A stretch of DNA of 64,000 nt. It comes from Terfezia claveryi (lineage: Eukaryota; Ascomycota; Pezizomycetes; Pezizales; Pezizaceae). Made by a program: the position numbers and the translations under genes. Below are positions 1-64,000 of the stretch, piece after piece; the first letter of the stretch is position 1; each line of letters starts with the position of its first letter. The stretch covers positions 434,001 to 498,000 of the forward strand of contig WHUX01000022.1 of NCBI GenBank assembly GCA_015179025.1. Direction: 5' to 3'. The notes under the pieces were generated by a model. It was not told the DNA's origin. It did no database searches and saw only the letters and a program-made list of their open reading frames with translations.

Positions 1-1315
1 ACCTGATGTCACCTAAAACATATCGGAGTTATAAGTATGTCCTCATAGAATGCTTGGGATGGTGGACTTGCCCAACCTAAATCAGTTCGAACTCACCCGT
101 AACTTTGTTTTCCCGTTACGTGTTACGAAATTATCCATTGCTTCTGAGAGGAGCAGACGGAGCCCCGTACTGTGGGGACATGGTCCTCCCACACCAAGGT
201 TTTTTACTAGGTAACATGTCTATTATATCCCCAAAGGGTGTCAACATGCATCTATGCCGTTCGGCTACACTATCCATGTACACTCGAGATCTCGATTTAC
301 ACCCCTAACTCTTATCTGTAGTCTTTTGTGCACCTCCGAGTGACTTGGGTACAACTTTTCATTTACACCCTCAGGTAGAGATATTACTACAATCCCAGCC
401 TACACTACAGCCAATATTTCTATTCGTCTCCCCGCCAGGGAAAGAATGCGGAGGCTATTAATAAGTTCCAGGTTTGGATGGAGAAGGCTTTCTGCCCTCA
501 CGAAAGAATAATAAACGAATACTTAATTCTTTTATACAAGAAGTACACCATACTGATTATAAGTAGTACTGCCTAGGTGTGCTGAAGTTCTTAAGAGGGT
601 ACTAAGCTTTCATACGGGCAGCGTTCATGTATCTCCGCAATTAGAAGCCTGCCTGGCCACTCTCGCAATTGCCTTGCTCAGTAGTCTGGTTCTCGTTTAC
701 TCCAACCCATCCTACTTGAGTACTTAGGCCATATTGACCACTCAAGTAGGCTCAGTCATGCCTCGAGAATCGTATAATCTTGAATCTCTCCTCGCCATCA
801 ATTGATCACTGCGTACTTAACCAGACAACTTACTTGTAGTTCATGACAAGTACCAGGAGCAGATCTGGATCAGAACCCTTGCTACAGAACCAGTCAAAGA
901 CCAGCCATTTGGACCAGTCATTTGTTTCAGGTCGAAACTATTGAGCTGCATAGACCGACTGTTCACCCGAATAGGCATACCCCATGTATTCCACCAGAGC
1001 GTCGACCCAGCCAAAGTCGTGGCTTCTATACAGCTCCAACCACTTAACGGTAGTTCGAAAGAGGGCATGATTACCTTTGGTCGATCTAGAGAGACTTGCT
1101 CTATACCCATTTCACTTTGGATTACTTGGAAAGCAGGGCAGCGGTATAAGGCGAGACCCCGACCAGCGTGGCCATGATTGTCACACTGTTGCTAGCAAAG
1201 GGCACTTGCGTTGTTGTGTCGAAAACCTTATCTTTATCAATCCCCCTTGAATCCTTTAAATGGCAACAAGACTAGCAACTTCAGTTGTTCATCCACAACA
1301 ACAACAACACCATCG
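1..1315. other. No gene recognised
   Basis: Only short open frames without recognisable domains occur here. A 10-bp match to the transposon terminal motif (TAGTCTGGTT, about 682-691) lacks flanking direct repeats and may be chance. The last part is the presumed upstream region of the gene starting at 1316. Confidence 0.5.
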
Positions 1316-3652
1316 ATGCCCGATCAAACACAGCCAATCTCAGCTATGGGCCGGTCAGAAAGGTTGGGAGAGCGAAGTAAGTCTGCAATCCGCTCGGCAG
1401 CACCTAGCCATCTACAGTCATCTGCAGTCCAAGGAGTCTCGGCTCAAGTAAGGCCAGGGATTCATAGACGATGCCGCACGAGAGCACCACCTCTGTCCAG
1501 GCAGGGAAACGCAATCCGGCCTCTTCATAAGCCTGGCAACAGGGATGAAGTAGAGCAAGCACAAGCAAAGGTAGTTGCATCAGTGTCTACTGCGAGAAGG
1601 GGCGAAACTAAACCTGCTCTGCCTTCTGAAAGACCAGCCCCAGCATTGAAAGGAAAAAACCACCCAAATCCCTCTGAGAAGCCCGCTCGCATAGAACAGC
1701 CCAGAGCCAGCGATAGAGGACCAGCACAAGCTTCAGCACAAAGCCAAACAGGAGCCGCTCTTCAAGCAGGAGACGCTCTTCAAGCAGGAGACGCTCTTCA
1801 AGCAGGAGCTAGTACTCTTCAAGTAGGAGCCGCTCTTTTCCCTAAGACGCCTACTAGGCCACAACAGCTCAGAGTCAGTTCTGGAGGAGTAATCCAAATG
1901 AGGCCAGCTCCAATACTTAAAATAACAACAACCCTCGTTGCAACCAAGAACTGGGCCGGTCCACAACCCTCTAGAACCAGCGACGTACAATCGACTGCAT
2001 CAAGGCCAGAAAGTAGTGGAGTAGGAAAACCAAACACACAAAAAACTCGCACTGGAGGTGGAGTTGCTCTAAACGACCTGCCAACGGGGAAAAGGCTGAA
2101 AATCACGGACCAGGAGACAGTAAATTCGACTTCCCGAAAGACAACCTCATTTCCGAAGACCCCCGTTCATACCAAGAAGACAGCGAAGCCAAAACCCACT
2201 CAGCAAACCTCACAAAGGTTACTACGGGGGAAGTCACTAAGACCAGTTCTTGTGGGGCGTCGGATCATGCCTCCTATTCAAGTTGCTGATGAGAACCAAC
2301 TTCTGGGGGGGCGGGGAAGGACCCAAGAAAGAACGACGAGTACAAGGCGCGTAGAGTCAGAGAGGCGTGTTGTACGAGAGAAGCATGACGGGGGACCTGA
2401 GGAGACAATGGACTGGTCACTCGGTGAGCAACAGAGTCAATCACGAGCTAGGGCTACTACCCTCGGGCTTCTTCAATACAAATCCACAACTGGCCTAAGA
2501 GGAGTTACGGTGCACGCACAAAATGGTAATGCAGGAGCTCAAGCTCATGGCCCATGGACAGCAACCGAAAGCCCTCTGGGGCTGCCTACATACGACTTTA
2601 TAAGGCCAAACCCCCAGCAAGCCACAGGCGAAGCTGAGTCCCAGGCTGATTCAGACTCTGATGCAATGGATCTTGATAATACTCACGAACCAGAGTTAAC
2701 ACCACGACTCATCAATGAATGCGTCAACCTCTCAAAATCTGATTCGGCAGCTTCTTCCACTGCCCTCCAAACACCACATCAGCACCAAAGTGAGGCCAGA
2801 AGCCCTCCAGTAGACTCAGTAAACGCGGCCGCACTCAGTGAGGGGCAGTCCATTTCAAAAGAAGCGGACCCAGCAATGTTATATAGAAAAGCGATGTTTC
2901 ATTATTTCAAATCCCAACAATACGACCCAACCCTGGATGCTTTGTTCCCAGATGCTCCCCGTGGTATGGTTGATGGTGCGACACAACCGCCGCTTTCCAT
3001 TGCGGCATTCACTGTCAAATCTATCTCTATGGAAAGAGACCAGGATTTGCTAACAATAGCTATTCATTTAGCTAAAACCGCCTGGCTTGGTTTGGACCAT
3101 GAATCCTCAATGACAAGACCTAGTGGACCACTCATGGAGTTCTTGGAGTCGCTATTCTCTGAATCTTGGGATCTGATGCTTGGGCAACTTGGGTTGCGTG
3201 AAGCCCCGGATCAGATAGAGGCTATGGTGCTATTGGTGGGCCATCTTCCAGGTTATGCAGGAGAATATACTGCTAAAGATTTTAAAGCAAAGCTGGAGAG
3301 GAGGTTAAGTGCGTCGCTTAAAAGAATGGCGAAGAAGGAAATGTTGGCAGTGCAAATATCTAGCGTTAATGGTTGGGGTCCCGGGTGGTGGTGGAAGGTG
3401 CATGCGATCTTGACAGAGGAATTTCGGGAAAGGGGCGAGAAGTCATTGCTCATATATGTGTTATGGACGGAGGATATGTTGTTGTCGACGTTGAGCTTGT
3501 CAAGAGCGACGAGTCAAAGAAGGTTAGGGCTAGAAAACATATGGATGTTGGTTGTGGAGGAGACCCGGCGGTCGACAACCACAGAAGAAGGAGCCATGAG
3601 GATATTAATGCACAATGGGGATGTGTTGAGACACGTGGCAAATAATATCTGA
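1316..3652 (+). CDS. Hypothetical low-complexity protein, 778 aa
   Basis: A long uninterrupted frame. The first in-frame ATG is at 1316; the frame is open upstream but has no ATG there. The first two thirds are rich in S, T, P, Q, R and K and look disordered. They contain an 18-bp tandem repeat (about 1755-1830) giving an LQAGDA-type peptide repeat. The last 260 residues or so are ordinary folded-looking sequence with a W-rich GWGPGWWWK stretch. I recognise no domain family. Length and the change from disordered to ordered sequence suggest a real gene, possibly lineage-specific or element-derived. No intron is needed. No neighbour suggests a function. Confidence 0.6.
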   Translation: MPDQTQPISAMGRSERLGERSKSAIRSAAPSHLQSSAVQGVSAQVRPGIHRRCRTRAPPLSRQGNAIRPLHKPGNRDEVEQAQAKVVASVSTARRGETKPALPSERPAPALKGKNHPNPSEKPARIEQPRASDRGPAQASAQSQTGAALQAGDALQAGDALQAGASTLQVGAALFPKTPTRPQQLRVSSGGVIQMRPAPILKITTTLVATKNWAGPQPSRTSDVQSTASRPESSGVGKPNTQKTRTGGGVALNDLPTGKRLKITDQETVNSTSRKTTSFPKTPVHTKKTAKPKPTQQTSQRLLRGKSLRPVLVGRRIMPPIQVADENQLLGGRGRTQERTTSTRRVESERRVVREKHDGGPEETMDWSLGEQQSQSRARATTLGLLQYKSTTGLRGVTVHAQNGNAGAQAHGPWTATESPLGLPTYDFIRPNPQQATGEAESQADSDSDAMDLDNTHEPELTPRLINECVNLSKSDSAASSTALQTPHQHQSEARSPPVDSVNAAALSEGQSISKEADPAMLYRKAMFHYFKSQQYDPTLDALFPDAPRGMVDGATQPPLSIAAFTVKSISMERDQDLLTIAIHLAKTAWLGLDHESSMTRPSGPLMEFLESLFSESWDLMLGQLGLREAPDQIEAMVLLVGHLPGYAGEYTAKDFKAKLERRLSASLKRMAKKEMLAVQISSVNGWGPGWWWKVHAILTEEFRERGEKSLLIYVLWTEDMLLSTLSLSRATSQRRLGLENIWMLVVEETRRSTTTEEGAMRILMHNGDVLRHVANNI

Positions 3653-4289
3653 ACTGATAGTGGGTGGCTTCGGGAAGATAGGAATTTATATTGTTGACGG
3701 GGGAAGCATCAATGGAGGGCTGAAACTTGTCTTGCACCAGCGAGGCTTATTATTTCTGCTCTGATCATTCTTTTCTAAGTTTGCTTACTTTATTTTGCTC
3801 TCTTTGAAAATGTTTGAATGCTTGGTATTTCTGCTCTAGTCATTCGGATTTAAGTTGCTTGCTTTAAAATTTGTTTGCTTACTTCGTTAAATGTTTGAAT
3901 TTCAATCGCGCAATGCGAAGCTTATTATTTCTGCATTTGAATCTACGTTTGCTTGCTTTAATTTTGCTCTTTTCAAATGTTTGAATTATAATCGCACAAT
4001 ACAATATAAATAGCTGTTGTTGAATGGTTTGCTAGAGCTCCACCGCAGACTAGCCCTTACCTACCCAAGCAAGCCCCAACCCCCCATTCACCTTTAGGAC
4101 TGTTCTCGGGACTGTTCTCGGGTTGAGAAGGATCATCCGGGGACACCAATAGGGTATGTTTCTCATTCTCTCGAGATGCAGATGGGGTAGTTAGCCCTTA
4201 TGACTGAATTTGTGTGTGTGATGAATCTACATCGGAAGCAAATGTGTCAATAGTACTTATTGACAGTAAACGAAGCCACCTGAACTGAA
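3653..4289. other. AT-rich intergenic stretch
   Basis: No convincing coding frame. Several T-rich segments repeat a tcTGctttgattcttgct-like pattern (about 3750-4000), apparently as degenerate direct repeats 3' of the preceding gene. Confidence 0.4.
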
Positions 4290-4317
4290 TTTTGTGAATA
4301 GTCTGGTTATTTGTGAA
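4290..4317. repeat. Transposon footprint, 11-bp TIR end between direct repeats
   Basis: TAGTCTGGTTA (4299-4309) is flanked by TTTGTGAA on both sides (4291-4298 and 4310-4317); the match is 8 bp, or 9 bp with one mismatch. The 11-mer starts with the terminal bases of the transposon at 15,886-25,000. An identical 11-bp remnant occurs at 43,511. It reads as an excision scar or a minimal insertion. Confidence 0.7.
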
Positions 4318-4493
4318 TACCAAGTAGGCGTCCTAAACTAGTATAGTATACTGCAACATACGCCTCCCTTTGGGCTTCGTACGCAGTGCTTACATGGCCA
4401 AACTACCAATGTCAAAAAAATACTACTATGCCCAAACATCCCAAAAGAAAACACATATGATACACATACAGCCCATCCAAATCATCTACAAGC

Positions 4494-4790
4494 TTATTCT
4501 TTGAGTTATCAAGCTCCAATTTGTTCGAGAATTGAGGGAGATCTGCGAGGAGTCGTCACCGATAGAGAAGGCATTGAAAACAGAGAGGGCGGAGGGGTGG
4601 GCACCGAGTGTAGTCCAGGCGGTAATGAGGAGGGTTTCGTAGAACTCCAGGAGATCTGGTGGGTGGGAAGTGGACTTAGTGGAGGTTGAGAGTGTGACGT
4701 AGGACAGCTTGATGAGTACTGTGAAGGTGCTTTCGTCGGCGGACGGGTGAGGAGAGGATGTTGTGGACAGTGAAGACAGGATATGAGGTG
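4494..4790 (-). CDS. Possible terminal exon of an unknown gene
   Basis: A minus-strand frame open from about 4790 to a stop near 4494 gives a natural-looking peptide (for example DLLEFYETLLITAWTTLG). It has no recognisable domain and no clear splice partner. It may be a last exon or the end of a relic. An overlapping frame rich in S and P is probably its shadow. Confidence 0.2.
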
Positions 4791-5291
4791 GTTATGGGCG
4801 TGGTAATGGTGGTACCCCCAGTAAGCAATCGAATTCCTAGTTGATGAAGTACGCATACTGAGAGAGCTGATAGACATAAGTAAGAGAATGTATCTTCCTA
4901 GAAGGAGGGAGAATCAGAGGGCAAAAAGAGATCGGAGAAAGTGTGGATTCTAGGGCCGAGTCGGAATCGGAAATGTAACCTCTCTCGATCTTTATGTGTT
5001 TGGTTTGGAGACCTAGAAGGGACCTAGTCCCGTCGTCTATCAAAGTAGCACCAGCCTGGAGCTGGGCCTCGGAGGGCTTCTTGAGCGGGCAGAAGGAGAG
5101 AGGGAATGTTTGTGATTAGTTGCGCTTGGAATTGAGGTTGGCCGATCTCCATTGTCTCTGAATCTTCGCGGTGATTTCCCCATCGCCGACGAGGTGAGAT
5201 TATCTATAGTACCAGAGGTAACAACAACTCCCCTCGGGCGACCTAGATCTAACCGTCTTACGACTACTACGATGTTTAACCGTATGTTTCC

Positions 5292-5554
5292 TCAATTGCC
5301 TCCTATGGAGTCTTGCAAAGCCGCATGTGCAGGTCGAGAGCGGGTTGGCGTGGTCGGGGGCAGGGGGGTTACGCGTTTGTGGTCTTTGAATATGACGGTT
5401 ACGGATTCCGTGTGGCAGTCCATGTGGTAGCTTTTCTCGTGGACGGGGAAGGTGACAGTGTGCAGTCCCGTTGGCCGCAGGATAGTATGGGCTCTGGGTC
5501 GCTGGTACCACTTGTAATTCCTGCTGGGCGTCACTCGAGGCATGTGAAATGAGG
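5292..5554 (-). CDS. Possible small gene or exon, unknown
   Basis: A minus-strand frame of about 88 residues starts at an ATG near 5554 and contains natural-looking sequence (for example FPVHEKSYHMDC). No family is recognised, and an alternative frame across the same bases is longer. It could be an exon of the same gene as the 4.5-kb frame. Confidence 0.2.
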
Positions 5555-5710
5555 TATAGCTGTGCAAACACAAATAAAACTTTGTAACCCAGACTAGGGG
5601 CAAATCTGTGAAATATATGGGTTGTGGGTCGAGGATGGCTATAAATTCGATGATCCGCTTTGATTGGCTGGGGATTGATATGGTGCAATAGTGTTGATGA
5701 TAGTTTTAGT

Positions 5711-5896
5711 TCCGAGGGGTTGTGCAACCAGACTAGACATATTACTATGGGCAAAAACATCCGTTCCTGTTACCCTCAATATCTAGTGGGCAAGGCTGCT
5801 AGAATTTTGTTTAGCGCCAAGAAGAAGGGAAAGGGAGGGGGGTTCTGGGGGAAGTTCAACCAGGCCTGCACGGAGACGCTTGTGCCAACCAGACTA
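5711..5896. mobile_element. Two right-end remnants of the TAGTCTGG transposon family
   Basis: GTGCCAACCAGACTA, the exact 15-bp right terminus of the 9.1-kb transposon, sits at 5882-5896 and is preceded by GAGACGCTT, which resembles the inner TIR (GAGGGGCTT). A second, divergent end (gaggggttgtgcaaccagacta) lies at 5714-5735 in the same orientation. No target duplications are visible, so these are probably truncated copies or internally deleted elements rather than clean footprints. Confidence 0.55.
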
Positions 5897-6282
5897 AGTT
5901 AGGGCTGGGGAGGAGGAGAGCCCTTATCTTCAGTTTAACAGCATAGCTACTAGATTAGATCAAGCCCAGTTATCAGATCCTAAAACTCGCCTCTTGACTC
6001 TACGGTGCCAAGACAAGGGGGGGGGGGGGCTTTTTTGTAAATGAAAACTCATCGGGAAGGAATAACCACAAATAATTGAATTTATACTTTGGAGGATTGA
6101 ATTTGGCACAACCTTGTTCCACCGTTTTTGACCAAAAATACATTGCTGCAGCGTCCGATAGAGCTGCTCACAAAAACAATTTCAACTTTGCCTCAGAAAA
6201 CTACCCAGCTCTTTATTGGTCCCAGCGGGGGTTCTTATATCGAGAATTCAATGGAGACAGAAGCGGTTTTCAGTCCTTTCTA

Positions 6283-8318
6283 TTAATATAGCTTCACAAC
6301 CTTTGGCATTCTTGCCCCTTGCCCGAAGGATTTTCCAATTAATGAGGGTCTACCGTCAACATCCTCCTTCAGCCACATGAGCGTGGCAATTCTTTGGAGT
6401 TGGAGTACCCCGCGCAGCTCCTCGCTTGCCTGACTCTGCGCTAGTTGTTTTGCCAGTATAAGCATGCGGTAGTTTCGTAAGTAGCTTGGCCAACCCGTCT
6501 CAAATGTAATATCGACCAAGGTATAGGTTTCAGAAGACAGAGGATCAAATTGTGGAACCCTTTGTTGCGGAATGCTAAAGACACCAACTCTATTGTTGGG
6601 CGTGCCCCAGGCCTGGGTTGCAACGTAGTGATCCTCAAACCTTGTCAGGTTACACTCATGATAGATGAAGCCATTGTAAAAGCACAATGGAAAAATTGAC
6701 ATGGTATCTACCTGCCTTCGTGGCCCTTGAATCGGGACGTCTGGATATTGCAACACCTGCTCCCAGCTTGGGAACCATGCGTCCCTAGATGGGTATGGAA
6801 AGTGCTGGAGGAGTTGGTAAACATGGCTGAATTCGTCGGATTTTGGAGGCAGCGTCAATAGGTTGCAAAACTTTGACCAAGCTGTGCTTGGAGTGTCTGC
6901 AAGTTGATAAATTGGAAAACTTCCGTACGTGCCTTGGAAAATTGTCGTAAGCCCTGCCACCCTGTCAATTTCGGTACTGGCAAATCGTTTGCCCATCTCC
7001 ACAATGAGGCCCAAAATTTCCTTTTGTTTAATTAACGTTGTAATTCGTAATAGCTCGTAATGAATTCTATTCTTTATTATAGTCCATTCCTGTATAAGAT
7101 ATTAACCACCAAAATTAGTGAGGACAACTAAAGATTATTGCGCCTACCATCTGTTCTGTCGGGTTTACTGGCATTTGCTTCGGGTACCCTCCAAGAACGA
7201 CTGACGTGGGGTGTTTTGCTTCCTGGATTGTCCATGCCCGCTTCGTCCAGTGCCGTATATCGTCCCAGCTGACATTGGGAGCCAGTGGACGGCCTAGTCC
7301 GTTGAAGTATAGCACCGTCACCTCAGCTCTACTGTATATCTGGCCAATGAGCGGGACATCCAACTCCCACTCCTTTTCGAGTATCCACAGATCGCCGTCG
7401 TCTTCCCGAGGAATAGAATCCTTTGATTTTTGCCTTAAGCACAATACATCCAACCATGCATACCTTTCGTTCAATAAAGTTTAGCTCCTAGACTCGCACC
7501 CTAGATTATAGAAGTACTTACTGGCAGTCCTCAGGGACCAAGCCCAAAAGTTCATCACGGAGCTTTTCCAGCGATACCCCCTTTGGTATTGGCACCACCC
7601 ACGCTTTATTGTTAATCGCGGTGGTCACATACTGGGGATCAGAAACCCAAGCATGAGAGATTGGCACAATCATTGGAGCTCTGCGCCCTGGGGAAGATGA
7701 GCCCGCTGCCCTCCAGTCGGCGAACACAAAGTGTTCCAGTGTATCTTTTCCAGTACCCGAATCCAGCCTCATCAACCACTGAGTGGGTATAACTTTATTA
7801 TTCTTGAGGTCCCATACACGGCGTGGAGCAAATTCCTGAGCACGAATGACCCACCCAGCCCTGGAATTGGTGACCTTTACGGGATTATCCTTCCAGTCGA
7901 GAGGCTCTGTCATAGATATAGAAAAGTCCTCGGGTTTCCTATTTCTCAACGTCTGCCAGCTTGCATTGCACGCAGAGACCCATGCATTGAGAACACCGAA
8001 TGGGTAGTTATGATTAATGAAGTAGTTCAACCATTTATGGGGTAGATAACGCTCTTCCTCTGAAATAGCACACCGCTTCATATACTCGGAAGTAACAAAA
8101 TCGCCCCATAAATGTCGCAGCTTCATTGTAACCCCTAAATGTCCGAGACCCCCGCATGTCTGGTCGCTATCTGCCTGCTCGAGGGCTCGACAGGGGCCCT
8201 TTGGGCGTGCTGATATATGCAATTGCCCGCGCCGGCTTTGGAAGAAACCTTCTGATCGCGAGAACTCCTCTGAGGGTAGGGTATTCGGCCTAGGACTTTT
8301 ACCTTCACTCATATACAT
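6283..8318 (-). CDS. HET-domain (heterokaryon incompatibility) protein, about 616 aa
   Basis: A three-exon gene: exon 1 8318-7522, exon 2 7463-7148, exon 3 7020-6283. The introns have GTAAGT and GTAGGC donors, and the joins keep frame (797+316+738 bp). All three HET signatures are present across the splice sites: a SHAWV-type motif 1 (about residues 220-225), YAWLDVLCLRQ (about 267-277, spanning the first junction) and W-x-KRAWTIQEA (about 345-355). HET domains mediate non-self recognition and programmed cell death in filamentous ascomycetes. The N-terminal 200 residues and the C-terminal 250 have no domain I can name. The start is the first ATG (8318; a second lies 6 bp further in); the frame is open slightly upstream without an ATG, so an extra 5' exon is possible. 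No breaks were seen. Confidence 0.85.
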
Positions 8319-10174
8319 GGTCCTTCTCTGCTTGGGGCACTTGCTCGACAAATTATTGATAGCTGCCAATAGATAGTCCTACCTTGGGTCAGCTCTGGTT
8401 TCGTTCTATATGGAGGTTGTGAGACAATTTCGACTCCCGCCTACAGATGCGAAATTAATATATATCTGCGATGCTGACTCATGCATAGCAAAGCAGAGTG
8501 ATTTACGGAGAATACCAATACAGACCACCCTCTGCTGCATATGTAACCATTGAACAGTTCATCAGCTTTGGAAACTTCTTAATAAATCAATAAATAATCA
8601 TGCCTTTTCTATCTCTTTCTTTTTTTTTTACAACCTTTGTGTTTAGAAACTGATGTCTCTTGGTCTCCCCACACTATTCCCAATTTTTCTTGTTTAGGTG
8701 ACGTTGACCCCAAAGCGAAACACAGATAGCAAGTCAATTTTTTCAACAGCTTCATGCATCAAAACAACATCTAGCCTAAGAAAGCCAAAAAAAAAGTGAC
8801 TACGGAATTCGCATAAGATAGTGATTCTTTGTATGAGATCATTTGTGATGCAGTAGCCGAGGGGGCCTTATAATTAGGATAGTTGGTATATCGTGCGTAT
8901 AGGCAGGCGCATGTAATATTGCGGATATACCAGTTGTGCGACATGACAGTAGTACACAACGCTTTGTTTGAACGTCGAAGTAATGGCGGCGCCTCTCAGC
9001 CTTCACTATATGGTGTATATTTATATCTTTGATCTGGAGTAATTTTCATCCTCTAGGTTCTTCTCTATCAGCGAGCGCACTTGAAGCATTCCTTGCTTCC
9101 GCATGTACCAGTATTTTGCATAAAACAAATCTCGGTTTGACCCCCTGAAAGTAGATCGCTAAAAAAAAAAAAACTAATTCAAGTACTCTGTGGAGTTAGC
9201 TACCAGAAAATTAAAGCATCTACTGTAGCATCAAATTTGCAGGCACTTAAGCTGCGGTGGAGAGGATATGAACTTCGCAATGATGATATCTATTTTTATT
9301 GCTAGTATTCCTGATGACTTACTACATGCACGGAAGAACAAAACCCTATGCTACAACCAATAAGATGTAATCTTGAAATTAATCGCAATGAAGGTATGTG
9401 TTATTCCATATTTATAATTGCCGGGGATTGAGCCAGCCATTCCTGTATTATTACAAACAATAAATTCGATTTTGTCAAAAAACTCCGAGGGGGCCTGACC
9501 AGGCACGTGAGTACTTTGCTGGGTGATTTTGTGTGCCGGGGGGGAGTATAGTTTATTCCGTCAGCCTATTTTGTTTGGTATGTTGAAGCGTGTGGTTGTA
9601 CAATTAGTTCCAGTAATATTGGAAGAACATATATGTAGGGTTGGAGGTATTCAGTTTATTTTAAAGTTCCGAGATAGATCTACACTAATGGGCCTGTCTG
9701 CAAACTATTACAGCAATTCAAACACATGATTTCTGGGGCAGGGGTTGGCCGGAACAGCATGCATACGTAGGTATTCAAAGGAATTGTTTTTCTCAGTAAC
9801 ATAGTCTTTTCTTAAATCTAAAACCGTCGAAAACACAACAAGCTATTAAAGAAAACCCCAGCTTTATATTGAATCTCTCTACGTGATGTCGACTCAGCAG
9901 AGTCAATGTACGTTAGATGAACCCAAACCACCACTGGATTCTAAACATCATTGTATCAAGCACCAACAATATAACGCTGGCCTCTCAAGGTTGAAGTGCT
10001 TGTTACATTACCAGAAAGAATAAAAGACTTCAAATATGTAAAATGTTCTTCACCGCTCTTCCCAAGGGATTCGCATACAATCCAGTTTTAGGAGTTATTT
10101 GGGAAGGTGGCGGCAAGGTATATCCCCAATTAGACATTTCAATAGGTTTTTGACACAGTATTGGTAATAGAAGC
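8319..10174. other. Long AT-rich gene-free stretch
   Basis: Only short frames with no recognisable features, several A or T runs (for example near 8623 and 9163) and no repeat partner that I could find by eye. It separates the intact HET gene from the HET-like relic. Confidence 0.4.
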
Positions 10175-10651
10175 CTAAAATATCTTCCCCAATAGCGATC
10201 TCATATTCAACGGCATCCCGATTGCTAATTGGTGAAGATCTAGACAAACACCAGAGATGGCCCAAATATCCAACAGTAATATGCGCTTGGGTTTCTGAGC
10301 CTGTGCTATTCGTAGGTACGCCTGAATCTGTAGCTGGGGAAATGCCGCCGTAGAATGGTTGAATAAAGGATCACGATCTGGCCACTCCATCAGTTGCCTC
10401 CACGACGGGAACCAGGCAATCGTTAATGGCACCATCGCCTCCGTAAGGGAAGTCAAATAAGATCTCAATCTTTCGTCCAAAAGGAAGCAGATGGAAATAT
10501 CTGGCCCAAACATTCCCATAACTAACACTCTTATCATATGTTTGTTATTGAGTTGTGTGAAGGAGGTAAAACAGTCCAGCAACTTTGTCGATACAGAGGA
10601 CTCTCGATACAAGCATATCGTTCGGACCGGGAGAAGTATGCTTGTAACCAA
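10175..10651 (-). pseudogene. HET-type gene relic, C-terminal part
   Basis: The peptide contains AWFPSWRQLMEWPD, closely matching DAWFPSWEQVLQYPD in the third exon of the intact HET gene at 6.3-8.3 kb. The surrounding residues are only loosely alike. No HET motif 1-3 is visible in the flanking sequence, so this is probably a truncated, diverged paralogue. It has the same orientation as the intact gene and lies about 2 kb further along, which fits an old local duplication. Confidence 0.45.
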
Positions 10652-10763
10652 TATATGCTTATAGCAAGAGAAAATAGGTAACTATAAAACGAAGTTTACT
10701 AGCGCTAGGAAATGTTGTGGAATAGGCTTATGAATCCAAGCAGAGCATATAAACAAGAAATAT

Positions 10764-11057
10764 TCAAACGAGAGTAGTAGGTGTGGAGGCGGGAATGTCA
10801 AGGAGAGCAGGCACCAGAAAGTCAGTGATCCTGCGCTGAACATGCAGACACCTGCATTGAATTTCTAGAGTTTCAATACTTTTCTCCCCACGCTGTAGAA
10901 CATCTTGTAGGTCCCTGATATTGGCTGTAGGTTCAGCTTGAAGAGAAAAGGGGAGTAATCCTTCAATATGCGCGGGCGCTACCCTGAGGTGTAACCGGTC
11001 AAGCTCCGACCATGCCTGATGCTGTTGGACAACCGAAGATTTTGAGGATGAGGCCAT
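10764..11057 (-). CDS. Small unknown frame beside the HET relic
   Basis: A 97-codon frame starting with an ATG at 11057. The predicted peptide is amphipathic with a helical middle (DLQDVLQRGEKSIETLEIQ). No family is recognised. It could be an upstream exon of the relic at 10.2-10.7 kb or an independent small protein. Confidence 0.25.
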   Translation of the reverse strand: MASSSKSSVVQQHQAWSELDRLHLRVAPAHIEGLLPFSLQAEPTANIRDLQDVLQRGEKSIETLEIQCRCLHVQRRITDFLVPALLDIPASTPTTLV

Positions 11058-11274
11058 TGTTTTCACAGTCAGTATGTATACATCATCGGATCACTCGGTC
11101 TGATACAAAACCAAGTAAGCTAATTTGAGAGTGAACAGGTGATATGAAATTGAGAGTGCATCATCATTTGACATCTACGACCATAGACTGAAGAAAACGA
11201 GGCATCCCGTCCGCTCTGCCATATCTAAGCTTCAGATCGCCAGGCTAGTACTGCAGTGTGACCACGCGGGAAAG

Positions 11275-11665
11275 TCTCCCACTGCAGCACGCAATGGGTA
11301 TTTAGAATCTTTGACTTCTTGTTTTGGTAGCATTGGATAGTTGTCTTTTTGAGAAATCACAGGTCCTTTTTTGGCCCATACCTTTTCTGGTATCTCCCAG
11401 TCTACCCTTTTTGTAATTAAGCTAGTCCTATCTTGGTAGTCTCCCTACTACACCATTTTTAGTCTAGTTATCATTTTTAGATCGAGCTCCACCAGTCCCA
11501 TGATACCAACAGAAAAATTTCGGAGTAGCCTCATGCTTGAAGTCTGACTTGGCTCCCAAATGCCAGCTGTGCTAGGTCGTCAAATGTATATGTTCTGGTC
11601 CGTTCCGGGATTGCCCGGTCCATACCGGTATGGACTGGACCGTTGCGAGATTGCCGGGCCGTTCC
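11275..11665 (+). repeat. Dispersed repeat A, copy 1
   Basis: About 390 bp that match 27,763-28,165 in the same orientation. The copies share a start (cagcacgcaatgggtattta-like) and an end containing tatatgttctgg followed by GC-rich sequence. The differences I checked are mostly C/T and G/A. No coding capacity. It may be a MITE or a solo-LTR-type unit. The GC-rich end resembles the termini of the elements at 56-58.6 kb. Confidence 0.65.
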
Positions 11666-11857
11666 GGGATTATATGTGCACTTTAAGTTGAGTGGAAACC
11701 GAGTCTATTATATTTTATACAACAAAAGCTCAAACTTCACGACAAGTAATTTCATGATACCTCTTATTAATAGTACTATAGGTCTCGTTCTTTTCTGCAT
11801 GCCGGAAAGTATCATGGACATGTTACATCATGCTCCAAAACCACTCGTTTCCCATCA

Positions 11858-14049
11858 TTATTTTATTTTTGCGCTAACAATTAAAATACTACCGTCCAAA
11901 TCTAGCTTCTTCCCTTTTAACTCCTTAATGTCCTGCAACACAAATTCTGCGTCCACATCAACCTTCTCTTCCTGCAAGCGGGCGAGCTTCCAGCTGTGAT
12001 AGCCTCGCAAACCCCATGGATCGACAATCTCACCGGAATTGTAATCAGTACCCTCTGCCATCTAGGAAACAACGCAGCTCCAACCTTATACATAAAGGAC
12101 GTCCCCAATAGTAGCTGATAATTCGCTGTCTCCACTATATACACCTTAAGTGCAAAGAAAATCTCTCCTAACTCAAAGATAAAACGAGGGGAATGCCCAA
12201 TAGGCGCAGAACTCACCCCGTCTGCTAAAATGAAATCGATATCTGTGGTATTTAGCCATTATGTGCCAGTTTGAAGAACCGTACTCATCGGGACAACCAC
12301 CACTACCGCTCCTGTATCCCATACCGTCAAAAGGCTTTGGCCTTTCGCAGTTGAGCTCATAGACCACAAACAACCCTCTGCTTCTCCCACTAGGTCTTCT
12401 GGTATTCTATCTATTTCAAAAACCCCCCCTTCCCTATACGTCTGAGAAAGCGCTTGGTATAGGGGTAAGGATATAGGAGCCTTGACTTCGTCTAAAATCA
12501 CCGATTTCTCATCTATATCCGAAAACATGCCTTTCCCAGGTTCTCTAAAATCTTGCAAACCAATTGTGGGTATATTGTAGAAGCACATTTTCTTGTTCCT
12601 ATCCTCCGCAGCCACAAATGCTGTTTGAACTGAAGGTTTCGGAGCTTTCGTGCAGAACCGAGCAATATGGCCCTTTTCGCCACACTGATAGCACGATTTC
12701 TGCTGAGATACGAACTCTGTGAGCGTCGCTTGCCTCAACTCCTTACCTCCTCCAGCTTGATTAGTATCCCTTGTTGTTGTTGGTTTAGAGGTTGCTATTG
12801 CTTGTTGCTGTTGTGCTGGGTTTGCTGTTGGGGTATTCGCCTTAACTTCCCACTACCGAGTAACAATTCTTAGCTTCATGCCGACCACGCTTGCATATTG
12901 GGCAAAGCGGTGGTTTTTCTGAAGGGTTAGCCGAATTCGATGGGTTTGATGCTGTCGTTGTGGTCTTTTTCCTACAAACGTCAATAGCTTACCACAACCG
13001 CTGCAAACCTCCTTTCTATCCACCTGGTCAACCTCCATCGTGACATAAGCTCTTGTTATCTTCTTCCACAACTTCTTCTCTGTCTCCGCCATTTCTACCT
13101 TATCTCTGAACTTCTGAGGTAGGCAGTTGTGAATGCACCTAACCTTCTGAAAAGACCCTATCTTTCCTGCTCTCTTCATTAAACGCTCTATATGCCCCCG
13201 AACCACCGTGACATTCATGCCATTATGCTCGAACGGCTTCCACAAGAAACGTTCCAATTCCAGCTCTGCTGCTCTCGCATCAACATCCGCACTGAACTTC
13301 TTCTTCAACAAATCTCTTAACGACACTTCTACTACTCCTACCGGAACACCATCCTTAGGAGGGCTTTCCATCTCTTCATTCTTCCTCCAACAATTTGGGT
13401 ATGTATTCCTAGTCCTCCCACCACTTCAGGGCTGTCTTCTCAAACCTCGAGGAGATTGCTGCCACCATACGTTTGCCTAGTATGTAGTTGCTTACTCCTT
13501 CGGAGTGGTCTCGACTGACATATTCGTAGTCCGATTCCGAGTCCCCGATGACATTACCGCCATGGTATAGGGGCATACTGGTCCTGATACACCATTGCCT
13601 GATTGCATTGTCAAAACTGTCGAGTTCGGCTGGATTGCTATCGAACATTTTGAGCTGCTCTAGCCTGATATACTTAATTGCGGAAGCTTCGTCATTGCCG
13701 CTTGTTGATTAGATCTGATTGGAGATTGTGGTTGACTTGCTCGAGGTTGTTGTGACCTCGCTTGTTGTGTGATCGCTTGTGTGCTCGCTTGCTGAGTGCT
13801 CGCTTGCTGAGTGCTCGCTTGCTGAGTGCTCGCTTGCTGAGTGCTCGCTTGCTGAGTGCTCGCTTGCTGAGTGCTCGCTTGCTGAGTGCTTGCTTGCTGA
13901 GTAGGCTGTGCCTGTCTCTCTTCCTCTTCTTCTTCTTCTTCTTCTTCGTTCTCTGATTCCTCTTCCACTAAGAGAACCTTAGAGTTTTGCCTTCTCGTCC
14001 GTCTGTCACCGCTCACAGTCCAAGCCGGTCCGTCCAACGACGACCGCAA
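11858..14049 (-). pseudogene. LTR-retrotransposon gag and protease relic (Ty3-like)
   Basis: Consecutive minus-strand frames read as gag then protease. They are an acidic/STQQA-repeat N-terminus (14049-13660), a capsid-like part ending ALKWWED (13648-13409), a further gag part (13371-12853), a CCHC zinc knuckle CYQCGEKGHIARFC (near 12,690) and a retropepsin-like DTGA (near 12,310) followed by NYQLLLGTSF (near 12,120). Each junction is a frame change or stop, so the gene is broken. No reverse transcriptase, RNase H or integrase follows; the sequence ends near 11,858 and is replaced by AT-rich DNA. The element is truncated at its 3' side. Confidence 0.75.
13781..13905 (-). repeat. 15-bp coding minisatellite in gag
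   Basis: About eight near-perfect tandem copies of CGCTTGCTGAGTGCT (plus strand) encode STQQA repeats in the gag N-terminus. A GAA/TTC-type triplet run encoding poly-Glu adjoins it (about 13,920-13,950). The unit length is a multiple of three, so copy-number change keeps the frame. Confidence 0.85.
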
Positions 14050-14146
14050 TTCCTTGATGGGGTTCTTGGGATCCAGGATGAAGGAGCCTCGCGATGCTCT
14101 ACCAACCTAACAGCTACGGATCTTCTCGATCGATGCACCAACTGTA

Positions 14147-14290
14147 GGATGATGTGATATATGTATAGGAGCATGTATCCTATAGGTCCTGCCAAGCAAG
14201 CCTCGAGTCAAGCCCAACATATCTAGCTAAGCTTCCTATCTAAGTAATGCATGTATGCAGCTAAGTATGCAGCCATGTGGTTACTAGTAC
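14147..14290 (-). repeat. Possible LTR remnant and primer-binding region
   Basis: Upstream of gag on the minus strand, a segment starting TGATGTACTAG and ending CATCCTACA is followed directly by GTTGGTGCATCG, a layout like an LTR (TG...CA) plus a primer-binding site. No second copy is present to confirm an LTR, and the assignment rests on position and ends only. Confidence 0.25.
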
Positions 14291-14300
14291 ATCAGAACTA

Positions 14301-15876
14301 GGCAAGTTAATCTGCCAGCAGAAGATTTAAATACAAATAAGAAAAAAAAAAAAAAAAAAGGAATTAAGAAATAAGACAAAGGAGACTCGTGAGCGGGACC
14401 CCCGTGCTGTCATTAACCGGCACTGCAGGATGGGCCTGAGGGCCCTGACTGGGGTCCCGGCGACTAATTGGAATCCCCCTCTTCCCCCCTAGTTTGCATT
14501 ATCTGAACAGGCTGTGAATCTGGCTGAAGAAGGCCTCCGTAGCCTCATATGTCTCCTCCCCTTCTTTTCTCACAGTCCGGCTTGTCCAGCTCTTCCCACG
14601 TCTTTTTGTCGCCAAATAGTAGGGTTCTCTCTCTCTCTAGCCTAGGGCACTCGAAGGTGATATGCTGACCGTCTTTCACTGGGTATCCACAAGCGCATTC
14701 TGTGTTTTCCGCTTTGCCTATGTGGTGTAGCCAGCTCTTTTGGGGCCCCCGGTCACTCCGCATCCAGGTGAAGGCGGAGAAGGCTTGTCTATTCCAGTTG
14801 GCTACGTTGTGTGTACCGTATCCCGCCTTTGTTCTAGCCCTCTTCCTTATCGCTTTTGAGGCTGCGCGTAGCCCCCCTTCTGTGACTGTGCGGGGTGACC
14901 CCCTCAAGTGGCCTAATATCGACTGGAAAGTTGCATGGCTGTCTGCCTTCTCATTGCCTTCGATGCCTACATGGCCCCTGACCCAGGCGATCCTGATGTC
15001 TGTGTGGTTGCGGTCGATTGCAAGTGCCTTAAATCTTGCCTCGATGCCTGTCCGGGGAGGTGCCCCTCTGCTCATGTTTAAGATGACCTGTATGGCAGCT
15101 CGAGAGTCGGATAAGATGGCTAGCATCTCGGCGTCCTCGGTCTCGATCGCCAGGGTGGCTGCGTGGAGCTCGCTGTCAGCAACTGTGGCCAGGTCCTACC
15201 AGGTCCCCCGAGTAGTCCCCGTAAGTGTTTTCCCGGTTTTCCCGGATTCCTCCTCTGCTGCCTCCGCTTCTCCAGTCCATTGAGTGTACTGCGCTGGCTA
15301 CCCCTTCTTCGCGTCCGGTACCATCTGTGAAGCAGACCCGCCACCCCTCGTCCAGAATACCCGCTATCGATCCCGCCCAGTATCCCAAGGATTTTGATCT
15401 CTCGTCGGATGGCTCCATGATAGGCTCGTGACTGACCGCAAAGACTCGAGTGTCTTCTCTGTTGCCGTACGAAAGTTCCGCTGCATTGTCGGCTGCCGAT
15501 AGATGGAATGCTTCCGTGATTGGGCTGTCTCTCTGTAGGTGTGGGTTGAACCATCGTACCAGGTGGCATAACCCGGAGCAGGGGGTGCTTCCAAGAAGGC
15601 CCTGATCTCGGGGTCCCTTGTCCGTATTGCTCTGCCAGCCCATGACCTTGAAACGTCGTCGAGCTTTTCCGTGAGAGGTTCTATGTTAGCAATATACCCT
15701 AGCTTCTTGTGGCTGCTGCCATGGTACCCCTCCGTGATCTTCCTAAGAGCTAGTCTTCTGAAGGGTTCGAATTTGCTTGCCATTAATGGGAGGTTGAATA
15801 GCTCTGCGCCCCATGTAAAGATCGGTCTGATGGCCCCATTGTTGTTGTCGTGATCTTGGGGCTCTCCCCGTTTTGG
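14301..15876 (-). mobile_element. Tad1-like LINE, 5'-truncated 3' portion
   Basis: Minus-strand frames encode the end of a non-LTR ORF2: a connection segment (KITEGYHGSSHKKLGYI, about 15.7 kb), an RNase H domain (DSRAA, then WVRGHVGIEGNEKAD, near 15.0-15.1 kb) and a C-terminal zinc finger with the CACGYPVKDGQHITFEC pattern (near 14.7 kb). Frame shifts occur around 15.1-15.6 kb. The 3' UTR-like part shares ggcaagttaatctgcca and gctgtcattaac with the nested LINE at 50.3-50.8 kb. No reverse-transcriptase core is present. Its 5' side abuts the 9.1-kb transposon, which duplicated the CGTTCTGGT target at this edge. Confidence 0.75.
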
Positions 15877-15885
15877 CGTTCTGGT

Positions 15886-16005
15886 TAGTCTGGTTGGCAC
15901 AAGCCCCTCGTAGAGGGTCTGGAACAAAACCTTTTTTTTTACTATGTACCCTAGTGGCATACTGGTAGCTTGGCATACGACACATAGTAAATATGAACTG
16001 TTTAT
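15886..16005 (+). repeat. Left terminal inverted repeat, 120 bp
   Basis: Starts TAGTCTGGTTGGCAC and includes a T9 run and a GTAGAGGGTCTGG segment. It is the reverse complement of 24,881-25,000. Divergence begins immediately inside position 16,005. ORF1 starts 133 bp further in, so the repeat may supply its promoter. Confidence 0.95.
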
Positions 16006-16138
16006 TATCAGACAACAACCACCAAACAAAATCATAGCAAACCTATAGTAATAAACCAAGCCTTCCGTCTTCCAATCTTTCGCCCCTACGTTCCCCACAA
16101 ACATACGACATCCTTGATTCAGTTTATTGTGATATCTC

Positions 16139-18337
16139 ATGCCTCGCAAGAAAGCAGCGAGCCGACCTGTCGCAAATTCAGATTCGCTCATTGACGATTC
16201 GGAGATCATGACTTCTACTCCTACAAAGACACCGAAGGGGAGAGGAAGGGCTGTTGTTTCTATAACTCCTGACACCCCAACCCCCACAAGGGCAATTCGG
16301 TATAAGCGGAAGTCACAACAAGAAGAAGAGGAAGATACCGAAGCGGCAGACAAGAGTTTGGAATGTGTGGGAATCAGTGAAGACTTGAGCGATGGTGAGG
16401 TTTTCCCGGTGGAACAAACTCCGAGGAAGACCAATCGAATGCCACCGAGTGCGCCTGTACCTCCTATGAAGAGAGCGAAGCGGGAGTCATTGCCTATATT
16501 GAAAGATATCTACTTCATCGAACCTCACTTCAAGGAATGGATTGAGGAGGCTGCGAAGTTAGGAGAAGTGGAATTAAATCATGCTATCAATTTCCAGGTT
16601 CGATTGATGTGCTGGAAAAAATTAGATCATACACCAAAGGACCGCAGTCGGGTAAGCCAGGCTGCTTGGGGTATACCAGAAAAGCAACTCGTGGATGCTG
16701 AAAAGGAGGAGTCCGTTAGTCATGAGCCATTGGGAATTGCGGTATTTAAACAATGGAGAAAGTACTACAAGGGTATCTTAGTGAAAATTCGAGAGAACAC
16801 AGAATGCCTTATGAAGATGTTCTTTGAATCTGATGGGGCAAAGGCGTGTTTGGATTCATTTTTCTTGCAGGTAGAAACTCGCGGGGCCAAGAGTATTAAT
16901 GACAATTATCCATGTTTAGAGCCAGAAGATATAGAGGCAATGTTCTTGAAGGGTATGTTTGGGGGCTACTCTGCTCGATTGCTGATCACTAACATATCAT
17001 ATTTAGGCAATCTTGAATTGGTTTCGGATTTCTGGAGTTTTCTGCTGGACGTTGTGGACGCAGACTTCATTTGCGTCAATCCGTTCTGGGCTGGGAGGTT
17101 TCAGAAAGCTACAGCGACTATCGTTGCGTGGATGCTTACGTTCCATTTGAAACTGGAAAATCCAAGACACAGAGCCGCTAATTTTGTTCCATTTACGGAG
17201 GTATACAAAGCAGAATTACTTTCTAATGCTATATTGAAAGCGGATGCGGTCTTGAAGGGGGTGGAGTCTACGGGGTTAGTTGATTGGCCCCAAATTAAGA
17301 AACCCGAATCTTGGTCCAAGAGGCGTTCTCCAGTCAACATCTATGGGGCCTTAAAGTATGCAGGATTGCGTAAGCAAGCTGCGCAAGCCGCGTTGGAAGA
17401 AGATATTGAAGAACAACTGGAAAGGCCTGAGATTCGTCTAACTGTTCCCGCCCAACCTAAGGGGGTGCCAGACCTTTTCTATGTGACGCCATTTAATGAT
17501 CGCTGCAAGTGGCTTATCGAGACCCACAAAGCAAGAGCCACTGCTCTTCGCAATTTGTCCATAGAAGCTGGCGAACGAATTAAGAACTTGGAAGAGGAGG
17601 CTGGGAGGATGGAAAACCGGATGGTTGATGAGTTCGCGTTCTACGAGAAAGCACAGAAAGGGAAAGAAATGGAACTGGCATGCGCTCGCTTTATGGCGGA
17701 TGCCAAAAAGATGTTTAGTGAGGCTTTGGAGAGGGAGAGAGAAGCTTGCATTGAAAAGAGAAAGATTGGAGATGATAAGCCAAGTGTATTGGAAATCTTG
17801 GGCAGTTTCGCCGCCTGGGTTGGTGTTATGAGAAAGGAAGGTGTGTTCTGATCTGGGATTGAAAATTACAACAATGGTGGTAGTGGCGGTGGTGCAGTTC
17901 AGAATGCATATTCACAGAATGCTTACGGCCAAGTAAATGTCTACGGGGCTACTGGTCAATTTCAACATGGAAATGCGGGTCCAGGTCCAGGGAATCATCC
18001 AGGTCCAGGGAATCAAGGTCATGGCTATCCGTTCAACTTCTATCAGCCGGGGATGATGTATCCTCCGCAGATGGTTTCAAATGGGTTTGGAATGCAAGGC
18101 AGGGCGATGAGCAGCGGAACAGGTCAAATAACTGCTGGGGTCCAACAAGTTGGCCATCTGGGAGCTGTTATGCAGGTGCAGCCAGTACAAGAGCTTCAGG
18201 CATCTGGGGCTTTGGGACAAGATGTTGTGAGAGCTAATTCAGTAGCCTCCGGAACGCCAACTGTTGAGTCTAGTCCTCAGCCTAGCAATAGCCCGAGTGC
18301 TACGGCTTCACCTACTCGAGCAGAAATCGCTGAGTAA
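16139..18337 (+). pseudogene. Transposon ORF1: 732-codon frame with one internal TGA
   Basis: ATG at 16139. The frame runs 570 codons to a TGA at 17849-17851 and then stays open in the same frame to a stop at 18335-18337, so the original product was probably about 731 aa. The N-terminus (1-130) is basic and acidic low-complexity sequence with nuclear-localisation-like KRAKRE. The middle (about 135-460) is ordered and unrecognised. About 470-550 is helical and charged (coiled-coil-like). The tail after the TGA is rich in G, N, Q, Y and P (GNAGPGPGNHPGPGN) and prion-like. A CGA-to-TGA transition would explain the stop; read-through or sequencing error are alternatives. The position next to the left TIR suggests an accessory transposition protein, by inference only. 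Confidence 0.7.
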
Positions 18338-18582
18338 ACCAGGCTCTTGAATTACGAGGGACTTGTGCCAAGTGGACTCTCTTGAATGATCTAATCTGGT
18401 TGGACCTAGATTGGGGTTGGGCTCACAAATATGTATTGGGTTAGTGTTTTGCTGCTTGTGTAATGGTGGGGTTACTTGTGTAATAGGTTTAAGGGTTTTC
18501 ATCTATGGTTTTTCGTTGGAGGTTGCTTCTAGTGTCAAGTGGACGGGTATGTACTAGGACAAATGGGTTATCTATGGAACCC

Positions 18583-18662
18583 AAGTAGTACGAGTAGTCT
18601 AGTTAAGTACGAGTAGTCTGGTTGGAAGTACGAGAGGGGCTTGTGCCAACGAGACGAGACTA
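18583..18662 (+). repeat. Stacked transposon footprints on one target
   Basis: The 9-mer AAGTACGAG occurs three times (18,586-18,594 with one mismatch; 18,605-18,613; 18,626-18,634). Between the copies lie TAGTCTAGTT and TAGTCTGGTTGG, both starts of the element's TIR. After the third copy a degenerate inner-TIR-to-end segment (aggggcttgtgccaa...agacta) runs to 18,662. This fits repeated visits to one target, each leaving a duplicated 9-mer. Confidence 0.75.
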
Positions 18663-18795
18663 CAACTTGGGCCTATGAGAAGATCAATTGAAAATAGTCT
18701 TGTACCATACTACTTACTTGTCTATCTTTTTACATATTACGTCCGCTGTACATCATGATGGAATTTGCTACCAGTTAGTACTGATTTTCCATTTG

Positions 18796-18825
18796 AAAAA
18801 CCGGGTAGTCTAGTTGAAAACTGGG
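18796..18825 (+). repeat. Transposon footprint, 11 bp, degenerate
   Basis: TAGTCTAGTTG (18,806-18,816) lies between AAAACCGGG and AAAACTGGG (18,797-18,805 and 18,817-18,825). The 9-bp flanks differ by one C/T transition, and the end motif carries one G/A change, so this scar is older than the perfect ones. Confidence 0.65.
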
Positions 18826-19870
18826 TAATAACAAGTGAGTTTAATGAAGCTAGAAACATTGAGACAAAGGAACTGTTCCTATTAAGGAGTACTATGATGT
18901 TTACCTTGCTCAGAATGATGGATATTTCGAATTCAATGACGGTTAGTATGTAATATGTTTTGTTGATTCGTAAGAGTAGTTTGACTAGGTGATATATGAT
19001 GCCTTCCATTACGAGGCCGGATGCCTTATATGGTAATTTTGTTGTATGAGGGAGCCTTGTTTGTTGATGGCGGGTGCAGTATGCCTTGTTTGTTGTTATC
19101 TGTTCCGTTCTGTTGACATATTAATCAATCAGTGGGAATTTGTATATATAACTCCGAACTCTCCTTGTATCACTCTCTAATACCTCATATCTACTTCCCA
19201 GGAATTTTACTCTTTGGACTGATCTTACTTTGGTCTCCATGCAATCCGTACCCTCCAATGTTTCTTCTGTGTGTCAGCCATGGGAGCTCACCAACGAATA
19301 TATGGCAGACAAAGCAAAGCTGGAAGCTATCACCCAAGGCCGGACTGGGCTTACTGCAAAACCATCTCAAACGAGGTTTGCTATGGCATTGTTAAATAAG
19401 AGGGATGTTACATGTGTAGCTGCAACTGGGTTTGGTAAAAGTTTGGCTTTCCAGATGGCAGCGTTCCTACTGGGAGGCTGTCGATTCGGTATCGTGATAA
19501 CTCCTATAGAAGCACTAGGAGAGGATCAGGTCGCTAGGTGCGCTCAGATTTTTCTGAGGGCGACTGTCTTAATCGAAGGAGATGTCGACCAAAATGCCAA
19601 AAAGATACAAGAGATCAGATTAGGGAAATATAACCTAGGTAGGTAGCGATGTTCACATTACTCCATGTATATGTATGTTCTGACTTGGGATAGTATATGT
19701 GTCTCCGGAGAAGCTTTTAGACAAAGACAGTTCATTACAACGATTGATCTTCAAAGGTTCAGAGCAGTTCAGAAGTCAAATTGGCTTTGTGGTTATAGAT
19801 GAATGCCATGTTGTCCCTCAATGGTATGTATTTACACTTTTCCAGGTGTAGCTTCGTTGCATTTTGGCCT

Positions 19871-20007
19871 TTCAAAAATTGGTAGATTCGTCGGAAGCTA
19901 CCAATTTGCCCCTTTCCCGCTTTCAAAAATTGGTAGATTCGTCGGAAGCTACCAATTTGCCCCTTTCCCACTCTCAAAAATTGGTAGCTTGGCAACGAAT
20001 CTACCAA
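19871..20007 (+). repeat. Hairpin-forming 51-bp tandem repeat in helicase intron 2
   Basis: Two nearly identical 51-bp units (19,871-19,921 and 19,922-19,972) and a partial third. Each has ATTGGTAG...CTACCAAT inverted arms around a TTCGTCGGAAG-type loop. They lie inside the 322-bp intron 2 (19,824-20,145), which is unusually long for this window. Confidence 0.75.
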
Positions 20008-21780
20008 TTTTCTCGCTTGTTTCGCAGCGAATTTTGAGAAATAAAGTACCAGTCTTGGACAGCGCACTCACTTGCCGTCTTCCAATGCGCTTTAGACTTC
20101 GTTCCTTGTCAATGTATTATGCTCGCTAACTTCATGAGTATCTAGGGGTAATGAATTCAGACCTGCGTTTGCCAAACTGGATACGCTTCGATATACACTG
20201 CCGAGGTCCCATTTGCAGCATGTACGGCGACAGCGAGTCCAGGGATGATGAGTAAGATCCGAGAGCATATAGGAATATCTAAAGAGGCCATCTCGATAAT
20301 CGAGGGTATAGATAGGCCTAATCTATACTTAGCTGTTAAGCAGATCGAGGGGTCTGGGATGATAGGAGCCAAAGACTTGGATTTTCTAATACAGCCAGGA
20401 ACAGGGGCACAAGAGTCTAATCGTCATGGAGCCGCTCCCCCTCAAAATTGGGAGAGAGGTTTTGACTATTCCAGAATTCCATTGACAATAGTATATGTAA
20501 ACAGCAAGTTGATTGCCCATGCAGTTGCAGGCCAGCTCAGGAGTCACCTCCCGGGAGAGTCTCATATCCGACAAAATTCCAATAAAGATGTCCAATGGGA
20601 TCTTGATGTTAGATCTGTTAGCGAAAAAGCTATAGCAGTTTACCATGCTACTATGTCAGCTACTAGCAAACGATATGTCCAACAAGATTGGAGGAGTGGG
20701 CAATGTAGAATCCTCGTTGCTACTTCGGCTTGGGGTATGGGGATTAATGACAGAGAGTAGAGAGAGTACTACAATGGCGGGTAGATGGCTTAGACAACTT
20801 GGATACCCTTTACCAGCACTTTGGACGATGTGCCAGGGATACTTCTATTCAGGGCATTTGCATATTATTTGCGGAAAAGGATTACTTTGGCCCAAGAAAT
20901 GGCTCTACTGATTCTAATCCTCGGAAAAGAGGCAACGATGGTGAGCCAAAGGATGATAATAATCGAAGAAACCGTATGGACGTAGCTTTGCATCGGTTTA
21001 TAAATACACCTACAGGAATCAAGTGTCGTAGGAAAATTGTCTTAGGAGTTTATGGTGACCAGAGTTATACACAATTAAACAACACCAGCTCTACGACCCC
21101 ATGCTGTGATAATTGTGGTACTCCAGATAAATCACAAGGTTAGTCCCAGGTGTATTCAATGCAGTTTTCCAGTTTCAGAATCCTTTGCATCCTGCATCTG
21201 CATTTCCGAAAGCCAGCATGGCTCTACGTTCTGTTGTCAAAACCTGCCTCATCACTTTACGCAAATCATTATTTGATGCGCTTCCACGCCCAAAACAACG
21301 ACTATTAACTGTGGAACACATATTGTCCACCGTACAGATTGAATCTCTTACCACCTACTGCAGGGGTATCCTATCCCAAGAGCACATCACCAAGATTCCC
21401 GGTTTCACAATCAATCCATCACATTTCGAAAAATACGGTAAATAGTACATGTCTATGCTTTTCTGGCCTCGTGGCTAATCTGGTCTACCTTAGGGGTGCA
21501 AATCTATACAACAATCCATAACACTATCCAAGTCCATGTGGAGCCGCATAATCAGCAACCCACTTCTTCAAACAGAATTCCCCGAGTCCATAGCAATAGC
21601 CAAGCACAATCATCCACTCACAATGCGCCCATCTCAGGCCCCGCCGGTACCAACTTAAATACCTTAGAGACTAACCTAACCGAAAGCTTTGAGGACAGAT
21701 TACCGCGGTTTAGGGCATACTATGAACGTTTCAGAGTACCAGAACTCAAAGCCTTTCTCAAACGAGTCCCTTTAGCACTC

Positions 21781-21813
21781 GACGGGAGAGTGCCAACCAG
21801 ACTAGACGGGAGA
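21781..21813 (+). repeat. In-frame transposon footprint in the SAP-like coding region
   Basis: GACGGGAGA (21,781-21,789), then GTGCCAACCAGACTA (21,790-21,804), then GACGGGAGA (21,805-21,813). The middle 15-mer is exactly the right terminus of the surrounding transposon family. The net insertion is 24 bp and adds eight codons (VPTRL-type) without breaking the frame. Confidence 0.9.
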
Positions 21814-22267
21814 AAGGCTCAGCTCATCACCGCATAATTGAATATGAAAAATCTAAATGCTCCACCAACCCCAGTTTTAACCTACCCGATAAGGAAAACA
21901 TACCTCCAAGGACCTCCGTACCAACCAGAACCCCCCAAAGACAAGTACCCTCTACTCCACAACGCCAGGATATCTCCGTTACACCAACACCCAGATGGCA
22001 ACACATCACAACACCGGGACCAGAATTTACCCCAGTGGCCATTAGAACCTCGCATCCTGCAACCCGAGTACCTAACCTCAATCAAGTTTCTAGAAACCTT
22101 TTTCCTAAGTCCAAGGAGTAAAGTATTACAATTCTTACATGATTATTATTATACCAGATAGCAGACATTTCTCTCTTCATGTCAATCTGTTTTTACGAAA
22201 TGTAACAACCCAGATATGTAATTACACACAATTAAAGTCATCATTTCATACACAGAAGCACACTTGA

Positions 22268-24840
22268 TTAGTCCCCTGAACCCAAATCCACTTCCATCAT
22301 ATCTCCCTCGTTGATACCCAACCCCCATTGTTGTACTTTCAATACTCTTGCACAACCAGGCGATCTAGCAATAAAGGAAGGCCACCACTTCCCATCCATT
22401 AACTTCACCAACCCAGCTTCCATCAAATCACGAACTATATGTCTTACTCCACCCCCGTTGCCCTCACCGTGAGATGACTCACATCTCCTTCCAGGCGAAT
22501 GAAAAACCCATTTCTTACTGAGTAAATCATCCAGCAAAGCATTCACATCAGCTGAGCAATCACCTTTAATATGTTTCCCCCCATGGCGTCTCAACCCCAG
22601 CGCTTTTCTCATATCATCTTTGATCTGCATAAAGTACACTATACAACGAGCGGTAACCTTCCTCATATAATCATCGAGATTTTCGGAAGACCCTGGTTAT
22701 ACAACTGCTTATACCCTCTCACCAACTCCTCCATGAATTCGTCTAGAGCAAGGAACTTCCCCGTCTTCCCCCAAGGATTTATTACCCAATTTGCTCGAAT
22801 AATCGATTGCAATTCCACACTCCATTCCGAAGCCATTCCGACCCTTATTTCCATCAGGCGTTACCATACTTCGAATGATTTGAGCCTAGAAACGTTAGTG
22901 CCAACCAGACTAAGAAACGTTAATTGCGAAGCTTAAAGTAAACACTGGGAATAAGATCACCTAGGAACTGCGGCCCCCACAATTGCAGGATATATTCCAT
23001 TGCGCCTACATCACCCATTCTCGTTGCTTTATAATAAGCACGAAATTCCATCTCCTGCCTTGCGAACAACAATATGTTTTCAAATATTTCATCTCTTTCT
23101 GCCTCCGGACGCCCTCGAGACAGTGGCACATAGCAATACTCCAGAAGCGCATCAACCTCTTCAACAACTAACACCCAGTCAATCTCTTTCCGCTTTACCC
23201 GTACTTGGAATTGTTCCCAATTCTCGCACCCCCCCTTGAACACCATCAACCCCCTCAAAACAGCCTCAAGACTATCGCGGGTGAAGTCAATGCAGTTCCA
23301 GTAATTTGACGCAGTCTCGTCAATATATTGGCGCCGCAGTTTTTTATTGAAGGCGAATAAACTCCCAGGCAATGACCCGTCCTTCACCCCTAAGTGCTGC
23401 TTCAACATGGCCTTTTTGAAATTCATCCCGATGTGAAAAGGCCCCAATAGAGCGGTCACCCCACTGAAATCCTCCCCAGGAACATCACTTTCTCTCAACT
23501 TCTGAATCTCCTCACCCTGTCTTCCAAGAGCTGATCACCACCACCAGAAACAACCCCTTTGCACGTTCCTCCTTGCTATACCCAACCTCGTGGAACCCAC
23601 AGTCTATACCATCCAGATTGCCTTGCGCAGAAGCTTGCTCAGATCTCATCAGTCCCAATGGGAAAATAGCTTCCTTTGCAGCATGCATACGCTCCACCAC
23701 TAGCAACTTATATATATTCCCATTGGTAGCCGGCAGCTGGTCACCAATGTCCTGCTGCAAAATCGAAAACAATTGGAACTTTCGGAAGGAACTCATGTAA
23801 TTCAAAGCTTCTTCTATTGGCCCCAAATTGGCCGGATCCAAGTTAACTCTGCCACCGATGACTTTCCATGCCTTTGGAATTGAACGCATCCCGGAGAATT
23901 CCAGACCCCTGACTGGACATGCAAAACCCCCTGTGCTATTATCCATCAGGGATTGCCTGGTACTGCATCCATCTCGAATGCCCACCATTTGATTGACATT
24001 ATCCAGGACGATCTTCATTGGTCTTTGTTTGGCCAAAGCGCTCATTTCTGATTTCACAACTTCCGCCATTTGTTTCATGCACTGATTCAGGTGTACATAT
24101 GAGCAGCACACCCCCAATCCTTGTAAGACTTCTAACCCAGACTTGGGAATATGATTCGCATATAAGAACGCTCCAATCATGGTCTGGTAAGCATTCACTT
24201 TTTGGTTGCGATTATTGACCAATCCCAATATGGCGCTCAGTACTACCATTGGCGTCTTAGATTTTGCAACCTCTCCAACCCCTACTAATTCACAAACCTT
24301 CCATAGATTTGGTGCTTTGTCTTTCACGTAGACAACCATCTCATCCAAACCCCCTGTAATCCGACCATTCAACGCCCTGGCCTGGTTCAAGTTGGCACCC
24401 CGTTCCCCAACGTAACATAAGATAGAGCCTTGTTCTCTCATTAACTCCTCAACCTCTGTACTCAGATAAGCATGGAATTGGGAAATGATTAATTGTTCCA
24501 ATCTTCCCTCTTCCAATCCTAACACTATTGGCATCCATAGTTCAATCATCTCTCTAGCACCTCCTAACATAAAACTGTCGCGCTTCGTTTTTAAGGCAGC
24601 GTTCTCAGACCAGGCTCTCAGGAAACCTCGCATACTCCCAAAGCTTTCCTCAATTGAACTTTGAATAGCCAACAATTTAGGCGTGGCCTGTTCCTCAGCT
24701 TGAACAGTTCTCCAGTGTTTTGCAGCTAAGTTCGGAACTTGTTTCCGTGGTCTACCTCTGGTTTCAATTCGTTGGCCATCACGGCCATATTGGGCCTTGC
24801 TAGGCTTCTTTTTAGCCGACTTGTTTCGATGTTCCGACAT
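22268..24840 (-). pseudogene. DUF6589-like putative transposase of the 9.1-kb element, frame-broken
   Basis: ATG at 24840, just inside the right TIR. A basic N-terminus (KSAKKKPSK, RGRPRK) leads to a long ordered region. Family-type signatures follow in order: IVLDNVN (Asp codon 280, 24,003-24,001), a MDNSTGGF segment, GDQL-type sequence near 23.53 kb, LGPFHIGMNF (near 23.43 kb), and WGKTGKFLALDEFMEELVRGYKQ (near 22.7-22.8 kb). I read these as the DUF6589 family, which I believe carries an RNase-H-like transposase fold; both points need a profile search. The frame changes near 23.55-23.49, 22.93-22.85 and 22.66 kb, so the protein is not continuous unless introns remove some breaks. A TIR-end footprint lies at 22,888-22,922. 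Confidence 0.7.
22888..22922. repeat. Transposon footprint with 10-bp direct repeats
   Basis: AGAAACGTTA (22,888-22,897), GTGCCAACCAGACTA (22,898-22,912), AGAAACGTTA (22,913-22,922). The flanks match over 10 bp rather than 9. It lies within the transposase gene of the 9.1-kb element, in or beside a likely intron. Confidence 0.85.
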
Positions 24841-24880
24841 GAATATGAATGGTTGTTGATGTTTACGGGGATATACGTTG

Positions 24881-25000
24881 ATAAACAGTTCATATTTACT
24901 ATGTGTCGTATGCCAAGCTACCAGTATGCCACTAGGGTACATAGTAAAAAAAAAGGTTTTGTTCCAGACCCTCTACGAGGGGCTTGTGCCAACCAGACTA
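24881..25000 (-). repeat. Right terminal inverted repeat, 120 bp
   Basis: Exact reverse complement of 15,886-16,005, ending GTGCCAACCAGACTA. The transposase start codon is 41 bp inside it. The target duplicate CGTTCTGGT follows at 25,001-25,009. Confidence 0.95.
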
Positions 25001-25557
25001 CGTTCTGGTCGCTGGAGCTCCAGCCTAAAGGGGGGTTAGTGTCACAACCGTGTGTTTGTAGAGTCGGACAGAACCCTGCCCGACTCTCGTTGTTGCCCAT
25101 TGTTGTGTCAAGCGTTCTCTGGGAGACTCGGACAACCCTATTGTCTGAGTCTCGCCATTGTTGTTGTTGTCATTCGCTATCTCGTTGTCAGGCACTAAGG
25201 TGTCGGCCTTGGCTCTCAGTATCTAGTTTTTGCTCTCTAAGACTCGAGCGAAGTCTTGTATCGCTGGTTACTTTTCTTGGGAAGAGAGGTTTTGCATAGC
25301 AACACAACTTTATCCAGTCTAAATTCCAAAGGCTGCGCCTGGTAGCGAGGAAGCATGACAGCGAGCCTGGCGACATCTTCTACAGAAGCATAGTAGTGAG
25401 CGAGCATGGCAGTAGGTATTGTAGTGATATAAAATTGGATAACTTACCTAACTTACTTGTGGCAGCAAGCCCGGAAGTAACGTCTGAACCTCCGCAACCA
25501 TTGAAGGAAGCCCGACGCGACTCTATTTCATTCTTCTGAGTCTATATCGGAAGACAA

Positions 25558-25750
25558 ATGTCTACCATACAAAACAAAACCCTACATGTGCAAATCGAGG
25601 AACTTGGGAGAGTAGCGGGATATCCGCAAACAATAACACCATACACTTTTCGAAAGGGTGCAGCGACCATTATAGATAGTAAGTACCAGTACCTTATGAT
25701 CATATCCGCATTGAGAATCCTAACATTGAATTCAGAAATTGCTACCACCA
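25558..25750 (+). pseudogene. Tyrosine-recombinase fragment (DUF3435 / Crypton-like)
   Basis: A short frame contains GRVAGYPQTITPYTFRKGAATI, which fits the conserved G-x-x-x-G ... TPYxxR(R/K)GAA box of fungal DUF3435-type tyrosine recombinases (Starship captains) and related Crypton enzymes. A GTAAGT donor follows directly (25,680), and an acceptor-like ttcag sits at about 25,738. Beyond that the sequence is antisense to the Fic gene's 3' end, so the rest of the enzyme is missing. Only one box is visible, so which recombinase group it came from cannot be decided. Confidence 0.4.
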
Positions 25751-25780
25751 CCCAAAGGCCTCCTCCGGGGCCATACCTAC

Positions 25781-27151
25781 CTAATCATACATGTATGCCG
25801 TATCTGTAGGGTGGGTTTCCCCAATAGCTGTAACTCTATACAATGCGTCCAGGGACTCTGCCGCCAAAACCTTTGCAAGCGGGCCAATATCCAACCGGAG
25901 ATCTGCTATCCTGAGAGCATCAAAATACTGGATTTTATGTGCTGCTGATACACATATCGGGGGCAACCCATTCATGACCAGTGGAATCGACGAGATGATC
26001 CGCGTCATTCTCCCATTGCCATCGTTAAACGGGTGTATGCTAATGAGCGAGTGATGCAGCCACGCTGCAAGGGTATATGGCATTAAACAGTCTCTTCCAG
26101 CTTTCGCCTGCTTTAACTGCGTTTCTGCCATCCTGACGAATATTTCCATCGACTCCGGCACCTTGTCGAAGGGATGGAAGACTGTGTAGCTTACATCCTG
26201 CGTTGCTGAATCTCTGTGCGCTACATACACCATCTTTTGCCGCCATTCCCCCACCGGAAGGAGGGCCCTTGTTGCCAAGTTGGTTGAAGGGTCAGTTTGT
26301 ACTCGAATCCTATCTGCTGCCATTGAGATCCTGTGAACCTGCAACACTAGATCTATGGTGAATTGTGCGGTTTTGTCCATAGCCCAATTACGAACGACGT
26401 ATAGTGCCTTCTGCGCATCTCGCAGAACTGAGATGATATGTGTCGGTTCGTTTGGATCACTCTTTTCAGCCACATGTTGGAGAGCACCAAGAAAAAATCC
26501 AGTCCGCACCAGCCTGGTTAATAACTCTCTTCCCAGTTGGAAAACCCCTTCCAGTAGGTTAGTCTCGATACTAGCAAGTCTGGAATACGCTTCCGTGATA
26601 TCCGTAGACGACATGGCTGAGTTCAGCCCAATCCACTGCTCTCTTACTTTCGCAGATTCCGCCGACGGCTCCTCGATCGTGTAGCTTTCAATGCGGGACA
26701 ATTTCGTTGTGTAGATGACATTTGGCAAACCAGGGTTTCGGTAGAACTGCATTTCTGCGGCAGTAATGCTTGCGCAATGTTTTGAAACAATGGCAGCCCA
26801 TTTTGTAAACACTGGGTCTGCTGTAAATCCCACAATCTCAAGTATGCGGGAGCAAAGGGTATTTGCACCGTATATGTGTTGTAACCACACATAGACCTTT
26901 GCTAAACGTGCCAGCAGGCAAGGCTGATTCGGATGGTTGATAACCAGATTCTCAAATGCTGTTATCGCTTGGCTTGTACAAGAACCCGGATTCAGATCGG
27001 GCAAGATTAAATGATTCGCCCCATGGGGAAGATTGCCATTTGTAGCCCATGTATCTAAAGGTCCTCCTGCTGACCATACATATTGACCATGGGCGTATAT
27101 TCCCTCCGTCCCAGTACAGGTCCTAACCACTGACATGTGCGTAGTTGCCAT
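25781..27151 (-). CDS. Fic/DOC-domain protein (putative AMPylase), 456 aa
   Basis: A single intact exon. The catalytic Fic motif HPFNDGNGRMTR lies at residues 373-384 with His373 as general base. A TNLLEG sequence at 197-202 matches the (S/T)xxxE(G/N) inhibitory-helix pattern, which suggests the enzyme is self-inhibited. Fic proteins usually transfer AMP from ATP to hydroxyl side chains; some de-AMPylate or use other nucleotides. The N-terminal 180 residues are not assignable. No signal peptide or membrane segment is seen, so it is probably cytosolic. It lies tail-to-tail with the recombinase relic. The frame is intact despite heavy decay around it, which suggests it is under selection. Confidence 0.85.
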   Translation of the reverse strand: MATTHMSVVRTCTGTEGIYAHGQYVWSAGGPLDTWATNGNLPHGANHLILPDLNPGSCTSQAITAFENLVINHPNQPCLLARLAKVYVWLQHIYGANTLCSRILEIVGFTADPVFTKWAAIVSKHCASITAAEMQFYRNPGLPNVIYTTKLSRIESYTIEEPSAESAKVREQWIGLNSAMSSTDITEAYSRLASIETNLLEGVFQLGRELLTRLVRTGFFLGALQHVAEKSDPNEPTHIISVLRDAQKALYVVRNWAMDKTAQFTIDLVLQVHRISMAADRIRVQTDPSTNLATRALLPVGEWRQKMVYVAHRDSATQDVSYTVFHPFDKVPESMEIFVRMAETQLKQAKAGRDCLMPYTLAAWLHHSLISIHPFNDGNGRMTRIISSIPLVMNGLPPICVSAAHKIQYFDALRIADLRLDIGPLAKVLAAESLDALYRVTAIGETHPTDTAYMYD

Positions 27152-27762
27152 TTGTATAGTGATAGGGTTCTGTGGGGGGCCTTATGTATTCCGGCTGTTA
27201 AACGGGTCAATAGAACCGCTTTGGGTCAGGTCAATCATCGTGAGGTAGATGGGAGAGTGTATCGTAGTGTACGGAGCCTTAGTGTGAGCAATGATGCGTA
27301 CTTAGTAACTATGATTGCTGTGATGATCAAAGTCTAAGTCAAAGTGGACACACGTGAAACTCTATCTATGCTCCACCGGCAAGGGAGTCGTCTTGGCATG
27401 TGTTGGAAGAATCAGGTGGCTTATGCAGCGGAAGCTTGTATGCAGTGCTCGATTGATGGCTTGAATGAGTGCTCGATGGCTTGTTCGATAGAATGATGTG
27501 AAAGCTGAGACGATGTCTTTGCCTTGGAGCGGTTCAAATAGCCACTCGAGCGAGAGACTTCTCCGTCAGAAGCAATAACAGTAAGAACGTGCAAAAGAAC
27601 TCGTGTGAAAGCATATCAGCTCAACAGCATATGATAAAGCATATTATTTCAACAGCATGAGACTAGACCACGAAAGCATGGTTTTCATGCCTACTTATAC
27701 CTTTACCCTCTCATTCGTATGTCCGGATCATGTATCTAATTCTGCCTCGGCTACCAAAAGCC
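27152..27762. other. Upstream region of the Fic gene, no gene seen
   Basis: Presumed promoter side of the Fic gene. It contains no long frame and no clear regulatory motif. A loosely repeated attga/gcttg-type segment lies around 27.43-27.49 kb. Confidence 0.4.
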
Positions 27763-28165
27763 TCCCACCGCAGCACGTAATGGGTATTTAGAATCTTTGA
27801 CTTCTTGTTTCGGTAGCGTTGGATGGTTGCATTTTTGAGAAATCACACAGGTAGTCCTTTTTTGGCCCATACCTTTTCCGGGATCTCCTACCGGTACCCC
27901 TTTTGGAGTCTGGCTTGCCCTTTTTGTAATTAAGCTAGTCCTATCTTGGTAATCTCCCACCATTTTTAGCCTGATTATCATTTTTTACATCGAGCTTCAC
28001 CAGTCCTACGACGCCAACACCTGAGGCGAGCCCTTGACATGCAGGGCCGCAGACAAAAATTTCGGAGTAGCCTCATATCTGAAGTTTGACTTGGATGCTG
28101 TGCTGGGTAGTCAGATATATATGTTCTGGGCCGTTGCGGAATTGCAGGGCCGTTGCCGAATGAAT
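27763..28165 (+). repeat. Dispersed repeat A, copy 2
   Basis: Matches 11,275-11,665 in the same orientation, about 390 bp, with most of the differences I compared being transitions plus small indels. It ends in tatatgttctgggccgttgcgg-type sequence, again like the termini of the 56-58.6 kb elements. No coding frame. Confidence 0.65.
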
Positions 28166-31100
28166 ATATGCGCACTCCAACAACGGTTCTACAATACTAC
28201 TCTCATACCACATGTAGTAAATACCAATTCCAATATTGGGGCTATTTTATAGCGGGCTACTTAATAATTAAGCAAAGAACAAAGGGATAGAGCACAAGTA
28301 ATTAAACATCATGGAGGTGATAAAGCGCAAGTGGTATAGAGCACGGCGGTACATAAAAGACTATTGAACTTTACCAGACGAGATCACAATTCGGCTGGCT
28401 TACAGAACCTCTTACCTCAGTTACTTAATGTATGTCGTTCGATGCTTTAAAATACAACATTGAGGATTGGTTAGTACATGAAAATTTCCATTTTACAGTG
28501 ACAGCTACGAACATCGCTCAAGTCATACTTAAGTATTTAAGTACAAAGACAATAGGGGTTTTCAATCCTAATTTTGAACGCCGTTCCTTGAACGATATTT
28601 TTTTCCGACCGTTCAAGTAGTTGCGCGTACTAAGTTTTAAGTGAGGTTGGTCACGCTTAAAGTGGGGTCTGTGGGTTTAAACGGACGTTCAAGACCCTTT
28701 TTTGAACGATACGCTAAACGAACCTGAAATTCGGAGCTAGTCTAGCCCAATCAACGTGACTTACTCCCAGCCGTGACAATTACCCCCACCCTTACTGCGT
28801 CTCGGGATATGCCTCGGATCAGCCAACGGAAAGCACTTATCGAATGGTTCTGAGAGACACCAAGCTTACTTAGATCAGGTAAGGGTTCCTAGGGGGTATC
28901 GAGAGACATCAAGCTCACCTAGATCAGGAGAGATTCCAGGATTTCTTAAGGCGGACGATGCGACAGTTACAGCAGGGTCTAGACGAAGCAATGAACATGG
29001 TTGAGCCCAGCGGAGATGACGAATCAAGCGTGACCTGCGCCGTCACCGTCACGATAAGTGAAAGTGATGAATCGGACAGCATGAGTTCTCTTCTAAGCAG
29101 CGAATGGGATGATGATGACGAGGTGGATCATGAGATGGAAATGCAGCATAAGTTAAGGGGCTTACAAGCTGTTTTAGCTAAGATACCACCTGATTATCCT
29201 CCAGGTCCCGGATTCATCAGGGCATAATACTATGGGGGAATTCTATAAACCGCTGCCCAGTATCATTCGTGTAAATCGCACTTCCGCAGTCTAGTCCGTC
29301 AATTTGTTTTGCCTTAGATCCCCTCCTCAGCGATAAAATTTCCATCTCTCCTCAGCAGCTGCACATAATGTAGACCCTTACTCACCACCTGTGCTATTGA
29401 CATCTGCTCCTCGGTCCAGCAGTAGTGGTACAATTTCCAATCTTCCATTGGCAACAGCTCCACATTATTCAAACCCATAATTAGTTGCTCCTCGCTCCAG
29501 CAGCAGCAACAACAACACAACATCTTTCTATGCTATATCTGGCCATTACGGTCAAACACGTCCTAAGTCCTGCAAGCCCAACATAGCCAAGTTGGGCCGT
29601 TCCAGTACCGTTAATATCCACTATTTCGGCATTTAGCAATTGCAATAGCTGTTGGATATGGCTCTCGTATGCAACTCGGACCAACTCATGGTGTTAACAC
29701 TCATGCCTTACGGTTACTCGAGCCCGTGTGCATCCGTCACAATTCAGAAATTTCGGGTTTTTTTTTTAAATTGAATATATATAATGAAGTATGTTTACCA
29801 AGCCTATAAGTATGTGTTTCGCCCACTCGAGGGTTGGATGGATACTTGACTATCGGATTCCTGGAGTGTTCAGAATAGGCGTCTAGATAAGTATGTGAGT
29901 TCTAATCGTCTAAAGTGGATTCTCAAATCGCTCGATTGCGGGAAGTGGGTTCGGGTCATCCGAGGTAAGTACCGGCATCTTCGACTAATTTTCGAGACTG
30001 AGTTCGATTGCCGGAGGTGAGCATCAACCGCTTAACTATGGTGAGGCTGCTATTGCAGCACGTGTTCAGATATCCTGGAGTAGTATTTTGGAGTTTCATT
30101 TTAAAGTACACCCAACTGAGCAAGCGTTACCAACCTTCGACATTATTCCTAGCGTCACGTGAATAGCAAAGTTCTATTCATGTATATATGTGATTCTTCA
30201 TAATTCGCCTCACTATAAATATCAAGACACTTGATGCAAAAGACCTTGCATATCCGCATGCCAATATTGCCCACATCGTAATGTACTACCCAGCTTCTAA
30301 TCACATGCACGCATCTGTAGAACTATTGGCTGCAACGCTTGTGAGACTTTAATATCCGCTGAATACCGGCACACGCCCCCGGCATGAACCGATTGCCACA
30401 ATTCCCAATGATCAGCAGGATAGTAATCTGTCAAAACAAATCTGACCTTCCACACCCCCTTCCCCCCCCCCCCGCTCTTTTCCCCAACCTCGAACCCGGC
30501 CCTCCCCATGTGTATGTATGCATGAATCAATGACTGCACCCTATCTCTAAACGGATCTCAGTTCCGGCCGAACTGGAAGGTTGATTAGAAATATAACTTG
30601 TAGAGGGGCACCTCAAAGTAATAATAACTTCCTCCCCCACAATAATTAACTTACAACAACCTTCCATCCTTCCTCATGAAATCATCCGTGACATGCTTCA
30701 GCTTAGATTTTGACATCACCTTTCTTCAAACCTTCACCTCACCTTCCCTGCGGCGAGCGTTCATTGCGAACTTCACATATTCTTACGAACTATTGCCATA
30801 TTCCAATATAACACCGTAGAGCACCCATCTTCAAATTCGAACTTCGCATTTACAAAAACAACACCCTCCTCCTCCAAGATTTCAACTCCAGCACCCCGCT
30901 TATGCACCGTTACCAACCACCCCAGTCCACCATAAACCGGGACCCAAGCTTCCCCCCCAAAAAAAAAAAAAAAAAAACCACAACTCTGACATGACCATCT
31001 CGATCTCCCTTCCGACTGCACCGCATGAGTAATCAAGCTTATAAATTAGCCTACATGCATAAATACAGAAAGATTACTCGAGGATTATTATATATCTACT

Positions 31101-31596
31101 ACCCTAGCATTTCCCCTAGCGTTCTCAAGGCCGCATAGTGGCGCTTCAACTACGATGAAGTAGTACGAACAGCAGGTACCAAATATACCTGACCTTTACA
31201 TACAAATTGGGATTCAAATTGCAATTGTTCAAAATTGGACCAGGGGGAAGGGCCCTAGTATGAAGTAGTGGAAGATAGCCACAAAATGTTGGTATCCTAT
31301 TTCATTCACTATCTATAACGGTATGTCCTCTTTTATCTCAAAAAAATCAATTTTGAGAATGTAAAAGAAATGGTGACAAAAAAAGAAAAAGGTTCGTATC
31401 GTAAAATGCAATGCCCCAAAGATATGACAAGTATTAACAGCCTTCAAGATCAGCAACAGGAAGAAAATAAGCAGACAAGAAAATCAGCAGCAGCAAGAAC
31501 CCAAACAAGAGAAGCATACACTCTAGCACATCTTAACCAATCCAGTTAATCTAGCCAATCTAGCTAATCTAACAAGCCAAGGGGTCATAATACAAA
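28166..31596. other. Gene-poor stretch with weak coding remnants
   Basis: A 58-bp-spaced direct duplication (gagaga-ca-t/c-caagct-acctagatcagg, about 28,852-28,929) precedes an acidic 89-codon frame at 28,958-29,227 that I cannot identify. Minus-strand frames at 30,297-30,539 and 30,773-31,036 look like parts of one decayed gene (natural-looking stretches such as LTDYYPADHWELWQS), separated by stops and a C10 run. Poly-A and poly-C runs are common. None of these is a confident gene. Confidence 0.35.
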
Positions 31597-33742
31597 TCAA
31601 TAAACCTCATGCAACACATTATTCTCCCTCACATATCCCTCACACCTCCGTAGGAATTCCACTTGTCTCCCAATCTCTCCCAAACGTCCAAGAACCTCCC
31701 TATTGCCGTCCACGAAACCCAGAGACTTGTACTCCAAGCCAGTCTCCTCACAAAACACCTTCACGAGGGATTGCACCTGGCGCAAATTATGCCTTGGCAC
31801 CCTTGGGAAAAGATGATGCACGGCCTGGAACTGCAATCCACCATGGATCCAATCCAACCAAGCTGGACATTCCACATCCATAGTCGTACGGAGCTGCTTT
31901 TGGGCAAATGACTCGTTGGGACCAAGATCGGCAGTTGACATGGCAAAGTGGGAGAGAGTAATTTGTATGTGAAGGGGGAAAGTAACCATGTGGGAGACGA
32001 GGACAAACATGATGCGCAGTGTCCAGCTGGGGAGACAACACCATAGGAGGCGGTATCCGAACCAGTACCAGTAGCAACACATGAATGTAATTTCGGTGGG
32101 GCGGGTCCAGCGGGCTTTTCCGAGAGAGGAGGTGTTCTTCCTCATTAAATGGATCCAGGAGAGGAGATACAAGTTAAACCGTGCAATCGCCATAATGGGA
32201 TAGTAGTTATATTTCTGGATGGGAACAAGGATATCGGCGGCTTTATCCCAGAAGAAAACAAAACCTCCGTAGTAGGTGGATTTGATGGAGCGGAAGAAGG
32301 ACGGTGAGGTGGCGAGTAAAGGTGCATTTTGGATATCGGGGTCGTGTTCCTGTAATCCCAGATGGTTTGTTAGCAATTTGGTATTCCGACCGCATAGAGC
32401 ATAGTAGGAGGAATCGACTTACCGGATGATTCGGAACCAGATGGTGCACATTATGGCTACTTTTCCACCAACCCAAACTCAACCCACAGCAAAAATCGGC
32501 AATGAAAATCCCAATCAAACTGTCAATGACAAAATTATGAGATATCGCCAAATGGCCGGCATCGTGCGCACTAAACATAATCTGGTGCCAAAACAATCCC
32601 AAAAAGACTGCAGAGGTCATGAACCACTCCGCCTTCAAGGTATACAAGAACCCTGCAAACAACAATCCGTACCGACAACACTCCTTGAGATAGTTGATAT
32701 AATGGCAATCATACATATTCTGGATCTTGATTTTCTCATGCAGAGCCCGATACCTCGTCATGATGTACTGCTGCGTCGCTTGTTCCAGTGACGGCATCTT
32801 GGCAAGATCAATCTCAATCTCATGCTTCTCGGCGATGCGTGTAAACTCGTCTCGCGACGTCTTTTTTGCATCTAAACCTTCGAGGATGGTCGATACTGGG
32901 CCAGGAATGACTGGAGCTTTCTCAGCGACAGCTGGTGTGGAAATTCGTGACCGACAGCCGTTGCCAGAGGACTCGGTACAGGTAGTGATACATGCGGATG
33001 GCATGAGCTGGGTCTTAGCCGCAGCCTTCTCAATAGCTTCCACTATATTCTTCTCAGCCGCGATTCTGCGATCCTCAACAACATGCTGGACCGGAACACC
33101 AGGGCTCTGTTGAATCGGGGGCAATATGCTCTGCCATGGCTTTGATTCGTCGATTCGACCAATCGCAAAACATCCCATACGCTTCAATGTTTCAGCGGAG
33201 TGGTACCTGCGTGTCGACTCGGAGTTAGCTTATTGGTCACTGTGAATTTGTCTGCAAGTGAATCCTGGTCCACCTATGAAAATACTGGGATGTGAGCCTC
33301 AGCCCCTTAACTAATAGAACACTAACACAGGCTGGACGTTTGGGTAGTAGTCAAATTACCCAAATTAGGAGGCGTTGAAACCTGACCTGCTTGAACCAAG
33401 CAACATGAAGCAATGTATCGCGATCCCCGATTTTCTCCCTCAGAATGTGATAAGCCTCAAGGGGCGGGACGTTGCACCCTGCCTCATGTAGGGGTAAGGA
33501 AAAAAATAATGGAGAGATCCGACTTACACATTAATTTCGTCGGTAGCATCTCTTCCCAACATATGCAAAATCACCAACTCTCCTCCAGGATGCCGGTGGG
33601 ACCACTTGTCCAGCAAGAGCACTTGTCCGTCTTTTATCACCACTTTTCTCCCTTCATTTATCATCTTCTGAACCTCCGCCTCGGTAAAGATTTTGGGGCT
33701 TCGGATGCCCCGTTTGTCGTCGGAGCAGGAAGACGGCTCCAT
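31597..33742 (-). CDS. Delta-8 sphingolipid desaturase, cytochrome b5 fusion, 583 aa
   Basis: Three exons, 33742-33528, 33206-32423 and 32349-31597, with GTAAGT donors at both introns and frame-keeping joins (215+784+753 bp). The N-terminal cytochrome b5 domain has the haem-binding HPGG (about residue 51) and continues DEINVYHSAETLK across the first junction. The membrane desaturase part has all three histidine boxes: HDAGH, HNVHH and the divergent QxxHH (QFQAVHH). The QxxHH third box and the b5 fusion mark front-end desaturases; in filamentous fungi this size and order usually indicates the enzyme that adds the delta-8 double bond to the ceramide sphingoid base in the ER, a step toward 9-methylated glucosylceramides. 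A fatty-acid front-end desaturase is the alternative. No defect seen. Confidence 0.9.
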
Positions 33743-35366
33743 TTTGGGTGGGAAGCAGGAAACAGACGTGAGCTCAGGAAAGTCAAATAGGAGTCGTAGC
33801 TAGGGACCGAGCAATTTAAAGCGAGTAAACCGAGAGGGAATCGTCGTGGATATGGCAGTGACTTGTACTTGTTGTTTGTGATATGGACTGAGTGAAGTAA
33901 AGCGATTGAAACGACCTGAGGCAAGGAGCGAATGCGTGCAAAGAGAGGGAGGGAAAACGAAGGTTGTCGAGATCAGCAAGCGGAGTGATCAACAGGGGCC
34001 GTTGAATGAGTGAGGAAGGTCAAGTCCCATGGAAAGGAGTGACGGGTGGCGGGGGGTTGGGGATGGGACGGATAAAGGAGCTGCAGCTCAAAGAAATAGC
34101 AATGGGAGAAGAGGGGGGGGTTAGAGGAGGGGAAACGAGATCAAAGGGTTCAGAGGATGTGAGTATGCTTCTTCTACAGCAAGGCAAAGATTCTGGCTGT
34201 CTACAGCAAGCGGCGCGCCAGACCACCTATACAGCCTGAAATATCATCCGAGGATCAGCTAGGCAGCTGGGCCCCTTAGTGACAGGTTTGTTTACAGAGT
34301 CCCAACGATCGGGATCAATAAGCGTGTTCGCATTCGTACAATGGCTCCATTCCGGTACACCGTCAGTAATAATACTATTAACAATACCGGTAATAGACCC
34401 GCGCCATCACAAGTCCGCGCGTCAGCCCGCTTGATAGTCAAAAATATCTCTATGAAAGATCTCCATGTCCAAGATTATTTTTTTTGCACACTTTGATTCC
34501 GTATTCTTGTCCCCACATACCTCATATCAGTCACCAACACAACCCCCAAGAAGTACGTACTCTAAGTTTGCCAGAGTGGGGACATATTGGCCGCACACCA
34601 GAATCTCCTGCAGCTCTTTGCACACAAAATTAACTCCCGAAGAAGTTATAAAAGGGGTTGATCAATCGCGGCTAAGAAAATCGACACCAAAAGCTTAGCC
34701 TAGACCCTTGTCCACGTTCCATCTCCGAGTCTGGAGATTCGCAAGCGAGGGGTATTGGATCTGTCTTCGTAGAGCCGTTGGTGAAAAAAACGATGTACAT
34801 AGGGATGCAAAGGTAAAACTCCTCAAAGCAAACTTCCGATCTCCGGTGGTCATTTCGATATGGCCGGTTATCTGAGCCCGAAGCCCGAATTTCGGCCCCC
34901 AGCATGCGCGTCCATGCATTCGGTATTACGTAAAGGCAGGAGGCCAACAATCCAATTGTCACTCCGCCACCGCTGCACCATAAGCGTCAGCATCCGAAGC
35001 TTGAACCAAAAGCCGGACAACCTATAAGATATATATACTGGGGCCTGCTCTAAGCAGGAGCAGGTGATGCTTACGGCCCTATATCTGTCTCCATGCACGG
35101 CAATTTTGGTAGTTTGATTGCGAAATACCTATCCCGGGCTAACATGTCAATTCAGGCTGCAGATGTGAAAATTCTGCGCGCTCCCTGGGTGAACGTGGGG
35201 CATCCCCACGCGACTGCAGGTTAAGCTTAAATCATCCCCAGTCCTCATATTTGACCTTTCTTCTTAGCATCAGCCAGTTATGTAACAGTTCTCGTTGATA
35301 TTATTCAGCAATTGGAGCTGGTTATCAGAACGGCTTCTAACGTCATGAGGGGTAAATTATAGATTA
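33743..35366. other. Upstream region of the desaturase, no gene seen
   Basis: Purine-rich and G-rich segments (33.9-34.2 kb), then a moderately GC-rich stretch with no convincing frame. No TATA-like element can be assigned with confidence. It ends at a small MITE. Confidence 0.4.
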
Positions 35367-35502
35367 CCGGGAAAACTGGTGAACCACAACAGTTAGAATC
35401 TGCCAAGTCTGCCTATCTTACCACAAGTAGTAACGCTGCTACTATTAAAGGGAAGATCAAAAGATATTGACAAGGGCTCTTATGTATCACCAGTTTTCCC
35501 GG
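35367..35502. mobile_element. Short MITE, TA target, CCGGGAAAACTGG termini
   Basis: CCGGGAAAACTGGTGA at the left end (35,367) is inverted at the right end (to 35,502): 16-bp TIRs, 136 bp in total, with TA on both sides. It shares its terminal 13 bp with the larger element at 40,834-41,372. The TA duplication suggests mobilisation by a Tc1/mariner or pogo transposase. No coding capacity. Confidence 0.8.
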
Positions 35503-35504
35503 TA

Positions 35505-37938
35505 GTGTCGGCATTGTCCCTGCTGTACGTCCCGTCCCATGTGCCCTGCGTACACAATTCCAGCCTCCTGAGCCTAAGAAATAACAAAGGAAAAGCTTAT
35601 ATAACTTCTACCTCTTACATACAAGCTCGGATTGGAAAAGTATTCTCCTACCGGGTCAACTACAACCCCCCTCCATGACCTTCCGCATCCACCTCTCTTT
35701 TTCGTCTTCTTGCTTCCAAAAACGAGCTCCATGTCCTCCCCATCCATTCGCTGGAGGTGCATGATGCCGTCCCGTTTCCAAATGCAAACCCACACTTCAG
35801 ACAACTTGGGTCCTCTGGCACTTGTCTCCACACGTATAACCTTGGTAATTGTTAAGTTAGACTTTGTATTTCTTTTGGGGTATACTCTATGTTGAGATGA
35901 ACTCCAGGAGATTGCCCCAAATTTTTAGTTGCTAGACATGTACAAGCAGTTCTGAAAGTTCTGGAGGGGGGACGGGGTGTTCTTATGTGTATCGAGACTC
36001 CACTGTAGCACGTGCGTTGGTGAAGCTGTCTCAGTTTCGGGCACATGCAAAGAAAATTTTCCCTCAATCATTGCAATTGAAGTTTCCAATATAAGAAACT
36101 CCCCCTAGGACCAGTAGGAAGATTCCTATATAACGGGTCATGTGAAGGGTTTTATAGTTCTGTTCTGGCCTGCCCGGTAATACAAAAAATGAAATTCCTC
36201 CCGAGGCCAGACCATGGGTTGGCTTCCACGGGAATGTGATAACCAAATGTAGTAATTTAGTGGCACAATAGTACTAACGAACATGAATTTAAATATTACC
36301 ATGCTTATCAGTGTGGAATTGTACTTGGTAATGAAATATCACAGAGCTCTGCTTTCAAGACATAGACTCCTCCACTTCCGCTTCTGCCTGCGATTCCCTT
36401 CTCTGGATCCTGAAAAGTTCGTGAAAGATTGTGTGTGGTTGGTCTGGGCCGAGAGTACATGCTCCCTCGTCTTAATACAGGCACCAGATATGTCTGGCCG
36501 CAATTCTTACAATAAGAAATCCCATCCAATAAATCAAAAAACAAAACGGTTCACCGCGCACTCCAGTCGTAAGAAGTACGCGGCTAGTCCGCCCGGGAAG
36601 GATTAGGTTCCCGGAAACATTTCCCAGCCGACTGGGGAGTCGAACTGGGAGCTTCCCAACAAGTTGTGTTGGGGTCCCCACCCAGGCCGCAACTGAACCA
36701 GTCGGCCACGGATAAGGTGGGTGATGAATAGTTCAATGCAACCAGAAACATAAACCTGGGGGAAGTCACACTTCAGGATATAAACTCAGAGCCGTCACGG
36801 CGAGCAGCTTCACGAAGTATGATATATTGTGGCGCAATGTCGAGCCTGCACGCCGCTCAGAAGTAAAATACTAATGAGTCTGGACTGCGTAGTAGCTCAC
36901 GAATTGGATAGTGCCGATCCAACAAGCCATATGTAGTTAATAAAGCATGTCGATCAAGATTAGGTTTTCGAAGAAGAAGACAATAAAGGCGTACCATATC
37001 TATCTTGTCGAGGTATATGTCCCACTAATAATATCTCCAATAGCAAAAACCTCAATATCATGTTGTTGTTCATACCGCTTCACTAGATTTTGACGAGCTT
37101 TAGTAGTATTTTTTTGAACACGTCGGAGTAGGTCTTTGCAGTTTTGTCGATGTTTTTTATTATTTTTTTTTTTACTCATTACTCCTATTCGATTTGTCGA
37201 GGTTGTGGAGCTTCTTTATCAGACTACGACTCTTCACAGTCCGGTAGAGGTTGTGAAGCTTCTCTATCAGATTCTTCATTTTCTATCGGTGAGCCTACCT
37301 TGACTGGCCGCAACAAGTATCACCTGGCAAGCCTACCTTTAGCTCGCCAGAGTCCGCAACCCTAGTTTTAACTGGCCTGTATTCGCATATCCATCGGTGA
37401 GCCTACCGTAACTGAGAGCCTACCTTAACTGACCACCATTCTTGTATTGGCCAGTTCCTGGAGAGGCCAGCCCACGCAGGAATACCTATTCCTGGGCAGG
37501 CCAGAACGGTTCCAAACAGTGCGTGGGGGAAAGATACTACGCACACCTTTTTTATGCATCGGTCGCACTGCGTATGTCTCACCAGCACTCGGGCTAGTGC
37601 TGCAATGGTGCATAGTAACTTTCCACCACGCACATTCGGTATAAGAATATTAATATTCCCCCCCTCCTCTCTCTCTCCTCTCTTTCCCAACGAAAAAAAT
37701 AATTCGATAGAAGAATAAATATTACTTTACGGGCATTGCTTCCTAATACAGCATACTCTCGAGTCATTGGCAGCTCCTTAAGGGCCATGCTTATAACCAA
37801 ATCGACAGGAGAAGAGTCTTCAACTTTAATATTTCAGGATGCCGGCCCATATTTCTTTAATCTAGTTTATATACACTTATTTGGAGATCTAAACAGACTA
37901 CGCCTAACTGTATACTGGCCAGACTCAAAGGAGGCTTT
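35505..37938. other. Gene-poor stretch
   Basis: No convincing protein gene. A tRNA-like relic lies at 36.6-36.7 kb. At 37,195-37,280 an imperfect 48-bp tandem duplication (ggttgtggagcttctttatcaga type) is followed by repeats of gagcctacc/ttaactggcc (37.3-37.43 kb). The rest shows nothing I can assign. Confidence 0.4.
36627..36706 (-). tRNA. tRNA-like relic (probable tRNA pseudogene or SINE head)
   Basis: On the minus strand a perfect 7-bp acceptor stem (GCCGACT/AGTCGGC) encloses an A-box-like TGGTTCAGTTG, an anticodon-stem-like CCCAAC...GTTGGG and a B-box-like AGTTCGACTCC. The T-stem does not pair and the anticodon loop lacks U33, so it is unlikely to be functional. No anticodon is called. 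Confidence 0.35.
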
Positions 37939-38040
37939 GTGCCAACCAGACTAACCGGACTATAGGTATTCTATAGTCTGGTTGGCACGTATTCTAGTCT
38001 GGTTGGCACAAGCCCCTCGCAAGTGACAGGTATTCTTAGA
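37939..38040. repeat. Cluster of three transposon ends sharing one target word
   Basis: GTGCCAACCAGACTA (37,939-37,953), TAGTCTGGTTGGCAC (37,974-37,988) and TAGTCTGGTTGGCACAAGCCCCTCG (from 37,995) lie within 100 bp. GGTATTCTA precedes the second end, GTATTC separates the second from the third, and GGTATTCTT follows at about 38,029. This reads as two successive insertions or excisions at one GGTATTCT target. Confidence 0.7.
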
Positions 38041-38546
38041 ACGGGAATACCTAATTGGGTAGTCGGTGAATAAGCTAGCCAGAATAGGTAGGAGTGCAGG
38101 AAAATTAACCCTGCACAACTTCAATATTAGGACAGCTCAGAAATATAACAGAACAGGCTTTGTCTATCGCGAGCATTCGCATTGGAGGTTTTGAGAGCAA
38201 AAAAAGGATGAGGTAAACTCTCACACTCACACTCACAAAAATTTATCTAGCGTCCCCCCCAAAGCTATATATATCGGAAAGGGCTATGCAAAATATCTTT
38301 AACTCAACTGCCGGGCTTTTCTAATCATATAATATATGCTATATGCACCGTCGCTGTGTTTGGTGTTGGATTCAACTCACCGAAGGTTCTGCTTTTGATC
38401 TTGTTACTTTGATGACGAAATCAGGAAAATATATTCTCGAGAATAAAGTTATAAAGTACATACATATAGTATATACATGTATATATAGTAAACCCCATCT
38501 CATTTCCACGGGAAAAAATTTGAACCAATATCTATTTCTCTAACCT

Positions 38547-40325
38547 TTAGAAATGCACATATGCCAACGCCTTCCTCCATCTACTCAACTCCTGGTACTT
38601 CTCCAACAACCCTTTCTCCGCTGCATCACACTCCCTCCTCCCCGTCACCAGATCCACCTCCCCAAGCGGCACAAAGCCCCACTGCCCATTCACCACCTTC
38701 CACGCCACCCACATCACCAAGAAAATCGGCACCCCAATAAACCCACCAAAAAAATCTTTTGCATCCGGCCTGCCCACCCCCCCAACTGGGTATAGTGACA
38801 CATAAAACTGACACCCGGCCATAAATGCAACTGCCGTGAACGCCATCGCAGGAAGCCACGGATGGAATGTCGCTGTGTACGCGAAAGGCTCTTTGAACCA
38901 GCCTTCTTTGCCCTGGGCAGCCATCGCCTTGCGGAAGCGGAAGTTACAGAAGATAATCGCCATCCATGCAAGAAAGAAGGCCATTCCGCTCAGACTCGTA
39001 AACCACCCGAAAACCGTAGCTCCTGAAGAAGAGACGTTCAAGTAACTTATCCCCGAGCTAATGATGCCTGAAAAGATTAACGCATGTCGGGGCCGACCAG
39101 ACCGATCCGTCCGGGTAAATATCCTCGGCGCCATCCCATCCTCCGCGAGTGCGACCAGGACTCGGGAGGAAATGTATATGGATACAGAACCCACAGAGCA
39201 TACACAGATGAGGACGATTGCGTTGAGGAGGTCTGGGAGAACGGAGATACCGGCTTCTTGGATGGCGATGACAAAGGGAGATGCGGCGGCGTTTCTGGTA
39301 GGGGAGAGGAGGGAGGGGTGGGTGCTAGGGACGACGAAGGTGATGAAGAGCAGAGAGGTGATGTAAAAGATGAGGATGCGCCACATTAGTGTGCGAACTG
39401 CACGAGGGAAGTTGTATCTGCGAATGCGATTATGTTAGCCCTCATAATACACTAGGTGAGTGGGGTTTCGATTTGAATGTTTTTTTTGAGGGCAGAATAG
39501 CTACCTTGGGTGTTTTGTCTCTCCCGCTACAATCCCAAGCATCTCCGTCCCTCCGCACGCAAATGCCGCCGTGACAAATACACTCGCCAATCCCTGGAAA
39601 CCATTTTCCAGTGCCCCTGGATCAACCCAATACTCGCCTCCATGCCTCCTCCCATCCGACCCTCCCCCAGCCATGATCACCCACGTCACCACAATAACAC
39701 CCAACACACTAACCACCTTGAGCGTACTCACGACAAATTCCACCTCCCCAAAAATCCTCACAGGAAAGCAATGAATTATTAAATTAATCACAATAAACAA
39801 CGATATCCACACCGCGACAGGAACATCCTGAGTCCAGTATCCAATGAGGATATTCGCCGCTGTTGCCTCCGCAGCAAAAACAGAGACACCACACATCCAG
39901 TACTGCCAGCCCATGGCGAACCCGAGTCCTGGATCGACGAAGCGGGTAGCGTAGCGGGTGAAGGAACCGGAAACGGGAAAGAGCACGGCCATTTCAGTGA
40001 GGGATTGCATCATGATGAAGAGGGTTATTCCAATGAGGAGGAAAGCGAGCATGAGCGAGAGGGGACCGCCGCGGGAGAGGGCAGCGCCGGAGCCGATGAA
40101 AAGACCAGTGCCGATGTTGCTACCGAGGGCGATCATCTATGGGGAGAGTTGTTAGTAAGAAAGGTTATATGTCAATATATGGGTAGGGGAATGGGAGGAG
40201 GGTACCTGTAGATGTCTGGCATTCAACTTCCTCTGCAACCCAGCATTTTCAGGAAGAATAAGAGACCCGCCGACTTCGCTGTCGATAGAGTCAGAGATTT
40301 TCCCGGTTGTAATGGAAGCTGCCAT
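38547..40325 (-). CDS. Amino-acid permease (AAT/YAT family), 540 aa
   Basis: Three exons, 40325-40206, 40136-39505 and 39417-38547, with introns of 69 and 87 bp and in-frame joins (120+632+871 bp). Exon 2 opens with MIALGSNIGTGLFIGSG, the signature first transmembrane helix of fungal YAT amino-acid/proton symporters, and about 12 hydrophobic segments follow. The short cytosolic N-terminus (QRKLNARHLQ) is typical. The product imports amino acids across the plasma membrane with protons. Substrate range cannot be read from sequence. No neighbour suggests a biosynthetic cluster. No defect seen. Confidence 0.9.
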
Positions 40326-40833
40326 TCTGCCGGAACTTGGGGTGCAGGAGGAACCACTGTAACTGCAATTGAGGTACGATTTTTTCCAATAATCCAGTCC
40401 AACCCAGGTGCCTCCACTTGGAGTAAATCGAATCGAGGAGGGAAACCCCTATCACCAGCTCAAGCTACCTACCAGGTACTTTAAAGGGTCAGCTGCCCTC
40501 CCTGCGTAACAGCGTAGAGGTCAGTTAATCTGTCCTACGTACCCTTCTAAAAAGTAATAAATGTAACGTTAAACTCACAGTTCGCAGCACAGGGTCCATG
40601 GGATATAAATCCTTCCCCTTCCTCCCCCCCCTTCCAGTGTCCCCGCCGTCATCATCCCCGCCGTTTGATCAGCAAGCACGCAAGTGCCCTTGCCGATGCA
40701 TCCTTTGCTCCCGGATGAGTTAGTGATCATCACGCACTTTACTGCATGCACAGATATTTGACTGTCGTGCGTGCGTATCGCTGCATGCATGTTTGGATTT
40801 GAGAAAGATTGGATAACGGGTATCTATAGAATA

Positions 40834-41372
40834 CCGGGAAAACTGGCGAAGAAGAGGCCTTGTAGGTTTTTGAGACATCTGCAGCCACCATGCATAACCA
40901 GCGACATTTGAACATGACAAGTTAGGAAAACGAAAATGTATCTAGGTATAGACTTGATCGGATTAATGTTTAATTGTTCAATTCTAATAATGTCGGCACC
41001 TATAGCTACAGGCACCGCGTCCACATCAGTACTTAAGTCTCGTCTCTAGAACAACCTACAAAGTCCACTCGACCAGGGCGTAAGGGTAAATCCACTGCTC
41101 TACAACCTCGAAGTGTCAATTCCCTGAATCGAGAATAGCTCCGGATGGGACCGAAGATACAAAGCTTTATGTGCGTGGTTTACCAGATATTACGGTTGGC
41201 TCATGGCAGAGAGAAGACTGTACTGGTACGTTGGATTCTGATGAGGAGGTTGAGTATACACTGGGCCACAGATGCAGAGATCCCTGTCTAATCACGAGAT
41301 CTATATAGAATTAGTATTAGTGCTTGTTGTAAATAGAAACCGACAAGGCCTCTTCTTCGCCAGTTTTCCCGG
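40834..41372. mobile_element. MITE or deleted TIR element, 539 bp, TA target
   Basis: The terminal 30 bp (CCGGGAAAACTGGCGAAGAA at the outside) is inverted perfectly at the other end, with TA flanking both sides (40,832-33 and 41,373-74). No transposase frame lies inside. It is the same family as the 136-bp copy at 35.4 kb. Confidence 0.85.
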
Positions 41373-41778
41373 TACCGTACTCTACAGCCCGGCACATGTA
41401 TCAACCCAAGCAACAGTAAAATAATAATATTATTAGGTGCAAGCTCCTGACCTGCAGGAAAATTCAGAAGTAACTCAACCAAATTTTATTTGAATTTTGA
41501 ATTATTTACAGTATGTACAGTAGGGGTATTCAAAGTTAAGTTTTGGGCCGAAAATCGTGTGCGATTTAAACGGCCGGATAAATCGCCAAAACTTGAGTAC
41601 CTACCTACCGGTGCCCGCCAGACTAGTAAAGTTAATTGGAATCTGCGACGGTGCTAGTGACTGCTAGGCCGGATTGGGCTAAGTATCACATTTCACTTGG
41701 CACTTGCCATCAATTCTTGGCGACCTGCCGTTCATGAACTCAATTGCTGCAAAGCAGTCGCCTCGTATCCATTGTAGT

Positions 41779-41832
41779 GTTCGTGACCTCGCAACTCCCC
41801 CATAGACAACAGACTGGTTACTACGAGGCTAG
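41779..41832 (+). repeat. 54-bp dispersed repeat, copy 1
   Basis: GTTCGTGACCTCGCAACTCC through GGTTACTACGAGGCTA matches 45,529-45,582 with a few transitions. The outer parts (CCTCGCAAC / GTTACTACGAGG) form imperfect inverted arms. It abuts the LTR-element fragment. Confidence 0.65.
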
Positions 41833-42110
41833 CAAAGCAGTGCCTCAAATACAGACCCCTCGTTGTGGGACCCCTGATCTTGATCGTCATCATCCGCCAG
41901 GTACTCCAGCTCCTCCAGGAGGTCATCCTCGAGCCCTGCCACAAGATTGCTACCCCATCTAGTGTTCTGTCCTCAAGTGCAGCAGTAACTAACTCTTTGG
42001 CTTCCACCTCTTCCATGATGCTCTTTAGCCCCCTCTGATACCACTGAGTTAACTTGCACTTGTTGCTGACTTGAGACATGATGACGGTGTTTACTGGGTC
42101 TAGGTGTTTA
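41833..42110 (-). mobile_element. LTR-retrotransposon 5' fragment with tRNA-Met primer site
   Basis: On the minus strand TGGTATCAGAG (42,043-42,033) matches the primer-binding site complementary to the 3' end of initiator tRNA-Met. A gag-like acidic frame follows (LLEELEYLADDDDQDQG, about 41.95-41.87 kb) and stops quickly. Sequence above 42,050 would be the LTR edge, but no second LTR is available to define it. The rest of the element is missing. Confidence 0.5.
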
Positions 42111-42321
42111 CTGGTTCAGGTCATGCTAGACTAGCATATGATCACGCTTACTTACAACATCATGACTTCTTGGGCTCACGGGACTTGCTAGTCTACTTGG
42201 CGTTGACCGAATAAAATTTTCGTATACAGCTCTCTTACTGCATGACGTCCGTCAGAGCACTTTTGATGCAGTAAGACAGGTTTATGCGGTACCCCGAAAA
42301 TGGAGAAAAAGAGCTGATATT

Positions 42322-42382
42322 AAACTAAATACATGACACACGACTAAATACATGATATCCCGACTAAATACATGATATTCCG
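42322..42382 (+). repeat. Tandem repeat, about 19-bp unit, three copies
   Basis: Three copies of cgactaaatacatgatat(c/t)c, the first slightly degenerate, just downstream of the small gene at 42.4-42.7 kb. Confidence 0.75.
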
Positions 42383-42399
42383 ACCCGTTCCCACCCACT

Positions 42400-42693
42400 T
42401 TAATCGGATCTAAGCCACTTCTCGAGGTGTGATTGCTGCTTGCGTTTCATATTGAGGTCTGCCATGCGGTTGGTTAGAGTAGTAATAGACTCAATTAAGG
42501 CTGATGTTTCTGGTAATGCTGCAGTACTGGGTGCGGTCTGAATAATATACAATTGAAGAACTTCAAGTGCATGACTAACCTCGGTGCGAGTAATCAATGG
42601 GCGTGGTTCAGAGTCATCGGGAGGGTTGGAGGAATTTTGCAGGTTAATGTCATCTGGCGGATCGGAAGTTGGTATATATGGTACAGATGCCAT
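42400..42693 (-). CDS. Small unknown protein, 97 aa
   Basis: ATG at 42693. The peptide has a P/D/S-rich N-terminus (PTSDPPDD) and a helical C-terminal half (SALIESITTLTNRMADLNMKR). The frame is clean. I recall similar short proteins near fungal DNA transposons but cannot name a family. It may belong to a mobile element. Confidence 0.4.
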   Translation of the reverse strand: MASVPYIPTSDPPDDINLQNSSNPPDDSEPRPLITRTEVSHALEVLQLYIIQTAPSTAALPETSALIESITTLTNRMADLNMKRKQQSHLEKWLRSD

Positions 42694-43063
42694 TATGCGC
42701 TGCCTATGGGAAGAGAAGAAAGTAAAAGACAAGATGTGGGACTTCTGCTCTTTAAGCTACAACACTGAAGCTGTTGACCAGGGTAGAATATCCGTTTTCG
42801 GCTGAACTTATACTCTGCTATGCGATCTCGGAGTGCCTGTACACACTAATCTGAATTTTGGGAAGGCGCCAACAAGTATGCATGCAATGTTATAGTTATG
42901 CAGTTTTTAGCCCCTTAGTGTGTCATTTTTACTAACAAAAAAACTCGTCAGGAGCTTGCTATGCGTTATCAGAGGATATGCGCTTATACCGGATGCAAAG
43001 TCAGAGGTTCGACTGTAAATGGGTTTATTTGGTCGTATAAGCGTTTATAGATACATAATTGTA

Positions 43064-44529
43064 TTACATATTCTGCCCCGAAATTGCATAGCGTGTATTG
43101 GTTTTTAACGTAGCAATATCACTAAAATAATTATTACAAGTGATAGGCGCTAAGAGTCTGGTCACGAGAGCACCACCAGTGCTACTTCTATTGAAGCAAT
43201 CAACAATGCTTATTTCTTGGTTAATCGTGCTTACTAATTCAATTAAGAAAGCTTGTGAAATTTCAGAAGGCCGAGCCAGTAGCAGATACATCACAAGGTT
43301 GATAAAACAATGACACAAGGTACGAAAAGTACATGATTCTCTAAACATATCCACAGGCAAAAATCGGCATACATTATCCTTCTTGACGTAGGGCAATTGC
43401 CTGCAAAAGATCTTCTGTGTCTGCCAATCTCCATGCTGCTTCATCATCGGAATCATGTTCATCTTCTGTTGCCTTAGTAGCTCCTGTAAGGTAATATTAG
43501 TGATCCATTGTAGTCTGGTTAGATCCATTGACGAGCAATCGTGTCCAGGAGTGGTTTACCTATCACGCCCCGAACCCAGGGTATTGTTGAGCGCCGTTTC
43601 TCCCATGTCTTAACATCTTCGAGAGTCTTACCGACAAACCTCCGTCCCTGAAAGTCTATACTGAACTCGTAAATTCCCTCTCGGCAATAGATGATGTAGG
43701 TTTGGTTGCAGCGATCGTACAGGTACTGATGATTGGGGATCGCTGTTAACTCGTGGTCCTCAGTAATACTGTCTAGTATGTCCTCATCTAGATCCAAAGG
43801 TCCATAATCTTGGTAGGCTCTCGCTAATATCCTCGATGTCTGGACATCGAAAGCTGAAGTGGTATCATCCTGTCGGCCACTGGTGATAGCATACCCAGAT
43901 CCCAAATTGTCATCCCACTCTCCTCCAGGTTCGCAAAACATCGCTGACAATTTGGGCAGCCTACTTGCTGCTCCTTCGCTTGATTCATGGTAATTTCTTT
44001 CACAGATAACAGGTGGTACCTGCACCTGTACTGTGAAGAGATCGCTAGTCCTATTGGCTCCGCACAATCCCCGTGCTCCTGGAATCTCACTAACGGCCCA
44101 CGTCTGGCCTCGGGTATTGCTTTTATACGGCGTATCCACCTGGGGATTCCCGGTACATTGGCCTTCAGTAAGAGAGTTACATGTCCTTGTGTTTTGGGCG
44201 CTAATTGGAAGATGTGAGGCAGGTTCCGATTGGCAAAGTGCGACCGCCTTTTCCTCCATACATCTCTCTGGAGGTGGGATGGAAGTGTCGCTTGTGGCTT
44301 CGACTTCGTGCAAGCTATGACGAGCAAGGTCCTCCCTGTGTCTGTGAGACCCAAGACTCCACAAACCACTGCTGGCCTCCGTCGCTTGGCAATTGTTAGA
44401 ATGACAATCTTTGCCAGACGAACAACTGCATTCAGCCAAACTATGGCATGGCCCGTAATTGTGTCCGAAGGTGGTGGTCCTATTGTTGCAGACAAAATTA
44501 TGGTTATGGCACAATGTATTGTCACGCAT
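43064..44529 (-). pseudogene. Unknown gene interrupted by a transposon footprint
   Basis: A frame from ATG 44529 runs about 336 codons to a stop at 43,519 (last residues ARQWI). Its last 120 residues look well conserved in style (CREGIYEFSIDFQGRRFVGK). The stop codon is supplied by the 11-bp TIR remnant at 43,511-43,521. Without the 20-bp scar the frame would continue in register (QWITNITLQELL) into the frame running to 43,064. The N-terminal 40 residues are Cys/His-rich and may be out of the true reading frame or upstream of the true start. Another long frame on the same strand (44,720-43,824) is judged a shadow. No domain recognised. Confidence 0.55.
43502..43530. repeat. Transposon footprint disrupting a coding frame
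   Basis: GATCCATTG (43,502-43,510), TAGTCTGGTTA (43,511-43,521), GATCCATTG (43,522-43,530). Perfect 9-bp direct repeats surround the element's terminal 10 bp plus A. The net insertion of 20 bp shifts the host frame and adds a stop codon on the minus strand. Confidence 0.9.
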
Positions 44530-44864
44530 GGGGTGCTGACTGAGTGAACTTTCGTAGAAAAATGGGGTTTTATCACGAATGTTTGTGTTTGCCTAACACG
44601 AAGCTGGTTAGCGAAATGAAGTAGAAGGCTAATGTGGAAGCATACATCGCCACCCGCGGAGGGAAGAAGGTCTCCTACACTTTTTCCTGGCCGCTTGATA
44701 GAGCTAGCTCCTTCAACCATTCTAAAGTGCCAGCTGCGTCAAGATTCTCAATTCTCTGGAATTCTCTTAATGATTCGTGTACTGATGTGAATAGCATTCG
44801 AGTACCTTTGGATTGTGGGGGGGGAGACGGGGTAATCTTGTTTGATCGACACGAGATCCAGCCG

Positions 44865-45145
44865 GGTGAAACCGTGATGTTATGGGGAGGGAGAAATCTT
44901 TTTGGCTCCTCCGATGTATCGTGTTCAAACTTGTGCGTATGTGTGTGGGGTGCTAATGTGTGCTCTACTGATGAGTTGAATCTAACGATGGTACAAGACC
45001 TCGGGTTTGTTCAGGAGAGGTTAGCGGTCGAGGTAGACGTTGTCGACTCGTTATGGTCAATGGTAATGGTGGCTCCGGCGTGCCAGCTAAGGTGAAACCG
45101 TGATGTTATGGGGAGGGAGAAATTTTTTTGGCTCCTCCGATGTAT
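44865..45145 (+). repeat. 55-bp direct duplication
   Basis: 44,865-44,919 and 45,091-45,145 (starting GGTGAAACCGTGATGTTATG) differ at one base (C/T). The first copy lies in a 153-codon plus-strand frame (44,634-45,095) that has no early ATG and no known domain. The second copy ends exactly where the 9-bp repeat of the next footprint begins. Confidence 0.8.
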
Positions 45146-45178
45146 GATTCATGGTAGTCTGGTTGGCACGATTCATGG
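45146..45178. repeat. Transposon footprint, 15-bp end, perfect 9-bp repeats
   Basis: GATTCATGG (45,146-45,154), TAGTCTGGTTGGCAC (45,155-45,169), GATTCATGG (45,170-45,178). The middle is exactly the left terminal 15 bp of the 9.1-kb transposon. Non-coding context. Confidence 0.9.
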
Positions 45179-45528
45179 CATACTTCCGCCTTGCAATAGG
45201 CGAGGCGGCGTCATCATATCCGGCATATAACGTTAAACAAGATGTATAATTCCACTTTTGAAGATAAATGGCTCCTCGTATAATACGTATTATCCGAAAA
45301 AGTGGGTTGCCAAGATATTCGTATTATACGGCCGAATAAATTAACTTAATACCTATATCATTTTCGATAATCATGCCATTCCACTTGCAGACGTTATCTA
45401 TTTATCTTTCCACGGCATAAATATGCATGTAATATTCCCCGTAACCTGCAATTGATTCAGCACGACTTGCTGTATGTATAAACTATGTGCAGTATTCGTA
45501 GCCTCGTACCCAGGCTAATATTTTTGTG

Positions 45529-45582
45529 GTTCGTGACCTCGTAACTCCCCCCATATACAACAGACTGGTTGCTACGAGGCTA
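45529..45582 (+). repeat. 54-bp dispersed repeat, copy 2
   Basis: Second copy of the unit at 41,779-41,832, same orientation, with CCTCGTAAC / GTTGCTACGAGG inverted arms. Nothing else from the neighbouring LTR fragment at 41.8 kb is shared here, so the 54-bp unit seems to be its own small repeat. Confidence 0.6.
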
Positions 45583-45765
45583 CAGTATGCGCTTGGGGAG
45601 GGCAGTTGCTGACCCCTCCTTTAGAGCGTGCTGAAAGCAGTAGTGATTTTATTGCAAAATCCCGTTATCCTTTCAGCATAATCTGGTTCTTTCAGCAAGA
45701 GGCCATCGCTTATCTAGTTAGGTATAGGTGCATTTCTACTACAGTACAGCAGGTAGTACGGTTTT

Positions 45766-46156
45766 AGGTACCTACAAAAGTTTCTTCGCACTCTACTGGA
45801 ATCCCACACGAAATAAAATGCTTACAAGGGATTTAAGGCAAAAAATACAGCAGGTTGTAAGAATAGAACCCATTTCCCCCACCCGAAAATGCAAAAAAAT
45901 GCATTGGCGGCTTACAGTAAATTGTATGGGGGAAAATAATTTCCCAACCTTTCAGGTTTCCGAGGAGACTTCAAAAAAATTCACCAGTTAGCTGGAGGGG
46001 CTACTCCAGGTGTATGAAAAGCTTTCATATAAAGCTCAAACTCAATCTGAAAACAAGTGCCCTCAAATTTCCTAAGATAAATGCAATTATGTAGGTATTT
46101 ACGAAGGGCACTTTTGCTGGGATTCCAGTGTAATGCGAAGAGGTTTGTATACACCT
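45766..46156. mobile_element. Possible degenerate MITE, about 390 bp
   Basis: 45,766-45,806 and 46,118-46,156 are imperfect inverted repeats (about 40 bp, sharing CTTCGCA and ACTGGAATCCCA). The outer ends both read AGGT...ACCT. No target duplication is clear and there is no gene inside. A short hairpin (ctggaggggctactccag) lies near the middle. Confidence 0.5.
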
Positions 46157-46425
46157 TCAGAGCGAGTTTGATAGATTCCGCAACAAATCGTTATTCATTG
46201 CAACATGCTGGTGAAAAAAAAACTCTTGTATAAAGAACAGTGTGGCTGAACAGAAAACTATATTTGCAATCTGATATTATGCAAAAAATTCGAAATACAT
46301 CTTCTAATACTTCTGTATAGACTTAGTAAATTCATCAGGAATCTCAGTTGGCGCCATATTATGCACTGAAACACTGAATGGGGAAAAATTGGGAACTTAT
46401 ATCTAATCACTGGTCTCTTCATTCA

Positions 46426-47292
46426 TTAATTCAGCTCGAGCCACATGTCATCCTCCAAATAACATTCGCTATTATCCGGGGCAACTGAATCTTTGAATCC
46501 GGCTGTGGTAACCTCATCTTGGATACTATCTAGGAAAGACTTGTACGCCCGCCATCCTGCATCAAACTTTTCGTTATAAACGCAGAGCTTACCAAACTCT
46601 ATGAGCTGATTGTAAAATTTCTTGCTGCGGAGGTCGCGGTACGAGGAGATGACCGGGGCGTGCTTGTTCAAAAGGTCGATAGTGTCCCTGTGCCTTAGCC
46701 ATTGCATGACGTTAGGTGGGACCCCCTCTAAAATACAAACGGTCCATCTTCCTCCTTGGCCACTATACCTGTCCAACTGTGCGCCAACTACGACATCACC
46801 TCCATCACCGACAATATAATCAGTATCAACTGACGTCGTCCATTTGCCCGCGCAGTCCTCCATAATCTTGATGTTGACCTTCAGACTCTGGGTGTAGGCC
46901 TTCTGACCCTGGGTGCAGTCGTTCAGAGCCTTAAGTAGAGCCTCATTGTAAGCGATCCTGAAGGCATGCTTGAATTTCTGTTTGAGTTGCCGTTCGAGTG
47001 CGAAGAGGCTAATACTGCAGCGAGAACGCCGTTCGAGTACGGTGATGCTAATATTAGGGCGAATATGTGCCTGTTCGAATGCCCATGTATTTTTATCGTC
47101 CACCTTTATTGTTTCGTTTCCTCCGAGTCTCGATTGAGTAACCAGTACAGCATCGTGTGTCGTGGTATCATCTTCACTTTCTATCGGTTTGACAAGATTG
47201 CAATAGACTCGAATCTTCACATTCCTTGTTGCGATCCTCCTTGACCACACTTCGATCTTTCGATAATTCCTCTTTCCTGCCTTGGGAGGCAT
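46426..47292 (-). CDS. Hypothetical protein, 288 aa
   Basis: An intact single-exon frame from ATG 47292. The basic N-terminus (MPPKAGKRNYRK) precedes an ordered mixed alpha/beta-looking sequence and an acidic C-terminus. A Gly/Asp-rich segment (YIVGDGGDVVVGAQLD) lies near residue 165. No family, signal peptide or membrane segment is recognised. Its intactness in a decayed neighbourhood favours a real gene. Confidence 0.6.
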   Translation of the reverse strand: MPPKAGKRNYRKIEVWSRRIATRNVKIRVYCNLVKPIESEDDTTTHDAVLVTQSRLGGNETIKVDDKNTWAFEQAHIRPNISITVLERRSRCSISLFALERQLKQKFKHAFRIAYNEALLKALNDCTQGQKAYTQSLKVNIKIMEDCAGKWTTSVDTDYIVGDGGDVVVGAQLDRYSGQGGRWTVCILEGVPPNVMQWLRHRDTIDLLNKHAPVISSYRDLRSKKFYNQLIEFGKLCVYNEKFDAGWRAYKSFLDSIQDEVTTAGFKDSVAPDNSECYLEDDMWLELN

Positions 47293-48028
47293 GATCGTCT
47301 ATCGAATAATCTTTGGGTAGTAAGAAGCTTCGTGATACTATCCGCTTACCTACTTAGGCCGGCTTGGATCCAATGGTGTGGTTTAAGAGTCTCTGGTTGG
47401 TTATAGTCGAAATATACGGTAGTCAGATTAGTTGGATGAACATATTCTCAACGAGGAGATAGCCCCAATACTTATAAGCATTTCTTGTGATGAAACGCCC
47501 ACGGCCAGACATATTACTTGGCCTTGTCATTGAAATAACGTCAAATATAACATGCTCTAGATTCCATTATAGTTCCTGCCAGCAATAAAAATAGAGTGCA
47601 TCATTGTGTAACTCATAATGCCTTCCACGACAGCTTGATTGCCTGCAAATCCCCTGCCGCAGTCTTCAATAATAGTTACAGCCTGGGCTATTCTGGTATG
47701 GTGTCTAGATTTGGCAATGGCCCAGAACATATATATTCCATTACACTACTAGGTAGGGCGTAACTAACTACTTACACATGTGCCTTCATAGCGCTCCGCC
47801 CTTGGCCCACCAAGGTGGCCAAAGGTGGCCAACACTACCATCCCAAGACAAATCCAAGGTTGTATCAGGAATAGATGTCTAGCATCAACACCAGCCTTAC
47901 GAGGGCAGCATGTCAAGAGTATCCAAGTCAGATGCCGCTGTTCCATACCCCAAGTATTGTATTCCCTTTGTCATGTATTGCGTTTCTGTAGTACTCGCGG
48001 AGAACACTATTAAATAGCTACCTAATAC
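47293..48028. other. Intergenic, no gene seen
   Basis: Upstream side of the 288-aa gene. Only short frames; no repeat partner in the window was noticed. Confidence 0.4.
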
Positions 48029-49011
48029 CTACAGTGCTAGCCTATGTCCTGGCCAACACCTTGCCATACCCGAGTATCGAAACAAAATCCAGACAGTCCT
48101 CACCCACTCGACGCCCGTGAAGGCTTGAATTTGCGAAAAGATCTGAGACTGTGGCACCATGAATACAAGGGCATCCCCTAATTCTGGCGTAAATAAGCCG
48201 ATCACCATGCTATAGAAGATAAAATTTCGATTGTCTTCTGTCACGGCATATATGCTGGACCCACTGTCCCCCGATATCGCAAATGGTCCCTTACTCCAAC
48301 TGGTTGACTGAATCACTTCCACAAATGATCTCATAATATTTGGACCAACCCGCAACCTTCTCTGCTGACGGGACTGGTACATCCTTTGACGGAGATTTCT
48401 AACTTTCGCGTATTCACTTGCCCTGCTGTCCAGCCGGTCGCCGCCCCATCTTTAAAGCATATTTTATTGGGCATATCCTGAAGGTCGACGGCACCGAATA
48501 GGAGTAATGAGTATTTTTGGGGAAAAAAAAAAATGAAGGTCGACGGCTCCAATGACATGGCCACGGAAGTTTGTACTCGTGCCTAACAGGGGTTCCCCTT
48601 GGCGCCTTCGTTTTCACTCCGCCGCCAGCACTCGCTCCAAGGGGAACCCCTGTTAGGCACGAGTAGCAGACATTCTGCTATCAAGATTGCACGCAAGTAC
48701 ATATAAGGAAATCTTCAAGCTTATGCCATTGCCCATTTGTGCCACACAGAGTGAGGGATGATACTGACTTACGCCCAATCCTCCCGCCAACTAGCGACAT
48801 CCCGTCCAAGCCTACCAGCAACAACATATCCACAAGCCTGTTCTGCTACATGTACCCATGGACTGGCGCTGGTTGGGTTTAGCAGACCCAATCCTTTCAG
48901 TTGGTGGAGCTGTTTCAGGATGTCTAGGCGCCCTGGGGTGGTGATGCCTACCAACTCCACGTCCTCAGCAGAACCAGAAAGAGGTTTGGAGTAGTTTTCA
49001 AAAAAGTACAC
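48029..49011 (-). pseudogene. Serine-protease-like (PA clan) gene relic
   Basis: Minus-strand fragments in order: an upstream piece (49011-48769) with no named domain; a piece with KDGAATGWTAGQVN (about 48.45 kb), resembling the K-x-G-x-T-x-x-T-x-G segment of fungal trypsin-like proteins; then ISGDSGSSIYA (about 48.27 kb), the GDSG box holding the catalytic Ser. The frame changes between the last two pieces (about 48.38 kb), and an 88-bp perfect-arm palindrome is inserted at 48.6 kb. The catalytic His and Asp regions cannot be placed. Most likely a dead gene. Confidence 0.5.
48576..48663. mobile_element. 88-bp palindromic mini-element with TA flanks
   Basis: Perfect 27-bp inverted arms (CTCGTGCCTAACAGGGGTTC at the outer end; 48,576-48,602 and 48,637-48,663) around a 34-bp spacer, with TA on each side (48,574-75 and 48,664-65). 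It looks like a foldback MITE in the protease relic. Confidence 0.8.
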
Positions 49012-50309
49012 GAGCCTCTCACCACATGGGCAGCAGTGAGAAGGTAGAGCTGGCTAGATTGGACCGTTCCCACAGTGCTGTTGGTCTAAAATATAATCCA
49101 GCTGACCCCTTGGATTCTTGTCCCAACGGCCAGCCCAATTGATGCTCCGATCCGAATTCGTCTCTCGTGGCCGTTGCCCTCGGTGGTGCAGGTAATTCCC
49201 TAAGGTCCTGTCTCGTTGTAAGTAGCTCTACTCCGGCTACCCCACCCCCGAGGAGGTTCGTCGCTCTCGAGAGTGGATCTGACACAGAGGCTCCACGAGA
49301 CAGGCCACAAAACCAACCTCGCACCAGAACAACCGATAGCGTGCCCTGAGGGGATTCGAGAAAAACTTTCTCACCATGACTAACCAATAGCACGGCACAA
49401 AGCACAGCAAAATCAGAAGAGAACCCTATCCTTAATTCAGTGAGGCCGATTGGACCTATACAACTTGGCTGGTGAGGGAATTGAGTCATTCGTCCCCTAC
49501 TTCGTCGCTCAAGGGACAGAATGGCCTTCAAAACCAGGTAAAGACCACTACCAGGTAAAAGGCTGGCGACCCATTGTGCTATCAAACACGGTTGGTAAGT
49601 TAGCGGAAAAAATTATTGCCGGAGAGCTTCAGAAATCAGAAGATGACTTCACTGTTTCAAAACCTTCAATATGGGTCCAGGAAAGGTAGATCAGCAATGG
49701 ATGCTATGATGCTGACAGTAAATAAGGCCGAAAGAGCACTGGCAGAGGGAAGGCAGGCAACACTACTTGGAAAAATATTGTCTCTGCTTTCAACAGTGCT
49801 CGGAAGGAAGATGTTGTCAAAGCCCTACAAGGAACACCCGAGAGTAAGAAGTGGGCACTAGCAGTCAAGCAGTTCTTAGAAGAAAGACGGTTCAAGGTAT
49901 GGTGGAATGGGAGAGAAAGAGGAGAGGCACAGATGAATCAGGGAACACCTCAGGGCAGTTCTCTTTCACCTGTACTTTGGCTCATACATATAGCCATCCC
50001 ATTGAAAGAGATGGACAATGCCCTTCCACTTCAGCTACCTCGCCTTCGTACATCCTATCGCCTAGGTGAACTAAGGATCCGCAATACCATGACAGACATT
50101 TTCAGCTATGTAAATGATGTCAACCCCCTCGTCGTCACAACGGGCTTGAGCAAGAAGGAACACAATGGAGTAGTTCAACAAGTTGACAACCTACTCGACA
50201 TTGCGGCTGCAAGGTATCACTTGAGATGGGACAAGGAGAAGGAGACACGTCTAGACTTCAGAGGTTCCGGCAAGCATGGCAAACCCATCAAGACTCTAGG
50301 GATCACGGT

Positions 50310-50811
50310 TTTTTTTTTTTTTTTTTTAAATACTTGATACTCCTATGCAGCTCCAACGAGGAGCTATGAGGAGCCACGCGGAAGCCCGGTGGATTCAAGG
50401 GAGAGGCAAGTTAATCTGCCAATCCCGCGCAAAATAAATACATATAAAGGAGCGAGGCCCCCTGCTGTCATTAACGGACTGGCCGATGACTCGGGAGCCT
50501 GACTGAGCCTCGACCCCAATAATCCGCAGAACTGGAAGGACTAAACAAGAGAAATAACTCTTGGACTTAAAACAAAGGGAACTCGTGGTAAAAGGTATCC
50601 GTATGACGAAAATATAGCTGAACTTAGATTAACTCTCCATATAATAACCCGAAAAAGGCCTCCTCCTCTCTCCAGACTGGCTCGTCTAGCTCCTCCCAGC
50701 TCCCCCTGCCTCCTAACAGGCCTCCGCGAATTCGGTTGAAGCGTGGGCAACTGAAGACTATGTGCTCTCCAGTTTCGGTGGGGTGGCCGCATGGGCACTC
50801 TGCTGATTCCG
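50310..50811 (-). mobile_element. Nested LINE insertion, 5'-truncated, with 13-bp target duplication
   Basis: A minus-strand LINE tail inside the plus-strand LINE. A T run at 50,309-50,327 (plus strand) is its poly(A) tail. The coding end has a zinc-finger pattern CPCGHPTETGEHIVFSC (near 50.78 kb). TAGGGATCACGGT is duplicated at 50,297-50,309 and 50,812-50,824. Only about 500 bp survive, as expected of abortive target-primed reverse transcription. Its 3' UTR shares ggcaagttaatctgcca with the LINE at 14.3 kb. Confidence 0.9.
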
Positions 50812-52156
50812 TAGGGATCACGGTAGACAGGACACTGAACTTCACTATACACATCAATATACGTACTTCAAAGGCGGCCTCTCTCCTAGCAGTGATGGAG
50901 CGGCTCTCCAACAGCAATGGAGGTATTAGTAGTAAGTCAAGCAGAGCCATGTATATTGATCCGTCCAGTCTTCACATGAGGAGCAGAGCTCTAGCATCGT
51001 TCCGGACACTATAACAGGCTCAACACCTTCAACAGGCTGGAATACCGAGCTCTAAGGAAAATCACAGGGGCCTATTTCGGGAGCAGCCACCAAAAGCTAG
51101 CTTGGATTGCGGGAGTGGAGCCCTTGGAGTCGAAACTGGACGGTTTAGCCACATCCTGGACAGTGAGGGCGGTCCGTACTGGCGACATCAATGTCCGGAA
51201 AGAGCTGGAAGTGATTACTCCAGGCAAAACAAGATAGAACGATAGAAGGGGCCAGGTCAACATTGTAGGCCCCATTCATGCAGCTTTTACCAGACCGGGG
51301 CAGAGCCCGAAGAACTCTCATTTGGAGACCGAGATGATTACCGCGAGTCCCCACTTGCAGCCATTGATATCCTTCCAATAGACAACTTCAGGTCCGGCAA
51401 CAAGAAGAAGTGGCAAAAGGAGCTTGACAAGGAAGCGGAGGAAGGGTGGTCAATGATATTCACTGATGGTACTGGTGGAAAGAATGGAGAGGTGGCAGCG
51501 GCAGCTGTAACACCTAAAATAGCACAGGGAGCCTTTCTAGGGACTCTAGCAACAGTAGCCGATGGAGAGGAAACAGGACTAGTACTGGCCCTCAACACTC
51601 GCCTAAATAAACTTCTCGTCCTCACCGATTCAATGGCAAGTTTCCAAGCTCTTCGAAACTTAGCTAAAGGAGGTCCGCCCAGATCTGGTATTGAGAGGAA
51701 GCTCAAGGATGTACTCGCCAGACGTGCACCCCTAGTAACAGCAAATAGGCTGGGTCAGGAGCCACATCGGCATCCCAGGGAATAAGAAGGCAGACAAGCA
51801 AGCAGCTTATGAGTCGGCGCTAGGTAGGGCGCATTGCTGGCAGCAGGAGGATGGCCACAGCAGCAGGCATAGGGGCAGTGACGAAGGCTAGCAGAAAGGT
51901 CCAAAGGTCGGAACCAGGGTTTGGTGCGAACCGTGTCCTATGGCACAGGCAGGCACTCGCCGCATATACTTGGTTACGAACCAACGGAGGGCCCCTCAAC
52001 AGCTGGCTGTTTACCATTAGAAAGACTGACTCGTCAGCATGCCCGCACTGTAACCACCCCACCGAGAACGGATACCACATCACCTTTCACTGCCGCCAGT
52101 ATTACAAACAACGCTACCAGCTCATTGGGACTGCCTCTACTTGGGAACAGTATTTG

Positions 52157-52435
52157 GGTCGGGCCGGCCAGTCCGGCCGTCAAGCAGGCCCGGCCGGTCT
52201 GGGCCCGGGTTGAGCTCAGCCGGGGACTGGCCTGACTTATCAGGCCTGCATGCATACCCACAAGAGCAAGTTGTAGATGGACTGGGCGGACTGGGCGGAG
52301 TGGGCCGACTGGTCGGACTGCAGTCCACGAGATAGCCCGCCGGGGCCGGTCCAGGCTGTTTCAGACCAGCACGGACCTCGGCCCTCAGTCCAGGCCCCCG
52401 GCGGACTGAAGGCTGGCCTGGCCGGTTGGTGACAC
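52157..52435. repeat. GC-rich palindromic insertion in the LINE C-terminus
   Basis: About 280 bp of very GC-rich sequence. Its ends read cgggccggccag and ctggcctggccgg (imperfect inverted repeats), and inside are repeats of gactgggcgga. LINE coding sequence stops at YLG before it and resumes (KDNEWDAVEAYFAYLYRHL) after it. A small GC-rich element or an amplified low-complexity tract are both possible. Confidence 0.6.
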
Positions 52436-53043
52436 TGCTTGGGAAGGACAACGAGTGGGACGCGGTAGAGGCATATTTTGCCTATCTATACCGTCACCTA
52501 GCTGGACGGTAAAAGGGGGATCCTCATTTTGTGCTGACGTCAGAGTCCTGTTCATTGTTGTAGGTGACCTTTCGCTCTCCTTGCTTTTCTTTACTAGTAG
52601 AGCCTGTTTGGACCCACCGTCGAGGAACTTATATACTAGTATTGAATGTAGCAAGGATGCTGGAAGCCATTGTGTTGAAATATTGCTGTTTTGTCGCTTC
52701 TTGAGGTTGTCGAAGAGGGGTCATGGGAGGTAATCTTGTGAGACACCAGTTGGGTGCCAAGGAATTGAGTTATCTGTCGTTTTGTTATCTGTCGTTTTGT
52801 TATCTGTTTATTATAGAGTTACCTACGGTCGGTTTGACCGTTGAATCCACCCGGGCTTCCGGGTGGCTCGTCATGCGACCCTTAAGGTTGCGCACACGAG
52901 GAATGAGTTCTTAAAAAAAAAAAAAAAAAAGAAAAGAAAGAATGGCCTTGGTAGAAAGCTCTCATCAAACACGTGGTCATCTGGCCCTCGGTGAATCCGC
53001 TCGAATACGCGTTATGTATTTACTGTTCGGAAGCTATTCAATG

Positions 53044-53337
53044 CTATTTAGTAACTATTTCTCGCAAAACACGGAAACTTGCCTGTGGGAGCATGCTCCC
53101 AAGACGTGCGAGTGCACAGAAGAAGCGATAGCCACTGTAGAGATGTAGCCCATACTGCCTCAGTCCCCACTTTAGTGCACCAAGAAGGGACTCCGTAGGG
53201 TCATCAGCTCCTGGTGCTGTAGCAGTACCGCTAGGTTGTGCAAGAAGGATGATTTCTTCCATAGGCACTGCTGAGTCCGTACTCCCACTAAGAAATTCAT
53301 CAACAGCCCCTCGAAATCGATCAGAGAATGTAGCCAT
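53044..53337 (-). CDS. Small unknown protein, 97 aa
   Basis: A clean frame from an ATG at 53337 with a natural-looking sequence (DRFRGAVDEFLSGSTD; a helical LGALKWGLRQYGLHL). The frame is open upstream without better starts. No family recognised. Confidence 0.35.
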   Translation of the reverse strand: MATFSDRFRGAVDEFLSGSTDSAVPMEEIILLAQPSGTATAPGADDPTESLLGALKWGLRQYGLHLYSGYRFFCALARLGSMLPQASFRVLREIVTK

Positions 53338-54939
53338 CCTGTAGTTTATGTGGCTCAAGGATATGTCGACTGGGAGAGGAAGCCCCGAGTCGAGAGCGGG
53401 GTAACCTCCACTTTCAAAGTTTCGGTTAATTAAAGCGTTATCGCTGGTGATGTAGAAGAGTAACACTGAGGGTAACGAGCATCACCACCCTTCCCCAACG
53501 AACATTCATATACCTCTCCACCCACCCTGAAGCTTCTCAACAACTGCTTCATTGACGCCCAAGCTGCTCAATAGCACATATATCCCATAGCCTCTTATCA
53601 TATAAAAACCGACATCGTGTTTGTGGTTACGATGGGAAACGTGGAACAAGCAAAGATACGTGCTTGCAAGACTAGGTAAAAGGGAGCTGGGAGAGCTTCA
53701 GGGGCGAGCTGGAGCAACAGGTAAGAACTGCTATCACTACACAGTTTCTCTAAAGGTCACGTCCGAGACTGAAGAAACCTTATACAAGTGCTTGCTGATG
53801 AGATGTACAAAGTACTTAACCTATATGATAGAAGTTTAACATATAGTTGGGATTTGAAGAGATACGCGTTTCTGAGTTAGTACTGGAATAGCTTCGCGTG
53901 TGGTACTGTAGTCACTTGAGACAAGCTGGAAATTTCCCTGCAGAATATTAATACTGTACATCAGTAATAAATCAGCAAAGATACCAACTTGGTATCTGCG
54001 TAACTCTATTGCATATATAGACCGAAATACTTCAGAGAAAAAATTAATTTCCGTCTGATAACTACATGCACCGACACCCTTGTAATCTCATTTTTGACAC
54101 AAGGTTGAAAATGACCAGTATGCTACAACGAGCACCCACCAAATAAGCTTCGTAAATCCTCAAACCAAAAACAAGGGGTAAAGTTGTTTGATTTGCACCG
54201 AGTAAGTATATTTCTACGAGTACAGTATAACCACCCTAACAGACTGCAAATATACAAGTCTAAGTATATATGTGTTAGGCAGTTGGCCGCTGACGCTATC
54301 ATGTGTTTACTAGATTCATGTTCCCCCTTCGTCAGCCGTTTCATAATCATGCATAGAAGCGCGCCTATAATATCCGTTAATAGTCTCGATCGAGTCCGTT
54401 AACTGCATTGCAAGGTTCTTTTTTAGGTAGGTACCAGTTCCTGCGACCATGTGACCCAAGAGAAGCGTCAGGGCTGGTAAAATATCGTTTCAGTACCACC
54501 AATTCAGCACACCTGAGCCGGTATGCAGAGGGGAAATCTTCGCTAGGTATTGTGATGGGATGGATGTGACAGCTCGGTCAAATCCACTGGTGGTTACTTG
54601 TCTTAATTCCCCACCACCGGTTCTGTATATGGCCCTGGGGATACTGCTGCCCCGAGATCCGTGATTAGTAGTTGTATCCGCTTTTGTGCAAGTGACAGCA
54701 GAAGGGAGAAATATAAATCGCACAATAGATCTACTGTTCAAATGTCTTTAAAAAGAAACAGCTTCACCATTTCCTCACTTTCCTTCCCTTGCTTTTCATT
54801 CCTTCTGGTGATTCCAAAGTTGAACTTTGGTTTCGCTCTAGAACTCTCTAACAACTTTTCAGCATTGCTAGGTGCTATTCTCTTCCAGTCATTATAGACT
54901 TCCTCCATCTTCTGATATCCATCCGCTTTTTGATTTGAT
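53338..54939. other. Intergenic, no gene seen
   Basis: Only short frames of no recognisable kind. The final 150 bp before 54,940 are pyrimidine-rich, as in fungal promoters. Confidence 0.4.
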
Positions 54940-56042
54940 ATGCCATTCTTTGATCAACCCATTCATGTGCTCTTCGTAGCCGCTCTTGCTGCTACTCAGA
55001 CAACTGCTCATCTCTCTATCTGGCATCCCTGTATGTTTGGCAGCGACCCTGACAATGTCAATTCCGACAACGCATCAAAGCCTCTCGTCGACCGAGACTT
55101 CAAGGGATGGTGGTTCCACGACAACCTTGACAAGCCTCCCAAGGACCCAAATACTACTGTTGATCTTCCCGCTGGTGGAGTGGTCAAGCTCGAAATATCC
55201 AGCAACAAAGCATTAACTAGCATGGGGGGAGGGTTGTTGCCCAACCCAGAGCAAGCACCCGAGCCATGGAAAAATACCGGAAATGGTTGGGGGAGTATGT
55301 AAATCCCGATGATTGGATTAAGTACTGGCTGATCATAGAGGCTGACGTGGTATAGATATGCATGCAAATACTCGTCAAGAAGTTGCCGGTTCTGCTCTTG
55401 CGATAGCGTACAAGTCAAACGCCGCGGATGTCACCCCAGATGACTTTGACGTATTCTCTGTCGTCCATGACTCGCCTGCACGGCAGCTTCAGGCCTACCC
55501 GGTCCCTGCTGGGCTCCCTCCATGCCCAAACAACAAGTGCATTTGTGTCTGGTTCTGGATCCATGACTCGCGCGGGGGTGGTGATGAGATGTACATGACA
55601 GGCTTCCAGTGCAACGTTACCGGTGCTGCCTAGTCCGGTAAAAAGCTTGGGAAGCCGAAAGCCCCTCAGCGATGCGATGGCTATGGCTGGGATGATGCAG
55701 TAAAGGCCCAAAAGGGCAAATGTGTCGTGAGAGCAAAGAGCCCCATGTACTGGAAGAACAGGAGCGTATGAACATGGTTGAACCAGGACACTGGGCACCA
55801 ACATATAGCGACAAGTATGGCTATAAGTAAGGAGCACAGAATGATATCTTTGAGGATGGCAGAATCGACGATGGGTCGGCGGGGACTCTGAAGCCTTCTA
55901 ACTCTACTCTGACCACTCCACCTCCAGTGGCACCGCGCGCTTGTAACCTTACGGAGACAGCTACTGTAACCGAAGGCACTCACAGTGACTGTGCTGAAGG
56001 ATCATCGAGTGCTAAGGGGGTGAGCAAGGAGGCCCATTTTTG
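54940..56042 (+). pseudogene. AA14-like lytic polysaccharide monooxygenase, dead copy
   Basis: ATG 54940, a signal peptide (1-23) ending TTA, then His24, which would be the mature N-terminal copper ligand (HLSIWHP). The second ligand His60 lies in GWWFHDNLD. A 61-bp intron (55,295-55,355, GTATGT donor) joins to MHANTRQEV and GSALAIAYKSN, with CVWFWIHD and a GFQCNVTG end. The frame then meets a TAG after NVTGAA (55,630), a frame slip near 55,763 and a TAA near 55,829, after which it stays open to 56,042. Both stops fit CAG/CAA to TAG/TAA changes. AA14-type enzymes oxidise xylan on cellulose outside the cell; assignment to AA14 rests on remembered motifs. Confidence 0.65.
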
Positions 56043-56173
56043 AGCCAAAGTCGACGAGTGGAGTGTAGCGGAGTATCAGGGTAATTAATTTGGTTGCAAT
56101 TATATCAGGCTATTTATTTCGTTCCTATCTTGTAGCATCTGGATTGATATCTGGACTACTTAGCACTACAGTG

Positions 56174-57490
56174 TATATGTTCTGGGCCGCCCGCGGGCGC
56201 CATACCCACTGTGCCGCTCACGGGCAATTCAAGTAATTACTCAATTTGGCGTATAATGCACTTGTATTGATAAGGTTTACGAGTACTGATTACCCCCAAA
56301 AAAGAGAATTGAAAACGGTATACCTAACTGGAGACTGCAATAAATTCATGTATTTCCCAGTCGATTAGACCCCCTCTAACATTCCAATTTGGTTCAGCTA
56401 GAGCTAAGAGGTTAATACAGTCATGATCTGTTAGTACTTTCGTATGTCAATAATTAAAAAGTATCGGCAACAACATTTAGAGTAGAATTTTTGCACCACC
56501 AGTAGTTACAGATGCCTGGTGAAATGTGGTTTTCCTAGCAGTTAGAGTATCTGAAATATCATTCTCTAAGCCCATAAGGTCAGAGGTCTTTAATGAGGTA
56601 AAAGTTATCAGATACGCCATACTTAACTCAATTGATAGGATTCAGGCTGTGATTTTGTAATAGCTTTGCACATAGCCCTTTATTTTCAGGTTTGGCCATA
56701 TCACAACTACAAAAATATGATGTTTGTTGTAGCATCGTGCCATTTGATCTCCCATAACTTTGTAAAACAGCATCTACCTGTTGTATAATTCTAGGTAGAA
56801 CCTGCTTCGTTTTGGTTTAAAATCGAGGAATTGAAGTACCTTATTCATCTGCGTATAAATAAGTACCTGCGATTAAGAATACCGTTTTGCACCTTACCTA
56901 GATTCTATAAGTAAGAAATAGCTGGGATTTTACTTACTTATAGGATAACTCGTGTAACAAGATATAGACAAAAAAATATTATAATTTGATTACTCCAAAC
57001 TTCACTGAATTCCACATAGCACATCGATATTCAGCACAAGATGGTCTATAGAGCCTGAACCATAAGGCCCCATATATAAAAACCCCGATAAGAACCCCCG
57101 TAAATAAGAAACTAATTTTCAAATACCTATTGCATAGGAAACGTTGCAGATTTCTATGGTAGCAATAAACTCACTATCCTACTCTCCATTCCATTCATCA
57201 TCAGAGATGAAGGTGATGAGTTGTTAACTACACAAGCATGTACTTCATCATTTGAAGGGCTTGAGGTAAGTTTTCTAGAATTCTCCCCTTGTTCAAAGTC
57301 TGCCATATCTCCCACTAATCAAGAGGAAGAGTATGTGATGTGGAAGGGGTGGTCAAAAATGACTTCACAGGGTGTTTTTGAGTGTAACAGAATGTTTTGT
57401 TCAATTCACATTTACCAAATTGAGGAATTATATTAATTGCCCGCGACCGGCACAGAGGGTATGCCGCTCGCGAGCGGCCCAGAACATTTA
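56174..57490 (+). mobile_element. TIR element B, copy 1 (1.3 kb)
   Basis: Begins tatatgttctgggccgc with a GC-rich block and CAATTCAAGTAATTACTCAA, and ends with the inverse (CCAAATTGAGGAATTATATT then a GC-rich block and cggcccagaacat). The TIRs are about 70-75 bp and imperfect. The interior is AT-rich with only short frames (one of 71 codons), so it is non-autonomous. A TA-type target is possible but not proven. Confidence 0.7.
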
Positions 57491-57642
57491 TAAAGTATAA
57501 GAATATATTTATTTGCCCCAATGCTGTCAGGAGAGACGTCTCGCTGACCAAGGACATCGAGGTGATTCTTTGGGAAGTCTGTTCCTCGTAGGGGTGTGGC
57601 GGCAGTGATAGCTGTGAAAGGGTTGCTATACCAAATATACAA

Positions 57643-58560
57643 TATATGTTCTGGGCCGCTCGCGGGCAGCATACCCTCTGTGCCGGTCGCGGGCAATTAA
57701 TATAATTCCTCAATTTGGTAACTGTGAATCGAACCTACGCTCAAAAAACACCGTGTGAAGTCATTTTTGGCCACCCCTTCCACATCACATGGAGACGGCA
57801 GATATTGAACAAGGGGAGAATTCCGGAGAAATTACCTCAAGCCCTTCAAATGATGAAGAACATGCTTGTGTAGTTAACAACTCATCACCTTCATCTCTGA
57901 TGATGAATGGAATGGAGAGGAGGATACTGAGTTTATTGCTACCATAGAAATCTGTAACGTTTCCTATGCAATAGGTATTTGAAAATTAGTTTCTTATCTA
58001 CGGGTTCTTATCTATGGAGTTTTAATATATGGGGCCTTATGGTCAGGCTATATAGAACCATCTTGTACTGAATATCGATGCGCTATGTGGAATTCAGTGA
58101 AGTTCGGAATAATCATTATAATCTTTTTTGTCAACATCTTGTTACACGATTTATCATATAGGTAAGGAAAATCCCAGCTATTTCTTACTTATAGGATCCA
58201 GGTAAAGTGCAAAACGGTACTTTCTCTTCTTTGCAAAGACTTCTACCCTAATCGTTATTGCCGATACTCTAAGAATAATCTGAAATTCTCAATTTATGGA
58301 CATACGAAAGTGTTAACAGATCATGACTGTATTAACTTCTCAGCTCAAGCTGAACCAACTTGGAATATTAGATGGAGGTCTAATCGACTGGGAAATACAT
58401 GAATCTATTGCAGTCGCTGGGATAGCTCCAGCTAGGTATACCGTTATCAATTCTTTATTTTTGGGGGTAAATCAGTACTCGTAAACCTGTATCAATACAA
58501 GTGCATTATACACCAAATTGAGTAATTATTTAAATTGCCCATGAGCGGCCCAGAACATAT
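57643..58560 (-). mobile_element. TIR element B, copy 2, inverted (0.9 kb)
   Basis: The reverse complement of much of copy 1, sharing the TIRs and long internal blocks (for example about 57,840-58,110 against 57,000-57,260) with many transitions. It is shorter through internal deletions, and its right TIR lacks about 27 bp of the GC-rich block. Together with copy 1 it makes a 2.4-kb inverted repeat with a 150-bp centre. Confidence 0.7.
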
Positions 58561-60691
58561 ATATATATTTTGGGGGGGATTTTTTATATAAGTTTTTACC
58601 TATGGATATAGAGATTTCCTGAGCGCACGTTTAATAATGTTTAATTCATTTCGTTTAACTATTGGTGGTGTACGGATGTTGTAGTTTGGGGGGTGTCGCG
58701 CCGGTTGGTTTTTGTTCTAGTACCTTCGCCCTTAGGTACCAAACCTCCATACCTCTCCCCTAATGTCCTGTCCCCATGATAAAGTTGGCCCTCACTCTAT
58801 AATTCGTGGCCAAGGTTTGTGTATACAAGAAAAATTAGTACTACAAAGAAATATTAGCACGCAACAACACCGGCATATGCATAGTATTGAGTTCAGGGTA
58901 ACCATCAGTTCTTACATATTGACTTCATTATGAACATAACTGATATGCAATATAGAGAGACTTCAGGGTAAGCATTAGGACAGTTTTTATCATCCGGAAA
59001 ACAATAAAATAAAATAAAATCATAGCTTACCTTTAATCCCCTGGTTTGGTCTAGATTTCGCAAGATTTTCTTGGCTGCCGTACCTTTCCTCATTTTCACC
59101 TACTTGGACCAAGGACGCAGCATTTTTTTTTTTTGTTTGGTGGGTTGCTTTGACTAGATGTCATTTGTAAGTGAACTTTAATTAGTGCCGCGGCAGGTTT
59201 TTAAATTTTTTTTTTTAAAAATGACAAAAAATTATAAATATATATTGTTAAAAACCTACTTCGTTGGAGGTAAAGAGGGGCTGCTTGCAATATCGAGTGG
59301 AGGGTGATTTTTGTGAAGTTTCCCTAGCTTTTGGAAGGCGATGGGGTTATTGCAGAGCAGAGTGTACTTCAGGGCACGTATTTACTTTCGTCGTATCACC
59401 CTTATATTCTCTCAGTCCTTGTTCCGGTGCTCATGCTGGTTTCTATCATGGACCCTGGAATACAATAGTCGAAAAGAATTTCGCTGAGTCTTGCGGGCGG
59501 CATGGCTCGGGATAGTCTGGCTTGGAGCCAGGGGTACCAATAGCTAATATGTAAGGAAGGGTTTTTTTTTTTTTTTAATGTCGATTCAAAGCCCCATGAA
59601 TAGTAAGAAGCTGATGCCGGTCCGGATGTGTTTTCTTCGTTGAAGAATAATTCAATACTCGTATTCAAACTATCCTACCTTATGACGAGCCGGCATAGAT
59701 TACCTAACCCCTTCTTGGATGAGGCTCCTTGATTCCAAGGAAGAACAGACGTCCATTGTCTACGGCCTGCCCCTATGACCTTGGAATGTGAAGAGAAACT
59801 AAGGTATTGACCTTAAAGTGGTTCAGCCGTATGCCGCTGCCTGTATCTAAGTCTCATGAACTTGAGCCCTCTCGCGCACGAACTGTCTTGCGTTGGACCT
59901 CGTTAAGTAGTGGAGCAGGGTCTGGCAAAAACAGTGGGTCTGAATTGGATGCGTTAACATACGCCGAGGAAGGACGTTCTCAATAGAATCTGTTGCAGTA
60001 CGTCTTCATTTTAAATGCATGCGTCATCCTCAAAACTCACATCATTGATGTTCTTGTTGATACGTAGAAATTGAAGATCTACGTAACGATGCCGGAAATC
60101 TATTAGGTATCTAGAGCGAAGCTCCTCGACCCAACTCGTAATTTGTGCCAACCACTTTCTGGTGGGGCGGACACTAGTGTCATATTCATCGGTGGCCCGG
60201 CCTGTTCATGATATGGGGCCGCCGTTTGGGAATATACTTATGAAGTGCTCAAGCAGTTTGAAGTCCGCCTGGTAATCTGGCGACACCTCACAATCCGAAG
60301 CTTGGCGAAGGTTTAGTCGCTGACAAAACGTCAGTAGCGAGACTGGCCTGGTAAAGCCTGGGCTATTATAGCTATTAGTAGCTTGGTGCAGACAGAATTC
60401 GAAGCCACTTTGAAGGTGTGGCAGTACAGTTGATAGCAGCATGGGGAAGAGGCTGGGTATGCCAAGCATCCATTCATTCTGGGCCTGGCGTTGAGTCTCT
60501 TCGGTCAATCCACTTCACAACACAACAGATGCACAAGCAACACACCCGGCCCACAACTGCGAGAGGTAGCTGAGCGAATAAACGGTAAGTATGCTAGATA
60601 TCCCAAGTACCTAGCACTCACCGCTGCATCCATAGACAACTGTTAATCTAAGCAATAGATTTAGACAAATCGACGGAAATCTCCACTCGCT
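58561..60691. other. Gene-poor stretch
   Basis: AT-rich to about 59.3 kb with several T runs. A 100-codon minus-strand frame at 60,206-60,508 looks natural (QNEWMLGIPSLFPMLLSTVL) but has no ATG start, splice partner or known domain. Nothing else assignable. Confidence 0.35.
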
Positions 60692-61420
60692 ATGGATGCC
60701 ATAGGAGCGAGGGATATGACCTGGTCGGCGGATGGGACCGACATATTCTGCCTTCCACAGTCGGCTATCGTACGCAGCGGAGACAGAAAGAGGGTCCCCT
60801 GTTCTGCCCCAACAGTCCCGCTCGCTGAGGAACTGGAGGTGACAGACAACAGCATGAACCGTGCTACCATTCTTGCTGCTACAGATCCTCTTGACCTTAC
60901 GCGGCTTTTGGCTGCTATCTACGCTCAGCATGCAGCGAAGCCAGCTCAGGCCGCTCCAAGGCCCGATATTGCGTATGTTTGGACCAACGAAAGAGGAGGC
61001 AACAAGCCGTGGATTCCCAGGGAACCATTACCTAGGCCCCCGGCCCCAGTTGACGATCTGATTGAGGATACCATTGTAGTAAGGCCATTGCGGGATACCG
61101 GTAAAATTGTAGGAAGGCCGTTGCGGGATACCGGTACCATTGTAATAAGGCCGGCATCGTTGCTAAATAAACCGAACAAGCCGAGACAAGGGATTGTGAA
61201 TGTCAAGCCTCAAGCTCCCAAGAGTCGGCCTGTGGCAAAATGGCCTAGGCCAAGTCAACGACGGCAATTGGACGACGAGATGGAGGAAGTGATTCATGTG
61301 AGAGGCGCTCCAGTAGCCACACCGACGGAGGAGGTTATCGTTGTGAGATATCCTGAAAGGAGTCCCGTTATTGATGCTAGGCCAAGGGGTAAGAAACGTC
61401 TACTCAAATCACGTCAATAA
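60692..61420 (+). CDS. Hypothetical P/R-rich protein, 242 aa
   Basis: A single clean frame from ATG 60692. The first 90 residues are ordered; the rest is Pro/Arg-rich and probably disordered. It contains a duplicated VRPLRDTG / GRPLRDTG unit (a 33-bp DNA repeat near 61.08-61.14 kb) and a highly basic C-terminus (RGKKRLLKSRQ). No domain recognised. A nuclear or nucleic-acid-binding role is only suggested by charge. Confidence 0.5.
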   Translation: MDAIGARDMTWSADGTDIFCLPQSAIVRSGDRKRVPCSAPTVPLAEELEVTDNSMNRATILAATDPLDLTRLLAAIYAQHAAKPAQAAPRPDIAYVWTNERGGNKPWIPREPLPRPPAPVDDLIEDTIVVRPLRDTGKIVGRPLRDTGTIVIRPASLLNKPNKPRQGIVNVKPQAPKSRPVAKWPRPSQRRQLDDEMEEVIHVRGAPVATPTEEVIVVRYPERSPVIDARPRGKKRLLKSRQ

Positions 61421-63262
61421 GGTTTTCTGAGTGACGATGTTGGATTGCTAGGGGAAACACCGTTTGCAACCACGGTTAGAAAACACACTTCGATGTTGCG
61501 GCCAGTACTTGTGAACATTACACATAGTATCACATTGAAACAAATGCGCGTAGTGAAACGGGGAGTGGGGGGGTCGAAGCGCGCGTGTAGAAGGTAGAAG
61601 AAAGTGTTCAATTGAGTGAGGGGAGACGGGTATTTTAAGATAGTCACTCCCATCTAGCATCATCTGCCAAGCTCATGTGATCTAATGCATGAAGATCTAG
61701 AGCTCTTTCAATTTTTGCTACGGCTAAGGAATGAGAAGGGATCGGCTGTGATTTGAATATATGCGGACAGCCTGAAGGTTTTCTAGAGAGATACTGCAAA
61801 TACGATGCTGTATTTTTTTATCTCTAACGGTATTAGCTGTGTCGACAAGCCTGTAATTTATTAACTCTTTCTAGTGTTATATATGAAGCTCTGGGTTAGT
61901 CTCGTATGTAAGTAGTTTGCAAATACCTAAGCAAACAATAGCGAATGATTATAAGCTGATGGCGTTCTCAACATGTGCAACCTTGCGGTTTTTTTTTTTC
62001 CTTTTCTCATGCGGATACTTTCCCCTACGCATTGTATATACATATATACATACATACTTATATTAACTGCATAATTATATTCCGGTCAAAAAGAGCATAC
62101 AATGGAAAATTACGATCACCGCCAATTCAAAATCACCACAACTTGCAGAAGAGAGCCATAGTTGGTTACAACCTCTTTTCCTTTGCAGCAAGGCGGTGGT
62201 CCCCAGATACCCTACCATAAAGGCCCCCTCCACCATCCCCTCCCCTAATTCCGATTTACTGCGCTCCCACCGGACTCGAACTCTCTAAGTCGTTCGTATA
62301 GCATAGAGGCCGTCCCCGCTACCGAGGCCAAGCATAGTTGATCAAAGTTTCTTTTTTTTTTTTATGGTAAACCGGTTACAGTACTTGTATTCAGGCCGAG
62401 CAGGTTTATAAAGAGGAGGAGATGAGCGAAGATAGTCCAGTGGCTATGTAGGGCAAATCAAGGCCTTATCATATTTCAGTTGAGGCTGAAACTGGTGAGA
62501 ATGAGGGTGGAACTGGAGGATGAGTTAGGGCTGTTGAAAGAATATGCTTATGTCGATCACCGTGTCGATCACCGAAGATCAATTTATTGTTAATGCTTCT
62601 CTCTTTGTTATCCTTTGTCCTGCATACATTACTTTGTTCTGCACAACTGCTTTGTTCACAGCTATTCTTTGTCTGCCGTCATTATTGTCTGCTGTCGCTA
62701 CTCTCTGGTATCGCTACTGCTGCTGTCTGCTATCGCTGTCTGCGTTCTACTGTTGCTGTCGCAGTCTTTTGCTCCGTGGTTTATTTAAACCGCCCAAAAG
62801 TCCTGTCTATATCAATCAATTAAGTGACAAGCGATACAATCTTCCGCTGCATATGAACTCGTAGTTTTAAAACAGGGGCGTCTTTCTATTGAAGTGCACG
62901 TGATCATGTACAACACGATCTATGGCTTTCTCTAGTCTGGCTTGCACTAGCCCCTCCGGAGCCCTCCTCCTCCTGCAACCTTTCATTTTTCTTCTTCCGA
63001 TACAAACGCGCCTACAAACATTAACATTAACCATAAGTACTCTGTTCTCCTTTCCACCACGGCATCTCGACCCATCATACGACTAACACCAAATCACCCC
63101 TCTAGACTACCCTACGGCTTCCCTTTTATACTATTTAGCAAAGTACTGGCAATAACAACCTCATTCAGCCTCACTAGTGTGAGATCCTGATTGTTAGTGG
63201 CCAACATATACATTTACAAATACGTAAGTTATGTCAATCTCAAATCTGTGCGTAGTCTATAG
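61421..63262. other. Intergenic, no gene seen
   Basis: Contains microsatellite-like TA/CATA runs (62.03-62.06 kb), a CTG/CTA-rich tract (62.63-62.78 kb) and a degenerate left-end match to the transposon family (TAGTCTGGCTTGCACTAGCC, from 62,933) without a partner. No gene supported. Confidence 0.4.
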
Positions 63263-63389
63263 GTGACATGGGGTGTCGGTGCTGACGGGTATGAACTCTC
63301 CACATCAGGTATGATGTTGGCTATACGCACGTTGGTCTTAGCAAAGCACTCACTGCGCCTCTCCCGAGCCTCTTTCGGACAAGCACAGC

Positions 63390-64000
63390 GTGCATTCTCA
63401 CAATGCATCAGTCTTAAGTCAGGTGGAAGCGACCGGAATAGATACAGAAACCAACCTAAAGTCCCTCAAGCCCGTTCAGGCTTCAAGCAGCAGGGGTATG
63501 CTACAGAAAACCGGGATTTTAAAGTCGACGTTCGAGAACCAGCAGCTACATGAACATGTGGAGTTGATGCAACTGTTTCACGATCTACGGAAACAGCTTC
63601 AGGAACAGCTTCAGGAACAGCTTCAGCAGCATACCAACACGTTTGAGCAAAAGATAGCCAAAGTTCACTACGAGGTGGATAAGCTTAGTAAAGGGGCGAA
63701 TAAGCATAAGCAAAGAGTTGGATGAGCATAAGCAAGAGGTGGATAAGCTTAAGAAAGAGGCGAAGGAGTTTAAGAAACGCATGAAAGTCGTTTATGTAAC
63801 ATCGATTTTGCCACTACATAAGGCCGTACTATTGAAGCAAGTTGCTAAAGTGTTGGGCATATACCGGCACAAGGCGCTGGACTGGGAGGCAAAGAACCTA
63901 GTGACTCCTCCTTTGTTACTGCAAAGCAATTGTGAGAAGTGGGAAGATGTCGGACTATCTTCGGAAGCCGACATGAGCTGGATAAGCCAAGAGGTAAATT
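63390..64000 (+). CDS. Coiled-coil protein, partial, one frame change, runs off the window
   Basis: The first frame (63,390-63,725; first ATG 63,498) is a coiled coil with Q-rich repeats (12-bp DNA repeat caggaacagctt, three copies near 63.6 kb). About 63.71 kb it meets a stop, while the next frame is open from there to the window end and carries on the same K/E-rich helix (EVDKLKKEAKEFKKR) into an ordered region (AVLLKQVAKVLGIY). A one-base slip near 63,705 or a short intron would join them. The 3' end lies outside the window. No family recognised. Confidence 0.45.

Follow-up and report, generated by a model that had tools for sequence, protein, structure and literature searches.

The 64,000-nucleotide stretch of DNA analyzed here (the window) comes from the desert truffle Terfezia claveryi and carries a complete transposon of 9,115 bp. 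As an earlier note on this DNA had proposed from the sequence, the element has identical 120-bp terminal inverted repeats (TIRs), a perfect 9-bp target duplication, CGTTCTGGT, and three genes (Table 1). The layout that it had called convergent is also seen, with ORF1 and the helicase gene on the plus strand, the DUF6589 gene on the minus strand, and the latter two converging. The left and right TIRs are 100% complementary over 120 nt. At least 43 genome matches to the TIR were obtained (40 of 55 candidates scored), and full coverage of the 120 bases is confined to two, both from this element. The identical repeats and perfect duplication suggest a recent arrival. Among paralogs of its left flank in the same genome, none offered a clean preinsertion site for the 9.1-kb element. 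This flank (14,600-15,885) is a repeat with at least 47 genome matches (40 of 207 candidates scored); its best other copy, on contig C623 (94%), was rejected as an empty site because the homology ends 25 bp before the insertion point.

Table 1. Features of the transposon and short inserts in the window
Feature	Position	Strand	Remarks
Transposon proper	15,886-25,000		9,115 bp
Left target duplication CGTTCTGGT	15,877-15,885	unstranded	Sequence
Right target duplication CGTTCTGGT	25,001-25,009	unstranded	Sequence
Left TIR, 120 bp	15,886-16,005	+	Starts TAGTCTGGTTGGCAC; possible hairpin CCCTC-GTA-GAGGG, bases 20-32
Right TIR, 120 bp	24,881-25,000	-	Same as left
ORF1	16,139-18,337	+	NCBI model P0013, 695 aa; no Pfam family
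RecQ-family helicase gene, several exons	19,239-22,121 (approximate at both ends)	+	Frame interrupted near 20,750
DUF6589 gene	22,268-24,840	-	P0001, 616 aa, plus another piece on the 3' side whose DUF6589 match is weak; break in the frame near 23,530
26-bp diverged end-like insert (18,353-18,378) between two CTCTTGAAT	18,344-18,387	-	Read from the sequence
Two consecutive scars, 10 and 12 bp, among three (A)AGTACGAG	18,587-18,634	+	In the first copy, one base is missing or mismatched
11-bp scar TAGTCTAGTTG between AAAACCGGG and AAAACTGGG, one mismatch	18,797-18,825	+	Read from the sequence
15-bp scar (21,790-21,804) between two perfect GACGGGAGA	21,781-21,813	-	Inside an open reading frame in the helicase gene region; 24 bp, frame kept
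15-bp scar (22,898-22,912) between two perfect AGAAACGTTA	22,888-22,922	-	
11-bp scar between two GATCCATTG	43,502-43,530	+	Outside the element
15-bp scar between two perfect GATTCATGG	45,146-45,178	+	Outside the element

The first gene, ORF1, had been described as matching nothing known, and it is indeed unlike any named family: it gave no Pfam match under an E value of 0.1 and no NCBIfam match, a protein search returned its own gene alone among the matches listed, and its relatives lie in sister elements. The NCBI model removes its in-frame TGA at 17,849 by splicing. The proposed RecQ-type helicase has Pfam DEAD (3.5e-10) and Helicase_C (1e-5) domains, with the RecQ zinc domain under its cut-off, and the top NCBIfam match of both helicase pieces is the RecQ family TIGR00614, under the whole-protein cut-off of that model. 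Between exons of the helicase gene, at 19,869-20,011, lies a tandem 51-bp unit with a palindromic core.

The third gene had been recognized as a DUF6589-like putative transposase, and Pfam agrees, with an E value of 3e-21 for DUF6589 in the exon 22,923-23,534; there are three matching pieces in all, one of them above the cut-off. The T. claveryi protein P0001 in NCBI is 100% identical to this exon over 93% of the query. One motif assignment did not hold: the GDQL box pointed out earlier (in IGDQLPATNG) belongs to a variable stretch, and the conserved GGDQLL of the relatives lies elsewhere, at the position of the frame break near 23,530. The conserved blocks among the relatives include LDNVN, GGDQLL, LGPLHTLMN, and ENILLF, which may hold a catalytic triad. 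Both frame breaks, near 20,750 and 23,530, were judged against relatives. Since the helicase and DUF6589 frames appear broken, this copy probably lacks autonomy, unless small assembly errors are to blame at these points. Pfam scans of P0001, P0003, P0006, and P0010 found DUF6589 matches only and no THAP domain. The AlphaFold model of the homologue P0006 (12 sequences) had a mean pLDDT of 48.9, and a PDB sequence search with alignment A3 gave no match up to an E value of 1.

We searched the genome for relatives of the DUF6589 and ORF1 genes, and matches to both were found inside two sister elements, C95 and C235. C95 has 110-bp repeats (95%) and a perfect 9-bp duplication, ATGGAATGC; C235 has 141-bp repeats (98%) and 9-bp duplications with one mismatch. 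The ORF1 relatives show 51% (C95), 31% (C235), and 28% (C656) identity, and a helicase piece lies near the one at C656, which also counts as a sister element. Pfam DUF6589 matches occur at 43 places on 22 contigs, 30 of them with stops within the match, some perhaps in introns, and in none of 14 control genomes. A profile of this and the two sister DUF6589 copies found at least 12 proteins (this one included; 7,994 candidates scored), with named relatives in Kalaharituber pfeilii and Tirmania nivea.

Six short end-like inserts, each between duplications, lie inside the 9,115-bp element, and two more lie elsewhere in the window (Table 1). We call such inserts scars, after the reading argued for below. 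For the first 15 bases of the element end the genome holds 2,885 copies (reversed control, 0), and for the first 10 bases it holds 7,569 (control, 161). The intact-end pattern occurs at 15 places, against 2,885 exact 15-base ends, and it does not capture ends that differ in sequence, for example L112 and L111 with their other hairpins. Across the genome, 196 ends extend as far as GAGG at the base of the hairpin, and 15 of them run on into GTCT; C379, one of the 15, is in fact a scar, with GTCT as the start of its duplication.

We sampled 100 places with the 15-mer, those listed on contigs C1 and C2, all of which were fetched. A site was scored as duplicated when its upstream 9-mer was repeated with at most one mismatch within 60 bases, and in the control the upstream 9-mers were swapped between sites. 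A short insert flanked by a 9-bp duplication was directly observed at 50 of the 100 sites (swap control, 1.3%; random places, 339/9,451). With the 76 plus-strand 10-mers listed on C1, a sample that overlaps the first and in which one or two hits may be motif self-matches, 35 had duplications (control, 0.96%). The duplication of exact 15-base scars was 9 bp long in 17, 8 bp in 5, and 10 bp in 1. One candidate scar, L147, proved to be the motif within a repeat. The earlier note had held that end copies lacking the genes as a rule would speak against the transposon. Literally, this is what we find (2,885 against 15), but half of the sampled copies are stubs with target duplications and therefore resemble scars more than miniature elements; the other half, without a duplication, may reflect decay or other origins. 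At 30 loci examined for miniature elements, each with at most 1.4 kb of sequence downstream and one best duplication match shown per locus, no inverted end was seen before duplications more than 60 bases away, which were present at L011 and L026 only. Extrapolated from the samples, scars are probably present at well over a thousand places in the genome.

The inserts fall into discrete length classes, which were observed directly in both samples. In the 15-mer sample, with a two-ended scar counted once per end, 20 of the 50 inserts were 14-15 bases long, 28 were 25-36, 2 were longer, and none was 16-24; under a flat spread from 8 to 36, an empty gap of this kind has a probability of 2e-8, a rough figure. 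The 10-mer sample likewise had 16 sites with 7-15 bases, 19 with 25-40, and none with 16-24. Lengths within the gap were seen outside the two samples, namely 24 (L261 and L181), 18 (L225), and 16 (L165), and in a mixed set of 55 there was one insert of 16 and one of 20.

The ends of the longer stubs are clustered. Among sites of the AAGCCCCTCGTAGAGG group, 14/22 end at base 31 (12/20 without duplicates), three at 30, and one at 32; these sites were chosen by BLAST length, so that the lower edge of the 31-nt peak is biased. For the AACACCCTCC group the counts cover 28 of the first 30 places in list order, the remaining two having already been fetched as two-ended scars; 22 of the 28 have duplications, and 7 end at 29, the loop end, and 5 at 32-34. 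These two positions fit the loop end and base of the predicted hairpin. This hairpin appears to recur in element-type ends with arms that differ but match each other (ACCCTCC/GGAGGGT, GACCCTC/GAGGGTC, and ACCTCT/AGAGGT), and it is possible in six of the seven such ends listed, the exception being L007. Two-ended palindromic scars, defined as exact 15-mers with at most 30 bases between them, were found at 46 places. Duplications flank 20 of the 40 that were fetched, or 18 of 38 after two duplicate pairs are dropped, and one of the 46 (L030) is exactly 15 + 15.

One exact empty site was observed directly: L230, a paralog of the L017 scar locus, matches on both sides and lacks exactly the 15 bases and one 9-base duplication (24 in total). 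The scar L020 lies in a repeat of which 19 paralogs were fetched, some of them near-identical and hence not independent. The target is empty in L218, L219, and L228, for example; it holds a 7-base stub in L224 and 11-12-base stubs in L223, L225, and L232; and L227 and L234 have a partial duplication alone. Such a mixture of empty targets, differing stubs, and partial duplications is expected of independent excisions. The other fetched scar loci yielded no useful empty site, and among the sites examined we saw none at which one allele carries the element and another the scar. For the scar at 22,898, C95 was considered as the unoccupied counterpart and set aside, as a whole stretch of about 66 bp around the scar is absent from it.

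What surprised us most was the scale and discreteness of these short inserts. The cut model below is our inference. We think it probable that they are excision scars of a cut-and-paste family with a DUF6589 transposase, a RecQ-like helicase, and ORF1, and that the family cuts in two modes. On departure, the transposase would free the 3' strand of the element exactly at its edge, and the other, nontransferred strand would be cut inside the element, about 15 nt in. The longer stub class needs a second cut, guided by the hairpin, which would fall at the hairpin loop or base, about 25-34 nt in. The donor site would thus retain a short single-stranded tail of the element end, and end joining would mostly keep one tail and sometimes both, giving target copy, end stub, and target copy; one 15-nt tail kept would leave 15 bases, and both would leave 30. 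Several rounds of this, in part at one and the same target, would have left the scars, with about 22 loci with DUF6589 matches remaining. The cut positions, the strand polarity, the roles of hairpin and helicase, and DUF6589 as the catalyst are what we infer, and that the RecQ helicase opens the element end is a guess. A fuller scheme is rather doubtful as a whole: the transposase and its own RecQ helicase would unwind the end, the conserved hairpin of the freed strand would set the cut and so the two scar lengths, the element would often return to the same 9-bp target, and the scars would record the cutting chemistry of a transposase superfamily not yet characterized and would repeatedly insert short in-frame peptides into genes.

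The main rival to excision is abortive integration, in which the ends are joined to a target with a 9-bp stagger and the element is cut away before repair ends, so that the scar marks a failed arrival. The great excess of scars over elements would suit it, and so would targets with three or more duplications and several stubs, as repeated tries would leave. Of 171 records, 22 had a third copy of the duplication within 60 bases (control, 2.2%); several of the 22 are one site on both strands, or tandem duplications, leaving about 10 separate cases, among them window positions 18,587-18,634, L181, L174, L092, L213, and L225. Such copies may come either from an element returning to its own site or from stubs added in stutters. 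The presence of different stubs and partial duplications at one target across paralogs is easier to understand if an inherited whole element left independently, and we regard failed arrival as unlikely, although nothing separates the two firmly.

It seems far less likely still that the short inserts are tiny mobile units moved in trans, as solo ends or as palindromes of 30-50 bp. Units of this kind would have discrete lengths, and the palindromic two-ended forms resemble them, but the single stubs are one-ended, so that a two-ended transposase should not move them, and stub length varies at one target. A different question is whether the two length classes stem from element lineages with different cut positions, which would be compatible with excision. 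Several end types exist, and the lineage behind a 15-bp scar cannot be read from it; on the other side, the element-type ends share their first 15 bases within one mismatch, and six of the seven listed could form the hairpin. We consider separate lineages a possibility to be taken seriously, if not the likelier one.

AcademH, which the earlier note had brought up, is our closest lead to a named relative, by the description of its duplication length and helicase. We know of no ORF1 of this kind in AcademH. These elements are described as having 9-10-bp target duplications and an encoded helicase (PMC10045372) and as low-copy elements of Ascomycota among others (PMC10799480). The duplications of 9 bp here and in C95, and of 9 bp with one mismatch in C235, agree with this, as does a helicase within the element, here with RecQ-family domains and compared with that of AcademH by description only. 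In titles and abstract openings of the papers surveyed, a scope that does not include the original AcademH description, we found no report of such scars, and the survey turned up no paper on DUF6589.

P elements make 8-bp target duplications, and stubs of their ends stay at the donor site. Their staggered cut lies well inside the end and is described as leaving a 17-nt 3' extension (PMC10983969); the scar lengths here fit a cut of the P element/THAP9 kind, as far as sequence can tell. Unlike P elements and THAP9, the family here has a 9-bp duplication, no THAP domain in the Pfam scans, and an encoded helicase, and it would have two cut positions, the second stub class ending at the hairpin, whereas P elements have one. 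Zisupton (KDZ) and Plavaka are fungal DNA transposons, often large. Their target duplications are given as 8 bp and 2-3 bp, respectively (PMC12730594), in contrast to the 9 bp of the element here and of C95 and C235.

If excision is the correct reading and the sampled half holds genome-wide, the desert truffle would carry more than 1,000 natural excision products of an unstudied transposase. Cut positions, joining choices, and target reuse would become measurable, and the role of a transposon-borne helicase would become testable. Each scar adds a short insert to the sequence struck, and the 15-base class adds 24 bp and hence stays in frame.

Short inserts flanked by duplications exist for a related end type too, TAGTCTGGTTGCACTACCCC (L115, L118, L122, and L125), so more than one family is involved. 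Four contig pairs have identical scars and flanks, L154/L179 (C3/C408), L182/L189 (C615/C773), L237/L246 (C692/C73), and L238/L248 (C662/C46), and the assembly therefore contains duplicate or allelic contigs. At 37,939-38,030 of the window, three exact 15-base ends form a cluster in which both orientations are present, and near copies of GGTATTC lie between them.
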